Below are positions 1-64,000 of a stretch of DNA of 64,000 nucleotides, piece after piece. The stretch covers positions 372,001 to 436,000 of the forward strand of contig NZ_JAFBBR010000001.1 of NCBI RefSeq assembly GCF_016907295.1, in the 5' to 3' direction. Origin of the DNA: Microbacterium dextranolyticum (lineage in GTDB: Bacteria; Actinomycetota; Actinomycetes; Actinomycetales; Microbacteriaceae). The translations under genes were made by a program, and so were the position numbers. A model generated the notes under the pieces. That model had not been told where the DNA came from. It searched no databases and saw nothing but the letters and a program-made list of their open reading frames with translations. Positions within the stretch are counted from its first letter, which is position 1. Each line of letters starts with the position of its first letter.

Positions 1-638
1 AGGTCACTCCTCCGTGCGGCGATGACCGGCCACGCCCCGGTCGGTGAGGGAGTTTCGACGCAGTGGCTGATCGAGCTGCCATGGTGGATCCACACCGGCG
101 CCCGAGAGGGCTCGGCGGCCGCGACCGGGGCATCCGCGCTCAGATCCTGCAGGTCGACGGTCATGCCCTGCGGCAGCCACACGGTGACGTCCTTCTCGCC
201 GGCGCCGTCGAGGGTGAACTCGAGCGTCGCGGGGGGCGACATGATGGACGAGCTCGCCGCATCCCCCGTCCAGGACAGGCGGCGGATGTCGGTGACCGGC
301 GCCCGCACGACGTGCACCGGCGCGCCGTCGACCTCGACCACGATGTCGTTCACGGGACCGGGGAGCTCGTCGAAGAACAGCTGCGTGCAGCGCAACGTCA
401 GCGACAGCCGCGTCGCCGCCGTCGTGAGGCGCACACGCACGCCGCTCGCGTTCGAGGTGATGGCGCGCAGGATCTCGCCGTTCGGCGGAAAGTGCGCCCC
501 AGCGCGGCGCGGCAGACGCAGCGGGCGGATGCCGTCGGTGTCGTCGATGTCGAGGTGACCTTCGAGCAGCACGTCGACAGCGCCGAGGCGCACGACCTCG
601 CCGATGCCGGTCGCGGGGGCGATGAGCGGAGTGGTCAC
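1..638 (-). CDS. SGNH/GDSL hydrolase, C-terminus cut off by window edge
   Basis: About 212 residues are visible, reading off the left edge. The first ~170 residues form a beta-rich N-terminal domain. They are followed by W-I-H-H-G-S-S-I-S-H-C near residue 182, where G-S-S-I-S fits SGNH block I with its nucleophile Ser. The family hydrolyses esters, often acetyl groups on carbohydrates; the substrate here is unknown. The GTG start overlaps the stop of the upstream alpha/beta hydrolase (GTGA), so the two are translationally coupled. With the MFS transporter and LacI regulator further upstream this looks like a small ester or carbohydrate utilisation operon. The catalytic Asp/His lie outside the window. 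Confidence 0.75.
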   Translation of the reverse strand, partial: MTTPLIAPATGIGEVVRLGAVDVLLEGHLDIDDTDGIRPLRLPRRAGAHFPPNGEILRAITSNASGVRVRLTTAATRLSLTLRCTQLFFDELPGPVNDIVVEVDGAPVHVVRAPVTDIRRLSWTGDAASSSIMSPPATLEFTLDGAGEKDVTVWLPQGMTVDLQDLSADAPVAAAEPSRAPVWIHHGSSISHCVETPSPTGAWPVIAARRSD

Positions 639-1441
639 GAGGCGGTCCTTTCGGAGTGGTTCTGGATGAACGAGACGGTGCGCGCGATGAGGTCGTCGCG
701 CTGGGGCAGCTGCGCCCAGCCGTGGTCGGCTCCCTCGACGACGACGAGTTCGGCGCGCTCGCCGAAGACATCGGCCTGCGTGTACCTCTCGGCGCAGCGC
801 AGGGGCACGAAGTCGGCCGTGCCGTGCAGAAGCAGCGCGGGCCCGCGGTAGGCGGCCGCTCTCGCGTACGGGTCGAAGCCGAGCGCGTCGTCACGCATGG
901 CCGGGCCCATGCGCATGCCGAAGAAGTCGAAGAACCCGCCGGGCGCATCGAGCGCCGCGAGCGAACGGCCCTGGATCTGCCCGGCTCGGATGTCGTCGAC
1001 GAAGACCGATGCGGTCGACCACATCGTGAGCGAGCGGACGTCCGCCTCCTCGGCTGCAACTGCGGCGGCGATCACCGACCCCAGGCTCATGCCGACCAGG
1101 TGCACGTCGTCGGCGTCGACCTCGGGGAGTGCGCGCACCGCGGCGAGCACGTCGCGCGTGTCGGCGATGTCGCCGGATGCCGTCGTGTCGAAGAACTCGC
1201 CGTCGCTCTCGCCGTGGCCCGCGCGGTCGAACGCCACGACGCCGATACCCGCCGCGACGAGCGCGCGCGCCAGCGTCACGAAGACACCGGTCGTCTCGAC
1301 GCGGCTGCCGCCGAATCCGTGCAGCAGCACCGCCGTGGTGCGCGGCGCAACCGGCCCGGTCGGTGAGGGGTCACCGGGCAGGTAGTGCGTGCCGCGGAGG
1401 GTGAGCCCGCGGACCTCGGTGGCGAAGGGCTGAACGTTCAT
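635..1441 (-). CDS. alpha/beta hydrolase
   Basis: 268 aa with the alpha/beta-hydrolase layout: oxyanion segment H-G-F-G-G at 41-45, nucleophile elbow G-M-S-L-G-S at 117-122 (Ser119), and likely Asp210 (H-G-T-A-D) and His240 (A-D-H-G-W) completing the triad. No signal peptide, so it acts in the cytoplasm. It resembles the serine aminopeptidase/acyl-esterase type, but the substrate cannot be read from sequence. It starts 51 nt after the MFS transporter stop and its own stop overlaps the start of the SGNH hydrolase, so the three genes are probably one transcript. Confidence 0.82.
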   Translation of the reverse strand: MNVQPFATEVRGLTLRGTHYLPGDPSPTGPVAPRTTAVLLHGFGGSRVETTGVFVTLARALVAAGIGVVAFDRAGHGESDGEFFDTTASGDIADTRDVLAAVRALPEVDADDVHLVGMSLGSVIAAAVAAEEADVRSLTMWSTASVFVDDIRAGQIQGRSLAALDAPGGFFDFFGMRMGPAMRDDALGFDPYARAAAYRGPALLLHGTADFVPLRCAERYTQADVFGERAELVVVEGADHGWAQLPQRDDLIARTVSFIQNHSERTAS

Positions 1442-1492
1442 GGGGCATCCGATCTCTCGATGGGCGGAACGGGGTGATGTGGCCCGGCTCGG

Positions 1493-2815
1493 TCAGGGGC
1501 GCAGCGGGTCGCCGGCGAGAACCGGCGCGACCGGGGATGCCGCGGTCACCAGTCGATCCTCGACGTCGAACTCGTTGCGCACGCCCCGACGGAAGCCGAC
1601 CCAGCCGATGAAGAAGCCGAGCGCGGCGACGATCGACACCCCGGCGTACACGCCGCTCGGGTTGAGGACGAGCAGAGCCGGGGTCACGACGTTGAATCCG
1701 GCCGTCGCGAAGCGCGCCACGGCGTAGACCGTGCCCTGCGCGGTCGAGCGCAGCATGGTCGGGAACGATTCCTGCGTCCACACCTTCATGATCGTCTCGA
1801 AGCAGAACGCTCCCGCGAACGTCGACACGAGCACCGACACGATGAGCGCGGGCAGGGTGAAGCCGAAGACGACCGGCACGAGGTTCGCCGCGACGACGGC
1901 GATCGACCCGGCGACGAAGTACGACATCCGCCAGCGCGTGTCGGCCACCGCCATGAACCACACGGCGCCGAGGATCGCGGCGGGCATCGCGAGCAGCGTC
2001 CAGGTCTGGTACTCGTTCACCGGGATGCCGGCGACGTTGACCGCCACGAAGGGACCGAAGCTGCCGGCGACGCTGACGGCAACGGAGGCGAGCGTGTAGT
2101 ACACCAGCAGCGTCACGAACGGGCGGCGGTACGGCGCGCGGCCGAAGTCGCGCAGACGGCCCCGCTCGGCCCGGACGGTCTGCACACCGCTGAGGCGTTC
2201 GTCGCGGGCGGCGATCCACGATGCCGACTCGGGGATCGTCAGGCGCAGCAGCAGGACGACGATGCCCACGCCGCCGAATGCGGCGAACATGATGCGGCCT
2301 CCGGTCTCGCCGAGCGCGCCGAAGAAGATGCCGATGAGGACGGCCAGCAGGATGCCGAACCCGCCGAGCAGGTTCGAGAAGACGAGGATCTTGCCCCGGT
2401 TGCGGTCGGTCGCCGCCTCGGAGATCGAGGCGAGGGCGGCGGGGAGGTCCGCGCCGACGCCGAGGCCGATCAGGGCGATGCCGGGGAGCAGGAGACCGAT
2501 GGAGACCCCGAGGAACGGGGTGAGGGAACCGAGGACGATGAGGGTCATCGTGACGAGGAAGACGCGTCGGCGCCCGAATCGGTCGGCGAGCCTGCCGCCG
2601 ACGAGCGAGCCCACCGCGACACCGGCGGTGAGGACACCGGTCAGCAGCCCGACCTGGTCGAACGTGAGCCCGGCCGCTCCCGGAGCCGGTGACTGGAACA
2701 GCACCAGAGCGACGGCGATGCCGGTCGTCGCTGCGGCGTCGACGAACGTCGCCATTCCGCAGACGAAGCCCACCCACCAGGGGTTGGGAGAGGTGCGAGC
2801 GAGGGTGGCGCTCAT
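1493..2815 (-). CDS. MFS transporter
   Basis: 440 aa, about 12 hydrophobic segments. The loop 2-3 signature G-G-R-L-A-D-R-F-G-R-R-R is at 73-84, and a large central loop separates the two six-helix halves. Two ATGs lie six bases apart; AAAGGAG is 7 nt before the second and only 1 nt before the first, so the second (complement of 2813-2815) is chosen. It resembles metabolite/sugar:proton symporters of the MFS; the substrate is unknown. The position between a LacI gene and two hydrolases suggests it imports the compound that the hydrolases process. Confidence 0.8.
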   Translation of the reverse strand: MSATLARTSPNPWWVGFVCGMATFVDAAATTGIAVALVLFQSPAPGAAGLTFDQVGLLTGVLTAGVAVGSLVGGRLADRFGRRRVFLVTMTLIVLGSLTPFLGVSIGLLLPGIALIGLGVGADLPAALASISEAATDRNRGKILVFSNLLGGFGILLAVLIGIFFGALGETGGRIMFAAFGGVGIVVLLLRLTIPESASWIAARDERLSGVQTVRAERGRLRDFGRAPYRRPFVTLLVYYTLASVAVSVAGSFGPFVAVNVAGIPVNEYQTWTLLAMPAAILGAVWFMAVADTRWRMSYFVAGSIAVVAANLVPVVFGFTLPALIVSVLVSTFAGAFCFETIMKVWTQESFPTMLRSTAQGTVYAVARFATAGFNVVTPALLVLNPSGVYAGVSIVAALGFFIGWVGFRRGVRNEFDVEDRLVTAASPVAPVLAGDPLRP

Positions 2816-2909
2816 GGTCATACTCCTTTGTACGTGCGGATGAAGGAAAACGGCGGCGGCATCCGTGCCCGACATCGGTCCTTCCGGGCATCGGTGCCGT
2901 CGAGACACA

Positions 2910-2927
2910 AGCTATACCGATTTAGCT
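2910..2927. promoter_or_regulatory. candidate LacI operator overlapping a promoter
   Basis: An imperfect 18-bp inverted repeat AGCTATACCGATTTAGCT with outer arms AGCTA/TAGCT lies 95 bp upstream of the MFS start and 42 bp beyond the stop of the LacI gene. On the minus strand it contains TATAGCT, a possible -10, with TTGCCG just upstream. Size and position suit autoregulated or local control by the adjacent LacI protein; this is inference. Confidence 0.4.
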
Positions 2928-2968
2928 GGAACGGCAAGACCCGCTCGCACACGACGAAAGAGGGCGAT

Positions 2969-4045
2969 TCAGTCGCGAGGCGGGGCGATCGAGGCGCCGT
3001 CGGTCGGAGGCATCCGCAGTCGTTCGACGCGCGCCTCGCCGTGCTCCAGAAGGAGCTCGGCGGCACGGCGCCCGATCTCGACCTGCGGCAGGCGCAGCGA
3101 CACGAGTGCGGGGTCGGATGCCGCGGCGAGCAGGCCGCCGTCGAACGACACGAGCGACACGTCGGTCGGTACGTGGAGCCCCGCGCGCCGCAGGGCGTTG
3201 CCCACGCCGATCGCGACGGCGTCGTTGATGCAGACGAGGGCGCGAGGGACGACGCCGTCGGCCAGCAGTCGCTGCGCGGCGGCGAACCCGTTGCGCACGT
3301 CCCAGTCGTCGTCGATCGCGACCTCTCCCGCGAGATCGGTTCCGGCGTCCTGCAGGGCGTCGCGAAGCCCCCGCAGGCGCAGGGGGAGGGCCATCGGCCC
3401 CCACGCGTGCCAGGCGTCCCCTCCGGTGCGGCCCGGGGGGAACGTGCCGACGAACCAGATGCCTCGGTCGTGACCCGCCTGCAGCAGCAACTGCGCGGCG
3501 GCCGCACCGGCCTGCTCCTCGTCGGGGATCACGGACGAGACGGCCGGGCCCTCCGTCGCTTCGCAGTTCATCAGCACCAGCGGCACCCGCCGGGCCGACG
3601 CCGGCACCTCGACGCGGCGCGTGAACATCGACGCGTACAGGATGCCGTCGATGTCGCGTGCGATCAGATCGTCGAGAAAACGCTGTTCGACCTCGGCATC
3701 GCCCTGCGTGTCGACCGTGAACAGCAGCAGGCCCGCCTCGCGCAGGCGTTCCAGAGCCCCTCGCACCATCGAGTTGGCGAACGAGGTCGAACTGACGAAG
3801 TCCGAGACGAGCGCGACCGTCCCCGATCTGCCCGTGCGCAGCGTCTTCGCCGTGACGTTCGCACGGTAGCCGAGGTCGTCGGCGGCGCGGCGCACGCGGG
3901 CCATCGTCTCGGCGGACAGGCGCTGATCCAGGCGTCCGTTCAGAGCGAAGGATGCCGCGGAGCGGGAGACCCCGGCTCTCTCGGCGACCTCGGCGAGCGT
4001 GACGCGGCGTCCCGAACCGTCGGGTCTCGCGTCTTCGCTCGTCAC
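2969..4045 (-). CDS. LacI-family transcriptional regulator
   Basis: 358 aa. An N-terminal LacI helix-turn-helix (V-T-L-A-E-V-A-E-R-A-G-V-S followed by the hinge-proximal A-L-N-G) begins near residue 15. A periplasmic-binding-protein-like effector domain follows, with V-A-L-V-S-D-F and the typical D-G-I-L-Y segment. The GTG start at 4043-4045 gives a normal family length. The family represses sugar-related genes and releases DNA on ligand binding. It lies directly upstream of the MFS/hydrolase genes on the same strand, so these are its probable targets. The effector is unknown. Confidence 0.88.
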   Translation of the reverse strand: MTSEDARPDGSGRRVTLAEVAERAGVSRSAASFALNGRLDQRLSAETMARVRRAADDLGYRANVTAKTLRTGRSGTVALVSDFVSSTSFANSMVRGALERLREAGLLLFTVDTQGDAEVEQRFLDDLIARDIDGILYASMFTRRVEVPASARRVPLVLMNCEATEGPAVSSVIPDEEQAGAAAAQLLLQAGHDRGIWFVGTFPPGRTGGDAWHAWGPMALPLRLRGLRDALQDAGTDLAGEVAIDDDWDVRNGFAAAQRLLADGVVPRALVCINDAVAIGVGNALRRAGLHVPTDVSLVSFDGGLLAAASDPALVSLRLPQVEIGRRAAELLLEHGEARVERLRMPPTDGASIAPPRD

Positions 4046-4064
4046 TCCGCCGCCTCGGCCCCGC

Positions 4065-4874
4065 TCACAGGATGTCCGGGTCCTCGGATTCGACCGGCTC
4101 GGCGGAGAGCAGGTCGGCGACCGAGTCGAGGACCTCGTCGGGGCGGAAGGGGTAGCGCTCGATCTCGGCGTCGTCCGAGATGCCGGTGCGCACGAGGATC
4201 GTGTGCAGGCCCGCTTCGATGCCCGCCACGACGTCTGTGTCCATCCGGTCGCCGATCATCCCGGTGTTCTCGGAGTGCGCGCCGATGCGGTTCATCGCCG
4301 AGCGGAACATCATCGGGTTGGGCTTGCCGACGACGTACGGCGCCTTGCCGGTCGCGTGCGTGATGAGCGCGGCGAAAGACCCTGTCGCCGGAACGACGCC
4401 GAACGGGGTGGGTCCGGTGGCATCCGGGTTCGTGATGATGAACCGGGCGCCCGCGTTGATGAACCGGATCGCCTGCGTGATGCGGTCGAACGAGTAGTTG
4501 CGCGTCTCGCCGACGACGACGTAGTCCGGCTGCGTCTCGGTCATGACGTAACCCGCCTCGTGGAGGGCGGTCGTCAGGCCCGCCTCGCCGATGACGAACG
4601 CCGTGCCGCCCGGATGCTGCGAACGCAGGAACTGCGCCGTCGCGAGCGCCGAGGTCCAGATGCGATCCTCGGGCACCTCGAGCCCCGAGATCCGCAGCCG
4701 AGCACTGAGATCGCGCGGTGTGTAGAAGGGGTTGTTGGTCAGCACGAGGAAGGGTGTTCCCGTGTCGCGCCACTGCGCGAGAAGCTCCGCAGCCCCGGGG
4801 ATGGGCTTGTTCTCGTGGACGAGAACGCCGTCCATGTCTGTGAGCCAGCACTCGATATCGGCGCGTGTCCGCAT
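4065..4874 (-). CDS. HAD-IIA family phosphatase (NagD-like)
   Basis: 269 aa. HAD motif I is D-M-D-G-V at 13-17 (nucleophile Asp13), motif II T-N-N at 46-48, motif III Lys184 (V-G-K-P) and motif IV G-D-R-M-D-T-D at 208-214. The C2-type cap between motifs II and III is typical of NagD/p-nitrophenyl phosphatase-like enzymes, which dephosphorylate small sugar or nucleotide phosphates. ATG 4872-4874 is the start; TAGGGT lies 7 nt upstream, compatible with a leaderless transcript. It precedes the LacI gene with a 19-nt gap. The family is secure, the substrate is not. Confidence 0.85.
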   Translation of the reverse strand: MRTRADIECWLTDMDGVLVHENKPIPGAAELLAQWRDTGTPFLVLTNNPFYTPRDLSARLRISGLEVPEDRIWTSALATAQFLRSQHPGGTAFVIGEAGLTTALHEAGYVMTETQPDYVVVGETRNYSFDRITQAIRFINAGARFIITNPDATGPTPFGVVPATGSFAALITHATGKAPYVVGKPNPMMFRSAMNRIGAHSENTGMIGDRMDTDVVAGIEAGLHTILVRTGISDDAEIERYPFRPDEVLDSVADLLSAEPVESEDPDIL

Positions 4875-4917
4875 ACCCCCCACCCTAGCGGGGGCGCGGG
4901 GGCCTAGTCTCAGTCTC

Positions 4918-5874
4918 GTGGCACGCGACGATTGGCACCCGGACCGCCTCGCCGACCTCGAGGGCAGGCGGTACCTCGTCACGGGTTCGACGGCCGGGCT
5001 GGGGTTCTTCGCGTCGCTGCAGCTCGCCGAAGCGCGTGGGCACGTCATCATGACCGGTCGCAATCCGAACCGGCTGGCATCCGCTCGTGCTGCGGTGCGG
5101 CGCTTGGTTCCGGATGCCTCGGTCGAGACGCTTCTGCTCGACACCAGCAACCTCGGGTCGGTGCGTGCGGCCGCCGCGACCGTGCGCGGTCGCGCGGGTC
5201 TGCACGGCCTGCTTCTGAACGCCGGCATCGTGCATCCGCCCAAGCATCGCGAGACCACTCCGGACGGTCACGAGGTCGTCTTCGCGACGAATGCCCTCGG
5301 CCATTACGCGCTCGCGGGCGAACTGCTGCTGCCGCTCGCGGCCGGGCGAGGGCGCATGGTCTGGGTCGGCTCCATGTCGACGTCGATGTGGCCCTACGAC
5401 CCGCTCGACCCCGAGCTCGAGAACGGCTACACGCCGTGGCGTGCGTATGTGCAGTCGAAGGTCGCGACGGCGGCTCTCGGGCTCGAGGCCGACCGGCGTC
5501 TGCGCGCCGCCGGAGTGCCGATCGCGAGTCTCGTCGCGCACCCCGGGTTCTCGATCGGCGGCCGCACGCGCGGCATCGTCGGGATCAACGAGCCGTCGCT
5601 CGCCAAACGCTTCACCGACAACCTGCAGGCGCCGATCACGCAGTCCAAGGAGCGCGGTGCCTGGTCGCTGGTGCGCGCCCTCGTCGACCCGGATGCCCAG
5701 GGCGGCGACTTCTGGGGACCCTCGCGGATCGTGCACGGCGCCCCGCGACTCGCCACACCGTCGAAGATCACGCGCGACCCGGAGATCGCCGCACGCCTCT
5801 GGCACTACTGCGAGCACGCCACCGGCCTTCCGTGGCCCTACCTCAAGGCCAGCCGCGCCCGTCGCCGCCGCTGA
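4918..5874 (+). CDS. short-chain dehydrogenase/reductase
   Basis: 318 aa SDR with cofactor motif T-G-S-T-A-G-L-G at 22-29, N-A-G at 101-103, a Ser cluster near 152-156 and the active-site pair Y177-x-x-x-K181. It catalyses NAD(P)-dependent oxidation or reduction of an unknown substrate and belongs with the long retinol-dehydrogenase-like SDRs. The GTG at 4918 follows TAGTCT by 7 nt, so the mRNA is probably leaderless. It is divergent from the HAD phosphatase with only 43 bp between them. Confidence 0.85.
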   Translation: MARDDWHPDRLADLEGRRYLVTGSTAGLGFFASLQLAEARGHVIMTGRNPNRLASARAAVRRLVPDASVETLLLDTSNLGSVRAAAATVRGRAGLHGLLLNAGIVHPPKHRETTPDGHEVVFATNALGHYALAGELLLPLAAGRGRMVWVGSMSTSMWPYDPLDPELENGYTPWRAYVQSKVATAALGLEADRRLRAAGVPIASLVAHPGFSIGGRTRGIVGINEPSLAKRFTDNLQAPITQSKERGAWSLVRALVDPDAQGGDFWGPSRIVHGAPRLATPSKITRDPEIAARLWHYCEHATGLPWPYLKASRARRRR

Positions 5875-5957
5875 TCCTGCGGCATCCGTCCCGCTGCCGG
5901 GCGTTGCTGGTGCTGCGGGTGCCGCGAGGCGCTGCGAGTTGCTGTGGGTATGTGAGG

Positions 5958-6000
5958 CGCTGTGGGGTGCTGTGGGTGCTGTGGGTGCTGTGGGTGCCGC
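5958..6000. repeat. GTGCTGTGG simple tandem repeat
   Basis: Four to five near-exact copies of a 9-bp unit GTGCTGTGG run through here, with degenerate copies extending from about 5905 to 6030. No coding role is seen. Confidence 0.75.
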
Positions 6001-6061
6001 GAGGCGGTGCGGGGTGCTGTGGGTGCCGAGTCGGGGCCTTGTCCCCTTTTGTGCGGGTGCA

Positions 6062-6134
6062 TGTCCCACTTTCGGCGGAGCATGTCCTACTTTCTGTCGT
6101 TCGGCGAGTGTCCGGACGACAGAAAGTGGGACAC
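6062..6134. repeat. family A intergenic inverted repeat, copy 1
   Basis: Arms of 18 bp (6083-6100 and 6116-6133; core CCCACTTTCTGTCGT) with one mismatch flank a 15-nt loop. An additional left-arm fragment TGTCCCACTTTC lies just outside at 6062-6073. The same arm sequence recurs at 6.3 and 33.4-33.8 kb. Confidence 0.8.
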
Positions 6135-6264
6135 GGTGTGGCTGCGGCGGGAGTGGAGCGGAGGTGAGGCATCCATGTCGCGCTCGGGGGACATGGTGGG
6201 TGGGATGCCTGGTGAAGCGCATCCGGCTGGGGCAGGCGTGCCCGGCGTGGTCTTCCTTGGCGGG

Positions 6265-6341
6265 CGTGTCCCATTTTCTGCAGGCTGTGTCCCAGATTGT
6301 GCTGTTCGGCGAGGGGCCAAGCGACAGAAAGTGGGACACGG
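6265..6341. repeat. family A intergenic inverted repeat, copy 2
   Basis: A left-arm copy at 6265-6280 and a degenerate one at about 6288-6305 pair with the right arm GCGACAGAAAGTGGGACAC at 6321-6339. The loop again contains TTCGGCGAG. It sits about 60 bp beyond the mntR stop. Confidence 0.72.
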
Positions 6342-6400
6342 TGGGCGTTTCCGGGGCAGTCGCCGCCCCGAGCTCCCCCCCCGGTCGCGGCAGCGCCGGG

Positions 6401-7045
6401 TCAGACGGTCAGCCAGACCGCGGATGCCGCGCCGGCGGGCAGTTCCAGGGTCGCGCCGCCATCCACGCGCACCGCATCGCGCCCGGCGACCGTGACGGTG
6501 TGACCCACGTCGACCCCCGCGGACTCGAGTGCGCGCAGCAGCGCGGGGTCGCGGTCGCTCACGCGCAGCACGCGTCCGACGTGCCCGATGCGCGCTTCGG
6601 CGAGCAAGACGAAGGGCTCACGCACGACCGCGCCCGAGGCATCCGGGATCGGATCGCCGTGCGGGTCGCGCGTCGGATGCCCGAGGCGCGCCGACACCCC
6701 CTCGAGAAGCCGGTCGCTGATCGTGTGCTCGAGCACCTCCGCCTCGTCGTGCACCTCATCCCACGCATAGTCGAACTCGCGAACCAGCCATGTCTCGATG
6801 AGCCGGTGCCGCCGCACCACGGCCGCTGCACGCACACGCCCGGCCTCCGTCAGCGACACGGGGCCGTACGGCCGGTGCGACACCAGCCCCTGTGCGGCGA
6901 GTTTCTGCACCATCTCGGTCACCGTCGAGGGCGCGAGGCCGAGCTCGGATGCCAGCTGCGACGGCGTCACGGGCGCGGTCTGCCACTCGGTGTGGTGGTA
7001 GATCGTCTTCAGGTAGTCGTCGACGGCCGAGGACTGGATGTGCAC
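6401..7045 (-). CDS. mntR: DtxR/MntR-family metal-dependent repressor
   Basis: 214 aa. An N-terminal winged helix (S-Q-L-A-S-E-L-G-L-A-P-S-T-V-T-E-M) is followed by the DtxR dimerisation/metal domain with V-H-D-E-A-E-V-L-E-H and a C-terminal SH3-like domain. The family uses Mn2+ or Fe2+ as co-repressor. It is encoded 71 bp after the NRAMP transporter on the same strand, which supports a manganese role. GTG at 7043-7045 is chosen because TAGCCT lies exactly 6 nt upstream (leaderless); an in-frame GTG at 7049-7051 is possible. Confidence 0.85.
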   Translation of the reverse strand: MHIQSSAVDDYLKTIYHHTEWQTAPVTPSQLASELGLAPSTVTEMVQKLAAQGLVSHRPYGPVSLTEAGRVRAAAVVRRHRLIETWLVREFDYAWDEVHDEAEVLEHTISDRLLEGVSARLGHPTRDPHGDPIPDASGAVVREPFVLLAEARIGHVGRVLRVSDRDPALLRALESAGVDVGHTVTVAGRDAVRVDGGATLELPAGAASAVWLTV

Positions 7046-7051
7046 GCACAC

Positions 7052-7057
7052 AGGCTA
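7052..7057 (-). promoter_or_regulatory. -10 element of a leaderless mntR promoter
   Basis: TAGCCT on the minus strand lies 6 nt before the GTG start of mntR, placing the predicted transcription start at the start codon. Confidence 0.5.
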
Positions 7058-7116
7058 TCCGGCGCGCGGCGGGTGGGCCCTGTCCGCTCTCACCCGCGGG
7101 TGGCACCGGTTCGCCC

Positions 7117-8421
7117 TCACCCGCCGGTGAGCACGAGCCACAGCAGCAACCCGTTCAGCGCGATGAGGAACACGGCGGCTACGGCGCCGGCCGCGGTCGT
7201 CCACCACCTGTTGCGCAGCCCACCGAGCACATCGCTGCGGGCGGTGAGGGCGACCAGCGGCACGAGTGCGAACGGGATGCCGAAGCTCAGCACCACCTGG
7301 CTGAGCACGAGTGCCCAGGTCGGATCGGCGCCGAGCGCGAGGATCGCGATCGCGGGGACGAGCGTCACGAGGCGTCGCAGGATCATCGGCACGCGCACGC
7401 GCAGCAGCGACTGCATGATCTCCGCACCGGCGTACGCGCCGACCGCCGTGCTCGCCAGGCCGCTCGCCAGCAGCCCGACGGCGAACAGCGTCGCGACCAC
7501 GGCGCCGAGCCCGGTGTGCAGCGCCGCGTAGGCGCCCTCGAGGGTGTCGGTGCCCGGCACGCCCGCGAGGTTCGCCGCGGCCAGCAGCAGGATGCAGAGG
7601 TTCACCGTGCCCGCGATCACCAGCGCGACCGTGACGTCCCAGCGGGTCGCGCGCAGCAGACGCGGGATGCCTGCGGCGCGGTCCTCGGGCCGCGCCGACG
7701 CGGCCACGAAGCGGTCGCGCGCGAGCGCACTGTGCGCGTAGATCGCGTGCGGCATGATCGTCGCCCCCAGGATCGACGCGGCCAGGAGCACGGAGTCCGA
7801 CCCCTCGAAGCGGGGGACGAGACCCGCGGCGACGCCCGCGCCATCCGGCGGGGCGGCGAACACGCCGAACGTGAATCCGAGCGCGATGACGGCGAGAAGC
7901 CCGATGACGACGAACTCGAACGCGCGCGCGCCGCGCCGTTGCTGCACGAGCAGCAGCACGATCGACACGGCGCCGGTGATCAGCCCACCGAGCGGCAGCG
8001 GCACGCCGAACAGCAGCCACAGCGCGACGGCTCCACCGATGACCTCGGCGACGTCGGTCGCGACGGCGACCAGCTCGGCCTGCAGCCAGTAGGCGCGGCG
8101 CGCCCAGGGGCTGCGCATCCGATCGCCGAGCACCTGGGCGAGGCTGCGACCAGTGACGACGCCGAGCTTGGCCGACAGGTACTGGATGAGCCACGCCATC
8201 GCATTGCCGAGCACGACGACCCAGACGAGCAGATAGCCGAAGCGCGCACCGGCCGTCATGTTGCTCGCGACGTTGCCGGGGTCGAGGTAGGCGACTCCGG
8301 CGACGAGGGCCGGGCCGAGCAGCCACGCGGCGCGCTGACCGCGCGGGGTCCCGCCTGTGGGAGCGGACAAGTCGTTTCGCGGGGTGCGCATCGGCCGGGT
8401 CGGGACGTCAGATTTCGGCAT
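7117..8421 (-). CDS. mntH: NRAMP-family Mn2+ transporter
   Basis: 434 aa with about 11 membrane segments. The NRAMP TM1 motif D-P-G-N is at 47-50, with the TM6 metal-binding M-P-H (A-T-I-M-P-H-A) in the middle of the protein. These proteins import Mn2+ (or Fe2+) with protons across the cytoplasmic membrane. The ATG at 8419-8421 has no Shine-Dalgarno; TAATTT is 6 nt upstream, so the mRNA is probably leaderless. The start codon itself lies in the spacer of a TTTCGG-N4-CCGAAA palindrome, with a second copy just upstream, implying repression by the neighbouring MntR. Confidence 0.92.
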   Translation of the reverse strand: MPKSDVPTRPMRTPRNDLSAPTGGTPRGQRAAWLLGPALVAGVAYLDPGNVASNMTAGARFGYLLVWVVVLGNAMAWLIQYLSAKLGVVTGRSLAQVLGDRMRSPWARRAYWLQAELVAVATDVAEVIGGAVALWLLFGVPLPLGGLITGAVSIVLLLVQQRRGARAFEFVVIGLLAVIALGFTFGVFAAPPDGAGVAAGLVPRFEGSDSVLLAASILGATIMPHAIYAHSALARDRFVAASARPEDRAAGIPRLLRATRWDVTVALVIAGTVNLCILLLAAANLAGVPGTDTLEGAYAALHTGLGAVVATLFAVGLLASGLASTAVGAYAGAEIMQSLLRVRVPMILRRLVTLVPAIAILALGADPTWALVLSQVVLSFGIPFALVPLVALTARSDVLGGLRNRWWTTAAGAVAAVFLIALNGLLLWLVLTGG

Positions 8422-8428
8422 GCCGAAA
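8413..8428. promoter_or_regulatory. MntR operator candidate 1, over the mntH start codon
   Basis: Perfect palindrome TTTCGG-CATG-CCGAAA; the ATG of mntH (minus strand) is the spacer. It covers the predicted transcription start. Confidence 0.65.
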
Positions 8429-8433
8429 AATTA
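8428..8433 (-). promoter_or_regulatory. -10 element of mntH
   Basis: TAATTT on the minus strand, 6 nt before the mntH ATG and sandwiched between the two operator palindromes. Confidence 0.55.
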
Positions 8434-8436
8434 GCA

Positions 8437-8460
8437 GATATTTCGGGTGACCGAAATATC
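8437..8460. promoter_or_regulatory. MntR operator candidate 2
   Basis: Perfect 10-bp arms GATATTTCGG/CCGAAATATC around a 4-bp spacer, sharing the TTTCGG-N4-CCGAAA core with site 1. It covers the expected -35 region of mntH. Confidence 0.7.
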
Positions 8461-8471
8461 CGCGCCACGGG

Positions 8472-8563
8472 CCGAACTCCTCCATATCGGTGGGTGTGGA
8501 ACACGCGCCCCGCGGCTTTCTGCGGGGCGGTAGCTCCGGAGCGTGCGTGATGGAGGAGTTCGG
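8472..8563. repeat. long-loop intergenic palindrome (type E)
   Basis: Perfect 14-bp outer arms CCGAACTCCTCCAT (8472-8485) and its complement (8550-8563) enclose an inner perfect 8-bp hairpin CGCCCCGC/GCGGGGCG (8506-8513, 8522-8529). It lies between mntH and the methyltransferase gene, in a gap of 297 bp that otherwise holds only the MntR sites and GC-rich sequence. Confidence 0.7.
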
Positions 8564-8706
8564 GCCGGGCCGCGCGCGAAGGGGCCAGGGCGGGGCGGGT
8601 GAGGGGCCGGGCGCGGGCCAGGACGGGGTGCGGGTGCGGAGCCGCGCGAGGGGGAAGGGCGCGAGCCAGGACTGGGGCGGGCCGAGGCGGGGGCGGCGCC
8701 AACCGT

Positions 8707-8712
8707 TAGCCT
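8707..8712 (+). promoter_or_regulatory. -10 element of a leaderless promoter
   Basis: TAGCCT, 6 nt before the GTG start of the TrmH-family gene. Confidence 0.5.
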
Positions 8713-8718
8713 GATGCG

Positions 8719-9462
8719 GTGAGTCAGACCGAGGACCCGGCGCGCCGAGAGCCGCAGTCGGAGCCCGCGGAGCCCACGGAACCGACGGAGCCCACGGAAC
8801 AGCCGGAGCCGGCGGAACCGACGGAGCACGCCGAGCCGGCCGAGCCGGCCGAGGTCGAACTCCCCGTCGGAGTCGGCCCCTGGCCGGGCGGGCCGGATGC
8901 CTGGCCCTCCGACCCGCGCTACGACCCCGATCTGCTGGCGAACGGCGACCGCCGCAACGTCGTCGACGCGTACCGCTACTGGACCATGGCGGCGATCGTC
9001 GCCGATCTCGACGCGCACCGGCATCCGTTCCATGTCGCGATCGAGAACTGGCAGCACGACATGAACATCGGCTCGATCGTGCGCAGCGCCAACGCCTTCG
9101 GCGCGGCCGTGGTGCACATCGTGGGTCGTCGGCGCTGGAACCGCCGCGGCGCCATGGTCACCGACCGCTACCAGCATGTCCGTCACCACGACGATGTCGC
9201 CGCGCTCGCCGCCTGGGCCCGAGACGCGAGCCTGCCGATCGTCGCCGTCGACAACGTCGACGGCTCGGTGCCGGTCGACCGGGCCGATCTGCCCGAGGCG
9301 TGCGTCCTGCTCTTCGGTCAGGAGGGTCCCGGGCTGTCGGGCGAGGCGATCGCCGCGGCATCCACCGTCGTCGAGATCACCCAGTACGGCTCGACCCGCT
9401 CGATCAACGCGAGCGCGGCCGCCGCCGTCGTGATGTACGAATGGTGCCGCCGCTGGGCGTGA
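8719..9462 (+). CDS. TrmH/SpoU-family RNA 2'-O-methyltransferase
   Basis: 247 aa. The SPOUT knot motifs are complete: N116-I-G-S-I-V-R-S-A-N-A-F-G, L-L-F-G-Q-E-G-P-G-L-S at 197-207 and the Ser/Asn loop R-S-I-N-A-S-A-A at 228-235. The family transfers a methyl group from SAM to a ribose 2'-OH in tRNA or rRNA. Residues ~10-47 are a P-T-E/P-A-E rich acidic tail absent from core family members and probably disordered. GTG start with TAGCCT 6 nt upstream. The RNA target is unknown. Confidence 0.87.
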   Translation: MSQTEDPARREPQSEPAEPTEPTEPTEQPEPAEPTEHAEPAEPAEVELPVGVGPWPGGPDAWPSDPRYDPDLLANGDRRNVVDAYRYWTMAAIVADLDAHRHPFHVAIENWQHDMNIGSIVRSANAFGAAVVHIVGRRRWNRRGAMVTDRYQHVRHHDDVAALAAWARDASLPIVAVDNVDGSVPVDRADLPEACVLLFGQEGPGLSGEAIAAASTVVEITQYGSTRSINASAAAAVVMYEWCRRWA

Positions 9463-9525
9463 GCGCTCCGTCTGCTCGCATCGCGGTGAGCCCGCGGGCG
9501 ATCCGTGCCGCAGAGGCGGCGCCGG

Positions 9526-10857
9526 TCATGCCCCCGCGGTGAGCCACTGCGGGCGCCGCACACGCCAGCCCAGGGTCGCCAGACGCGCCAGCATGTAGAC
9601 GCCGAAGAAGCACGCGGCGAGCCACGCGAGGCCGACCGCGCCGGTCGGATGCAGCAGCCAGACGGCGACCAGTGCGGGGGCGTACGGCACGAGGTTGAGG
9701 GCGCCCGCGAGCGCGAGGTAGCGGGCGTCTCCCGCTCCCATCAGCACGCCGTCCAGCACGAACACGACACTGCACACGGGCTGCGCGACGGCGAGCACGA
9801 TCAGCGCGGGCTGCACGAGCGCCGCGACATCCGACGATCCCGTGAAGACGAGCCCGATCACACCCGAGAGAGTGCCGATCGTGCCCCCGACCACGACACC
9901 GAACCAGGCGCCCCACGCCACCGTCCGGCCGAGCACGCGGCGTACGAACAGCTCGTCGGCGGCTCCGAGGCCGCGACCGATCAACGCCTGCGCGGCGATC
10001 GCCAAGGCATCCAGTGCGAAGGCGGCCGTCGAGAAGATCGTGAAGGCCACCTGCCATCCGGCGAGCTCATCCGTGCCGATCGAGGTCGCCACGACGACGG
10101 TTGCGAGGAACGCGGCGCGCAGCGACACGGTGCGCAGGAACAGCCACCCGCCCGTTGCCGCCGACCCGCGCAGCCCCTCGCGCTGGGGCAGAACGGATGC
10201 CGCATGCCGCCGTGCCAGGCGCCCGATGACGAACGCGTACGCGCCGACCATCGACCACTGCGCGAAGACCGTGCCCGCGGCCGACCCTGCGATGCCCCAG
10301 CCGAACCCGTAGATGAAGAGGGCGTTCAGCGCCGCGTTGAGGGCGAAGCCGATCCCGGCGATCCACAGCGGCGTCACCGTGTCCTGCATGCCGCGCAGAA
10401 GGCCCGTCGCGGCGAAGACGATGAGCATCGCCGGAAGGCCCCACATCGACAGCTGCAGATAGATGACCGCCTGGTGGCCGACCGCGGGGTCGGCGCCGAA
10501 CAGCGAGACGAGGCCCGTCGTGGCGAGAGAGCCGACGACGGCGAGGACGGTGCCGAGCGCGAGCGCGAGCCACAGACCGTCGATCCCGGCGCGCACGGCG
10601 CCCCCGTGCTCACCGGCGCCGAATCGGCGTGCGACGGCCGGCGTCGTCGAATAGGCGAGGAACACCATCAGTCCGACGATCGTCTGCAGAATGGCCGATG
10701 CGATCCCGAGCCCCGCGAGGGGGACGACGCCCAGATGCCCGACGAGGGCGGCGTCGACGATGAGGAACATCGGCTCGGCGATCAGCGCGCCCAGCGCCGG
10801 CACCGCGAGGCGCAGGATCTCGCGATTCAGAGAGCGGGTCTGGCGGGACGTGGGCAT
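9526..10857 (-). CDS. MATE-family efflux transporter (DinF-like)
   Basis: 443 aa with about 12 membrane segments in two homologous halves. L-A-V-P-A-L-G-A-L-I-A-E-P and V-D-A-A-L-V-G-H-L-G near the N-terminus are typical of the DinF branch of MATE exporters, which expel organic cations or drugs using Na+ or H+ gradients. The ATG at 10855-10857 is preceded by TAGGCT with a 6-nt spacer, so it is probably leaderless. It is convergent with the methyltransferase gene. Confidence 0.87.
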   Translation of the reverse strand: MPTSRQTRSLNREILRLAVPALGALIAEPMFLIVDAALVGHLGVVPLAGLGIASAILQTIVGLMVFLAYSTTPAVARRFGAGEHGGAVRAGIDGLWLALALGTVLAVVGSLATTGLVSLFGADPAVGHQAVIYLQLSMWGLPAMLIVFAATGLLRGMQDTVTPLWIAGIGFALNAALNALFIYGFGWGIAGSAAGTVFAQWSMVGAYAFVIGRLARRHAASVLPQREGLRGSAATGGWLFLRTVSLRAAFLATVVVATSIGTDELAGWQVAFTIFSTAAFALDALAIAAQALIGRGLGAADELFVRRVLGRTVAWGAWFGVVVGGTIGTLSGVIGLVFTGSSDVAALVQPALIVLAVAQPVCSVVFVLDGVLMGAGDARYLALAGALNLVPYAPALVAVWLLHPTGAVGLAWLAACFFGVYMLARLATLGWRVRRPQWLTAGA

Positions 10858-10863
10858 GCAGAG

Positions 10864-10869
10864 AGCCTA
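10864..10869 (-). promoter_or_regulatory. -10 element of the MATE gene
   Basis: TAGGCT on the minus strand, 6 nt upstream of the ATG. Confidence 0.45.
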
Positions 10870-10955
10870 TGCGCGGTGGCGTGGCAGGGAGGTGCGGCGG
10901 CTGGCGGCGCGCGGTGGCGGGCGTGAGCCGGTGCGGACGCGAATGCGAACGACGA

Positions 10956-10992
10956 AGAAGGCGGTGAGGGGATGCTCCCCTCACCGCCTTCT
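10956..10992 (-). terminator. hairpin terminator after the sugar-binding protein gene
   Basis: Perfect 16-bp stem (AGAAGGCGGTGAGGGG with its complement) and a 5-nt loop, 15 bp past the stop of the gene ending at 11007. No long U-run follows, as usual in high-GC actinobacteria. Confidence 0.75.
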
Positions 10993-11006
10993 CTCTCAGA
11001 CGCTGA

Positions 11007-12116
11007 TTACTTCAGCAGCGCGAGACGCGACGGGTCCTTCGCGAAGACCTCCTGCGCGTTGTCCTTCGTCACGACCACCGGGTCGAGCTGGTAGACGTCG
11101 ACCTTTCTGGTGCCGTTGTCGACCTGCTCGCTCGGGGCGGGCAGCGCCTTACCGGCCTGCAGGTCCTTGATCAGCTCGATCGTCTTGTCGACGAGCTGGT
11201 CGGTCGGCTTCGCGACCGTGGAGTACTGCTTGCCCTGCCAGATCGAGACGATCGACTCGTTCTCGGCGTCCAGACCGGTCACGACCGGGACGTCCTGGCC
11301 GGCCTGCTGGGCCGAGGTCAGGATGGCGCGAGCGATGCCGTCGTTGGGGGACAGCACGCCGTCGATCTTCTTGTCGCTGTACGAACCCGACAGCAGCGAG
11401 TCCATGCGGGCCTGGGCCTTGGAGTTGTCCCAGTCCTGCGTGGCGACCTGCGTGAACTGCGTCTGGCCCGACACGACCTTCAGGGTGCCGTCGTCGATCT
11501 TCGGCTGCAGCACCTTCATCGCGCCCTCGAAGAACGCCGGGGCGTTCGGGTCGGCGGGACCGCCGCCGAAGAGCTCGATGTTGTAGGGGCCGTTGCCCTT
11601 GCGAGCGGCGAGGCCCTTGAGCAGCGACTCGCCCTGCAGCTCACCGGTGCGCACCGAGCCGAACTGCACGACCGCGTTGACGGCGGCGGTGTTCTCGAGC
11701 AGACGGTCGTAGCCGATGACCGCGACGCCGGCGGCGGCGGCCTTCTCGAGCACCGTGCCGAGCTGCTTGCCGTCGACGGGGCCGACGACGATGACCTTCG
11801 CGCCCTGCTCGATCATGGCCTCGATCTGCTGCTGCTGCTGCGGCGCCTTGTTGTCGGCGGCCTGGACGAGAGGCGTGAAGCCCGCGTCCTTCAGCTTGCT
11901 GGTGAACAGGTCGTCGGCCTCCTTCCAGTTCTGGGTGCCGAGCCAGGGGAGCGAGATGCCGATGGTCGCGTCGGCCGCGAAGCCGTTCGCGGATCCGGAG
12001 GCGTCGGTGCTTCCGGAGGCGTCGCCGCCGCGGCCGCCACCGCTGCAGGCGGTGAGCGCGAGCGCCGTTGCGGCGAAGACCGCCGCGAGTCCGAGGGTTG
12101 TCTTCTTCAGCTTCAT
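11007..12116 (-). CDS. chvE: multiple-monosaccharide ABC transporter, substrate-binding lipoprotein (ChvE-like)
   Basis: 369 aa. A lipoprotein signal peptide ends at lipobox L-T-A-C (Cys24), followed by a Gly/Ser-rich linker and a type I periplasmic-binding fold (I-G-I-S-L-P-W..., Y-D-R-L...N-T, D-G-V-L-S-P-N-D). ChvE-like proteins bind monosaccharides such as galactose, glucose, xylose or arabinose. The start ATG 12114-12116 with GAGG about 9 nt upstream is preferred over an in-frame GTG 15 nt earlier. It is last in the gguA-gguB-chvE operon and is followed by a strong hairpin. Confidence 0.86.
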   Translation of the reverse strand: MKLKKTTLGLAAVFAATALALTACSGGGRGGDASGSTDASGSANGFAADATIGISLPWLGTQNWKEADDLFTSKLKDAGFTPLVQAADNKAPQQQQQIEAMIEQGAKVIVVGPVDGKQLGTVLEKAAAAGVAVIGYDRLLENTAAVNAVVQFGSVRTGELQGESLLKGLAARKGNGPYNIELFGGGPADPNAPAFFEGAMKVLQPKIDDGTLKVVSGQTQFTQVATQDWDNSKAQARMDSLLSGSYSDKKIDGVLSPNDGIARAILTSAQQAGQDVPVVTGLDAENESIVSIWQGKQYSTVAKPTDQLVDKTIELIKDLQAGKALPAPSEQVDNGTRKVDVYQLDPVVVTKDNAQEVFAKDPSRLALLK

Positions 12117-12229
12117 TGGTGGATTCCTCACTGTTGGGTACTGCGGATGGGTGGGTCAGGGGGTGTTTCCGGCACGCCGGTCACCGCCGTCCTCGCAGGG
12201 CGAGGCGGGATGCCCGGTGTGCCGTTCGG

Positions 12230-13540
12230 TCAGGCCTGGGGAGCCTGGGGGGTCTTGCCTGCCTCGTCGCGACGCAGGCCTGCGCTGACGGCGACCGGCT
12301 TCTCGGGGGCGGATGCCCCGCCGACGCTGAGCGGCTGCTTGTTCGCGAAGAGGCGGCCGGTGATCGAGGGGCGGCCCTGCTGCTTGTTGTAGACGTCGAA
12401 CGCGACGGCGGCCAGCAGCACGAGGCCCTTGATGATCTGCGTCTTGTCGGCGCCGATGCCCATGAGCATGAGGCCCGAGTTGAGGACGGCCATGACGAGG
12501 CCACCGATCATCGATCCGATGACGGTGCCGATGCCGCCAGAGACCGCCGCGCCGCCGATGAAGACGGCTGCGATGGCATCCAGCTCCCACGCCGTGCCGT
12601 CACCGGGGCCGGCCGAGGTGGAGCGGCCGACGAACAGCAGACCGGCGAGGGCCGCGAGGAACGACATGTTCATCATCACGAGGAAGTAGGTGCGCTTGGT
12701 GTTGACGCCCGACAGCGCCGCCGCCGTGCGGTTGCCGCCGACCGCGTAGATGTGGCGGCCGAACACCGTGCGCTGAGTGATCACGTGGTACACGATCACC
12801 AGCAGGACCAGGATCACGCCGGGAACGGGGAACGAGGTTCCGGGGCGGCCCGAGCCGAAGATCCAGGTGAGGTAGCCGATGACCGCGGCGATCAGCAGGA
12901 AGCGCACGACGCTCACCCACAGGGGCGACGGCTCCGAACCGGAGCGGATGAGTGCGGCGCGGCGGCGGAACTCCGACCAGCCGAAGAAGGCGATCGCGAT
13001 GAGGCCGAGCAGCAGCGTGGAGTTGTTCATGCCGGTGAAGGTGGGGCCCCACTCGGGCAGGTAGCCGGCGCCGAAGTAGCGGAACTCCTCCGGAACGGGA
13101 ACGCTGATCGAGTCGCTCATCCAGATCACCGCGCCGCGGAAGATCATCATGCCGGCGAGGGTCGTGATGAAGCCGGGGATGCCGAGCTTGGAGAGCCAGA
13201 AGCCCTGCCAGGCACCGATCGCCGCGCCGATCACGAGGCCGAGGATGATCGCCATCCACCACGAGAGCCCGAAGTCCCGGGCCGACAGCGCCGCGGTCAT
13301 CCCCACGAAACCGGCCACCGATCCGACGGACAGGTCGATCTGCCCGATGACGATGACCATCACCATGCCGATGGCGAGGATGAGCACGTACGCGTTGCCG
13401 GAGATGAGGTTCTGGAAGTTGGAAGAGGTCAGCATGCGGCCGTCCGACCACACGTTGAAGGCGAGTAGGAGCGCGACGAGCGCGATCACCATCGTGTACT
13501 GACGGATGTCTCCGCCCAGTACTTGCTTGAAAACCTTCAT
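12230..13540 (-). CDS. gguB: multiple-monosaccharide ABC transporter, permease (GguB/MmsB-like)
   Basis: 436 aa, about 10-11 membrane segments. It contains the BPD_transp_2 permease core with V-I-G-Q-I-D-L-S-V-G-S-V-A-G and, late in the protein, A-V-F-I-G-G-A-A-V-S-G-G-I-G-T-V. The length fits the GguB type, which is longer than RbsC/XylH. It forms the channel in the cytoplasmic membrane with the ATPase encoded 48 bp upstream. The C-terminal ~50 residues form a charged cytoplasmic tail. Confidence 0.86.
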   Translation of the reverse strand: MKVFKQVLGGDIRQYTMVIALVALLLAFNVWSDGRMLTSSNFQNLISGNAYVLILAIGMVMVIVIGQIDLSVGSVAGFVGMTAALSARDFGLSWWMAIILGLVIGAAIGAWQGFWLSKLGIPGFITTLAGMMIFRGAVIWMSDSISVPVPEEFRYFGAGYLPEWGPTFTGMNNSTLLLGLIAIAFFGWSEFRRRAALIRSGSEPSPLWVSVVRFLLIAAVIGYLTWIFGSGRPGTSFPVPGVILVLLVIVYHVITQRTVFGRHIYAVGGNRTAAALSGVNTKRTYFLVMMNMSFLAALAGLLFVGRSTSAGPGDGTAWELDAIAAVFIGGAAVSGGIGTVIGSMIGGLVMAVLNSGLMLMGIGADKTQIIKGLVLLAAVAFDVYNKQQGRPSITGRLFANKQPLSVGGASAPEKPVAVSAGLRRDEAGKTPQAPQA

Positions 13541-13588
13541 GATTCCTGTCCTTCGGGGTTCGTCATTGAGCTGGTCCGAGAGCTGCGA

Positions 13589-15133
13589 TCAGGCAACGTC
13601 GCGGGAAGAGGTGGTCATGAGGCGCATCAGGCGTTCCTGGTCGGCCTCTTCGCGAGCGAGCTCGCCGGTGATGCGGCCCTCGCAGATGGTGTAGATCCGG
13701 TCGCTCATGCCGAGCAGCTCCGGCAGCTCGGACGAGATGACGACGACGGCCTTTCCGGCGTCGGCGAGCTCGTGGATCAGCTTGTAGATTTCGTACTTCG
13801 CGCCGACGTCGATGCCGCGGGTGGGCTCGTCGAGGATGAGCACGTCGGGGTCGGGGAACATCCACTTGGCCAGCACGGCCTTCTGCTGGTTGCCGCCGGA
13901 CAGCGTCGAGATGCCGACGTCGACGGAGGGTGACTTGATGCGCAGCGAGGTGCGGTATCCGTTGGCGACGCTGAGCTCTTCGCTGCCGTCGATGAGCCCG
14001 CCGCGGACGATCGCGCCCAGGTTGGCGGACACGATCGTCGCCTTGATGGTGTCGAGCAGGTTCAGGCCGAGGGTCTTGCGGTCTTCGGGCACGTAGGCGA
14101 GGCCGGCGCGGATGGCTTGCTGCACCGTCGTGGCGTGCACCTCGCGACCACGGATGAACATCTGGCCGGAGCGGTAGATGCCGTAGTTGCGGCCGAACAG
14201 CGAGCGGGCGAGTTCGGTGCGCCCGGCGCCCATGAGGCCCGCGAAGCCGACGATCTCACCGGCGCGGACGACGAAGCTCGAGTCCTTGCAGATGTAGCGT
14301 CCGGGGATCTGCGGGTGCTCGACGCGCCAGTCGCGTACCTCGAACAGCACGTCGCCGATGTCGGGCGTGTGCTCGGGGTAGCGGTGGTCGAGCGAGCGGC
14401 CGACCATCGCTCGGATGATCCGGTCCTCGTCGACGTCGCCGGCGGTCACGTCGTAGGTCTCGACCGTGCGGCCGTCGCGGATGACGGTGACGGAGTCGGA
14501 CACCTCGGCGATCTCGTTGAGCTTGTGCGAGATCATGATCTGCGCGATGCCGCGCGAGCGCAGCCCCTTCATCAGAGCGAGGAGGTTGGCGGAGTCCTCC
14601 TCGTTGAGTGCCGAGGTCGGCTCGTCGAGGATCAGGAGTCGCACGTTCTTCGACAGCGCTCGCGCGATCTCGACGAGCTGCTGCTGTCCGACGCCGAGGT
14701 TCTTCACGGCGGTGTCGGGGTCGGCCTCGAGACCGACGCGCGCCATCAGCTCGAGAGCGCGGCCACGGGCCTCGGACCAGTCGATGATGCCGCGCTGGAC
14801 GATTTCGTTGCCGAGGAAGATGTTCTCGGTGACCGAGAGCTCGGGGATGAGGGCGAGCTCCTGGTGGATGATGACGATGCCGGCGCGCTCCGAGGACTTG
14901 ATGTCCTTGAACTCGACTTCCTGGCCGTCGAGCAGGATCTCGCCCTCGTAGGTGCCGTGCGGGTACACGCCCGAGAGCACCTTCATGAGGGTGGACTTGC
15001 CCGCGCCGTTCTCGCCGCAGATGGAGTGGATCTCACCGCGCCGTACGCTCATCGTCACATCGTCGAGGGCCCGGACACCGGGAAATTCCTTCACGATGTG
15101 GCGCATCTCGAGGATGACCGAATGCTCTGTCAT
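13589..15133 (-). CDS. gguA: multiple-monosaccharide ABC transporter, duplicated ATPase (GguA/MmsA-like)
   Basis: 514 aa with two ABC domains. Domain 1: Walker A G-E-N-G-A-G-K-S at 40-47, signature L-G-V-G-Q-Q-Q at 147-153, Walker B L-L-I-L-D-E-P. Domain 2: degenerate Walker A (G-L-M-G-A-G-R-T), signature L-S-G-G-N-Q-Q-K and Walker B L-I-L-D-E-P-T-R-G-I-D. The degenerate second Walker A is normal for CUT2 sugar ATPases. First gene of the gguA-gguB-chvE operon, divergent from a ROK regulator. Confidence 0.9.
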   Translation of the reverse strand: MTEHSVILEMRHIVKEFPGVRALDDVTMSVRRGEIHSICGENGAGKSTLMKVLSGVYPHGTYEGEILLDGQEVEFKDIKSSERAGIVIIHQELALIPELSVTENIFLGNEIVQRGIIDWSEARGRALELMARVGLEADPDTAVKNLGVGQQQLVEIARALSKNVRLLILDEPTSALNEEDSANLLALMKGLRSRGIAQIMISHKLNEIAEVSDSVTVIRDGRTVETYDVTAGDVDEDRIIRAMVGRSLDHRYPEHTPDIGDVLFEVRDWRVEHPQIPGRYICKDSSFVVRAGEIVGFAGLMGAGRTELARSLFGRNYGIYRSGQMFIRGREVHATTVQQAIRAGLAYVPEDRKTLGLNLLDTIKATIVSANLGAIVRGGLIDGSEELSVANGYRTSLRIKSPSVDVGISTLSGGNQQKAVLAKWMFPDPDVLILDEPTRGIDVGAKYEIYKLIHELADAGKAVVVISSELPELLGMSDRIYTICEGRITGELAREEADQERLMRLMTTSSRDVA

Positions 15134-15181
15134 GAGAACCCCAACGTTCTAGTTCGTCTTCACTGTCGACCGACAGGGATC

Positions 15182-15210
15182 ACGGTAGGGGTCCGCACCC
15201 TCGCGCGCAA
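15182..15210 (-). promoter_or_regulatory. candidate promoter of the gguA-gguB-chvE operon
   Basis: On the minus strand TTGCGC (15205-15210) and TACCGT (15182-15187) are separated by 17 bp, about 50 bp upstream of the gguA start. Confidence 0.45.
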
Positions 15211-15318
15211 TTGAGAATTTGATCCGATACCCGTTTGTTATCTTCGAGACTCGATGCCAAGCAGGGGAAAACCGCGGAATCACGGCGGAGTCGGCTGTGG
15301 GAATCGCCGAAAATTTGT

Positions 15319-15336
15319 TTCGAAGAGATTCGAAGA
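15319..15336. promoter_or_regulatory. candidate ROK-regulator binding site
   Basis: Direct repeat TTCGAAGA-GA-TTCGAAGA; each half contains the palindrome TTCGAA and the halves are 10 bp apart, one helical turn. It lies between the divergent gguA and ROK genes. Confidence 0.4.
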
Positions 15337-15390
15337 CGCGGTTGACTTCGACCACTGAACTCATGGTCGGATGGTTATCGTTCCCACCGC

Positions 15391-15396
15391 TACCAT
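15391..15396 (+). promoter_or_regulatory. -10 element of the ROK gene
   Basis: TACCAT, 7 nt before GTG 15404; this supports that start over the upstream ATG at 15371. Confidence 0.4.
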
Positions 15397-15403
15397 TCGA
15401 GGG

Positions 15404-16597
15404 GTGAGGACAACGCCGCCGCAGTTGGGATCGCAGCCCGCGCTGCGGGAGGCCAACAGCCAGCGGATCGTCACGGCCATCCGACACCACGGAGCCCTCA
15501 CCCAGGTCGAGATCGCGGCGGCCACCGGACTGTCCCAGGCGACGGTCTCGACGATCGTCAAGCATCTGGTGGGGCAGGGCGTCGTCGACACCCGGACCAC
15601 CGTGCGCACGGGGCGTCGGGCGCAGCTGGTCACCCTCGCGCAACGATCCGGTCTTGCGGTCGGCGTGCAGATCGGCAGCCGGTCGCTGCGGGTGCTGGTC
15701 GGAGACAGTGGGTACGAGGGCCTCTCCGAGAGGGTGCTGCCGCTTCCCCGCGACCACCGCGCCGACACGACCCTCGACAGGGTCGCGCTGCTGATCGTCG
15801 ACCTCCTCGAGGACCTCGGCGCCGACCTCTCCGACGTCGTCGGCGTGGGGATCGCCCTGCCCCCCTCCCGAAGCCCCGGGACGGAGCGGCTTCGCCCGGT
15901 CGATGCCGCCGACGAGTGGCACGAGACCGATGTCGCAGAGGTGCTCTCCCGACGGCTCGGCGTGCCGGTGGTCGTCGAACAGGATGCCACGGCGGGGGCG
16001 GTCGGCGAGCTGCGCTTCGGTGCGGGCCGGGGTGCCACCGACATCCTCTACGTCCGCTGCTCATACCTGGTGAACGCGGGAATCGTGCTCGGCGGCCGGC
16101 CTTTCCGTGGCCGCCGCGGTCTGTCGGGCGAGGTCGGTCACGTCGAAGTCGACCCGTCGGGCGCCATCTGCACGTGCGGCAGCCGCGGATGCCTCAACAC
16201 GGTCGTCGGCGCCGATGCGCTCACCGATCTGCTGCGCATCTCGCGCCCGCGGATCACGCTGCGCGACCTCATCGCCCTCGCTCTCGAGGGCGATGCGGGT
16301 TGCCGGCAGGTGATCGCGGACGCCGGCGCCGCGATCGGCGCGGTCGTGGCCGGACTCGCCCTCGCCCTCGATCCCGAAAAGGTCGTGGTCGGTGGCGAGC
16401 TCGCCCAGACCGGCGAACTGCTGATCGGTCCGCTGCGCGACGCGCTCTCCCGACGCGTGCCGTTGGCGGGCGTCGGCGGGGTGGACGTCGTCGCGGGCGA
16501 ACTCGGCTCCGAGTCGGAAGTGCAGGGTCTGGTCGCCCTCGCCTTCGATGCGGCGGCCACGGGGGCGACCGCCTCCGCAGGAAAGGAACAGACATGA
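15404..16597 (+). CDS. ROK-family transcriptional repressor
   Basis: 397 aa. An N-terminal winged helix-turn-helix (L-T-Q-V-E-I-A-A-A-T-G-L-S-Q-A-T-V-S) is followed by a ROK kinase-like domain with the zinc motif C-T-C-G-S-R-G-C-L. Such NagC/XylR-type proteins repress sugar-uptake genes and are released by the sugar. The start is uncertain: GTG 15404 has a -10 box 7 nt upstream; ATG 15371 would add 11 residues. It is divergent from the gguA operon, its likely target, and overlaps the following ATPase gene by 4 nt. Confidence 0.85.
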   Translation: MRTTPPQLGSQPALREANSQRIVTAIRHHGALTQVEIAAATGLSQATVSTIVKHLVGQGVVDTRTTVRTGRRAQLVTLAQRSGLAVGVQIGSRSLRVLVGDSGYEGLSERVLPLPRDHRADTTLDRVALLIVDLLEDLGADLSDVVGVGIALPPSRSPGTERLRPVDAADEWHETDVAEVLSRRLGVPVVVEQDATAGAVGELRFGAGRGATDILYVRCSYLVNAGIVLGGRPFRGRRGLSGEVGHVEVDPSGAICTCGSRGCLNTVVGADALTDLLRISRPRITLRDLIALALEGDAGCRQVIADAGAAIGAVVAGLALALDPEKVVVGGELAQTGELLIGPLRDALSRRVPLAGVGGVDVVAGELGSESEVQGLVALAFDAAATGATASAGKEQT

Positions 16598-17358
16598 GCG
16601 ATCGCGGTGCTCCGCTGCTCGAGTTGTGCGGCGTCACGAAGCATTTCCATGCAGTCGAGGCGCTCGTCGACGCGGAGCTGGTCGTCGAGCGCCGCGAGGT
16701 CGTTGCGCTCGTCGGCGACAACGCGGCGGGCAAGTCGACTCTCGCACGCATCGTGTCGGGCGTGTACACGCCGGATGCCGGTGTCGTGCGCCTCGACGGG
16801 GAGGAGGTGTCGCTGTCGACGCCCACCGAGGCGTTCCGCAACGGCGTCGCGGCGGTGTTCCAGGAGCTTGCCCTCGCGGAGAACCTCGACGTCATCTCGA
16901 ACATCTTCCTGGGGCACGAACTTGTCCGCGGCGGCCTGCTCGACATCGACGAGATGACGCGGCAGTCGCGCGCCTTCCTCGATCAGCTCGGCGGGGGCGT
17001 GCCCAATCTGCGGGTGCCGGTCTCGGAGCTCTCCGGCGGGCAGCGCCAGTGCGTCGCGATCGCGCGCACCCTCGTCGGGTCGCCTCGGCTGGTCGTCCTC
17101 GATGAGCCCACCGCTTCGCTCTCGGTCGCGCAGTCGGCGCAGGTGCTCAGCTACATCGAGCATCTGCGCGAGCTGCGCGTCGGGGTGATCTTCATCAGCC
17201 ACAATCTCGCCGACGTGCGCGCGGTCGCCGATCGCATCGTGGTGCTGCGGCACGGCCGCAACAACGGCATCTTCGATGCGGCCTCGAGTCGGTACGAGGA
17301 CGTGATCGCCGCGATGACCGGGGCCCGTCGGTTCGACGAGAACGGCGAACCGCGCTGA
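16594..17358 (+). CDS. single-domain sugar ABC transporter ATPase (FrcA/XylG-like)
   Basis: 254 aa with one ABC domain: Walker A G-D-N-A-A-G-K-S-T, Q-loop V-F-Q-E-L-A, signature L-S-G-G-Q-R-Q and Walker B L-V-V-L-D-E-P-T, then the D-loop and switch His (F-I-S-H-N). ATG overlaps the ROK stop (ATGA) and GAAAGG precedes it. FrcA-type ATPases normally sit with their own permease and binding protein; none follows here. It may work as an alternative or extra ATPase for the GguB permease; this is inference. Confidence 0.85.
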   Translation: MSDRGAPLLELCGVTKHFHAVEALVDAELVVERREVVALVGDNAAGKSTLARIVSGVYTPDAGVVRLDGEEVSLSTPTEAFRNGVAAVFQELALAENLDVISNIFLGHELVRGGLLDIDEMTRQSRAFLDQLGGGVPNLRVPVSELSGGQRQCVAIARTLVGSPRLVVLDEPTASLSVAQSAQVLSYIEHLRELRVGVIFISHNLADVRAVADRIVVLRHGRNNGIFDAASSRYEDVIAAMTGARRFDENGEPR

Positions 17359-17438
17359 CGCGCAGAGCGGGCGGCATCCGCAACCTATGACCCTCCCGTG
17401 ACCTCGCCCGCGGGCTCGGCGGCGTCGGGGGTGCCGCG

Positions 17439-17444
17439 TACTCT
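17439..17444 (+). promoter_or_regulatory. -10 element of the M13 peptidase gene
   Basis: TACTCT, 6 nt upstream of the ATG at 17451. Confidence 0.45.
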
Positions 17445-17450
17445 GGAGCC

Positions 17451-19430
17451 ATGACCGAGAACTCCCCCCGCTCGGGGATCGAGCTGTCCGAGTTGAGTGC
17501 CGATGTCCGCCCCCAGGACGACCTCTTCCGCCACGTCAACGGCGCCTGGATCGAGCGCACCGAGATTCCCGACGACAAGGCCCGCTGGGGCTCGTTCCAC
17601 CTCATCGCGGAGCAGGCCGAGAAAGATGTCCGCGCGATCATCGAAGAGTCGGTGTCGGCCGAGCCCGGCACCGAAGCGCGCAAGATCGGCGACCTCTACA
17701 CGAGCTTCATGGACACCGAACGCATCGAGCGGCTCGGCGCGGCACCGCTCGCCGCGCAGCTCGCGCGCGTCGACGCGATCGACTCGGTGCCCGCTCTGCT
17801 GCGCACCGTCGGCGAGCTCGAGCGCGAGGGCATCGGCGGGCTGTTCGGCACGTACATCGAGCCCGATCCGGGCAACCCGCAGCGCTACGTCGTCTTCATC
17901 GTGCAGTCGGGCCTGTCGCTCCCCGACGAGAGCTACTACCGGCTCGAGGGGTTCGACAAGACGCGCGTCGCCTTCCGCGAGTACGTCGCCGGAATCCTGG
18001 AGCTGGCGGGGGTCGCGGATGCCGCGGCGCAGGCCGACCGCGTGCTCGCGATCGAGACCGAGATCGCGAGTCACCACTGGGACAACGTGCGCAGCCGCGA
18101 CGCGGTGGCCACGTACAACCTCATGACGTGGGGCGAGCTGGAGGCTCTCGTCGGCCTCGACCTCGCGCCGTGGCTCGACGCCGTGGCGCCGGGGCACCGC
18201 AGCGGTTTCGCCGAGGTCGACGTCAATCAGCCCAGTGCGCTCGAGGGACTCGGCACACTCCTCGTCGAGGATCGCCTCGACGACTGGAAGGCGTGGCTGC
18301 GACTGCACATCGTCCGGGCATCCGCGGCGTTCCTCTCCCGCGCCTTCGTCGACGCCAACTTCGCGTTCTACGGCACCGAGCTCACCGGCGTTCCGGTCAA
18401 CCGCGAGCGGTGGAAGCGCGCTGTGAGCTTCGTCGAGGCGGCGATGGGAGAGGCCGTCGGCAAGGTCTACGTCGAGCGGCACTTCCCGCCGCAGGCGAAG
18501 GTCGAGATGGACGAGCTCGTCGCGAACCTGATCGAGGCCTATCGGCAGTCGATCTCGACTCTGGAATGGATGACGCCCGCGACGCGCGAGCGCGCTCTCG
18601 AGAAGCTCGCCGCCTTCACCCCGAAGGTCGGCTACCCCGTGCGGTGGAAGGACTACTCGGCGCTCGAGGTCGACCCCGCCGACCTCATCGGCAACGTGCT
18701 GCGCACGAACGCCTGGGAGCACGATCGCCAGCTCGCCAAGCTCGGCGCGCCCATCGACCGCGACGAGTGGTACATGACCCCGCAGACGGTCAACGCCTAC
18801 TACAACCCGCTGATGAACGAGATCGTCTTTCCGGCGGCGATCCTGCAGTATCCGTTCTTCGATCCCGAGCGGGATGCCGCGGCGAACTACGGCGGCATCG
18901 GTGCGGTCATCGGGCACGAGATCGGTCACGGCTTCGACGACCAGGGTTCCGCGTTCGACGGCGCCGGAGCGCTCAACGACTGGTGGACGGACGAAGACCG
19001 GGCGGCGTTCCAGGAGCGCACCGGGGCGCTCATCGCCCAGTACGACGCGCTCGTACCGCAAGGACTCGCCGCCGAGCATCACGTCAACGGCGCGCTCACG
19101 ATCGGCGAGAACATCGGTGACCTCGGCGGGCTCGGCATCGCGCTCAAGGCCTACCGCCTGCACCTCGCGGCGTCCGGCGAGGACGGCGACGGTCCTGTGA
19201 TCGACGGGCTGACGGGCATCCAGCGCCTGCTGCTGAGCTGGGGGCAGATCTGGCAGCAGAAGGGCCGCGAGGCCGAGACGATTCGTCTGCTCACCATCGA
19301 CCCCCACTCGCCGAACGAGTTCCGCTGCAACCAGATCGTGCGCAACGTCGACGAGTTCTACCGCGCGTGGGACGTGACCGAGACCGACGGTCTGTGGCTC
19401 GACGCCGACAAGCGCGTCACGATCTGGTGA
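17451..19430 (+). CDS. M13-family zinc metallopeptidase (PepO/neprilysin-like)
   Basis: 659 aa, the usual length for bacterial M13 peptidases. The zinc motif H489-E-I-G-H493 is followed 59 residues later by the third ligand in G-E553-N-I-G-D-L-G-G, and N-A-Y-Y-N-P binds substrate backbone in the family. No signal peptide or membrane anchor is visible, so it is a cytosolic oligopeptidase as in PepO. Its stop overlaps the start of the following beta-lactamase-like gene (GTGA), implying coupled translation. Confidence 0.93.
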   Translation: MTENSPRSGIELSELSADVRPQDDLFRHVNGAWIERTEIPDDKARWGSFHLIAEQAEKDVRAIIEESVSAEPGTEARKIGDLYTSFMDTERIERLGAAPLAAQLARVDAIDSVPALLRTVGELEREGIGGLFGTYIEPDPGNPQRYVVFIVQSGLSLPDESYYRLEGFDKTRVAFREYVAGILELAGVADAAAQADRVLAIETEIASHHWDNVRSRDAVATYNLMTWGELEALVGLDLAPWLDAVAPGHRSGFAEVDVNQPSALEGLGTLLVEDRLDDWKAWLRLHIVRASAAFLSRAFVDANFAFYGTELTGVPVNRERWKRAVSFVEAAMGEAVGKVYVERHFPPQAKVEMDELVANLIEAYRQSISTLEWMTPATRERALEKLAAFTPKVGYPVRWKDYSALEVDPADLIGNVLRTNAWEHDRQLAKLGAPIDRDEWYMTPQTVNAYYNPLMNEIVFPAAILQYPFFDPERDAAANYGGIGAVIGHEIGHGFDDQGSAFDGAGALNDWWTDEDRAAFQERTGALIAQYDALVPQGLAAEHHVNGALTIGENIGDLGGLGIALKAYRLHLAASGEDGDGPVIDGLTGIQRLLLSWGQIWQQKGREAETIRLLTIDPHSPNEFRCNQIVRNVDEFYRAWDVTETDGLWLDADKRVTIW

Positions 19431-20503
19431 CCGAGAACTCCCGCCTCCGGCGGCGGGGCTCGGACGCGTCGGGCGACTCCGCGGCGGCGCGTGCGGCGTC
19501 ATCGGGCGAGCGTGCGTCGGCCCGCCAGGCGCGCTCCGACGTGCCCTCCGTCGTCCGCAGCGGCGGAGCGGACGCGGGATCGACGATCGACGCACCCGGC
19601 GCCGCATCGCGCAGATCGACGCGAGGGCGACACGCAGCACCGGAGGGGCAGCCGCCGCGGCGGGCGTCCCTGCGTACGCGGTCGTTCATCGGCACGCTCA
19701 AGGCGCTCGAGCAGCTCGTCGCGGCCGGAGCAGTAGTCGCCGTCCGGATCACCGACCTCGACAGCGGTGACGAGATCCTGAGCGGCGACGACCACGTGAC
19801 GCTGCCCGTCGCCGGTCTCGGGATCGTGCCGCTCCTGATCGAGGTCGCCGCGCAGATCGAGTTCGGCCAGCTCGATCCGCTCGAGATCATCGACCGCAGC
19901 GCCCTCGAGCCCGTTGCGGTCGCGGGGCTCTGGCAGCATCTGGCCGCCCCCGCGCTGCCGGTCGCCGACCTCGCGGTGCTCGCTGCGGCGGCCTCCGACG
20001 CCTCGGCCGCGAACGCCCTGATCGGCAGGGTCGGGCTCGAGGCCGTGCGTGCGCGGATGGAGGCCATCGGCCTCGCGAAGACGGCTCTGCTCGACCGCTT
20101 TCGCAACGTGCGCGGCCCCGATGACGCGCCTCAGGTCGCGCTCTCGTCGGCCGGCGAGCTCGCGCGCCTATTCGCGTCGCTCGTGAACGCGCAACTGGTC
20201 TCGCCGGGCGTCAGCGCCCAGGTCGCCGAGTGGCTCAACCGGGGCCAGGACCTCGCTCTCGTCGGCGCTGCGACCGCGCTCGATCCGTTCTCACACGAGG
20301 ATGATCGGCACGGGCTGCTGTTCGTGAACAAGACCGGTCGCGCCGACGGCATTCGGGCCGAGGCGGGTGTGCTCGCCGGTCCGCGCGGAGGTGTCGCCTA
20401 CGCCCTGATCGTGTGCTTCGACGACCTGTCGATAGCCCACCGGCTGCGCGCGCACGAGGCCTTCCGGGCGCTGGGACTCGACCTCATGGAGCACGTGTAT
20501 TGA
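19427..20503 (+). CDS. beta-lactamase/PBP-fold serine hydrolase homologue lacking the catalytic Ser and Lys
   Basis: 358 aa. Residues 1-85 are low-complexity (Ser/Ala/Arg-rich); 85-358 align by motif with class A beta-lactamase-like hydrolases. S190-D-A-S-A-A-N and N-K-T-G at 301-304 match the SDN and KTG elements. Where S-x-x-K is expected before L-L-I-E-V the sequence is A-G130-L-G-I133-V, so nucleophile Ser and general base Lys are both replaced. It is therefore probably not a hydrolase but a binding or regulatory homologue. GTG start overlaps the M13 peptidase stop. Confidence 0.72.
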   Translation: MTENSRLRRRGSDASGDSAAARAASSGERASARQARSDVPSVVRSGGADAGSTIDAPGAASRRSTRGRHAAPEGQPPRRASLRTRSFIGTLKALEQLVAAGAVVAVRITDLDSGDEILSGDDHVTLPVAGLGIVPLLIEVAAQIEFGQLDPLEIIDRSALEPVAVAGLWQHLAAPALPVADLAVLAAAASDASAANALIGRVGLEAVRARMEAIGLAKTALLDRFRNVRGPDDAPQVALSSAGELARLFASLVNAQLVSPGVSAQVAEWLNRGQDLALVGAATALDPFSHEDDRHGLLFVNKTGRADGIRAEAGVLAGPRGGVAYALIVCFDDLSIAHRLRAHEAFRALGLDLMEHVY

Positions 20504-20526
20504 CGCCGGCGGTGCGGCGCCACCGA

Positions 20527-21711
20527 TCATGCGGCGACGAACGGCCACCCCGTGTACGCCTCGGCGATGAACGTGCGGCCCGCCTCGGACTCGACGACGC
20601 TGCGCAGCTCACCCGCCTGGCGGCGGCGGTCGAAGTCGGTGGCATCCGGCGCGGTGTGCAGCATGCTCGTCATCCACCACGAGAAGTGCTGCGCCTTCCA
20701 GATGCGCCGCGACGCCAGCTCGGCGTAGTCGTCGATGAGACGCTCGTCGCCGTCGGTCAACAGGGCGTCCAGCGCGCGGGCGAGGATCACCACATCGGCC
20801 ACGGCGAGGTTCATGCCCTTCGCCCCGGTCGGCGGGACGGTGTGGGCCGCATCGCCCACGAGGGCCGCGCGACCGCGCCGCAGCTCGCGCGCGACGAAGC
20901 TGCGGAAGCGCAGCACATCGCGCTGGAAGATCGGCCCCTCGACGAGGGTCGTGCCCGGGACGCGGGCCTGCAGGGCCTGCCAGATCTGCGCCTCGGACAG
21001 GGCGTTCGGGTCGGTGGCGGGGTCGCACTGGAAGTACATACGCTGCACCTCGGCGCTGCGCTGGCTGATGAGGGCGAAGCCGTCGGCGGAGTTGCTGTAG
21101 ATCAGCTCGTCGGCGCTCGGCGGCGCGTCGCAGAGGATGCCGAACCACGCGAACGGGTACTCGCGGAAGTAGCCCTCGCTCGATGCGCCCGCGACGACCG
21201 GGCGGACGACGGAGCGCGACCCGTCGGCGCCGACGACGAAGTCGGCGTCGATCTCGAAGGACGCGCCGTCGGCATCCTGTGCGATCACGCGCGGACGGAG
21301 GGTGTCGGCATCCTCGACCCGCAACGCCGTCACGCCGAAACGGAGGTCCTGCCCCGCGCCGATGCGCAGGGCCAGCAGGTCCTTCAACGCCTCGTGCTGC
21401 GGGTACAGCCACACACTGCGCCCGACGAGCGAGGGGAAGTCGATGCGGTGCGGCTCGCCGTGGATGCGCAACTCGATGCCGTCGTGGCGCTGACCGACGG
21501 AGTGCACCCGCGTGTTCGGGTCGATCTCGGTGAGCAGGTCGGCCGTGCCCTGTTCGAGGATGCCCGCGCGGATCGTGGACTCGATGTCGGTGCGGGTGCG
21601 CTGATCGATGACGACCGACGAGATGCCGGACTGCTCCAGCAGGTGCGACAGGATCAGCCCGGCGGGGCCGGCGCCGACGATCGCGACCTGCGTGCGGACG
21701 GTGGTGCTCAT
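20527..21711 (-). CDS. pobA: 4-hydroxybenzoate 3-monooxygenase
   Basis: 394 aa, the exact size of PobA. FAD motifs: G-A-G-P-A-G near residue 14, V-G-A-D-G-S-R in the middle and L-V-G-D-A-A-H-T-V-P-P-T-G-A-K-G-M-N towards the end. It hydroxylates 4-hydroxybenzoate to protocatechuate with NAD(P)H and O2 in the cytoplasm, feeding the 4,5-cleavage genes at 26.2-31.3 kb. ATG 21709-21711. It lies downstream of an IclR gene, and a palindrome 68 bp before the start matches one before the AAHS transporter. Confidence 0.93.
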   Translation of the reverse strand: MSTTVRTQVAIVGAGPAGLILSHLLEQSGISSVVIDQRTRTDIESTIRAGILEQGTADLLTEIDPNTRVHSVGQRHDGIELRIHGEPHRIDFPSLVGRSVWLYPQHEALKDLLALRIGAGQDLRFGVTALRVEDADTLRPRVIAQDADGASFEIDADFVVGADGSRSVVRPVVAGASSEGYFREYPFAWFGILCDAPPSADELIYSNSADGFALISQRSAEVQRMYFQCDPATDPNALSEAQIWQALQARVPGTTLVEGPIFQRDVLRFRSFVARELRRGRAALVGDAAHTVPPTGAKGMNLAVADVVILARALDALLTDGDERLIDDYAELASRRIWKAQHFSWWMTSMLHTAPDATDFDRRRQAGELRSVVESEAGRTFIAEAYTGWPFVAA

Positions 21712-21778
21712 GACGTCTCCTTCGACGGATGGGGGCTGGCGACAAGTGTGCCCGGAGCGTTCCGTGAAAAAGTGCGAT

Positions 21779-21795
21779 ATCCCGTTGAACGGGAT
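21779..21795. promoter_or_regulatory. candidate IclR operator upstream of pobA
   Basis: Perfect inverted repeat ATCCCGTT-G-AACGGGAT overlapping the IclR stop codon, 68 bp before the pobA start. It matches 14 of 17 positions of the site at 25122-25138. Confidence 0.6.
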
Positions 21796-22544
21796 CAGCG
21801 TGTGTCGCGGAGGTCGGCTTCGATCGCCGCTCCGGCGTCGCGCAGCGCCGTGAGCGCCTCGTCGGGAGAGCTGCTGCGCGGCAGCACGACAGAGACGGCG
21901 GCGACGACCTCTCCCCGGTCGCGGATCGGCACCGCGACTCCCGTCGAGACCGACTCGACCGACCCGGGTGCGATCACGTAGCCGGCGCGCCGGACCGCGC
22001 GGAGGATGCCTCGGAGCACCCCGGGGTCGGTGACCGTGTCTCGCGCGACGAGGCGAAGGGGTGCCGCGAGCACGCGCTCGCGGAGGTCCGCGTCGGCGTA
22101 GGCCAGCAGGACGAGGCCCGACGATGACGCGTGCAACGGCAGGCGCCCGGCGATGCGGGTGATGTTCGCGCCGGCATCCGGATGCGACAGTCGCTCGAGG
22201 AAGAGCGCCTCGTCGCGCTCCAGGACCGCCAGCTGCGTGTGCTCGCGGACGATTTCCTGCACGCGCGCCATGTGAGGCAGGGCCGCCTGGCGAAGGCGCA
22301 GCGCGCGTGAGCCGCGCAGTCCCAGTTCCCACAGTCGCATGCCGAGGTGCACGCGTCCGTCTTCGTCGCGTTCGAGCAAGCCGGAGATCGTGAGCTCGGC
22401 GACGATGCGGTGGGCCGTGGACGAGGGCAGCCCCGCGCGACGTGCGATGTCGCTGGCCGTCTGCACCGTGCGATCGGTGTCGAATGTCTCGAGGACGCGC
22501 ACGATGCGCGCCGTCATCGAGTCGCCGGAGCGCGAGTTCGCCAC
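21795..22544 (-). CDS. IclR-family transcriptional regulator (PobR/PcaR-like position)
   Basis: 249 aa. An N-terminal winged helix (T-A-S-D-I-A-R-R-A-G-L-P-S-S-T-A-H-R-I) is followed by the IclR effector domain with G-S-V-E-S-V-S-T-G-V-A-V-P-I-R-D. IclR proteins commonly control aromatic catabolism and bind small acids. It is encoded directly upstream of pobA on the same strand, with a palindromic operator between, and is the probable regulator of pobA and of the AAHS transporter gene. GTG start at 22542-22544. Confidence 0.87.
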   Translation of the reverse strand: MANSRSGDSMTARIVRVLETFDTDRTVQTASDIARRAGLPSSTAHRIVAELTISGLLERDEDGRVHLGMRLWELGLRGSRALRLRQAALPHMARVQEIVREHTQLAVLERDEALFLERLSHPDAGANITRIAGRLPLHASSSGLVLLAYADADLRERVLAAPLRLVARDTVTDPGVLRGILRAVRRAGYVIAPGSVESVSTGVAVPIRDRGEVVAAVSVVLPRSSSPDEALTALRDAGAAIEADLRDTR

Positions 22545-22576
22545 GGGGGTAGCCTCTCACGCGCCCGTGCGGAACG

Positions 22577-22582
22577 TACGCT
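22577..22582 (+). promoter_or_regulatory. -10 element of the DUF3054 gene
   Basis: TACGCT, 6 nt before ATG 22589. Confidence 0.4.
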
Positions 22583-22588
22583 GGAGCC

Positions 22589-23002
22589 ATGACCGTGCCG
22601 TCCTCCCGCACCCGCCCCGCATCGATCGGCCCCGCCGCACCCCCGCGGGCGGTCGTCGTCTCGGCCGCGTTCGATGTCGTGCTGGTCGTCGTGTTCGCCG
22701 CGATCGGGCGGGCGAGCCACGGCGAGGACGTCTGGGGCGGCCTCGCCGTCACCGCGTGGCCGTTCGTCGTGGCGCTCGTGCTCGGGTGGCTCGTCGTGCG
22801 CGCCTGGCGCGCCCCGGATGCCCCGGTTCGCACCGGGCTCGCCGTGTGGGCGGTCACCGTCGCCGGAGGCATGGTGCTGCGTGCCGTGAGCGGTCAGGGC
22901 GTGCAGGTCGCCTTCATCATCGTCGCCGCGGTCGTCCTCCTGCTGTTCCTCGTCGGGCGCCGCGCGCTGACGCGCCTCATCGCGCGCGTCGGGCGGCGCT
23001 GA
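22589..23002 (+). CDS. DUF3054 membrane protein
   Basis: 137 aa with four predicted membrane helices (about residues 24-40, 50-68, 80-97 and 105-122) separated by short loops, including a conserved-looking G-R-x-S-H-G-E. This matches the small actinobacterial DUF3054 membrane family, whose function is not known. It is divergent from the IclR gene and probably leaderless (TACGCT 6 nt upstream). Nothing ties it to the aromatic pathway besides location. Confidence 0.75.
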   Translation: MTVPSSRTRPASIGPAAPPRAVVVSAAFDVVLVVVFAAIGRASHGEDVWGGLAVTAWPFVVALVLGWLVVRAWRAPDAPVRTGLAVWAVTVAGGMVLRAVSGQGVQVAFIIVAAVVLLLFLVGRRALTRLIARVGRR

Positions 23003-23038
23003 GCGCAGATCCCGGGCGAACCGGCGCCGACGGCGCGG

Positions 23039-23044
23039 TAACCT
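23039..23044 (+). promoter_or_regulatory. -10 element of the nucleotidyltransferase-like gene
   Basis: TAACCT, 6 nt before ATG 23051. Confidence 0.5.
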
Positions 23045-23050
23045 CGTCGC

Positions 23051-23713
23051 ATGCTCCGCCCCGACGACGCTGCCACGGACGCCGACCCGGTCACCTGGCG
23101 CGCGCTCGACGTCGACGGCGTCGTGCGGCTCTTGCATGAGGCATCCGTCCGCTGGTGGCTGTCGGGAGGAGCGGCGCTCGATCGGTGGGTCGGGCATCCG
23201 ATCCGGCCGCGGACCAACATCGACGTCAGCGTCACCGCGGGCGACCTCGCGGGGCTGGTCGCCGCGCTCCCCTCCGGGGTGTCGGCGTGGGCCACCGTCG
23301 GCGACGACGTCGTGTCATTCGACGAAGCTCCGGAAGACGCCGACCTGCAGCCCGTGCTCGTGCGCGACGACGCGTCGGGTGCGACGATCCTGCAGATCAA
23401 CGCCGAGGACGGTGCGCCCCGCGCGTGGGTCTACAAGCGCGACCCGCGGCTGCAGCTGTCGTGGGTCGAGGCCGTGATCGACCTCGACGGGGTGCCGACC
23501 GGAGCGCCCCAGGTGCAGCTCGTCTGGAAAGCGCTGCGCCCGCGACCTGAAGACACGCTCGACAAGGATGCCGTGCTGCCGACCCTCTCGCCCGAGGCGG
23601 TGGCGTTCTACGAGACGGCGCTGCTGCGCATCCACCCGCACTCGACGTGGTCGATCCACGTGCGGAGCCCGTTCGCACCCGCCAAGGCGAGCTGGAACAG
23701 GCCCCGCGCGTAG
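23051..23713 (+). CDS. nucleotidyltransferase-like protein
   Basis: 220 aa. W-W-L-S-G-G-A-A-L-D-R-W-V-G, then R-T-N-I-D-V-S-V, resemble the G-G-x-A-L and H-x-D-I-D/V segments of the aminoglycoside-nucleotidyltransferase (LinB/ANT(2'')-like) fold. The usual H-x-D before the second acidic residue is N-I-D here, so activity is uncertain. Such proteins are often annotated amino acid transporter or nucleotidyltransferase-domain protein; no resistance claim is justified. Leaderless start. Confidence 0.65.
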   Translation: MLRPDDAATDADPVTWRALDVDGVVRLLHEASVRWWLSGGAALDRWVGHPIRPRTNIDVSVTAGDLAGLVAALPSGVSAWATVGDDVVSFDEAPEDADLQPVLVRDDASGATILQINAEDGAPRAWVYKRDPRLQLSWVEAVIDLDGVPTGAPQVQLVWKALRPRPEDTLDKDAVLPTLSPEAVAFYETALLRIHPHSTWSIHVRSPFAPAKASWNRPRA

Positions 23714-23734
23714 GCGCCGCGTGGCGAGGGTGGG

Positions 23735-25024
23735 CTACGGCTCGACGACGCCGTCGGCCACGGCATCCGCGACGTCGACACGCTGCGGCACGAACGCCAG
23801 GGCGGCGACGGCGAGCGCCCCGGCGACGGCGAACACGTAGAACCCGGCGGGGTAGGCGATGCCGGCGGCCACGAGGGTTCCGGTCACGGCCGGCCCCACG
23901 ATCGCCCCGATGCGGCCGACGCCGGCGGCGAAGCCGAGCGCCGTGCCGCGCAGGCGCGCCGGGAAGAGCTGGCTCACCCAGGCGTAGACGAGCACCTGCG
24001 CGCTGAAGACGAACACGCCGGTGACGAACACCGCGATGTTCAGCAGGATCGGATTCGGGATCTGGATGCTGAGCACGGCGAGAAGCACCGCCGAGACACC
24101 GAACCACACGAGGACGATCCGCTTGGCGCCGTGCTTGTCGGCCAGGAAGCCGGCCAGCAGCAGGCCCGCGACGGCGCCGAGGTTGAGAACGAGCAGCAGC
24201 GTCAGTCCCGTGCTGACCGGGTAGCCGGCGGCGGCCATGAGCTGCGGCAGCCAGGTGTTCAGGCCGTACACGAGCAGCAGCCCCATGAACGAGGCGATGC
24301 CGATGCACAGCGCGATCAGCGGGTAGGGCTTGCGCGCTAGGTCGCGGAAGCGCGCTCGCGGCGCCGGAGAGGATTCGGCGGCGGCATCCGTCACGGTGCG
24401 GCGAGAGCGTGCGGCGGGCGTACCCGCCCCGGGCAGCGACTCGGGGAGCTTCGCCCAGAGGAACGGCAGCAGAAGGAGGCCGGCGGCCCCGCCGATGATG
24501 AACATGAGGCGCCAGTTCGGGATGATCGCGATCGCGAGCAGCGCCGTCGCGACGGCGCCGACGTGGTAACCGGTCATGGTGCGGGTCGTCGAGGTTCCGG
24601 CGGTACCGGTGCGCGCGTAGTCGTTCATGTAGGCCAGCGCCGCGGGCAGGCAGGCGCCGAGACCGAGGCCGGCGAGCAGTCGCAGGGTCGAGAACACGGC
24701 GACGTTCGGAGCGAAGGCGACGGCCAGGGTGAACAGCGAGAAGCCGGCGACGCAGGCGATGAGCAGTCGACGCCGCCCGAAGGTGTCGGACAGGGGCGCG
24801 ATGAACAGAGCTCCGAGGCCCACGCCGACGAGCGAGATCGTTGCGGCGAACGTCGCCCCGACGGCCGTGAAGCCGAGGTCACCGGTCGAGATGAGCGTCG
24901 GGATGACGGTGCCGAGGACGACGAGATCGAATCCGTCGAGCACCATGGCGAACCAGCAGAGCCAGACCGGCCACGCGGATCGGGTCGACCGGGCGGGATC
25001 GGACAGGGAGGACAGCGATGACAT
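23735..25024 (-). CDS. AAHS-family aromatic acid:H+ symporter (PcaK-like)
   Basis: 429 aa with 12 membrane segments. D-G-F-D-L-V-V-L-G in TM1 and P-L-S-D-T-F-G-R-R-R in loop 2-3 are the hallmarks of aromatic acid:H+ symporters (PcaK, BenK, VanK). It probably imports 4-hydroxybenzoate or protocatechuate for PobA and the 4,5-dioxygenase. ATG 25022-25024. A palindrome about 97 bp upstream closely matches that before pobA, suggesting common control by the IclR protein. Confidence 0.87.
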   Translation of the reverse strand: MSSLSSLSDPARSTRSAWPVWLCWFAMVLDGFDLVVLGTVIPTLISTGDLGFTAVGATFAATISLVGVGLGALFIAPLSDTFGRRRLLIACVAGFSLFTLAVAFAPNVAVFSTLRLLAGLGLGACLPAALAYMNDYARTGTAGTSTTRTMTGYHVGAVATALLAIAIIPNWRLMFIIGGAAGLLLLPFLWAKLPESLPGAGTPAARSRRTVTDAAAESSPAPRARFRDLARKPYPLIALCIGIASFMGLLLVYGLNTWLPQLMAAAGYPVSTGLTLLLVLNLGAVAGLLLAGFLADKHGAKRIVLVWFGVSAVLLAVLSIQIPNPILLNIAVFVTGVFVFSAQVLVYAWVSQLFPARLRGTALGFAAGVGRIGAIVGPAVTGTLVAAGIAYPAGFYVFAVAGALAVAALAFVPQRVDVADAVADGVVEP

Positions 25025-25120
25025 AGGGACCTCGGCACTTCGTCGTGGGGAGTCCGAGCCGCAGCGGCGGCCCGTCGGTGAGGCAAGTAGTATCTCCAGG
25101 TCGTGCGCAGCGGCGCGAAG

Positions 25121-25138
25121 ATTCCCATTGAACGGAAT
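25121..25138. promoter_or_regulatory. candidate IclR operator upstream of the AAHS transporter
   Basis: ATTCCCATTGAACGGAAT: inverted ATTCC/GGAAT arms and the same CCCRTTGAACGG core and orientation as the pobA site. Confidence 0.5.
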
Positions 25139-25154
25139 GCGTCGGTGGGATGCC

Positions 25155-26072
25155 TCAGCGCGCCGCGCCCGACCGGTACCGGCCGGCGGCGACGGCGTCG
25201 AGTACGAGCGAGCGGAACCACCGCTGCACCGGCGACAGGCTCGCCTCGCGTCGGGAGTACAGCGACACGGGCGTGCTCTGTGCGGGCCAGGGGAGTTCCG
25301 CGATCCGGAGCCCGGCGAACCACCCGCAGAAGACCTCGGCGACGTGCCGAGGCAGCAGCACGACGAGGTCGGTCGCCTGCAGCACAGCGGGTACGGTCGC
25401 GTACTCCTCGACGGTCAGGGTCACCTGGGGCATGAGGCCGTGCTCGGTGAGCGCTTCGAGGGGGAAGACGTGGCCGCCGCGCGAGGAGACCCGCAGAAAA
25501 TGCCGCCCGGCGAACATCTCGGGCCCCGCCGCGGGAAGGGGATGCGCTCGCGACGACAGCGCGACGTACTCGACGGCGCGCACGTGGGTGCGCCACAGGC
25601 GCGGGCTGTCGATGAGCGAGACCGTCATCGCCAGGTCGACGTCGCCCCGGATCAGCCCCTCCTCGACCTGGTCGGAGTCGAGGCGCTCGACCTGCAGGTG
25701 GGGGCGGGAACTCTGCCGGGCGAGCGCGGTCATGATCGGCGGCAGGAAGGTCTGCTCGCCGATCGAGGTCAGCCCCATGCGGATTCCCCCGGTGAAGGAG
25801 GCCGGGTCGAAGGCCTCGGCGTCGTCCACCGTACGGTCGATCTGGCCCAGGGCCTCGTGCAGCGGCGCGAACAGCTGCGTCGCCCGCGCGGTCGGCACCA
25901 TGTCGTGCCCCTCGCGGCGGAACAGATCGTCGCCGAATCGTTCGCGCAGACGCCGCAGGGTGTAGCTCACGGTGGGCTGGGTGACGTGCAGTGCCTCGGC
26001 GGTCGCGGTGACGCTGCGCAGTTCGTACAGCACCACGAACGTTCGCAGCTGGTTGAGATCGGTGAGAGGCAT
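25155..26072 (-). CDS. LysR-family transcriptional regulator
   Basis: 305 aa. The N-terminal HTH (residues ~8-65) has the classical pattern S-V-T-A-T-A-E-A-L-H-V-T-Q-P-T-V-S-Y-T-L-R-R-L, followed by a LysR substrate-binding domain. ATG 26070-26072. It is divergent from ligJ with 129 bp between, the typical arrangement for the activator of a neighbouring catabolic operon. A T-N11-A palindrome lies just before its start. The likely effector is an aromatic acid or pathway intermediate. Confidence 0.88.
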   Translation of the reverse strand: MPLTDLNQLRTFVVLYELRSVTATAEALHVTQPTVSYTLRRLRERFGDDLFRREGHDMVPTARATQLFAPLHEALGQIDRTVDDAEAFDPASFTGGIRMGLTSIGEQTFLPPIMTALARQSSRPHLQVERLDSDQVEEGLIRGDVDLAMTVSLIDSPRLWRTHVRAVEYVALSSRAHPLPAAGPEMFAGRHFLRVSSRGGHVFPLEALTEHGLMPQVTLTVEEYATVPAVLQATDLVVLLPRHVAEVFCGWFAGLRIAELPWPAQSTPVSLYSRREASLSPVQRWFRSLVLDAVAAGRYRSGAAR

Positions 26073-26074
26073 CG

Positions 26075-26089
26075 ATAGATCCGATCTAT
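26075..26089. promoter_or_regulatory. LysR-type operator (T-N11-A)
   Basis: Perfect palindrome ATAGAT-CCG-ATCTAT, with T and A 11 nt apart as in LysR recognition boxes, in the divergent LysR/ligJ promoter region. Confidence 0.55.
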
Positions 26090-26110
26090 GGAGAGTGCGT
26101 TGAGTATCTA

Positions 26111-26140
26111 TTGGACTGTATACAGGGGGCGACCTAGAGT
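26111..26140 (+). promoter_or_regulatory. candidate promoter of the lig operon
   Basis: TTGGAC (26111-26116) and TAGAGT (26135-26140) with an 18-bp spacer, about 60 bp before ligJ and 22 bp from the LysR box. Confidence 0.45.
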
Positions 26141-26201
26141 CGTCCACATCCGGCACCCAGCGACGGGCTCCGCGACCAGACAGTGACAAGGACGACACGC
26201 A

Positions 26202-27230
26202 GTGATCATCGACATCCACGGCCACTACACGACCGCCCCTGCTCCGCTCGGCGCGTGGCGGGACCTGCAGATCGCCTTCGCGAACGGCTCGGGCGAGAAG
26301 CCCGACCCGGCCGCCCTGCGCATCGGCGACGACGAGATCCGCGAGACGATCGAGGCGAATCAGCTGCGCCTCATGGACGAGCGCGGCAGCGACCTCACGG
26401 TGTTCAGCCCCCGGGCATCCTTCATGGCGCATCACATCGGCGATCTCGAGGTCAGCGAGACGTGGGCCCGCATCTGCAACGACCTGTGCGCCCGCGTGAG
26501 CGAGCTGTTCCCCGACCGTTTCATCCCGGGCGCGATGCTGCCGCAGTCGCCCGGCGTCGACCCCGCGACGACCGTCGCCGAGCTCACCCGCGCCGTCGAG
26601 GAGCTCGGCGCCGTCGCGGTGAACCTCAATCCCGACCCGTCGGGCGGTCTCTGGAGCGCACCCGCCCTCACCGACCGTTCGTGGTACCCGGTCTACGAGA
26701 AGCTCGTCGAGTACCAGATCCCCGCGATGGTGCACGTCTCGACCTCGTGCAAGAGCGTCTTCCACACGACCGGCGATCACTACCTGAACGCCGACACGAC
26801 GGCCTTCATGCAGCTGCTCAAGGGCGACCTCTTCCGCGATTTCCCCGACCTGAGACTCGTCATCCCGCACGGCGGCGGCGCGGTTCCGTACCACTGGGGC
26901 CGCTTCCGCGGCCTCGCGATGGCACTCGGCAAGCCCGAGCTCGAAGAGCATCTGCTCGGCAACGTCTTCTTCGACACGTGCGTCTACCACCAGCCGGGCA
27001 TCGACCTGCTGACCGAGGTGATCCCGACCGAGAACATCCTGTTCGCGAGCGAGATGATCGGCGCCGTCCGTGACATCGACCCCCGCACCGGCCACCACTT
27101 CGACGACACCAAGCGCTACGTGGATGCCACGCCGAATCTGTCGGACGACGAGCGCGCCCAGGTCTTCGAAGGGAACGCCCGCCGCGTCTACCCCCGCCTC
27201 GACCGCGCGCTCGCCGCTCGCGGACTCTGA
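26202..27230 (+). CDS. ligJ: 4-oxalomesaconate hydratase
   Basis: 342 aa amidohydrolase-fold protein. M-I-I-D-I-H6-G-H8-Y gives the metal-binding HxH, followed later by [14 protein letters not shown] and F-A-S-E-M. Length and motifs match LigJ, which adds water to 4-oxalomesaconate to give 4-carboxy-4-hydroxy-2-oxoadipate. First gene of a tightly packed operon ligJ-ligK-ligI-ligAB-ligC. GTG start; the gene also resembles GalB-unrelated amidohydrolases, but the neighbours fix the assignment. Confidence 0.9.
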
Positions 27231-27252
27231 CCGGATCCGGAGAGGAACCACC

Positions 27253-27960
27253 ATGACCACGACACCGCAGCGCCTGAACGACCTCGGCATCGTCCGCACG
27301 AACATCGAGCGCCCCGACCCCGACGACGTCGCCCGCCTGTCGCAGTTCGGCATCGCGACCGTCCACGAGGCGATGGGCCGCGTGGGCCTCCTGCGTCCCT
27401 ACATCCGCCCCGCCTACACGGGAGCGAAGCTGTGCGGTCCCGCCGTCACGGTGCTGCTGCAGCCCGGCGACAACTGGATGTTCCACGTCGCCGCCGAGCA
27501 GGTGCAGTCCGGCGATGTCGTCGTCGCGGGATGCACGACCGAGAGCGAGGACGGCTTCTTCGGCGACCTGCTGGCCACCTCGCTGGCGGCGCGCGGGTGC
27601 GCCGGCCTCGTGATCGACGGCGGCGTCCGCGACGTCGCCGACCTCGAGAAGATGGACTTTCCGGTGTTCTCCCGCGCGATCAACGCGAAGGGCACGGTCA
27701 AGGCGACGCTGGGCTCCGTCAACATCCCCGTCGTCGTCGCGAATGCGCTCGTGAACCCGGGCGACGTCGTCGTCGCCGACGTCGACGGCGTGGTCGTCGT
27801 GCCGCGCGCGCTCGTCGGCGCCGTGGCGGATGCCGCGGCCGCCCGCGAGGCGAACGAGGGTTCCAAGCGGCAGAAGTTCCGCGAGGGCGTGCTCGGCCTC
27901 GACCTGTACGGCATGCGGGCCCCGCTCGCCGCCGCCGGCCTCGTCTACGTGGAGGACTGA
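27253..27960 (+). CDS. ligK: 4-carboxy-4-hydroxy-2-oxoadipate aldolase
   Basis: 235 aa RraA/HMG-CHA aldolase fold. The G-D-L-L-A-T-S segment and I-D-G-G-V-R-D (Arg/Asp of the divalent-metal and pyruvate site) are present. It cleaves 4-carboxy-4-hydroxy-2-oxoadipate to pyruvate and oxaloacetate, the last step of the 4,5-cleavage route. ATG 27253 with GAGAGG 8 nt upstream. Immediately follows ligJ (22-nt gap). Confidence 0.91.
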
Positions 27961-31294
<3,334 letters not shown>

Positions 31295-31295
<1 letters not shown>

Positions 31296-32386
31296 TGCTG
31301 CCCCGGATCGGTCTGGGGTGCATGAACCTCAGCCACGCCTACGGGCACGCCCCGAGCGATGCGGACGGTCTGGCGCTGCTGCGTGCGGCGCTCGACGACG
31401 GGGTCGCGATGTTCGACACCGCGACCCTCTACGGCGCGGGACGCAACGAGGAGCTCGTCGGTCGTGCCCTCGCCGGCCGTCGTGACGAGGTGCTGCTCGC
31501 GAGCAAGGGCGGCATGGCGATCGTCGACGGCGTGAAGGTCATCGACGGGCGTCCCGAGACGCTGCGCACGCAGGTGGATGCCTCGCTCCGCCGCCTCGGC
31601 GTCGACCACATCGACCTGTACTACCTGCACCGGTGGGACAAGACCGTGCCGATCGGCGAGAGCGTCGGCGCGCTCGCCGAGGCCGTCACCGCCGGGAGGA
31701 TCGGGGCGATCGGCCTCTCGGAGGTCTCCGTCGCGCGCCTGCACGAGGCGTTGCGGGTCGCTCCCATCGCTGCGGTGCAGAACGAGTACTCGCTGTGGAG
31801 TCGCAACCCCGAGCTCGGCATGCTCGAGGCGACGCGCGAGGCGGGCATCGCCCTCGTCGCGTTCTCGCCCGTCGGGCGGGGCTTCCTCGCGGACGGGATC
31901 GGCGAACCGGCGCTGCTGCCCGAGAAGGACATCCGGCGGGGCATGCCGCGGTTCCAGGGGGCGCATTGGGTCGCCAACGCTGCTCTGCTGCCGGCATGGC
32001 GTGCGCTCGCCGCGGAGGCCGGCGTCACGCCCGCCCAGCTCGCGCTCGTCTGGCTGCGCTCGCGCGGCCCGCACGTCGTCTCGATCCCGGGGACGACGAG
32101 CATCGCGCACCTTCGGGAGAACGCCGCCGCGGACGACCTCGTGATCGACGCCGGTCTGCTCGCGCGGGCGGGTGACCTGATCGACACCTCGACGGTCTCG
32201 GGGGAGCGTTACGCGCCCGGGCCCGCGGCGGAGGTCGATGCCGAGACGTTCGGCGATGCGGCATCCGACGCTCCTGCGGATGCGGTGGCCGCGGATGAGG
32301 CGGCGGGCGGGTCTGATCTGTCGCGCGGGTCTGCTGTGTCGTCTTGGGCGCGGTCCGCGGATGGGGCGACCGGAGCTCCCGCGTGA
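31295..32386 (+). CDS. aldo/keto reductase
   Basis: 363 aa. AKR fold with F-D-T-A-T-L-Y-G (catalytic Asp/Tyr), Lys in L-L-A-S-K-G-G and the His in L-Y-Y-L-H-R-W. About 310 residues form the barrel; the last ~50 (Ala/Asp/Ser-rich) are an unusual low-complexity tail. ATG at 31295 overlaps the ligC stop (TGATG). Its role in the pathway is unclear; it may reduce an aldehyde by-product or be a passenger in the operon. Confidence 0.82.
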
Positions 32387-33219
32387 AGGCGATCTCGTCG
32401 ATGGCGACCCGCCGGGTGCTCGCCGAGCTCGCCTCTTACGCACAGGCCGCAGGCCTTCCTGCGCTCGAGATCGAGTCCGTCGGCGGTGTCGACGCGGCTG
32501 CGCGAGTGGCATCCGGTGAGCCGTTCGACCTCGTCTTCCTCGCCGCGGATGCCCTCGCCCGCCTCGCGGGGGCGGGTCACGTCGTTCCGGCGTCGGTGAC
32601 CCCCTTGCTGCTGTCGCAGACCGCCGTCGCGGTGCCGTCGGGGGCAGGGGACCCGGCGGACGCGCACCGTGCGGTGGGCGCTGGCGCGGGGGATTTCGGC
32701 GCGGGGTATCGTGGCGCGGCGGATTCGGGCGTGATGGATTCCGGTGCGGCGGCTTCCGGTGCGGCGGATTCCGGTGTGGCGGCGCCGATCGACGCCGCGG
32801 GCGGGATCGCGCCCGCGTTCCCCGATGCCGCCGCGATGCGGGATGCGCTGCGCGCAACGTCCCGCATCGGATATTCGACGGGGCCGAGCGGCACGGCACT
32901 CCTCCGCCTCGTCGAGCAGTGGGGCCTCTCCGACGAGCTGCACGGCCGCTTGGTGCAGGCGCGTCCTGGCATCCCTGTCGCGCGCTCTCTCGCCAACGGT
33001 GACGTCGACCTCGGATTCCAGCAGCTCAGCGAACTCGTCGGCGCGGACGGCGTGCGGATCCTGGGTGTGCTTCCGACCGACTGCGCGATCGACACGGTCT
33101 TCGCGGGAGCCGTCGCGTCAGCCGCCGCCGATGCGGCCGCCGCTGCGGACATGCTGGAGTTCCTGCATGTCGCCACCCGCCGCGGCGCGGCAGCCGCGCA
33201 CAGCTTCATCGCGCTCTGA
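32383..33219 (+). CDS. ModA-like substrate-binding protein without signal peptide
   Basis: 278 aa resembling type II solute-binding proteins of the molybdate/extracellular-binding family (F-D-L-V-F-L-A-A-D-A-L, T-S-R-I-G-Y-S-T-G-P-S-G-T-A, G-D-V-D-L-G-F-Q-Q-L-S-E-L). It starts with GTG overlapping the AKR stop and has no secretion signal or lipobox, so it is probably cytoplasmic. Residues ~111-135 are five tandem pentapeptides (G-A/V-x-D/A-S) encoded by 15-bp repeats. The 3' end, including the stop, is the first unit of a 17-bp tandem repeat. Function unknown. Confidence 0.72.
   Translation: MKAISSMATRRVLAELASYAQAAGLPALEIESVGGVDAAARVASGEPFDLVFLAADALARLAGAGHVVPASVTPLLLSQTAVAVPSGAGDPADAHRAVGAGAGDFGAGYRGAADSGVMDSGAAASGAADSGVAAPIDAAGGIAPAFPDAAAMRDALRATSRIGYSTGPSGTALLRLVEQWGLSDELHGRLVQARPGIPVARSLANGDVDLGFQQLSELVGADGVRILGVLPTDCAIDTVFAGAVASAAADAAAAADMLEFLHVATRRGAAAAHSFIAL
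32713..32787 (+). repeat. in-frame 15-bp tandem repeat in the ModA-like gene
   Basis: Five units such as GGTGCGGCGGATTCC encode G-A-A-D-S type pentapeptides. This insertion is absent from the expected fold. Confidence 0.75.
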
Positions 33220-33339
33220 CCTTCATCGCGCTCTGACCTTCATCGCGCTCTGACCCGGGTCGCGCTCTGACCCGGGTCGCGCTCTGACCTTCATCGCGCT
33301 CTGACCCGGGTCGCGCTCTGACCCGGGTCCCTCAGAACG
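33204..33339. repeat. 17-bp tandem repeat starting inside the gene end
   Basis: Seven full units (CTTCATCGCGCTCTGAC four times, CCGGGTCGCGCTCTGAC three times) and one degenerate unit. The first unit contains the last codons F-I-A-L-stop of the ModA-like gene, so the gene's 3' end was amplified into the intergenic region. Confidence 0.9.
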
Positions 33340-33406
33340 GTCGTGCTCTGGCCTGGTCCGCTCTGGCCGGGCTCGTCACCTCGCAGCTGTGCTCCCGCCG
33401 CCGGGC

Positions 33407-33460
33407 CGTGTCCCACTTTCTGTTGTTCCGGATGCCTGGAAGCGACAGTTTCCGGGACAT
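33407..33460. repeat. family A intergenic inverted repeat, copy 3
   Basis: Left arm GTGTCCCACTTTCTGTTGTT (33408-33427) and a diverged right arm GCGACAGTTTCCGGGACA (33442-33459) around GGATGCCTGGAA. It is followed by GGGACA motifs at about 33454, 33475 and 33495. Confidence 0.75.
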
Positions 33461-33557
33461 GCCCCACCGCAATGGGGACATGCTTCGCCGAAACGGGGAC
33501 GCCTCCGGTTCGGCGCGTGAAAGCCACGGCACGGCGCGCCCGCATCTCACCCGGTCG

Positions 33558-33608
33558 TGTCCCACTTTCTGTCGTTTCGGATGCCTGCGAGCGACAGAAA
33601 GTGGGACA
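33558..33608. repeat. family A intergenic inverted repeat, copy 4
   Basis: Perfect 17-bp arms TGTCCCACTTTCTGTCG (33558-33574) and complement (33592-33608) with a 17-nt loop TTTCGGATGCCTGCGAG. The best-preserved copy. Confidence 0.88.
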
Positions 33609-33733
33609 TCCTTCACGTCAATGGGGACGGCCGTCGCCGAATCTGGGACATGCCTCACAGACGGGGGCGTCGCCGGTCTGGAGCGCGGATGCCAGTGTGG
33701 CGTGCGCCCCGGCGGAGTGCGTACCCCTCGGGC

Positions 33734-33832
33734 CGTGTCCCACTTTCTGTTGTTCGGGACGCCTGGAAGCGACAGTTTGTGGGACATCCCTCACCGAAAC
33801 TGGGACATGGCCCGCAGAAAGTGGGACACGGG
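33734..33832. repeat. family A intergenic inverted repeat, copy 5
   Basis: Left arm at 33736-33753 pairs with GCGACAGTTTGTGGGACA (33770-33786). Two more right-arm-like units end in TGGGACA (about 33801-33807 and 33823-33829), the last being an exact CAGAAAGTGGGACAC. Confidence 0.78.
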
Positions 33833-33915
33833 GGCGGAGAGGCGCCGCCGGCGGAATCGCCGGTCTCGCACCGTCGAGAGCGACTCGGGTCCCGCGGGCA
33901 GGGCAGAATGAGAGA

Positions 33916-35817
33916 ATGCCCGCTCTTCGTTCCCGCACTGTCACCCACGGCCGCAACATGGCCGGCGCCCGCGCACTGCTGCGCGCTGCCGGCGTCGACG
34001 CCGCCGACTTCGGCAAGCCGCTCATCGCGGTCGCGAACAGCTTCACCGAGTTCGTGCCCGGCCACACGCACCTCGCGCCGGTCGGACGCATCGTCTCCGA
34101 GGCGATCCACGCCGCGGGCGGCATCGCGCGCGAGTTCAACACGATCGCCGTCGACGACGGCATCGCGATGGGCCACGGCGGCATGCTCTACTCGCTGCCC
34201 TCGCGCGACCTGATCGCCGACTCGGTCGAGTACATGGTCAACGCGCACTGCGCCGACGCCCTGGTCTGCATCTCGAACTGCGACAAGATCACGCCCGGCA
34301 TGCTCATGGCAGCGCTCCGACTGAACATCCCCGTCGTGTTCGTCTCGGGTGGACCGATGGAGTCCGGCCGCGCCGTCCTCACCGACGGATCGGTGCGCAC
34401 GCTCGATCTCGTCGATGCGATCTCGGATGCCGTCAACGAGAACATCTCCGACGCCGACATCCAGCGCATCGAAGAGCAGGCCTGTCCCACGTGCGGATCG
34501 TGCTCGGGCATGTTCACCGCGAACTCGATGAACTGCCTCACCGAGGCGCTCGGGCTCTCGCTCCCCGGCAACGGGTCGGTCCTCGCGACCCACACGGCGC
34601 GCAAGGCCCTCTACGAGAAGGCCGGCGCCCTCGCGGTGCAGCTCGCGCACCGCTACTACGACGAGGACGACGCCTCGGTGCTGCCCCGCAACATCGCGAC
34701 CCCGGGCGCGTTCGCCAACGCCATGACCCTCGACATCGCGATGGGCGGGTCGACCAACACGATCCTGCACCTGCTCGCGGCCGCGCACGAGGCGGGCGTC
34801 GAGTTCGGTCTCGATGAGATCGATGCCATCTCGCGCCGCGTTCCGTGTCTCGCGAAGGTCGCGCCCAACCCGGCCTACGGCCGCATGTACTACATGGAGG
34901 ACGTCCACCGCGCCGGCGGCATCCCCGCCATCCTCGGCGAGCTCCGCCGCGGCGGCCTGCTCGACGAGTCGGTGCACACGGTGCACGCGGATGGTCTCGA
35001 CGACTGGCTCGGCATCTGGGACATCCGCGGCGGCAGCGCGTCGGACGAGGCCCTCGACCTCTGGCATGCCGCGCCCGGCGGGCGCCGCTCGTCGACCGCG
35101 TTCTCGCAGTCCGAGCGCTGGACCGAGCTCGATGAGGATGCCGCGGACGGCTGCATCCGCGATGTCGCCCACGCCTACTCGGCGGACGGTGGCCTCGCCG
35201 TGCTGCGCGGCAACATCGCCGTCGACGGTGCCGTCGTCAAGACCGCCGGCGTCGACCCGTCGATCTGGACGTTCTCGGGCCCCGCGGTCGTCTGCGAGTC
35301 GCAGGACGAGGCGGTCGAGAAGATCCTCGCCAAGCAGGTGAAAGCCGGCGACGTCGTCGTCATCCGTTACGAGGGCCCCAAGGGTGGTCCCGGTATGCAG
35401 GAGATGCTCTACCCGACGTCGTTCCTCAAGGGACGCGGCCTCGGTAAGCAGTGCGCGCTCATCACCGACGGTCGCTTCTCGGGCGGCACCTCGGGCCTCT
35501 CGATCGGGCACGTCTCGCCCGAAGCGGCATCCGGCGGCGTCATCGCGCTCGTCGAGGACGGCGACATCATCTCGATCGACATCCCGACGCGGGCGATCTC
35601 GCTCGAGGTCGAGCCCGCCGTGCTCGAGGAGCGGCGCGCGCGTCTGCTCGAGGAGGGCGGCTACCGCCCTCGCTCGCGCGAGCGCGTGGTCTCGCCCGCG
35701 CTCCGGGCCTACGCGGCCATGGCGCTGTCGGCCGACAAGGGTGCCGTGCGCGATGTGGATGCCGTCGAGCGCGCCATGGCCCGCGTCGCCCGCGACGAGG
35801 CCTCCGTCACCGTCTGA
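33916..35817 (+). CDS. ilvD: dihydroxy-acid dehydratase
   Basis: 633 aa IlvD. Cluster ligands and catalytic residues are conserved: N-C122-D-K-I-T-P-G, C190-P-T-C193-G-S-C196-S-G-M-F and the C-terminal [10 protein letters not shown]. It dehydrates 2,3-dihydroxy-isovalerate and -methylvalerate in valine/isoleucine synthesis, cytosolic, with an Fe-S cluster and Mg2+. ATG 33916 gives the usual N-terminus (R-S-R-T-V-T-H-G); CAGAAT lies 6 nt upstream, so it may be leaderless. No other branched-chain genes are nearby. Confidence 0.96.
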
Positions 35818-35871
35818 CCTCGCCGGCGCACGCGTCGGCGCCGATCGGACCACGCTCCTGCGCCTGCCGGC

Positions 35872-35937
35872 ACAGGAGGATCGGCGAGAACAGGACGTTC
35901 GTGCGCCCGGGCATCCTGTGTTCGCCGATTGTCCTGT
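35872..35937. repeat. family B intergenic inverted repeat, copy 1
   Basis: 24-bp arms (35872-35895, 35914-35937) with core GATCGGCGA and ACAGGA ends, 20 of 24 positions paired, loop of 18 nt. Confidence 0.85.
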
Positions 35938-35940
35938 TTT

Positions 35941-36006
35941 CCTCGACGTCGTTCGCAACACGCCTCGACGTCGTTCGCAACACCCGTCGGCGCCGCCCGT
36001 GACACG
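35941..36006. repeat. 22-bp direct repeat between the family B copies
   Basis: Two near-identical units (35941-35962, 35963-35984; core CTCGACGTCGTTCGCAACAC) followed by one or two diverged units that run into the second family B arm. Confidence 0.8.
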
Positions 36007-36023
36007 CGTCGGCGTCTTTCGGT

Positions 36024-36089
36024 ACAGGAGAATCGGCCAGAACAGGATGCCCGTGGCGCGAAGCATCCTGTCGTCGCCGATCCTCCTGT
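36024..36089. repeat. family B intergenic inverted repeat, copy 2
   Basis: 24-bp arms (36024-36047, 36066-36089), again ACAGGA ... ATCGGC ... ACAGGA, with an 18-nt loop, the same size as copy 1. Confidence 0.85.
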
Positions 36090-36188
36090 TCGGGGAAGCT
36101 CCACCCGCCGCCGCCGCCGCCGGCACCCGCGCCATTCGTACCGGCCGCCGGCCCCGCTCCCGCACCCGCCGCCCGAACGCGCCCCGGC

Positions 36189-36833
36189 CTACGCCGCGAC
36201 GCGGAACGTCCGCGCGAAGCGGTCGAGCAGTTCGGGGGCGCCGGTGAGCACCCGCACGATCCCCGTCTCGATCGCGCGCGCGGGGGCGAGATCGCCCGAC
36301 AGAAGACGTCGGATGCCCGGACCCGCCGCGAACGACAGATCGACGTCCTCGGCGCCGCCGCGCGCGATCGCGAGAGTGGGGCCCGCGACGCGCACCTGCA
36401 GGTCGACCTCGCCGAGCCGTGCCGCGTACGCCGTCGCCGGGAGCAGTGCTGCGGCATCCGCCTGGAACGTCGAACGCAACGCAATCGTGAGCGCATCGGG
36501 AGTCACGACCTGCTCGTCGCGTGGTTCGTCGAGCGCTTTGAAGCCCCACGCGCTGAGCGCGAGCACCACCGGTTCGAGCTCGTGCCCGTACGCGGTGAGC
36601 TCGTAGATGATGATCCGCGACCGCGGGGCCCGGCGGATGATGCCTGCCGCCTGCAGTTCTTTCAGCCGCGTTGCGAGCACGTTCGAGGGGATGCGCGGCA
36701 GCCCCGCCGCCAGTTCGCCGTAGCGCCGCGGCCCCACGAGCAGGTCGCGGACGATGAGCAGCGCCCACCGTTCACCGACCAGCTCGAGGGCGCGGGTGAC
36801 CCCGCAGTACTGGCCGTACTCGCGCGCCGCCAC
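36189..36833 (-). CDS. HxlR-family transcriptional regulator
   Basis: 214 aa. The N-terminal HxlR winged helix contains Y-G-Q-Y-C-G-V-T-R-A-L-E-L-V-G-E-R-W-A-L-L-I-V-R-D-L-L (Cys near residue 10) and P-R-R-Y-G-E-L-A. An additional C-terminal domain of about 100 residues is SCP2/sterol-binding-like in position. GTG 36831-36833 is 7 nt beyond the VOC gene stop, so the pair is an operon. A near-perfect HxlR-type palindrome stands before the VOC gene. Confidence 0.82.
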   Translation of the reverse strand: MAAREYGQYCGVTRALELVGERWALLIVRDLLVGPRRYGELAAGLPRIPSNVLATRLKELQAAGIIRRAPRSRIIIYELTAYGHELEPVVLALSAWGFKALDEPRDEQVVTPDALTIALRSTFQADAAALLPATAYAARLGEVDLQVRVAGPTLAIARGGAEDVDLSFAAGPGIRRLLSGDLAPARAIETGIVRVLTGAPELLDRFARTFRVAA

Positions 36834-36840
36834 GGATCGC

Positions 36841-37302
36841 TCAGTCGCCCGACTCGGCGTGCGGGTCGGCTCCCGAGGACTCCAGGTACGCGGCAGGTCC
36901 CTGCTCGGCGGCGATCGGATCCATCCAACCGAAGTCGATGATGTTGCCGTCCGGGTCGGTGACGTTCCGCTGGTACATGAAGCCGTAGTCGGACGGCGGC
37001 TGGGCCTCGGTGCCGCCGGCGGCGAGGCCGCGCTCGACGGCGGCATCCACGTCGGCGCGACTGTCGAGGAAGATCGAGGTGCCGCTCGTCGGGTTCTTCG
37101 CGGGATCGCCCAGCGGCAGGTCGGTGAAGGTCTGGTAGAACTCGCGCGTGACGATCATGGCGTAGCTGTGGTCCTTCTCGATCACGACGCAGGCGGCGTT
37201 GTGGTCGGTGAAGGCGGGGTTGATCTCGAACCCGAGGGCTTCCCAGAACGCCTTCGAGCGATCGAGGTCGGTGACGGGCATGTTGATGAACAGAGTGGGC
37301 AT
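36841..37302 (-). CDS. VOC-family (glyoxalase/bleomycin-resistance-like) protein
   Basis: 153 aa single VOC module pair: N-M-P-V-T-D-L-D-R-S-K-A-F-W-E-A-L-G-F at the start and V-T-D-P-D-G-N-I-I-D-F-G near the end. These proteins bind a metal or small hydrophobic compound; substrate unknown. ATG 37300-37302 with GGAGG 5 nt upstream. First gene of a two-gene operon with the HxlR regulator. Confidence 0.83.
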   Translation of the reverse strand: MPTLFINMPVTDLDRSKAFWEALGFEINPAFTDHNAACVVIEKDHSYAMIVTREFYQTFTDLPLGDPAKNPTSGTSIFLDSRADVDAAVERGLAAGGTEAQPPSDYGFMYQRNVTDPDGNIIDFGWMDPIAAEQGPAAYLESSGADPHAESGD

Positions 37303-37344
37303 GGATGCCTCCGGTCTCGTCGGGTCCGATGCGGACACCGCTCA

Positions 37345-37363
37345 CACTTGCAAAAAGCAAGTG
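37345..37363. promoter_or_regulatory. HxlR operator candidate
   Basis: Perfect palindrome CACTTGC-AAAAA-GCAAGTG, 43 bp upstream of the VOC start. The ACTTGC-type half-site is known for several HxlR-family regulators. Confidence 0.6.
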
Positions 37364-37522
37364 ACCCGTCAAGAGGGGATCGCGCGAACATGGGCGCAGA
37401 CCGACGCGATCGCCCGCTTCGCGAGGGTGCGCGGACCGTCGCGTCGTCCGGGTCCAGGACGGCGACGTCCGCCCGCACGGCGACCGTCCCGCCGCCGGAG
37501 GGGGCGTCCGGGAAGGTCCCCG

Positions 37523-38404
37523 TCAGAAGATGATCGTGTGGTTGCCCTGCCGGATGACGCGGTCCTGAGCGTGCCACAGCACCGCGCGCGAAAGCACCTG
37601 GCGCTCCACGTCGGCGCCGCGCCGGGCGAGCTCGGCCGACGACTCCGCGTGTGTCACGCGCACCGTGTCCTGCTCGATGATCGGGCCCTCGTCGAGGTCG
37701 CCGGTCACGTAGTGCGAGGTGGCGCCGATGAGCTTCACGCCGCGTTCCTTCGCCTTCTTGTACGGCTCGGCGCCGATGAAGGCGGGCAGGAACGAGTGGT
37801 GGATGTTGATCACCGGCACACCGAGGCGGTCAAGGAACTCGGGCGAGAGGATCTGCATGTACCGCGCCAGTACGACGAAGTCGACGTTGCCGACGAGGAG
37901 CTTCAGGATCTCCTCCTCCGACGCCGACTTGTCGGGGCCGACGACCGACGGCACGTGGAAGAACGGCACGCCGAAGCTGCGCACGTCTTCGGCGGTGGCG
38001 GTGTGGTTGGAGATCACCATCGGGATCGTCACCGGCAGGTCGCCGCGACGGTGCCGCCACAGCAGGTCGAGCAGACAGTGGTCCTGCTTCGAGGCCAGGA
38101 TCGCCATGCGTTTGGGGACCGACTGATCGGTCAGCGACCACTCGAGCCCGAACTCCCCGAGCGTGCGGGCGATGTCGGCCTCGATCGCCGGCCGGTCGGC
38201 GGCGAAGTCGGGGCGGTGGAACACGATCCTCTGGAAGTACGCCCCGCCGCGATGGTCGTCGGAGAACTGGTCGAAGGCCACGATGTTCCCGCCGATGCGC
38301 GTGATCATCGCCGACACCGCGGCGACGATCCCCGGCTGATCGCTGCCGTAGGAGACGAGGCAGGCGTGATCGGTCGGCAGGTGGGCGCTGTGTTCGGGAG
38401 CCAT
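37523..38404 (-). CDS. purU: formyltetrahydrofolate deformylase
   Basis: 293 aa. An N-terminal ACT domain (S-Y-G-S-D-Q-P-G-I-V-A-A-V) is followed by a formyltransferase domain with V-I-N-I-H-H-S-F-L-P-A-F and G-A-T-S-H-Y-V-T-x-D-L-D-E-G-P-I, which hold the catalytic Asn/His/Asp. It hydrolyses 10-formyl-THF to THF and formate, balancing the C1 pool. ATG 38402-38404 with CAGAAT 6 nt upstream (possibly leaderless). The next gene upstream is a MetE-like methyltransferase. Confidence 0.94.
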   Translation of the reverse strand: MAPEHSAHLPTDHACLVSYGSDQPGIVAAVSAMITRIGGNIVAFDQFSDDHRGGAYFQRIVFHRPDFAADRPAIEADIARTLGEFGLEWSLTDQSVPKRMAILASKQDHCLLDLLWRHRRGDLPVTIPMVISNHTATAEDVRSFGVPFFHVPSVVGPDKSASEEEILKLLVGNVDFVVLARYMQILSPEFLDRLGVPVINIHHSFLPAFIGAEPYKKAKERGVKLIGATSHYVTGDLDEGPIIEQDTVRVTHAESSAELARRGADVERQVLSRAVLWHAQDRVIRQGNHTIIF

Positions 38405-38506
38405 TCTTCGATTCTGCCGCAGGCGAGGGGGCACCTCGGCATCGGCGTCCGCGCGACCTCGACGCGTCGGGTCTGCGCGGACGCCGGTGGGGGAGCCGTG
38501 ACGGAC

Positions 38507-39688
38507 TCAGGCGCGGCGCGCGCCTTCGCCGAGGGTCTGCAGCTTCGCCCACGCGATATCGGGGTGGATGCGCCCGCCGAGCCCGCAGTCGGTCGAGGCG
38601 ATCACCCGGTCGGCGCCGACGATGTCGGTGAAGCGGCGGATGCGCTGCGCGACGAGCTCGGGGTGTTCCACCACGTTGGTCGCGTGGCTCACGACGCCGG
38701 GGACGAGCACCAGGTCGTCGGGCACCGCGGCATCCGCCCATGCGCCGAACTCGTGCTCGTGACGGACGTTTCCCGCCTCGAACGAGATCGACCCGACGTT
38801 CGCCTGCAGGACGACGGGCAGGATGTCTTTCAGCTCGACGTCGGTCGTGTGCGGACCGTGCCACGAGCCCCAGCACAGGTGCAGGCGCACCTGCTCTTTC
38901 GGAAGGCCCGCGATCGCGTGGTTGATCGCGTCGATGCGGATCCTCGTGAATGCCTGGTAGTCGGCGATCGAGGGCTCGGGGCTGATCTGGTCGAAGTTCT
39001 CGGCGAGCGACGGGTCGTCGAGCTGCAGGATGAGTCCCGCCTCGACGATGGCCCGGTACTCCTCGCGGAGGGCGTCGGCCCACGCGAAGATGTGCTCCTC
39101 GTCGGTCGCGTAGTACTCGTTGCGCACGCGTGCCGCAGATCCGGGCGCGATCGCGGTGAGGAAGCCCTGCTCGCCGCCCCGGAGCGCGGCGGTGAGGTTT
39201 CGGATGTCGGATGCCACCGCGTCCTGCCCGCGGTAGGTCAGCGGGCCCGTCGTCGTCGGGAAGGCGGTCGCCGTCTGTCCGGCCTCGACGGCCTCGGCGT
39301 AGACGGCCGGGAAGAGCTGGCGGTCGCGACGGCCGAGGAAGTTCGTCAGCCGGACGTTCCCGGGAGACGACTCGACCGGCGGCTCGTTGAACGCGTTGAC
39401 CTCGGTCAGCGACAGGCCGGCCACACGCTGGAAGGAGTACGACCACCAGGCGCCGTAGTCGACGGCGTTCGACATCGCCTTGCCGAATTCGCCGTCGCCG
39501 ACGAGCGTGATGCCCGCCGCGCGCTGCCGCTCGACGACGTCGGCGACGGCCGCTGCCGTGAGAGCGTCGAACTCCGGCGTCGACTGCAGCGTGAAGCCGT
39601 CATCGGCGAGCGTTCGTGCGCCGTTCGCGTCGATGAGCGCGGCGGTGCGGGGCAGGCTGCCCGAAGTGGTGGTGGGGACGGCGGACAT
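38507..39688 (-). CDS. MetE-like cobalamin-independent methyltransferase (C-terminal domain only)
   Basis: 393 aa, half the length of MetE, equal to its catalytic barrel. The zinc ligands are present: H270-L-C272-W-G-S-W-H, Glu304 and C368 (S-T-D-C-G-L-G). Such stand-alone proteins transfer methyl groups to thiols but often with substrates other than methyl-THF triglutamate. ATG 39686-39688 with GGAGG upstream. A leader of over 250 nt with a small ORF precedes it. Confidence 0.82.
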   Translation of the reverse strand: MSAVPTTTSGSLPRTAALIDANGARTLADDGFTLQSTPEFDALTAAAVADVVERQRAAGITLVGDGEFGKAMSNAVDYGAWWSYSFQRVAGLSLTEVNAFNEPPVESSPGNVRLTNFLGRRDRQLFPAVYAEAVEAGQTATAFPTTTGPLTYRGQDAVASDIRNLTAALRGGEQGFLTAIAPGSAARVRNEYYATDEEHIFAWADALREEYRAIVEAGLILQLDDPSLAENFDQISPEPSIADYQAFTRIRIDAINHAIAGLPKEQVRLHLCWGSWHGPHTTDVELKDILPVVLQANVGSISFEAGNVRHEHEFGAWADAAVPDDLVLVPGVVSHATNVVEHPELVAQRIRRFTDIVGADRVIASTDCGLGGRIHPDIAWAKLQTLGEGARRA

Positions 39689-40062
39689 GGCGAAGCCTCC
39701 GGTTCGAGACGGGATGGGATTTCCGAGGAACATGGCTCTCGCCGCGGGCGTCGTCGCGAGCGGCTCAAGGCGGAGGATTCCGGTTCGCGAGCCGACTCCA
39801 GCGTAGAGCGGGCGGCGTGCGCGTCGTCGGCGTGTGACGCTCCGAGTCGCCCGCCGTACCGCGGATCGGACAGCGTCCCCCGCGCTTCGCCGCCCTGCGG
39901 GAGAGGCCGCGCGGTGCGAGGCCGTGCGTGAAAACAGCTTGCATGGGATGCTCCTTTCGTGACCGATTCGTTCATCTCGCGTTCGCCGGTGCGCCGACGG
40001 GGTTTCCTAAGGTGTGCCGATCCGCGCGGCGTCGATCGCCGGATGAAGGGGGAGGGGAGCCG
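39689..40062. other. divergent intergenic region with a long leader
   Basis: 374 bp between the MetE-like gene and the RpiR-type gene. It contains a possible leader ORF on the minus strand (next entry); otherwise no recognised riboswitch motif. Confidence 0.6.
39765..39944 (-). CDS. putative leader peptide upstream of the MetE-like gene
   Basis: 59-codon ORF starting M-Q-A-V-F-T-H-G-L-A-P-R-G and rich in Arg/Pro/Thr. The start has a strong ribosome-binding site (GAAAGGAG, 6-nt spacer) better than many real genes here, and the ORF ends 76 nt before the MetE-like start. Composition is unlike a globular protein, so it may be a regulatory leader, or a chance ORF. Confidence 0.35.
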   Translation of the reverse strand: MQAVFTHGLAPRGLSRRAAKRGGRCPIRGTAGDSERHTPTTRTPPALRWSRLANRNPPP

Positions 40063-40938
<876 letters not shown>

Positions 40939-40964
40939 GAGGCCCGGGGCCGGGAGAGTTCGCC

Positions 40965-41042
40965 GTGAAAGCGCGTTCCGTTGTTCGCGCGTTTCACTGC
41001 AATTCACTTTCACAAATGACACTCACTCTGTAAGCGAATTGC
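40965..41042. promoter_or_regulatory. two inverted repeats upstream of the ABC locus
   Basis: GTGAAAGCGCG...CGCGCGTTTCAC at 40965-40997 and GCAATTC...GAATTGC at 40999-41042, in the 143-bp gap between the RpiR gene and the ATPase gene. Candidate RpiR operators. Confidence 0.5.
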
Positions 41043-41052
41043 GGAGATGGTC

Positions 41053-41081
41053 TCCCATGGATCGCTTGCGAGAGGCGAGCC

Positions 41082-41087
<6 letters not shown>
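41053..41087 (+). promoter_or_regulatory. hairpin enclosing the RBS and start codon of the ATPase gene
   Basis: Perfect 8-bp arms TCCCATGG (41053-41060) and CCATGGGA (41080-41087); the loop holds the GAGAGG ribosome-binding site and the ATG (41082-41084) is inside the right arm. Confidence 0.45.
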
Positions 41088-42247
<1,160 letters not shown>

Positions 42248-42323
42248 TCCGATTCCCGAGCGCGGTCCCGGCCGCGACGCATCCCCCTGCACGACCCCAC
42301 ATCCGCATTCCACAGGAGAACAC

Positions 42324-43673
42324 GTGAACACCACTCTGCGAGGCGCATCCGTCGCCGCGCTCGCCGTCGCCGGTCTCGTTCTGGCGGGCTGTTCCACCGC
42401 CACGGCGGGCGCCCCGGCATCCACCGGCTCGTTGCAGCCGCTCGCCGACGATCAGAAGGTCCAGATCGTCTTCGAGTCGTACAACCTCGCCAACGTCGGC
42501 ACCTGGGCCGACACCATCAACGGGCTGCTCGACGAGTTCCGTGCCGCCCACCCGGGCATCACGGTGGTCGCCCAGCCGAGCGACACCGCCGCCGGAACCG
42601 CGGCCAGCGTGCAGAAGCAGCTGCTGGCGGGCGCGGCGCCCGACGTCGCCCAGCTGACCTTCAACGAGCTCGACTTCGCCGCCACCCAGCTCGGGGCGCA
42701 GAACCTCACATCGCTGGTCGGCGAGCAGGGGCTGTCCGACCAGTTCGGCGGCGAGTACCCCTACCACCCGCGTGCCGCCACGCTCGCCGACTGGAACGGT
42801 GCCACCTACGGAGTTCCCTACGTCTTCTCCACCCCGGTCATGTGGCTCGACGAGGCGAAGTTCGCCGCCGCGGGGATCGACCCCGCCACCGTCGACCTGT
42901 CGACGTGGGATGCCGTGGCCGACGCCGCGGCGAAGATCACGGCGGCGACCGGTGCACCTTCGCTGAGCGTCTCGTGCGTCGTCACCGGAGGCAGCTGGTG
43001 CATGCAGGGACTGTTCCGCTCCCACGGTGCGCAGGTTCTGAGCGATGACCGTGCGACGATCGGCTTCGGCTCTGACGATGCCGTCGCCACGGTGAAGACG
43101 TTCCGTGACATGTACGACCGCGGCATCCTCAGCAACGACAACGCCACCTCGCAGTACGAGGCGTTCGCCCAGGGCAAGACCGCGATCCACATCAACACCT
43201 CCGCTCTGCAGGGCGCCTTCATGAAGGGCGCGAAGGCGGGTGGGTGGGCCCTCTCGGCGCGCACCCTGCCGGCATTCGCGGGTCACGAGGTCGTGCCGAC
43301 GAACTCCGGTTCGTTCCTCGCGATGTTCTCGACCGACCCGGCCAAGCAGGCCGCCGCGTGGGAGCTCATGCAGTTCATGACGAGTCCGCACGCTTACGAG
43401 GCCATCTCGACCAAGATCGGCTACCTGCCGCTGCGATCGAGCATGACCGAGGGGTCGGGCCCGCTCGCCGCCTGGGTCGCACAGAACCCGCTCGTGAAGC
43501 CGAGCCTGCAGCAGCTCGACAGCCTGCAGCCGTGGGTGTCCTACCCCGGGAACAGCTACGCGCAGGTCGATCAGGTGCTGGCGACCGCCATCGAGCAGTC
43601 GGTCTTCTACGGTGCCGACCCGGCGTCGACGATGACGGATGCCGCGACGCGCGCTCAAGGGCTCATCAAGTGA
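42324..43673 (+). CDS. ABC sugar transporter substrate-binding lipoprotein
   Basis: 449 aa family 1 extracellular solute-binding protein. The lipobox L-A-G-C puts the lipidated Cys at 23. Typical features are Y-G-V-P-Y-V-F-S-T-P-V-M-W and a region with two Cys (S-V-S-C-V-V-T-G-G-S-W-C) that may form a disulphide. GTG start with AGGAG. It shows the UgpB-like architecture; ligand unknown. Its stop overlaps the phosphatase start (GTGA). Confidence 0.87.
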   Translation: MNTTLRGASVAALAVAGLVLAGCSTATAGAPASTGSLQPLADDQKVQIVFESYNLANVGTWADTINGLLDEFRAAHPGITVVAQPSDTAAGTAASVQKQLLAGAAPDVAQLTFNELDFAATQLGAQNLTSLVGEQGLSDQFGGEYPYHPRAATLADWNGATYGVPYVFSTPVMWLDEAKFAAAGIDPATVDLSTWDAVADAAAKITAATGAPSLSVSCVVTGGSWCMQGLFRSHGAQVLSDDRATIGFGSDDAVATVKTFRDMYDRGILSNDNATSQYEAFAQGKTAIHINTSALQGAFMKGAKAGGWALSARTLPAFAGHEVVPTNSGSFLAMFSTDPAKQAAAWELMQFMTSPHAYEAISTKIGYLPLRSSMTEGSGPLAAWVAQNPLVKPSLQQLDSLQPWVSYPGNSYAQVDQVLATAIEQSVFYGADPASTMTDAATRAQGLIK

Positions 43674-44470
43674 GCTCCGCCACCGTGACCACCGGGGCGG
43701 CAGCGTCCGCCCCGGTGCGCCGCCGGGAACTGCCCGGCGTGTACAACCTGCGCGACACCGGCGGCTACCGTGCCGCCTCGGGGAGCACCCGCTGGGGCAC
43801 CCTCTTCCGGTCGGATGCGCTGCACCTCCTCGACGACGAAGGGCGAGAAGCCCTCGTCGCCCTCGGCATCACGCAGCTCGTGGACCTGCGCGGCGACGAC
43901 GAACGCCACGCCGCACCGAGCGCCGTCGCGGGGCTCGGAATCGCGATCCGACACATTCCCGTGTTCGACGATGCGTCCCCCGTCGTGATGGCCCACGCCC
44001 CGGTGAGCCTCGAGAGCGTGTACCGGCACATGGTCGACGACCGCGGTCCTCAGCTCGCCGCCGCCGTCCGGGCACTCGTCGACGCGGCGCCCGGACGAGC
44101 CGTCCTCGTGCACTGCACCGCGGGCAAAGACCGCACGGGGCTCGTGATCGCACTCGCTCTGGCCGCCGTCGGCGTCGATCGCCAGGAGGTCGTGGACGAC
44201 TACGCCGCCACCGCCGCCCACCTGGTCGGACCGTGGGCGCAGCGGATGCTCGCGGGCCTGACCGAACGGGGCCTCGAGGCGACACCCGAGATCGTCGAGC
44301 TCGTCACCGCCAGCCCCGCTTCTCTTCTGAACGGACTCCTCGATCGCATCGAGGCCGAGCACGGCTCGATCGGCGACTACCTCCGCTCCCACGGTCTCAC
44401 CGGCGACGAGCTCGCCCGTCTGCGGGCGGCGCTCGTCGACGACTCCGCTCCCGAAAGGAACAACGCATGA
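43670..44470 (+). CDS. tyrosine-type/dual-specificity protein phosphatase
   Basis: 266 aa. The P-loop is H-C149-T-A-G-K-D-R155-T-G, the full C-x5-R signature of the bacterial Y_phosphatase3 family, preceded by N-L-R-D-T-G-G-Y and the Asp in V-D-L-R-G-D-D-E-R. No signal peptide. Such enzymes dephosphorylate phosphotyrosine or phosphoinositides; many bacterial members act on lipids or sugars. Its place inside a transport operon argues for a small phosphorylated metabolite, by inference. Confidence 0.88.
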   Translation: MSSATVTTGAAASAPVRRRELPGVYNLRDTGGYRAASGSTRWGTLFRSDALHLLDDEGREALVALGITQLVDLRGDDERHAAPSAVAGLGIAIRHIPVFDDASPVVMAHAPVSLESVYRHMVDDRGPQLAAAVRALVDAAPGRAVLVHCTAGKDRTGLVIALALAAVGVDRQEVVDDYAATAAHLVGPWAQRMLAGLTERGLEATPEIVELVTASPASLLNGLLDRIEAEHGSIGDYLRSHGLTGDELARLRAALVDDSAPERNNA

Positions 44471-45381
44471 TCCCCGCCGGCCAGCACGGCCCCGCCGAGC
44501 ACTTCATCCTGCACCTCTCCGACACCCACTTCGTGGCGACCGGTGACCTCCTGCACGACAGAGTCGACTCCGACCGCAATCTCATCGCGCTGTTCGAGGG
44601 TTTCGAGAAGTCCAGCGCCCGGCCCGAGGCCATCGTGTTCACGGGCGATCTCGCCGACACGGGACGCCCCGACGCGTATGAGCGGCTGCGCGCCATCGTC
44701 GAGCCCGCAGCCGAGCGCCTCGGCGCCCAGGTGATCTGGGTGATGGGCAACCACGACGAGCGCGTCGCGTTCCGGCGCGGGCTGCTCGACGAAGACGCGG
44801 ATGCCGCGGAGCCCGTCGACCGCGTCTTCGACATCAACGGGCTGCGGATCATCGCGCTGGATTCCACGGTTCCCGGCCATCACCACGGCGAGATCACCGA
44901 GACGCAGCTCGAGTGGCTCGCGCACCAGCTCGAGGTCCCCGCCCCGCACGGAACCCTGCTCGCACTGCACCACCCACCCGTGCCGAGTCCTCTCGGATTG
45001 CTGGCGCTCGTCGAACTGCGCGACCAGGACCGGCTGGCGGCGGTCGTGGAGGGGACGGATGTCCGTGGCATCCTCGGCGGTCACCTGCACTACTCGACGC
45101 ATTCGACGTTCGCCGGCATCCCCGTCTCCGTCGCCTCGGCGACCTGCTACACGCAGGACCTCCAGGTCGTCTATCCCGGAGCGCGTGGCCAGGACGGCGG
45201 ACAGTCGTACAACCTCGTGCACGTCTACGGCGATCGCGTGCTGCACTCGATCGTGCCCCTCGGGCAGTTCCCCACGGTGTACGAGATGACGCCGGAGTCG
45301 CTCCAGCGCTTCATGGCGATGAGCGCCGACGAGCAGATCGCGGCCGTGGGCGCGTCGGTCCTCGACACGGCCGAGGCGTAG
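44467..45381 (+). CDS. calcineurin-like metallophosphoesterase (CpdA-like)
   Basis: 304 aa with all metal motifs of class III phosphodiesterases: D19-x-H21, G60-D-L, G94-N-H-D-E, H168-H-P and G204-G-H-L-H. Related to CpdA and GpdQ, which hydrolyse cAMP or glycerophosphodiesters. Cytoplasmic (no signal). ATG overlaps the phosphatase stop by 4 nt. With an ABC importer on both sides, import of a phosphodiester followed by hydrolysis is plausible. Confidence 0.88.
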   Translation: MIPAGQHGPAEHFILHLSDTHFVATGDLLHDRVDSDRNLIALFEGFEKSSARPEAIVFTGDLADTGRPDAYERLRAIVEPAAERLGAQVIWVMGNHDERVAFRRGLLDEDADAAEPVDRVFDINGLRIIALDSTVPGHHHGEITETQLEWLAHQLEVPAPHGTLLALHHPPVPSPLGLLALVELRDQDRLAAVVEGTDVRGILGGHLHYSTHSTFAGIPVSVASATCYTQDLQVVYPGARGQDGGQSYNLVHVYGDRVLHSIVPLGQFPTVYEMTPESLQRFMAMSADEQIAAVGASVLDTAEA

Positions 45382-45389
45382 GCGAAACC

Positions 45390-46343
45390 ATGTTCGTCAT
45401 CGCCCCCGTCGCTGCGGCATCGGACGCGCCGGTCGAGGCGGAGCCGGCGCGGCGGCCGCGCCGGCTCCGCCCGCAGGCGCTCGTGCCCTATCTGTATCTG
45501 GTGCCCGCCGTCGTGTTCCTGATGGTGTGGACGTACAGCCCGCTGGTGCAGACGTTCTCGCTGTCGATGTTCGATTGGAACCTGCTGCCCACGAGCCGCA
45601 AGACCTTCGTCGGGGCGGGCAACTACACCCAGGTGCTGCAGCTGCCCGAACTGCACACCGCGATCGCCAACACAGTGCTGTACATCGCGGCCTTCCTCGT
45701 GTTCTCGCTGGTGCTGCCGATCCTCATCGCGATCCTGTCGCGCCAGGTGACGGGGCGGGTGCGCACCGTCTACCAGGCGCTCATCTTCGTGCCCTTCCTC
45801 ATCACGCCGGTCGCGACCAGCGCGGTGTGGCGGTGGCTGTTCGCCGAGCAGGGCGTGGTCGCGACGGTGCTCGCATCATTCGGCGTGCACATGCCGAACG
45901 TCTTCCGCGACGCCGACCTCGCGATCTGGGCGGTCATCGTCATCGTCGGCTGGCAGATGCTGGGGTTCGGAGTGCTCGTGGTCGCCGCGGGTTTCGCGGG
46001 GATCAGCCCCGAGTACGGCCAGGCCGCATCGCTCGACGGGGCAGGAGCGGCGATGATCCTCCGACGGATCACGCTGCCGCTGCTGTCGCCGACGATCGTG
46101 TTCCTCGCACTCATGACCATCCTGCTGGCTGCGCAGTGGACCTACCCGATCATCGATCTGCTGACGCAGGGCGGTCCGGCGAACTCCACGACGAACATCT
46201 ACTACCTGCTCTACCAGTTCGGCTTCCAGAACTTCGACGTCGGCATCTCCGCCGCCGCCGGAGTCGTCTTCTTCCTCGGATTCGGGATCATCGCGCTGGT
46301 GTTCCTCGAGCTGCAGGAACGACTGAGCTTCTACGACAACTGA
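45390..46343 (+). CDS. ABC sugar transporter permease 1 (MalF/UgpA-like)
   Basis: 317 aa, six membrane segments after a ~35-residue cytoplasmic N-terminus. The EAA loop reads E-Y-G-Q-A-A-S-L-D-G-A-G-A-A-x-I-L-R-R-I-T-L-P-L. ATG 45390 is 8 nt after the phosphoesterase stop. It partners the following permease and the lipoprotein at 42.3 kb. Confidence 0.88.
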   Translation: MFVIAPVAAASDAPVEAEPARRPRRLRPQALVPYLYLVPAVVFLMVWTYSPLVQTFSLSMFDWNLLPTSRKTFVGAGNYTQVLQLPELHTAIANTVLYIAAFLVFSLVLPILIAILSRQVTGRVRTVYQALIFVPFLITPVATSAVWRWLFAEQGVVATVLASFGVHMPNVFRDADLAIWAVIVIVGWQMLGFGVLVVAAGFAGISPEYGQAASLDGAGAAMILRRITLPLLSPTIVFLALMTILLAAQWTYPIIDLLTQGGPANSTTNIYYLLYQFGFQNFDVGISAAAGVVFFLGFGIIALVFLELQERLSFYDN

Positions 46344-46352
46344 GGACCGACC

Positions 46353-47270
46353 ATGGCATTCGTCACGCTCGCCCCTGCCTCCCCCCGCTCCGCATCGGGG
46401 GACGATCCGGCCGGCCCGGCGGCGACGCCGCGCGCGGCGGCGGACGATCGCCCCGTCGCCTCGCGCTCCCGCGTCGGGACCGTCATCGGCCACATCGTGC
46501 TGATCGCGATCGCGCTGTTCAGCATCTTCCCGGTGTATTGGCTGTTCGCCACGGCCCTGCGTGCCCCCGAGAACGCGCTCGACCAGACGCTCCTGCCCTG
46601 GCCGCTGAGCTTCGAGAACATCGCCTACGTGTGGCAGACGATCCCCATCGGCGGCATGCTCTGGAACACGTTCTGGATGTCGCTCGTCCTCGCCTCTCTG
46701 CAGCTGTTCTTCGCGGTGCTGGCGGCGTACGCGTTCGCGATGTGGGAGTTCCGGGGCCGCAAGATCCTGATGTTCCTGTTCATCGGCTCGTGGCTCGTGC
46801 CGTTCCAAGTGACGATGATCCCGAACTACCTCCTCGTCGGGCAGCTCGGGCTGCTCGGGACGGTCGGCGGCGTCATCGTGCCGCAGATCGCGGGAGCGTT
46901 CGCCGTGCTCCTCATGGTGCAGCACATGAGCGCCTTCCCGCGTGAGCTGATCGAGGCGGCCCATCTCGACGGGCGCGGCAGCTGGGCGACGCTGTGGACG
47001 GTCGTCGTGCCCAACATGAAGCCTGCGCTCGCCGCGCTCGGGATCATGGGGTTCATCTCGGCGTGGAACGAGTACCTCTGGCCGTCGCTCGTCATGCGCC
47101 AGGGCGACGCTCTCATCCAGGTGGGCGTGCGCGGGTTCCTCTCCGCCGAAGGGAACAACTGGGGGGCGACGATGGCCGCAGCCGGGCTCGCCTGCATCCC
47201 CGTCCTGCTCATCTACGTCTTCTTGCAGCGCTACGTCGTCGACGCCTTCGTGCGGTCAGGGCTGAAGTGA
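46353..47270 (+). CDS. ABC sugar transporter permease 2 (MalG/UgpE-like)
   Basis: 305 aa, six membrane segments. The EAA loop is E-L-I-E-A-A-H-L-D-G-R-G-S-W-A-T-L-W-T-V-V-V-P, as in CUT1 permeases. It follows permease 1 by 9 nt. The first ~30 residues are a Pro/Ala-rich cytoplasmic tail. Confidence 0.88.
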   Translation: MAFVTLAPASPRSASGDDPAGPAATPRAAADDRPVASRSRVGTVIGHIVLIAIALFSIFPVYWLFATALRAPENALDQTLLPWPLSFENIAYVWQTIPIGGMLWNTFWMSLVLASLQLFFAVLAAYAFAMWEFRGRKILMFLFIGSWLVPFQVTMIPNYLLVGQLGLLGTVGGVIVPQIAGAFAVLLMVQHMSAFPRELIEAAHLDGRGSWATLWTVVVPNMKPALAALGIMGFISAWNEYLWPSLVMRQGDALIQVGVRGFLSAEGNNWGATMAAAGLACIPVLLIYVFLQRYVVDAFVRSGLK

Positions 47271-47281
47271 ACCCGCGGGCG

Positions 47282-47287
47282 TAGGGT
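47282..47287 (+). promoter_or_regulatory. -10 element of the GNAT gene
   Basis: TAGGGT, 6 nt before ATG 47294. Confidence 0.4.
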
Positions 47288-47293
47288 GCTGGA

Positions 47294-48004
47294 ATGACCG
47301 ATTCCGGGGAGTCCGCCGCCGCGCCCGCCATCCGCGAGATCACCACCGTCGAGCAGACCTTCGCCGCCGCCGAGGTCCTCCGCGAGGTCTGGGGCGAAGA
47401 ACACCCCGGAATGCCGGCCAACCTGCTGCGTGCGCTCGCGCACTCGGGCAACTACGTGGTGGGCGTCTACGACGGCGAGCGGATGGTCGGGGCATCCGTC
47501 GCCTTCTTCGCGGCCCCCGCTGCGCGGTCGATGCATTCGCACGTGACCGGCGTCCTCGACGGTTACCGCGCCCAGGGGCTCGGCCGGGCCCTCAAGCAGC
47601 ACCAGCGCGCCTGGGCATTCGCCCGCGACGTCGGCCACATCACGTGGACCTTCGACCCGCTCGTCGCGCGCAACGCCCACTTCAACCTCAGCGTGCTGGG
47701 CGCGCGGGCGACCGAGTACCTGGTCGACCAGTACGGTGCGATGGATGACGACCTGAATCGCGGCGACGAGTCCGACCGGCTCATGGCGTCGTGGGCGCTC
47801 GCCGCCCCGGCATCGGCTCCGCGCGAGCAGGATGTCGTGACGAGCGTCGAGGTGCCCGCCGACATCGAGTCGCTGCGACGGGACGACCCCGCCGCGGCGC
47901 TCGATTGGCGCTACCGCGTGCGCGACGCCTTTCTCGGTCTACTCGAGGACGGTCTCGTCGTGACCGGCTTCGACGAGCGCGGCTACCTGTTCGGGCGCGG
48001 CTGA
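47294..48004 (+). CDS. GNAT-family acetyltransferase (COG3375-type)
   Basis: 236 aa. The acetyl-CoA loop is seen in L-D-G-Y-R-A-Q-G-L-G-R-A-L-K, followed by W-T-F-D-P-L-V-A-R-N-A-H-F-N-L. The pattern matches the GNAT group usually found beside enolase-superfamily N-acylamino acid racemases; such a gene lies 2.6 kb downstream (50636). It probably acylates an amino acid, but the acceptor is unknown. Likely leaderless. Confidence 0.8.
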   Translation: MTDSGESAAAPAIREITTVEQTFAAAEVLREVWGEEHPGMPANLLRALAHSGNYVVGVYDGERMVGASVAFFAAPAARSMHSHVTGVLDGYRAQGLGRALKQHQRAWAFARDVGHITWTFDPLVARNAHFNLSVLGARATEYLVDQYGAMDDDLNRGDESDRLMASWALAAPASAPREQDVVTSVEVPADIESLRRDDPAAALDWRYRVRDAFLGLLEDGLVVTGFDERGYLFGRG

Positions 48005-48066
48005 GCGTTACCGCCCCGGCTGTTCCGGCTTTTCCGGCCGCCCCGCCGGCCTCTGCGCGTTCCGGG

Positions 48067-48146
48067 CACAGCTCCGGAGATCCTGCCGCCGGGCGCACGA
48101 TTTCTGCCGATTCCGCCCCTGTCGACACCAGATCTCCGGAGTTGTG
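48067..48146. repeat. long-loop intergenic palindrome (type C)
   Basis: 16-bp arms CACAGCTCCGGAGATC (48067-48082) and GATCTCCGGAGTTGTG (48131-48146), one mismatch, loop 48 nt, between the GNAT and cyclase genes. Confidence 0.78.
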
Positions 48147-48169
48147 AACGAGGCCCTGACTCATCGGCC

Positions 48170-48175
48170 TACGAT
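48170..48175 (+). promoter_or_regulatory. -10 element of the cyclase-family gene
   Basis: TACGAT, 6 nt before ATG 48182. Confidence 0.4.
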
Positions 48176-48181
48176 GGCGCC

Positions 48182-48877
48182 ATGCCCGCTCGCGCCGAGA
48201 CTCCCGCCCGCATCGTCGATCTGAGCCACCCGATCCGGGCCGGGCTCGTGACCTACCCCGGGCTGCCGGCTCCCGAGATCACGCCCTTCCTCACCCGAGA
48301 GGACTCGCGCGGAAAATACGCCCCGGGAACCGAGTTCGCGATGGATGTCATCACGATGATCGGCAATACGGGCACCTACCTCGACTCGCCGTTCCACCGG
48401 TACGGCGACGGGGCCGATCTCGCGGGCCTCGACCTCGCGACCCTCGTCGACCTGCCGACCGAGGTCTTCCACCTCGGTGCGCTCATCTCGCCTGAGCGAC
48501 GCGCCATCACGGCCGACCTCGTATCGGGTCGCGACGTGCGCGGCGCCGCGGTGCTGCTGCACACCGGATGGGACCGGCTGTTCGCCACCGAGGCCTATGG
48601 TCACGGAGCGCCGTTCCTCACCGGCGAGGCGGCGCAGGCGCTCATCGACGGGGGTGCCGTGCTCGTCGGCATCGACTCGGTCAACATCGACGACACCGAG
48701 TCGGGCGGCGAGCGGCCGGCGCACAGTTCGCTGCTCCGCGCCGGCGTTCACGTCGTCGAGCACCTCACCCGACTCGGCGACCTGCCCGAGCGGGGCGCGC
48801 GCTTCACCGCCGCCCCTCCCGCCGTCGAAGGGTTCGGCACGTTCCCGGTCCGCGCGTTCGCGCGGGTGATCGCATGA
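48182..48877 (+). CDS. cyclase-family protein (kynurenine formamidase-like fold)
   Basis: 231 aa. It starts with D-L-S-H-P-I-x-x-G-L-x-T-Y-P-G, characteristic of the family. The metal motif normally H-x-G-T-H-x-D-x-P-x-H is N-T-G-T-Y-L-D-S-P-F-H here, so two His ligands are replaced as in a divergent subfamily. It may hydrolyse an amide or lactone, or be inactive. It overlaps the next gene by 4 nt. Confidence 0.8.
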   Translation: MPARAETPARIVDLSHPIRAGLVTYPGLPAPEITPFLTREDSRGKYAPGTEFAMDVITMIGNTGTYLDSPFHRYGDGADLAGLDLATLVDLPTEVFHLGALISPERRAITADLVSGRDVRGAAVLLHTGWDRLFATEAYGHGAPFLTGEAAQALIDGGAVLVGIDSVNIDDTESGGERPAHSSLLRAGVHVVEHLTRLGDLPERGARFTAAPPAVEGFGTFPVRAFARVIA

Positions 48878-49308
48878 CCGGGGAAGAGGCCGCGGGCGCG
48901 GACGGCACGGACGGTATCGGCGCGCCCCGCGTCACGGGGGAGGGCATCCCGCACCGCCGCGAGGACCGCGAGCTGGTCGGCTGGATCCATGCCGACGGCG
49001 ACGACTGGACGGCGGTCGATGTTCTGGGCCGCGTCGTGGTCCGTGCCGTCGACTGGCTCTCCGCCGAAGAGGCTCTCGAAGAGCGCGGGCTCGCGTTCCT
49101 CGCCGACCCGTGGATGCTCGAGCGCGAGGATGCCGCGCCGCTGCGGGTGCGACTGGTCGAGGTGACACCCGAGCGCATCGTCGTCAAAGCCGAGGACTAC
49201 GGCGATGTCTCGCACGCGAGCGAGCGGATCGTGCTGCCCTGGCCCCTGCCGAGTCGGCTGCGTCCACCGCGCCGCGGCGATCCCGACGGGTTCACGCTCC
49301 ACCGCTGA
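48874..49308 (+). CDS. hypothetical protein
   Basis: 144 aa, acidic, no membrane segment or signal. Two short beta-rich stretches (W-T-A-V-D-V-L-G-R-V-V and R-V-R-L-V-E-V-T-P-E-R-I-V-V-K) suggest a small beta domain. The ATG overlaps the cyclase stop (ATGA), which supports it being real and coupled. No family recognised. Confidence 0.65.
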   Translation: MTGEEAAGADGTDGIGAPRVTGEGIPHRREDRELVGWIHADGDDWTAVDVLGRVVVRAVDWLSAEEALEERGLAFLADPWMLEREDAAPLRVRLVEVTPERIVVKAEDYGDVSHASERIVLPWPLPSRLRPPRRGDPDGFTLHR

Positions 49309-49353
49309 GAGTCGTCGCGGACGCACTCCGAGACGATCGTCGCGATCAGATAG

Positions 49354-49380
49354 ATTGCGCGCAATTCAATTGCGTGCAAT
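49354..49380. promoter_or_regulatory. OhrR operator, two palindromes
   Basis: ATTGCGCGCAAT (49354-49365) and ATTGCGTGCAAT (49369-49380), 15 bp centre to centre, 10 bp before the ohrR start. Confidence 0.7.
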
Positions 49381-49389
49381 GCTTATTGC

Positions 49390-49848
49390 ATGAGCGCTCC
49401 GCACCCCGCCTCGATCGACGACTTCGTGTGCTTCGCGATGTACACGGCCTCGCACGCGACCACGCAGGCCTACCGCGAGGTGCTGAAGCCGTGGCGGCTC
49501 ACCTACCCGCAGTACCTCGCCCTCGTCGTGCTCGCGACGGGGGAGCGGTCGGTCGGCGAGCTCGGCGATGACCTCGCGCTCGACTCGGGCACGCTGTCGC
49601 CGCTGCTGCGTCGTCTCGACGACCGGGGTCTCGTCGCGCGCCGCCGCGATGCCGACGACGAGCGCATCGTGCGGGTGAGCCTGACCGACGCGGGCCGCGC
49701 TGTCCACGACGAGGTCGTCGCCGCCGCCGGATGCCTCGTGCCGGCCTTCGTCGACAGCGGACGCAGCCTCACCGACCTCCTCGACCAGCTCGGTGCCATC
49801 GCCCGGAACATGCGGGCCCTGGCCGCAGATCTCCGCACCGCGGCCTGA
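49390..49848 (+). CDS. ohrR: MarR-family organic peroxide sensor
   Basis: 152 aa MarR fold with winged helix (S-V-G-E-L-G-D-D-L-A-L-D-S-G-T-L-S-P-L-L-R-R-L). Cys14 in F-V-C-F-A-M-Y is the conserved peroxide-sensing Cys of OhrR. It represses itself and ohr until oxidised by organic hydroperoxides. Double palindrome immediately upstream. Confidence 0.92.
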   Translation: MSAPHPASIDDFVCFAMYTASHATTQAYREVLKPWRLTYPQYLALVVLATGERSVGELGDDLALDSGTLSPLLRRLDDRGLVARRRDADDERIVRVSLTDAGRAVHDEVVAAAGCLVPAFVDSGRSLTDLLDQLGAIARNMRALAADLRTAA

Positions 49849-49942
49849 CGGCGTCGGCTGACGCCCCGCCCTCGCTCCCACCGTCAAAAGTCTCGCCGCC
49901 GAAAAAGGCGTCGCCCTCGAACCCTCCACGAAAGGCAGAACC

Positions 49943-50365
49943 ATGGACATCGTCTACACCGCAGAAGCGCTCGCCACCGGCGGGGGCCGCAACGGCCACG
50001 TCCGCACGAGCGACGGCATCCTCGACACGGACGTGCGCGTCCCCAAAGAGATGGGCGGCACCGGCGGAGCCCCGAACCCCGAGCTCCTCTTCGCTGCCGG
50101 CTACGCCGCGTGCTTCCACAGTGCACTGCAGGCCGTCGCCCGCGCGCAGAAGGTCACGATCGAGGGGTCCAGCGTCGGCTCGCGCGTCGGCATCGGCTCG
50201 AACGGTCAGGGCGGGTTCGGTCTCGCCGTCGAACTCGAGGTGAACATCCCCGAGGTCGCCCACGACGTGGCCCAGCAGCTCGCCGATGCCGCGCACCAGG
50301 TGTGCCCGTACTCCAACGCGACCCGCGGCAACATCGAGGTCACCGTCACCGTCGTCGACGACTGA
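49943..50365 (+). CDS. ohr: organic hydroperoxide resistance protein (peroxiredoxin-like)
   Basis: 140 aa Ohr/OsmC fold. Reactive Cys57 (Y-A-A-C-F-H-S-A-L) and resolving Cys121 (H-Q-V-C-P-Y-S-N-A-T-R) are both present, with the conserved Arg21 and Glu47 of the active site. It reduces organic hydroperoxides with lipoyl thiols in the cytosol. ATG 49943 with GAAAGG about 7 nt upstream; no separate operator is seen, so it is probably co-transcribed with ohrR. Confidence 0.95.
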   Translation: MDIVYTAEALATGGGRNGHVRTSDGILDTDVRVPKEMGGTGGAPNPELLFAAGYAACFHSALQAVARAQKVTIEGSSVGSRVGIGSNGQGGFGLAVELEVNIPEVAHDVAQQLADAAHQVCPYSNATRGNIEVTVTVVDD

Positions 50366-50439
50366 TCGCGAAACCCGCGTCATAATGCGCGGCATCCGTC
50401 GTCTCATCGGTGAGAACCGAGAACGAGAGGACGGATGCC

Positions 50440-50547
50440 GTGCGCACGTTCATCACCACCGTGGCGGCCGCCTTCCGCCCCCGCGCCCCGCGGCGCGCGA
50501 CCTTCATCGCCTCGCAGGACTGGCGAGCGGCACGCGCGGTGCGCTGA
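50440..50547 (+). CDS. possible small basic protein
   Basis: 35 codons, GTG start with GAGAGG 9 nt upstream, encoding M-R-T-F-I-T-T-V-A-A-A-F-R-P and a basic remainder ending A-R-A-V-R. Fills the otherwise empty 270 bp between ohr and the racemase gene. Only the ribosome-binding site supports it. Confidence 0.3.
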   Translation: MRTFITTVAAAFRPRAPRRATFIASQDWRAARAVR

Positions 50548-50623
50548 CCGCGGCCCCGCGGCCATGGCCCGGAGCCGTGGCGTGGACGGCACCCCGCGCG
50601 CCGGCGTGCTCGTGAGCGCGGCG

Positions 50624-50629
50624 TAGCCT
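50624..50629 (+). promoter_or_regulatory. -10 element of the enolase-superfamily gene
   Basis: TAGCCT, 6 nt before ATG 50636. Confidence 0.5.
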
Positions 50630-50635
50630 GAGCGC

Positions 50636-51769
50636 ATGCCGATCACCCGCCCCGCTGCACCCGTCCGCCTCGAGGCCGTCGAGCTGCGGGTGCTGCACCT
50701 GCCCCTCGTGTCGCCCTTCACCACGTCGTTCGGCACCGAGAGCGTCCGCGAAGTGATCGTCGTGCGTGCGCGCACCTCCGACGGCGAGGGGTGGGGCGAG
50801 ATCGTCACGCAGGAGTCCCCGCTCTATTCCAGCGAGTACACGCGCGGCGCGTGGGACGTCGCGAACCGCTTCTTGGTACCGGCGCTGCTGGACGCCGGCA
50901 GCCTCGCGCCGGAGGATGTCTCCGGCATCCTCGCCCCGTGCGTCGGCCACCGGATGGTGAAAGCCGGGCTCGAGCTCGCCGTGCTCGACGCCGCGCTCCG
51001 CGCGGAGGACCGGTCGCTCGGCGCCTATCTCGGCGCCGCCGTCGACCGCGTGCCGAGCGGGGTGTCGGTGGGCATTCAACGCGACCCGGCGGCGCTCGTC
51101 GATGCCGTCGGCGGCTACCTCGACGAGGGCTACGTGCGCATCAAGATCAAGATCAAACCCGGCCGCGACGTCGCCGACACCGCCGCCGTGAGGGATGCCT
51201 TCGGCGCCATCCCGCTGCAGGTCGATGCGAACTCGGCCTACACCCTTGCCGATGTCGACACCCTCGCCGAACTGGACCGCTTCGACCTGCTGCTGATCGA
51301 ACAGCCCTTGCAAGAGGACGACATCGTCGACCACGCGACCCTCGCCGCCCGGCTGCGGACACCCGTGTGCCTCGATGAGTCGATCGTGTCGGCGAAGGCC
51401 GCCGCCGACGCGCTGGCGCTGCGCGCGGCATCCGTCATCAACATCAAGGCGGGACGTGTCGGCGGCTACCTCGAGGCCGTGCGTGTGCACGACCTCTGCC
51501 GCGAGGCGGGGGTGCCGGTCTGGTGCGGCGGCATGCTCGAGACCGGGATCGGCAGGGCCGCGAACGCGGCTCTCGCCGCCCTGCCCGGATTCACCCTGCC
51601 CGGGGATGTCTCGGCGTCCGACCGCTTCTACACCCGCGACATCGTCACCGAGCCGATCCGGCTCGAAGACGGCCACGTCCGCGTGCCGACGGGGCCGGGG
51701 ATCGGCATCGAGATCGACCCGGTCGCCCTCGATGACGTCACCGTGGATCGCGTCGAGCTGAGGCGCTGA
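50636..51769 (+). CDS. enolase-superfamily o-succinylbenzoate synthase/N-acylamino acid racemase
   Basis: 377 aa. The catalytic set is complete: Lys pair in R-I-K170-I-K172-I-K, metal ligands D197 (V-D-A-N-S), E222 (I-E-Q-P) and D247 (L-D-E-S), and Lys271 (N-I-K-A-G-R-V-G-G). Such MenC-type enzymes make o-succinylbenzoate for menaquinone or racemise N-acylamino acids. The COG3375-type GNAT nearby and the absence of other men genes favour the racemase role. Confidence 0.88.
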   Translation: MPITRPAAPVRLEAVELRVLHLPLVSPFTTSFGTESVREVIVVRARTSDGEGWGEIVTQESPLYSSEYTRGAWDVANRFLVPALLDAGSLAPEDVSGILAPCVGHRMVKAGLELAVLDAALRAEDRSLGAYLGAAVDRVPSGVSVGIQRDPAALVDAVGGYLDEGYVRIKIKIKPGRDVADTAAVRDAFGAIPLQVDANSAYTLADVDTLAELDRFDLLLIEQPLQEDDIVDHATLAARLRTPVCLDESIVSAKAAADALALRAASVINIKAGRVGGYLEAVRVHDLCREAGVPVWCGGMLETGIGRAANAALAALPGFTLPGDVSASDRFYTRDIVTEPIRLEDGHVRVPTGPGIGIEIDPVALDDVTVDRVELRR

Positions 51770-51788
51770 CCCGGCCTCTCGCTTCTGC

Positions 51789-51851
51789 CGTTCGGAGGCG
51801 CCGCTTCGCGGGTGTCGTCGCGCAGAACCCGCGCATCGGCGCCTCCGAACG
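51789..51851. repeat. long-loop intergenic palindrome (type D)
   Basis: Perfect 15-bp arms CGTTCGGAGGCGCCG (51789-51803) and complement (51837-51851), with an inner perfect 7-bp stem CGCGGGT/ACCCGCG (51807-51813, 51827-51833). It sits 20 bp after the racemase gene and could act as its terminator. Confidence 0.8.
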
Positions 51852-51878
51852 CGCGGGGGATGCCTGTGAGGGCAGCAT

Positions 51879-51898
51879 GCACCGAAACGCTTCGGTGC
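51879..51898. promoter_or_regulatory. LacI operator, site 1
   Basis: GCACCGAAACGCTTCGGTGC, palindromic with one mismatched pair; core matches CCGAAACGTTTCGG. About 220 bp before the discoidin-domain gene. Confidence 0.65.
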
Positions 51899-51999
51899 GG
51901 GCGAGGGGTGCCTTGTTCCTTGTGAAGTCGGGGCACTTCTCATCGGCGGCGAGATGCAGCGGGGTTGGCGGGGGTGGATCCTCTGGCGTTCGACGCTGA

Positions 52000-52019
52000 T
52001 TACCGATACGTTTCGGTAA
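52000..52019. promoter_or_regulatory. LacI operator, site 2
   Basis: TTACCGATACGTTTCGGTAA, palindromic with one mismatched pair, 98 bp before the start of the discoidin-domain gene. Confidence 0.7.
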
Positions 52020-52116
52020 GGCGGGGCATGGATGCCACGTCGATGTAAGCGGGGCCGCAGACCGCCGCACCGCATCTCGCGTTCGAATCGACGACGACCC
52101 AGTGAGAGAAGAGCCC

Positions 52117-55158
<3,042 letters not shown>

Positions 55159-55167
55159 GCGCGGCAT

Positions 55168-55206
55168 CGACAGAGCCCCGAGCCGGAATGGCTCGGGGCT
55201 CTGTCG
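55168..55206 (+). terminator. hairpin terminator of the discoidin-domain gene
   Basis: Perfect 17-bp stem (CGACAGAGCCCCGAGCC and complement) with a 5-nt loop, 10 bp after the stop codon. Confidence 0.82.
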
Positions 55207-55427
55207 CGCGCTCAGCGCGGTCGCCGCCGGTCCCTCGGCAGCGCCTGTCACGCACGAGTGCCTGCCCCCGGCAGCACCCCGCACCTCGGCGGTGCCCGCC
55301 CGTCCGGGTTGCCCGTCTCGCGGAGTGTCCGCGCTGCCCCGCCTGTCACCCGGTGCGGTCGTACCGGCGCCAGATCGGCGACCGTGACGTGTCGGGGCGC
55401 GCGGAGGGCGACCACCCCGGCGAGGCG

Positions 55428-55480
55428 GCACGCAAAGAGGGGCGGCATCGGTGAACCCGGTGCCGCCCCTCTTTGCGTGC
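55428..55480 (-). terminator. hairpin terminator of the glycoside hydrolase gene
   Basis: 24-bp stem with a single G-T pair (55428-55451, 55457-55480) and a 5-nt loop, starting 5 bp after the stop at 55485. Confidence 0.82.
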
Positions 55481-55484
55481 GGTT

Positions 55485-58400
55485 CTACTCGCCGTGCTCC
55501 GCCGAACCCGTCCGGGACGAGCCGTGCGTGGCATCCGCGGTCGCCGCCCGGCGACGCGAGACGCGCAGGACGATGAGGCCCGCCGCGAGCGCGGCCGCCG
55601 CCATCAGCCCCGGCAGCAGCACCGAGAGCAGATCCCCACCGGTCGAGGCGAGACCGTTCGCGCCGGTCGACGTGCCGTTCGAACCCGCCGGGGCGCCCGG
55701 CGTGCCGTTCGAGCCCGGCGTGCCGCCGGTGCCGCCGTCGTCACCGCCGGGGGTTCCGGCCGGCGTCACGGCGAGGCCCGCCTGACCGCTGGCGACGCCA
55801 GAGGTCACGACGACGGTGTGGGCGCCGGTCTCGACACCCGCGGGGATCGTCACCTCGAGATCGAGGGTCCCCTCTGCGGTGGTCGTCGCAGTCCCGAGAA
55901 GGAGCGGGTCGGAGTGCAGCTCGACGCGCACCGGTGTCGACGCGGGCAGCTTCGACGCGTGCAGGGTCACCTTCTCGCCGGCCGCGACGCTGGTCCGCGA
56001 CAGCGTCACCGGCGCGCACGAGGTCGACAGCGCGATCGACTGACCCTCGGTGGCATCGACTCGGTCGCATACCCCGGGCTGGCCCGCGGCATCTCCGGTG
56101 AGTGCGATCTGCGTGCCGTCGATGCCGACCGCGAGCGGGCGACCGAGGTAGTTGAGGCCGCTCACGCCGCCCGTCGCACCGGGCAGCCGCACGAAGGTCG
56201 GCGTCCCCTCGTCCGAGCGGAAGCCGTTGAGGATCCACAGGTTGTCGATGACGTGGGCCATGCCGAATGTGGTCGGGCTCTCGCCGCGCGAGATCGGCTC
56301 TGCGCCGTTCTTGCCGGCCTGGTAGACCTCGCTGAACTTGTGCGTCCGTGTGATGTCGCGGAGCGTCGCCTCGAGGTACACCTGCGCCTTCCGCGTCTGC
56401 CCGTGCTCGAGCAGGCCGTAGGCGATGAACTGGGCATCGGGCGCCTTGAGGGCGTCCGACGCCGTGCCCGCGAACTGCTGCGAGGGGTCGTACTCCTCGT
56501 CGAAGCGCGCCATGATCGCCGCGGTCTCGCCATCGGTGAGGCCGGGAAGGTGCAGGCCGGTGCCCACGTAGTTGACCGTTCCCTTGCGCTGGTCGTACGT
56601 GGCGTCGGGCCGGCTCGTCCAGTAGTACTGCACAGCCTTACCGTCCGGCATGAAGAACCACTCCTGGTACTGCGCGAGGAGGGTGTTCCGCAAGGTGGTG
56701 AAGCCCTCGGCATCCGCATCTCGTCCGAGCACTCGTGCGCTCTGCGCCGCGTACTGCAGGTCGATGGCGAGCGAGTTGACGAACTCGGCGTCGCGCTCAT
56801 CCGCTGCAGACACACCGCCGCCCGGGAAGTGCGAATCGATGTTCCACGCCAGGTGCTCGCTCGACCACGTCATGTGCGCCTTGACGGCGGGGTAGACCTG
56901 CGCGAGCTTCTCGGCGTCGCCGGTCACCGAATACAGCATCCACGCCGTCTGCGCCTTGCGGCTGGGCAGGGACTCGCCGTTCAGGCCGCCGTCGCTCTCG
57001 ACGTCGGCGAGCATGCCGATGAGCGAATCCCAGGCCAGATCGGGTTCGGTGTACGCGAGGTACTGGATGCCGAGCAGCGAATCCCAGCTCGCCGATGCGC
57101 GGTTGCGCGCCGAGCCGCCGTTGTAGGTCGCGGCCTTGCCGGTGGCCACCTGCGAGTGGCTGATGCCGCTCTCGGGCTGCGGCGGGACGACGGTCTGGGC
57201 GAGGGCGACGAACGCCCGGTAGTAGATCGCCCGGATAGCCTCGGGTGAGACGCCGACGGCGTCCACCGCGTGCAGGGAGAAGTCTGTCACGGCAGGAACA
57301 CGGGCGAGGTAGTCGTTCCACTCCTGCGTGCGCGAGTCGAGTGCGGCGCGCACGGCGGAGGTGTCGGTGCCGGCTACCGCGCTCGCCGCCGCGGCGCGCG
57401 CCGGAGCATCGCCGGTGCCGTAGGCGTAGCCGAGCCCGATCGCGCTCTCGCGGTCGGCGGGCAGGAGCGCCAGCCACGTGCGGCTCGACGTCGTCGGAGC
57501 GGTCGTGCCGCCCGCACCCAGGGAAGCTGCCGCGAGCGTGTCGAAGAACAGCACCTGCGCGTCTGCGGGGAACCCGACCGCTCGGGTGAAGCCGTCGCGT
57601 GTCACCGTCAGTGCGCGGCCGGCGGCATCCCACGAGGCCGCATCGGAGAAGTTGCCGGTGAGAGTCGGCGCGCCGCCGCGCAGGCCTGCCGGTGAGACGA
57701 GGCGAGAGACGGTGTCCGCGTCGACGAAGACGTCGCGCGTCGAGTACGACCCCGCATCGCCGTACGTGCCCGTCCAGTCGAGGGACTGCGGGTTCCACGT
57801 GTTTGTCGCCGCGGTGGGGGCCTGCGTCCAGCTGTTCGAGCCGTGGAAGGAGATGCGCGTGAACGTCGCGGAAGTCGGGGTCGGCGTCTTCGTCGAGAAG
57901 AGCTTCACCCCGAAGGTCTGCACTCCGGTCCGCCCCGTCAGCGCGGCGATGTCGTAGCTGAACACGCCGGTCGCGGCGGTGTCGTTCTGGATCGTCGCGA
58001 AGTCACCGGAGCCGTCCGTTCCGGTGAGCTTCAGAGCCCACTGCGACCCGGTGCTGAGAGGTCCGACCGCGAGCGTCAGCACGGGGCTGGCGGACAGATC
58101 CACGGTCACGGTGCGTGCGACCGCGCCGAACCCGTCTCGCGATGAGCTGGTGATCGTCGCCCCGTGCCCGGATGCCGCAGGAGCGATCGTCGCGCCGTTG
58201 TTGGACTGGACGTTCGTGCGCCACGCGCTCAGGTCGGAGAAGTCGTCGACGAAGGCCGGGCGCGCGTGCACCGAGACGGCGCGGAACGTCGCCGCACCGT
58301 TGCCGGACGCGAACAGCTTGATCGTCGCCTTTCCGCTCGGGATGCCCAGCGCCTTGAGGTCGTAGGCGAACGTCCCGGTGGTCGCGACGTCGTTCTGGAC

Positions 58401-59024
58401 GACGATGTCGCCCTTGCCCTCGGGCGCGATCTTCAGCGCCCATTTGGCGGCCGCGGCCACCGACACGAGCAGGACGGGGTCGGTATCAACATCGAGCGTG
58501 AGGTCTCGCCCGACCGCGCCCCAGTCCGTGCCGGGGGCCGGCGTGACGACGCCGCCCTGCGCGGTCGCACTGATCGTCCCGCCGTTGTTGGTGCTCCTCC
58601 AGCGAGAAGAGGTGCCTTCGCCGAACGTCTCGCTCAGCAGCGGCGACGCGTCGCCCTCGTCGTAGACCGGTGGGACGGATGTGGGCGCCTCGCCCTGCGT
58701 GAATGTGTTGCGCACGACGCCATCGGTCGTCCTCTTCTGCTGGTCGGCGTAGAACATCGTGTCCAGACCGTTGTCCGCCTTCGGACGGGCGTCGTCGGTC
58801 TGGCTGTGGCTCGGATTGAGCGCGATCCGGGAATCGGGTTCCGAGATCCAGCGCTGCTGGGCGCTGCTCGAATCGGCGAGGTCGGCCACCGTCACGGGGG
58901 CCGTCGAGGCCGCGTCGGGGGGCGAGGCGGCCAACGCCGTCTGCGCGGGGATCGCCAGCGCGCCGACGGACAGCACAGCGGCGACCGTTCTCGCCGCGAA
59001 GCGGTGGGACGTTCTGTCCTTCAT
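55485..59024 (-). CDS. large sortase-anchored glycoside hydrolase (GH63-like alpha/alpha barrel)
   Basis: 1179 aa. Signal peptide (A-L-A-A near residue 33). Two tandem homologous beta modules occupy about 130-260 and 265-400 (each with W-A-L-K, Q-N-D-x-A-x-T-G-x-F-x-Y-D). An (alpha/alpha)6 region at ~600-1010 has W-D-S-L-L-G-I-Q and A-W-D-S-L-I-G-M like GH63/trehalase-type glucosidases or mannosidases. An Ig-like stalk resembles that of the neighbouring surface protein, and L-A-S-T-G starts near 1125. ATG 59022-59024 with AAGGAAG. Operator at 59076 suggests LacI control. Confidence 0.78.
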   Translation of the reverse strand: MKDRTSHRFAARTVAAVLSVGALAIPAQTALAASPPDAASTAPVTVADLADSSSAQQRWISEPDSRIALNPSHSQTDDARPKADNGLDTMFYADQQKRTTDGVVRNTFTQGEAPTSVPPVYDEGDASPLLSETFGEGTSSRWRSTNNGGTISATAQGGVVTPAPGTDWGAVGRDLTLDVDTDPVLLVSVAAAAKWALKIAPEGKGDIVVQNDVATTGTFAYDLKALGIPSGKATIKLFASGNGAATFRAVSVHARPAFVDDFSDLSAWRTNVQSNNGATIAPAASGHGATITSSSRDGFGAVARTVTVDLSASPVLTLAVGPLSTGSQWALKLTGTDGSGDFATIQNDTAATGVFSYDIAALTGRTGVQTFGVKLFSTKTPTPTSATFTRISFHGSNSWTQAPTAATNTWNPQSLDWTGTYGDAGSYSTRDVFVDADTVSRLVSPAGLRGGAPTLTGNFSDAASWDAAGRALTVTRDGFTRAVGFPADAQVLFFDTLAAASLGAGGTTAPTTSSRTWLALLPADRESAIGLGYAYGTGDAPARAAAASAVAGTDTSAVRAALDSRTQEWNDYLARVPAVTDFSLHAVDAVGVSPEAIRAIYYRAFVALAQTVVPPQPESGISHSQVATGKAATYNGGSARNRASASWDSLLGIQYLAYTEPDLAWDSLIGMLADVESDGGLNGESLPSRKAQTAWMLYSVTGDAEKLAQVYPAVKAHMTWSSEHLAWNIDSHFPGGGVSAADERDAEFVNSLAIDLQYAAQSARVLGRDADAEGFTTLRNTLLAQYQEWFFMPDGKAVQYYWTSRPDATYDQRKGTVNYVGTGLHLPGLTDGETAAIMARFDEEYDPSQQFAGTASDALKAPDAQFIAYGLLEHGQTRKAQVYLEATLRDITRTHKFSEVYQAGKNGAEPISRGESPTTFGMAHVIDNLWILNGFRSDEGTPTFVRLPGATGGVSGLNYLGRPLAVGIDGTQIALTGDAAGQPGVCDRVDATEGQSIALSTSCAPVTLSRTSVAAGEKVTLHASKLPASTPVRVELHSDPLLLGTATTTAEGTLDLEVTIPAGVETGAHTVVVTSGVASGQAGLAVTPAGTPGGDDGGTGGTPGSNGTPGAPAGSNGTSTGANGLASTGGDLLSVLLPGLMAAAALAAGLIVLRVSRRRAATADATHGSSRTGSAEHGE

Positions 59025-59075
59025 CAGTCTTCCTTGTCTGATCGGTGTTCGGCTGCGCGTGACACGTAGCACGAT

Positions 59076-59093
59076 TGCCGAAACGTTTCGGCA
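59076..59093. promoter_or_regulatory. LacI operator, site 3
   Basis: Perfect 18-bp palindrome TGCCGAAACGTTTCGGCA in the divergent region between the glycoside hydrolase and lacI-type genes. Confidence 0.75.
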
Positions 59094-59202
59094 CAATCGC
59101 CACCCTATTGACGGCTCCGCGAGGGTGTCAAGCACTCCGGACGCGCGCCGACGCGGTCTGATCTAATGTCGGAGGAATGACGCCAACCTCCGAGAGGGAT
59201 GC

Positions 59203-60225
59203 ATGGCCGGTCGAGTGACGATCACCGATGTCGCCGCGCACGCGGGCGTCGCCATCAGCTCGGTCTCGAGCGCGTTGAACGGGCGTCCCGGCGTCTCGGA
59301 GCAGACTCGGCAGAAGATCGTCGAGGCGGCCCGTGAGCTGGGCTTCGTTCCGTCTGTGCGGGGCAAGAGTCTCGCCGGCAAGAAGACGTTCGCCGTCGGG
59401 CTCGTGGTGCATCGCGATCCGGACGTGCTCGAGCTCGACCCGTTCTTCGGTGCATTCATCAACGGCATCGAATCGTGGATCGACGAGCGTGATTTCGCGC
59501 TCGTGCTGCAGACGAGTCCGGATGCCGCGGGCACCCTCGAGCGCTATCGACGCCTCGCGGCGGGGCGGCGGGTGGATGGCGTCTTCCTCAACGAGATCGA
59601 GATCGACGACCCTCGTGTGGAGCTGGTGCGCGATCTCGGACTGCCCGCGGTGGGCATCAACCCCGACGCGGGTTTTCCCCTGCCGAGCGTCCGGCAGGAC
59701 CATCGCGCCGGCATCGAGCAGCTCGTCGCCCATCTGGTCGAGCTCGGGCACCGTTCCATCGGCTTCGTCGGGGGGCCCGACCGCTTCATCCACTCGCGAC
59801 AGCGCGAGGCCGCATGGCGGGACTCCCTCGCCACTCATGGGCTCGAGCCCGGGCCGGTGGTGCAGGGGTCCTTCACCTACGAGGGGGGGATCGAGGCGGC
59901 GACCACGATGCTCGCCGCCCGCGCCCGCCCCACGGCCGTGATGTGCGCGAACGATCTGTCGGCGATGGGCTTCATGGCTCAGGCGCAGCACCTCGGCTAC
60001 GACGTCCCGGGTGATCTGTCGGTCTCGGGGTACGACGGCATCCAGCTCGGTGAGTATCTGCGTCCCGCGTTGACCACGATCCAGACGCAGCCGCGCAAGA
60101 CCGGCTGCGAAGCCGGAAGGATTCTGCTCGAGCTCATCGACGGACTGCCTGCGGCGGACGTCGACATCGCTCCGGCCGCTCTCGTGGTCCGCTCGTCGAC
60201 CGGTCCTGCCCGCCCGGTGGGCTGA
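59203..60225 (+). CDS. LacI-family transcriptional regulator of the glycan locus
   Basis: 340 aa. HTH V-T-I-T-D-V-A-A-H-A-G-V-A-I-S-S-V-S-S-A-L-N-G at residues 5-27, then the PBP-like effector domain with I-G-F-V-G-G-P and V-S-V-S-G-Y-D-G near the end. ATG 59203 preceded by GAGAGGG. Four operators with the CCGAAACGTTTCGG core lie at promoters around it, including one between it and the hydrolase, so it probably represses the surface enzymes, the importer and itself. Confidence 0.92.
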   Translation: MAGRVTITDVAAHAGVAISSVSSALNGRPGVSEQTRQKIVEAARELGFVPSVRGKSLAGKKTFAVGLVVHRDPDVLELDPFFGAFINGIESWIDERDFALVLQTSPDAAGTLERYRRLAAGRRVDGVFLNEIEIDDPRVELVRDLGLPAVGINPDAGFPLPSVRQDHRAGIEQLVAHLVELGHRSIGFVGGPDRFIHSRQREAAWRDSLATHGLEPGPVVQGSFTYEGGIEAATTMLAARARPTAVMCANDLSAMGFMAQAQHLGYDVPGDLSVSGYDGIQLGEYLRPALTTIQTQPRKTGCEAGRILLELIDGLPAADVDIAPAALVVRSSTGPARPVG

Positions 60226-60283
60226 GGCCGCCGCCTCCACAACGTGCTCGCGCGAGGGTTGCGCTCCGACGGATCGCATGACA

Positions 60284-60321
60284 TGCTGTCGATAACCGAA
60301 ACGTTTCGGTTATCGACAGCA
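60284..60321. promoter_or_regulatory. LacI operator, site 4 (38-bp perfect palindrome)
   Basis: Perfect over 38 bp, centred on CCGAAACGTTTCGG with flanks GCTGTCGATAA, 27 bp before the binding-protein start. It is longer than a LacI dimer site needs. Confidence 0.82.
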
Positions 60322-60347
60322 GAGTCGCAATCACGGAGGAGAGAAGA

Positions 60348-61679
60348 ATGGCAACGAAGAAGTTGCGGGCCACACGCGTGATCCGTCGCGGGGCTGCGGC
60401 GGCCACGGCGATCGCCACGGTCGCCGCGCTGACGGCGTGCGCCGGTGGGGGCACCCCGTCGGGCGGCGGGAACGTGTCGGGCGAGCTCCAGATCCTCGTC
60501 TCGAGTGCGGATGCCTCCGACGCGGCGTTCAAGCTGATCAACGATGGATTCCAACAGAAGTACCCCGATGTCAAGGTCACCTTGTCGTCGGTGTCGAACG
60601 ACAACTACCCCGCCACCAAGTCCTCGCGTCTGACGGCGGGGAACGTCGACATCATCGTCGCGAAGAACATGGTCGAGGTGCCCGACTTCGCGAAGGACTC
60701 GACCTCCGACGACGTGCTCCTCGCGCGATCGGGAGGTCTGCTCGACCTCACCGACCAGCCGTTCATGAAGAAGTACACCCCGAGCGTGCTCGAGGCGCAG
60801 GCGATCGACGGCAAGCAGTACGCCGTGCCCACCGGCCTCAGCTACTCCACGGGCGTCTACTACAACAAGGCGATCTTCGAGAAGAACAACCTCACCGTCC
60901 CCACCACATGGAGCGAGCTGGAGAAGGTCATGTCCACTCTGCAGGCCGGTGGCGTCGCGCCGTTCGGCATCGGCGGCAAGGACACCTGGCCCGCGGGTCT
61001 GGCGATGCTCGGCGCCGTCGCCGGCACCTACCCCACGGTGGATGACAAGGCGCAGCTCGTCGAGGGCCTGTGGAAGAACACCGCCAGCCTCACCGACCCG
61101 AAGCCGCTGTCGATCCTGCAGAAGACCGAAGAGATCCTGCAGCACGCGCAGCCCAATTTCGCCGGCACGGGCTATGACGAGATCCCGGCCGGCTTCGCCG
61201 CCGGGTCGTACGCCATGACGATCGACGGCACCTGGAACGAGCCGACGATCAAGGCGGCCGTGGGGGACAAGTTCGGCTACGGCTACTTCCCGCTCCCCGC
61301 CTCCGACAACGCCGCGGACAACGCTTTGCTCAACGGCAAGATCGAGCTCCAGCTCGCCGTCGCGGCCGGCGCCAAGAACAAGGACGCCGCGCTCGCGTGG
61401 CTGGACTACTTCTCCGACGCCACGAACTACAAGCAGTTCGTCGACCGCTCGGGCTTCTCGCCGGCCCAGCAGGGCATCCAGACGAGTGACTTCCTGACGT
61501 CGATCGAGCAGTACACCAGCACGTTCCAGCCCGCGTGGGACCAGAAGTGGGTCGCCAACAACAAGGCGGGCCAGGACGCGGTGTACCCGTTCAACTACCC
61601 GGCGCTGGCGCCTCTCGGATCGAGCGACGCGGCGCAGGCAGCCCAGGCGGCGGAGACCGCCTGGAAGGCCGCCTTCTAG
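60348..61679 (+). CDS. ABC sugar transporter substrate-binding lipoprotein
   Basis: 443 aa family 1 solute-binding protein with lipobox L-T-A-C (Cys31). Features include Y-A-V-P-T-G-L-S-Y-S-T-G-V-Y-Y-N-K and the T-W-N-E-P region that cover sugar-binding sites. ATG 60348 with GGAGAGAAG upstream. First gene of an operon with two permeases and a GH130 enzyme, under the 38-bp operator. No ATPase is encoded here; a shared MsmK-type ATPase elsewhere is expected. Confidence 0.89.
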   Translation: MATKKLRATRVIRRGAAAATAIATVAALTACAGGGTPSGGGNVSGELQILVSSADASDAAFKLINDGFQQKYPDVKVTLSSVSNDNYPATKSSRLTAGNVDIIVAKNMVEVPDFAKDSTSDDVLLARSGGLLDLTDQPFMKKYTPSVLEAQAIDGKQYAVPTGLSYSTGVYYNKAIFEKNNLTVPTTWSELEKVMSTLQAGGVAPFGIGGKDTWPAGLAMLGAVAGTYPTVDDKAQLVEGLWKNTASLTDPKPLSILQKTEEILQHAQPNFAGTGYDEIPAGFAAGSYAMTIDGTWNEPTIKAAVGDKFGYGYFPLPASDNAADNALLNGKIELQLAVAAGAKNKDAALAWLDYFSDATNYKQFVDRSGFSPAQQGIQTSDFLTSIEQYTSTFQPAWDQKWVANNKAGQDAVYPFNYPALAPLGSSDAAQAAQAAETAWKAAF

Positions 61680-61746
61680 GACCCCCCTGTGGTGGCTCCG
61701 GCGTCACCGCCGGGGCCACCACCCCATCGATCTCGTCGAGGTATCC

Positions 61747-62658
61747 GTGTCTCAATCCTTTCCGTTCCCACGACGTGGGCCGGTCCGGCTGACGTTCGGG
61801 ATCGGCCTGCTGATCCTGACCGTCTTCGGGCTGGTGCCCGCCGTCGCCGTGCTGGCCGTCTCGTTCACCGACCTCCGCGGCCTGCCCTATCTGCCGGTCC
61901 ACTGGGTGGGCATCGAGAACTACGTCAGCTTCTTCTCGCCGGCGAAGTGGTCCGACAGCCTCAATGCGCTGCGCAACACCCTGATCTTCGCGGTCGTGAG
62001 TACCGTCATCCAGATCGTGCTCGCGCTCGCCGTCGCCATCCTCCTCAACCGTCCGCTGCGTGGGCGCAACTTCTACCGAGCCGTCGTGTTCATGCCGACC
62101 GTGCTCGGCGTGACCGTCACCGGACTGGTGTGGTCGCTCATGTTCAACGTGACCGGAGGCCCGGCGGCCAGCATCCTGTCGCTGTTCGGTCAGCAGTCCG
62201 CGTTCTTCGGCGACCCCAAGATCGCTCTGGCCCTGGTCATCGTCGTGCAGATCTGGATGGTCGTCGGCATCTCGGTGATCATCTTCCTGTCCGGCCTGCA
62301 GGCGATCCCCGAAGACCTCTACGAGGCCGGCTCGATCGACGGGGCATCCGGATGGCAGCGCTTCCGGTTCATCACGATCCCTATGCTCGCGCCCTCCATC
62401 ACCGCCAACGTCCTCCTCGGCATCGTCAACGCGCTGCAGAGCTACCAGCTCACCTACGTGCTCACCGGGCCGAACAACAAATCGACGCAGGTGCTGTCGC
62501 TCCTCGTCTACGTCCAGGGCTTCGGCGGGGCATCCGGTACGACCCTGTCGCAGTCCCAGGGCTACGCGGCGGCGATCTCCATGGTCCAGTTCGCGATCGT
62601 CGGGATCGTCAGCCTCCTGGCCCTCTGGTACCTGCGCAAGAGAGAGGCGAAGCTGTGA
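61747..62658 (+). CDS. ABC sugar transporter permease 1 (MalF-like)
   Basis: 303 aa, six membrane segments, EAA loop E-D-L-Y-E-A-G-S-I-D-G-A-S-G-W-Q-R-F-R-F-I-T-I-P. GTG 61747. Its stop overlaps the next permease start (GTGA). Confidence 0.9.
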   Translation: MSQSFPFPRRGPVRLTFGIGLLILTVFGLVPAVAVLAVSFTDLRGLPYLPVHWVGIENYVSFFSPAKWSDSLNALRNTLIFAVVSTVIQIVLALAVAILLNRPLRGRNFYRAVVFMPTVLGVTVTGLVWSLMFNVTGGPAASILSLFGQQSAFFGDPKIALALVIVVQIWMVVGISVIIFLSGLQAIPEDLYEAGSIDGASGWQRFRFITIPMLAPSITANVLLGIVNALQSYQLTYVLTGPNNKSTQVLSLLVYVQGFGGASGTTLSQSQGYAAAISMVQFAIVGIVSLLALWYLRKREAKL

Positions 62659-63539
62659 GCACCACGACCGCGACACCCGACACCACTGCCGCGGCGCCGA
62701 CGCCGCGCGGGGATGCCTCCGGAGCCCGACGGCGGCGACGCTACCCGGTCGGGGCGTACATCTGCGTCGCGCTGCTGCTGATCGTCTTCGTGTTCCCGAT
62801 CCTGTATCTGCTGAACACCGCGCTCAAGAGCAACGCGGACTTCGTCGCCGACCCCGTCGGGATCGTCACCGACCCGCAGTGGGGTAACTTCCTGCAAGCC
62901 TGGAACCAGGGCAACTTCGGTGCCTACATCCTCAACAGCGTGCTGTACACCGTGGTCGGCTCGGTGCTCGGAACCCTGATCTCGGTGGTCCTGGCCTTCC
63001 CCGTATCGCGCGGCTACATCAAGGGCGGCAAGTTCTGGTCGGTGCTGTTCGTGCTCGTTCTCTTCCTGCCGAACGCGCTCATCACGCAGTTCCAGTTGCT
63101 GCTGCGGCTGGGGCTCTACGACAACCAGCTCGGCTACATCCTGATGGTGGGCGTCGGTGTGGGCGTCGGGCCTCTGCTGTTCAGCGGGTTCGTGAAGTCC
63201 ATCCCGCGCGAGCTCGATGAAGCCGCCGCCATCGACGGCGTCGGGTACTGGCGCTACCTCGTCTCGTTCGTCGTGCCGCTGTCGAAGCCGGCGCTGTCGA
63301 CGATCCTGATCCTGCAAGCGGTGTGGATCTGGAACGAGATCATCCTGGCGACGGTGCTCCTGGCAGACCCGGCGAAGTTCCCCGTCACGGTCGGGCTCTA
63401 CGCCTTCAAAGGCACCTACTCGAACCAATGGCCGCTGCTGGCGGCGGCGACCTTCATCGTGGCCGCCCCTCTGATCATCGGCTACATCTTCATCCAGCGG
63501 TACCTCGTCAGCGGCGTGCTCGGCGCTGTCAAGGGCTGA
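62655..63539 (+). CDS. ABC sugar transporter permease 2 (MalG-like)
   Basis: 294 aa, six membrane segments after a Thr/Ala-rich tail, EAA loop E-L-D-E-A-A-A-I-D-G-V-G-Y-W-R-Y-L-V-S-F-V-V-P. GTG start overlapping permease 1. Confidence 0.9.
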   Translation: MSTTTATPDTTAAAPTPRGDASGARRRRRYPVGAYICVALLLIVFVFPILYLLNTALKSNADFVADPVGIVTDPQWGNFLQAWNQGNFGAYILNSVLYTVVGSVLGTLISVVLAFPVSRGYIKGGKFWSVLFVLVLFLPNALITQFQLLLRLGLYDNQLGYILMVGVGVGVGPLLFSGFVKSIPRELDEAAAIDGVGYWRYLVSFVVPLSKPALSTILILQAVWIWNEIILATVLLADPAKFPVTVGLYAFKGTYSNQWPLLAAATFIVAAPLIIGYIFIQRYLVSGVLGAVKG

Positions 63540-63581
63540 CGCCTCCTCCGGACCCCCGCACACTCCTCGAAAGAACCCAGC

Positions 63582-64000
63582 GTGACCGACACCATTTCTC
63601 AGACCCCGACCATCCCCTACACCCTGGAGCGCCTCGGCGTCATCATGCGCCCCGACCCCTCCGACCCGCGCGAGGCCGAGGGGGTGCTCAATCCCGCCAC
63701 GGCCTGGGGCCCGGACGGGCGCCTGCACCTCTATCCGCGACTGGTCGCCGAGGGGAACATCTCGCGCGTCGGCATCGCCGAGGTCGAGGTGACCGGCGGT
63801 GTGCCGACCGGCGTGACGCGGCGCGGTGTCGTGCTCGAGGCCGATCGTGCCTGGGAGCGCGGTACGGGCCACGGCGGCGTGGAAGACCCGCGCATCACGT
63901 GGATCCCGTCGCTCGACACACACGTCATGACCTATGTGGCCTTCGGGCCGCTCGGACCGAAGCCGGCGCTCGCGATCTCGAAGGACGGGCAGGACTGGAC
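63582..64000 (+). CDS. GH130-family glycosidase/phosphorylase, cut by window end
   Basis: 139 residues are visible from GTG 63582 (too close to the edge to appear as a closed frame). L-N-P-A-T-A-W, L-Y-P-R and G-G-V-E-D-P-R-I-T are hallmarks of GH130 enzymes, which phosphorolyse or hydrolyse beta-mannosides (beta-1,4 or beta-1,2). It points to a mannose-containing glycan as the substrate of this locus. Follows the permease by 42 nt in the same operon. Confidence 0.82.
   Translation, partial: MTDTISQTPTIPYTLERLGVIMRPDPSDPREAEGVLNPATAWGPDGRLHLYPRLVAEGNISRVGIAEVEVTGGVPTGVTRRGVVLEADRAWERGTGHGGVEDPRITWIPSLDTHVMTYVAFGPLGPKPALAISKDGQDW

What the first reader, a model, noticed from the sequence alone, without database searches (positions are those of the whole stretch)
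33407..33832. Family A: a dispersed intergenic inverted repeat with a conserved TGTCCCACTTTCTGTCG arm
Three copies here and two at 6062-6341 share arm, loop (TTCGG..GCCTG..AGCG) and a trailing series of GGGACA units 20-25 bp apart. All lie in gene-free gaps, and copies differ by compensating or arm-specific changes. No transposase is linked. They could be non-autonomous (MITE/REP-like) elements, structured RNAs or protein-binding arrays. I know of no named family with this arm.
Basis: partly seen in the sequence, partly recalled or inferred. Interest (0 to 1): 0.75.

Follow-up and report, generated by a model that had tools for sequence, protein, structure and literature searches.

The report
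Nuclease gene with private DNA repeats
The repeats are arrays of a DNA site that also brackets one fixed gene for a probable DNA-cutting enzyme elsewhere in the same genome, and the genome holds several such enzyme-and-repeat pairs, which looks like an unrecognised kind of repeat-spreading or repeat-keeping system in bacteria.

Summary
The repeats are real, dispersed and intergenic. What is conserved is an array geometry rather than a hairpin: TGTCCC-N39-GGGACA plus extra GGGACA units, usually at +21 bp. The genome (Microbacterium-type, 3.18 Mb) has 66 arm copies at up to 2 mismatches; 72 of 366 genus genomes have the array. No transposase link was found. Instead the same units lie on both sides of a gene beside pfkA (outside the window) in 29 of 30 nearest homologues and 20 of 20 further ones. 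The protein is an AbiEi-like DNA-binding part fused to a Vsr/I-Bth0305I-type nuclease (AF2 pLDDT 92.7). Residue 31 in its winged helix follows unit base 14 (48 of 50 loci; about four changes on the tree). In the own genome seven of nine small genes of this kind are bracketed by a different private repeat each (six clearly); families A, B and G occur in this window. Elsewhere 51 of 76 loci (3 of 210 neighbour genes) and 9 of 20 class loci do so. It works like REPIN-RAYT without homology to it. Cognate pairing is strongly supported; that the nuclease spreads or maintains the arrays is inferred. The paper searches found nothing on it.

The parts
33409..33480 (+). Family A element 1: TGTCCC at 33409, GGGACA at 33454 (+45) and 33475 (+21)
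33558..33650 (+). Family A element 2: TGTCCC 33558, GGGACA 33603 (+45), 33645 (+42, the middle unit decayed to GGGGACG)
33736..33828 (+). Family A element 3: TGTCCC 33736, GGGACA 33781 (+45), 33802 (+21), 33823 (+21)
6040..6133 (-). Family A element 4: units 6040, 6062, 6083 (TGTCCT) and inverted GGGACA 6128; extra units on the left
6267..6338 (-). Family A element 5: units 6267, 6288 and inverted GGGACA 6333
35872..35937 (.). Family B element 1: ACAGGA-18-ACAGGA ... TCCTGT-18-TCCTGT; best match is the private repeat of another nuclease gene at G000:C1:1375513 (L078)
   Evidence: alignment to that gene's two flanks 39 and 42, shuffles at most 30; best of seven other genes 35
36024..36089 (.). 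Family B element 2
   Evidence: alignment to the same flanks 28 and 37, shuffles at most 26 and 30
51792..51848 (.). Family G element (GAGGCGCCG...CGGCGCCTC); private repeat of a third nuclease gene at G000:C1:2977313 (L076)
   Evidence: nhmmer best E 1.1e-10; sequence read

Best explanation
SHOWN: Family A is a set of dispersed intergenic arrays of a ~17-bp DNA unit (TGTCCC, a variable A/T-rich step, then mostly xxG). The same arrays lie on both sides of a gene that stands beside pfkA in the 30 nearest homologues. By fold its protein has an AbiEi-like N-terminal part with a winged helix-turn-helix and a C-terminal Vsr/I-Bth0305I-type nuclease. Six or seven more such genes in this genome have their own, different flanking repeats. 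INFERRED: the winged helix reads one unit; several subunits sit about two helical turns apart on the iterated units (21 bp for A, 18-19 bp in the other subfamily); the inverted pair places two nuclease domains over the central spacer; cutting or nicking followed by copying repair from another array duplicates, homogenises and slowly spreads arrays, while the gene itself does not move. In function this would be a REPIN-RAYT-like system built on a homing-type nuclease. I put the cognate pairing at about 0.95 and the spreading or maintenance step at about 0.55.
Against: No movement was seen directly. One array of G140 and G240 is missing in G120, but the edges are not clean and deletion fits as well. 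Six of the 30 nearest nuclease genes have in-frame stops, yet G062, G372 and G374 keep 11, 13 and 7 arrays. Arrays occur without a gene hit at E<=1e-50 in 16 of 72 genomes, among them G222 with 20 arrays (at most six candidates per genome were scored). R31-G14 has about four changes on the tree and cannot reach significance as independent pairs. Two of nine own-genome genes (E 28, L081 22) do not exceed the control maximum of 30; 25 of 76 and 11 of 20 further loci fall below the threshold. Nuclease activity and binding are untested.
Confidence: 0.6

Rival explanations
1. Regulator and operators: the AbiEi-like protein is an autoregulator that binds the sites at its own gene, and dispersed arrays are its regulon or silencing sites; the nuclease domain is secondary.
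For: AbiEi match of the N-terminal part; autoregulation by AbiEi antitoxins at inverted repeats is recalled, not looked up.
Against: Arrays lie downstream as well as upstream of the gene. Array clusters favour convergent gaps (16) over divergent ones (4) among 34, poor placing for operators. Few G000 array places are shared with the G008 loci compared. E196, D229 and D256 of the nuclease part are invariant in 56 of 56 rows.
Confidence: 0.22
2. Genome defence or self-marking: the nuclease attacks invading DNA and the arrays act as decoys, antidotes or storage sites.
For: Weak AbiEi and homing-endonuclease matches among PADLOC models; Vsr-type fold.
Against: No partner toxin or methylase was noticed beside the gene in the two loci read (neighbours pfkA and, in G000, an IS3-like element); not tested systematically. 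It does not explain tandem arrays whose letters change together.
Confidence: 0.1
3. Non-autonomous copies of a conventional DDE transposon, such as IS21, whose ends carry iterated sites.
For: IS21-family ends do carry multiple direct repeats and a terminal CA (PMC10122671, passages).
Against: None of the seven own-genome IS21-model matches has such ends in the loci fetched. The arrays bracket a nuclease gene instead.
Confidence: 0.03
4. Structured RNA or transcription-terminator family.
For: Inverted outer arms; convergent contexts are the commonest.
Against: No within-element covariation; extra direct units without a partner carry the same motif; no Rfam match in the window.
Confidence: 0.05

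Closest known systems
REPIN-RAYT (REP-associated tyrosine transposase) systems
   Same: Short intergenic inverted doublets, tandem clusters, a different repeat family beside each single-copy, non-mobile enzyme gene (PMC3116915 and PMC3733652, passages).
   Different: No Y1/HUH transposase in this genome; the unit does not carry the GTAG tag at its end; enzyme is an AbiEi-Vsr fusion; arrays of units at 18-21 bp; arms do not covary.
EDxHD homing endonucleases (I-Bth0305I)
   Different: No intron or intein seen; same chromosomal place in 30 of 30; the presumed sites are dispersed multi-copy arrays.
AbiEi antitoxin (AbiE type IV toxin-antitoxin)
   Different: Fused to a nuclease; no AbiEii toxin gene noticed beside it in the two loci read.
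Vsr very-short-patch-repair endonuclease / DUF559 / REase_MTES_1575
   Same: C-terminal domain; the Pfam name goes back to a Vsr-type domain in a Microbacterium protein (PMC3710099, passages).
   Different: N-terminal DNA-binding part and private flanking repeats; a mismatch-repair role was not examined.
IS21-type transposon ends
   Same: Iterated direct repeats at ends, terminal CA (PMC10122671, passages).
   Different: No istA/istB seen inside the arrays read; own IS21-model matches lack these ends.

Membership tests
REPIN-RAYT | Y1/HUH tyrosine transposase (RAYT) encoded in the genome | tested here: not met
   PF01797: 0 matches at E<=0.01 in the own genome; rings in 6 of 14 control genomes
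REPIN-RAYT | enzyme gene non-mobile and bracketed by its repeats | tested here: met
   pfkA beside it in 30 of 30; units on both sides in 29 of 30 and 20 of 20; one match at E<=1e-50 in the own genome, one or two in the others listed
REPIN-RAYT | compensatory changes between hairpin arms | tested here: not met
   two genomes
IS21 MITE | shares ends with an istA-bearing element | tested here: not met
   7 IS21-model matches in the own genome, one over cut-off; none with iterated TGTCCC ends. Relatives' IS21 copies not tested
EDxHD/Vsr nuclease | Vsr/I-Bth0305I nuclease fold | tested here: met
EDxHD/Vsr nuclease | catalytic residues | tested here: inconclusive
   E196, D229, D256 invariant in 56 of 56 rows; E240, D242, H246 at 90% or more. 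That these are the catalytic set is recalled, not checked on the structure
EDxHD homing endonuclease | cuts a target and is copied into it | not testable with these tools
   needs a bench assay
AbiE toxin-antitoxin | adjacent AbiEii nucleotidyltransferase toxin gene | tested here: inconclusive
   not seen among the neighbours read in G000 and G120; the other loci were not searched for it
known RNA family | match to an Rfam model | tested here: not met
   0 matches at gathering threshold over the window

The most novel reading that the evidence does not exclude
A whole class of intragenomic repeat systems in Actinomycetes has gone unnoticed. Each AbiEi-Vsr fusion nuclease (now annotated DUF559, endonuclease domain-containing or hypothetical) is a homing-type enzyme that reads and propagates, or keeps in repair, its own private set of iterated sites. 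A genome runs several such pairs in parallel, each with a different DNA code and often the same step of about two helical turns; enzyme and sites evolve together through the recognition helix.
Probability: 0.5. Interest if true: 0.92.

Novelty: categorically new. Interest (0 to 1): 0.85.

Why it matters
It gives a testable partner to a group of uncharacterised actinobacterial nucleases, and an enzyme to dispersed repeats that looked orphaned. It would be a second, independent invention of the REPIN-RAYT arrangement, so the question of why such enzyme-repeat pairs persist can be asked comparatively. The many private codes with a shared spacing, and the residue 31 / base 14 link, also make it a natural set for learning protein-DNA recognition.

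Tried and rejected
IS21-derived MITE: my first idea, from the iterated terminal units; dropped. RAYT: none. RNA family: no Rfam hit in the window, no covariation. Clean empty site: the G140/G240 versus G120 comparison gave presence/absence but ragged edges; a second locus aligned over nearly its whole length in both other genomes. Class-wide search with PF18741 returned mainly large helicases, not this family; 20 of the 25 rows with an open frame under 500 aa were taken by hand and 9 of 20 passed; two of the 20 are of the same family (passes, 172) or genus (fails, 24), so 8 of 18 outside the family; their AbiEi part was not checked. In the own genome L081 (22) and L077 (28) do not exceed the control maximum of 30, L074 (31) only just does, and the large helicase L080 scored 26. 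Repeats B, E and H: no copies away from the gene by nhmmer in the 19% held for B and H; E was searched by pattern only (8 hits, 5 of them at its gene, reversed 0). The B pattern was written from the window copies; with 3 mismatches it gave 9 hits against 3 for the reversed pattern, and B's link to L078 rests, where another gene (L074) scored 35 against 42. Simple patterns for B, C and H were not specific. Four of 80 loci were unusable for short flanks, and that call's cross-pair control was inflated by homologous neighbourhoods, so repeats it with 72 of 912 pairs set aside. In the spacing test an 18/19-bp pair of the commonest word was present on both sides in 23 of 76 loci, one side in 12, neither in 36, no word in 5. 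Searches read minus-strand loci in the wrong orientation and one search used a wrong start for L081; correct them. For one search I used 53 of 69 elements listed for nine genomes, leaving out gene-flanking and near-identical ones. The viral structure library was not searched. Paper searches without a match to this pairing: (open-access library only).

Full report
OBSERVATION. The arm occurs 11 times in the window at up to 3 mismatches, 0.17 expected, and 66 times in the 3,181,200-base genome at up to 2 mismatches, with 0 for the reversed pattern. The layout is regular: TGTCCC, then GGGACA 45 bp further on, then further GGGACA units usually at exact 21-bp steps on one side. Several such elements stand in one gap, mostly in one direction. 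The pattern TGTCCC-N39-GGGACA-N15-GGGACA is found in 72 of 366 genus genomes (38 matches here), with 0 for the reversed control in the rows shown. 34 of 34 clusters examined in G000 and G008 are intergenic: 16 convergent, 14 tandem, 4 divergent (heuristic gene calls, which missed the nuclease gene itself at the four clusters beside it).

NOT A HAIRPIN FAMILY. If arms paired as RNA or cruciform, arms of one element should match each other better than arms of different elements. They do not (G000 39 elements, observed 0.569 against 0.570 for positions 7-11 and 0.748 against 0.770 for 12-17; G008 29 elements, 0.683 against 0.713 and 0.632 against 0.716). The first extra unit, which has no partner, carries the same motif. 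I read the unit as a duplex DNA site. Positions 1-6 are fixed by the search itself.

THE GENE. Two array loci had a ~310-aa gene between two opposed arrays. The own copy is at G000:C1:2229731-2230696, minus strand, next to pfkA, outside the window. Homologues at E<=1e-50 occur in 133 of 366 genomes (at most six candidates per genome scored). Of the 30 nearest, 27 have at least two exact units on both sides within 270 bp and 29 at least one on both sides; the background is 0.05 per 270 bp. All 30 stand beside pfkA, so the gene is inherited in place. Of twenty further homologues, not used before, 17 have at least two units and 20 at least one on both sides. Genome by genome, arrays and gene go together: with the gene at E<=1e-95, 41 genomes have both, 17 gene only, 31 arrays only, 277 neither, Fisher 2e-21, not corrected for relatedness.

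PROTEIN AND SITE EVOLVE TOGETHER. The genomes use different unit letters after TGTCCC: G000 mostly CTG at positions 12-14 (55 of 78 arms), G008 mostly CGG (39 of 58). Arms at the gene match the dispersed arms of the same genome: rank first in 6 of 9 and within three of ten in 9 of 9; permutation p 5e-5 (ten genomes chosen by me; 53 of 69 listed elements typed for nine of them; G175 has no gene row; G000 elements counted in both directions). Among 171 variable protein columns the one most tied to the unit triplet is residue 31 (z 5.3), at the end of the second helix of the winged helix-turn-helix in the model, which I take to be the recognition helix. There 23 of 23 genomes with R31 have a commonest triplet ending in G, and 7 of 7 without R31 do not. 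Other columns in the middle and nuclease parts reach z above 4 as well (4 and 4), and the regional means do not single out the winged helix (1.59, 1.50, 1.20). In 20 hold-out loci, 18 with R31 have G as the commonest base at position 14 and 2 without it do not. With only units within 420 bp of the gene counted, 41 of 41 R31 loci have G, and of 9 others 7 do not and 2 are mixed with G leading. On the tree residue 31 changes four times (starred branches force only one), so this is suggestive, not proof.

ONE OF SEVERAL PAIRS. The own genome has ten PF18741 matches. Leaving out the large helicase L080, nine small genes remain. Comparing 400 bp on one side with the other side inverted gives A 82, C 74, G 54, D 48, B 44, H 43, F 31, E 28 and L081 22; 33 window genes give mean 22.5 and maximum 30. 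So seven exceed the control maximum, six clearly; E shares an exact 14-mer and has five of its eight pattern hits at its gene. In the 19% of the genome held, copies away from the gene were found by nhmmer for A, C, D, F and G, with 0 hits in the reversed sequence for each of the seven models searched. Family A loci were fetched because they have A, so only the others count as a sample. B is in the window by pattern and aligns to its gene's flanks with 39, 42, 28 and 37 (shuffles at most 30), while the best of seven other genes scores 35. So this window holds three such families: A, G and, less firmly assigned, B.

A GENERAL RULE. A scan of named genomes with the other subfamily gave 80 loci, mostly Microbacterium, also Leifsonia, Mycetocola and Agromyces. 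Of 76 usable, 51 score at least 34, against 3 of 210 neighbour genes. With 300-bp flanks 46 of 76 pass, against 18 of 840 mismatched pairs, 72 pairs with homologous flanks set aside. The core word differs from locus to locus. In the 58 loci with at least five copies of it, the same-strand step is 18 or 19 bp in 84 of 127 cases under 70 bp, against 2 of 57 in 75 of 173 neighbour genes; 35 of 76 loci show such a step on at least one side, 23 on both. Across the class, 9 of 20 small-protein loci pass, against 0 of 380 mismatched pairs. Varying letters with a repeated step of about two helical turns is what a family of DNA-binding proteins with different specificities would leave.

TURNOVER. Between G000 and G008, 17 and 14 array loci were compared by blastn (the G008 set is from listings and may not be complete). 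By my reading of the aligned coordinates three places are shared: the nuclease locus, L015/L187 and L022/L197. At L013/L186 the G000 array at 943.9 kb has the neighbours that in G008 lie beside the nuclease, so a rearrangement ran through or beside arrays. One array of G140 and G240 is missing in G120 with ragged edges, which does not tell insertion from deletion. Movement is therefore inferred.

MECHANISM AND COMPARISON. The best reading is a REPIN-RAYT-like pair with an unrelated enzyme: the winged helix reads the unit, subunits line up about two turns apart, the inverted pair brings nuclease domains together, and repair copying spreads and homogenises arrays. Only the pairing is shown. REPIN papers describe a different repeat cluster beside each single-copy RAYT and compensatory arm changes (PMC3116915, passages; PMC3733652, passages). 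The first feature is met here; the second and the Y1 enzyme are not. The regulator rival is the most serious; placement downstream and in convergent gaps speaks against it. I found no paper joining DUF559/AbiEi nucleases with dispersed repeats in the searches (listings; passages of five papers read); the library is open-access only.

Noticed in passing
window 33209-33329: 17-bp tandem repeat (TCGCGCTCTGACC + TTCA or CGGG, about seven copies) starting on the last codons and stop of the upstream gene; unrelated to Family A.
   Followed up: no
window 5900-6035: G-rich imperfect tandem repeat (GTGCTGTGGGTGCTG type) just before the first Family A element.
   Followed up: no
L016 (G000:C1:2225500-2234500), about 2600-4150: IS3-like transposase frames lie next to the array downstream of the own nuclease gene, with further Family A hits beyond them, as if an IS had landed in the array.
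   Followed up: partly
L013 3863-4229 and L016 4039-4147, against G008 L186: The neighbours of the G000 array at 943.9 kb lie beside the nuclease in G008: a chromosome rearrangement with Family A arrays at the break.
   Followed up: partly
L015 3895-6382 against L187: A ~2.3-kb stretch with a short-chain dehydrogenase-like and a kinase-like frame, present in G000 and absent at the aligned place in G008, starts beside a Family A array.
   Followed up: no
L240 (G505) both flanks: Runs of CGTTGACCGTGCGTCCCAAAC-type direct repeats on both sides of a small PF18741 gene outside the family.
   Followed up: partly
L058, L060, L065, L069, L070, L073: In-frame stops in 6 of the 30 nearest nuclease genes while dispersed arrays persist in some of these genomes.
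   Followed up: no
G222: 20 arrays but no nuclease hit at E<=1e-50: lost gene, unassembled, or missed by the candidate limit.
   Followed up: no
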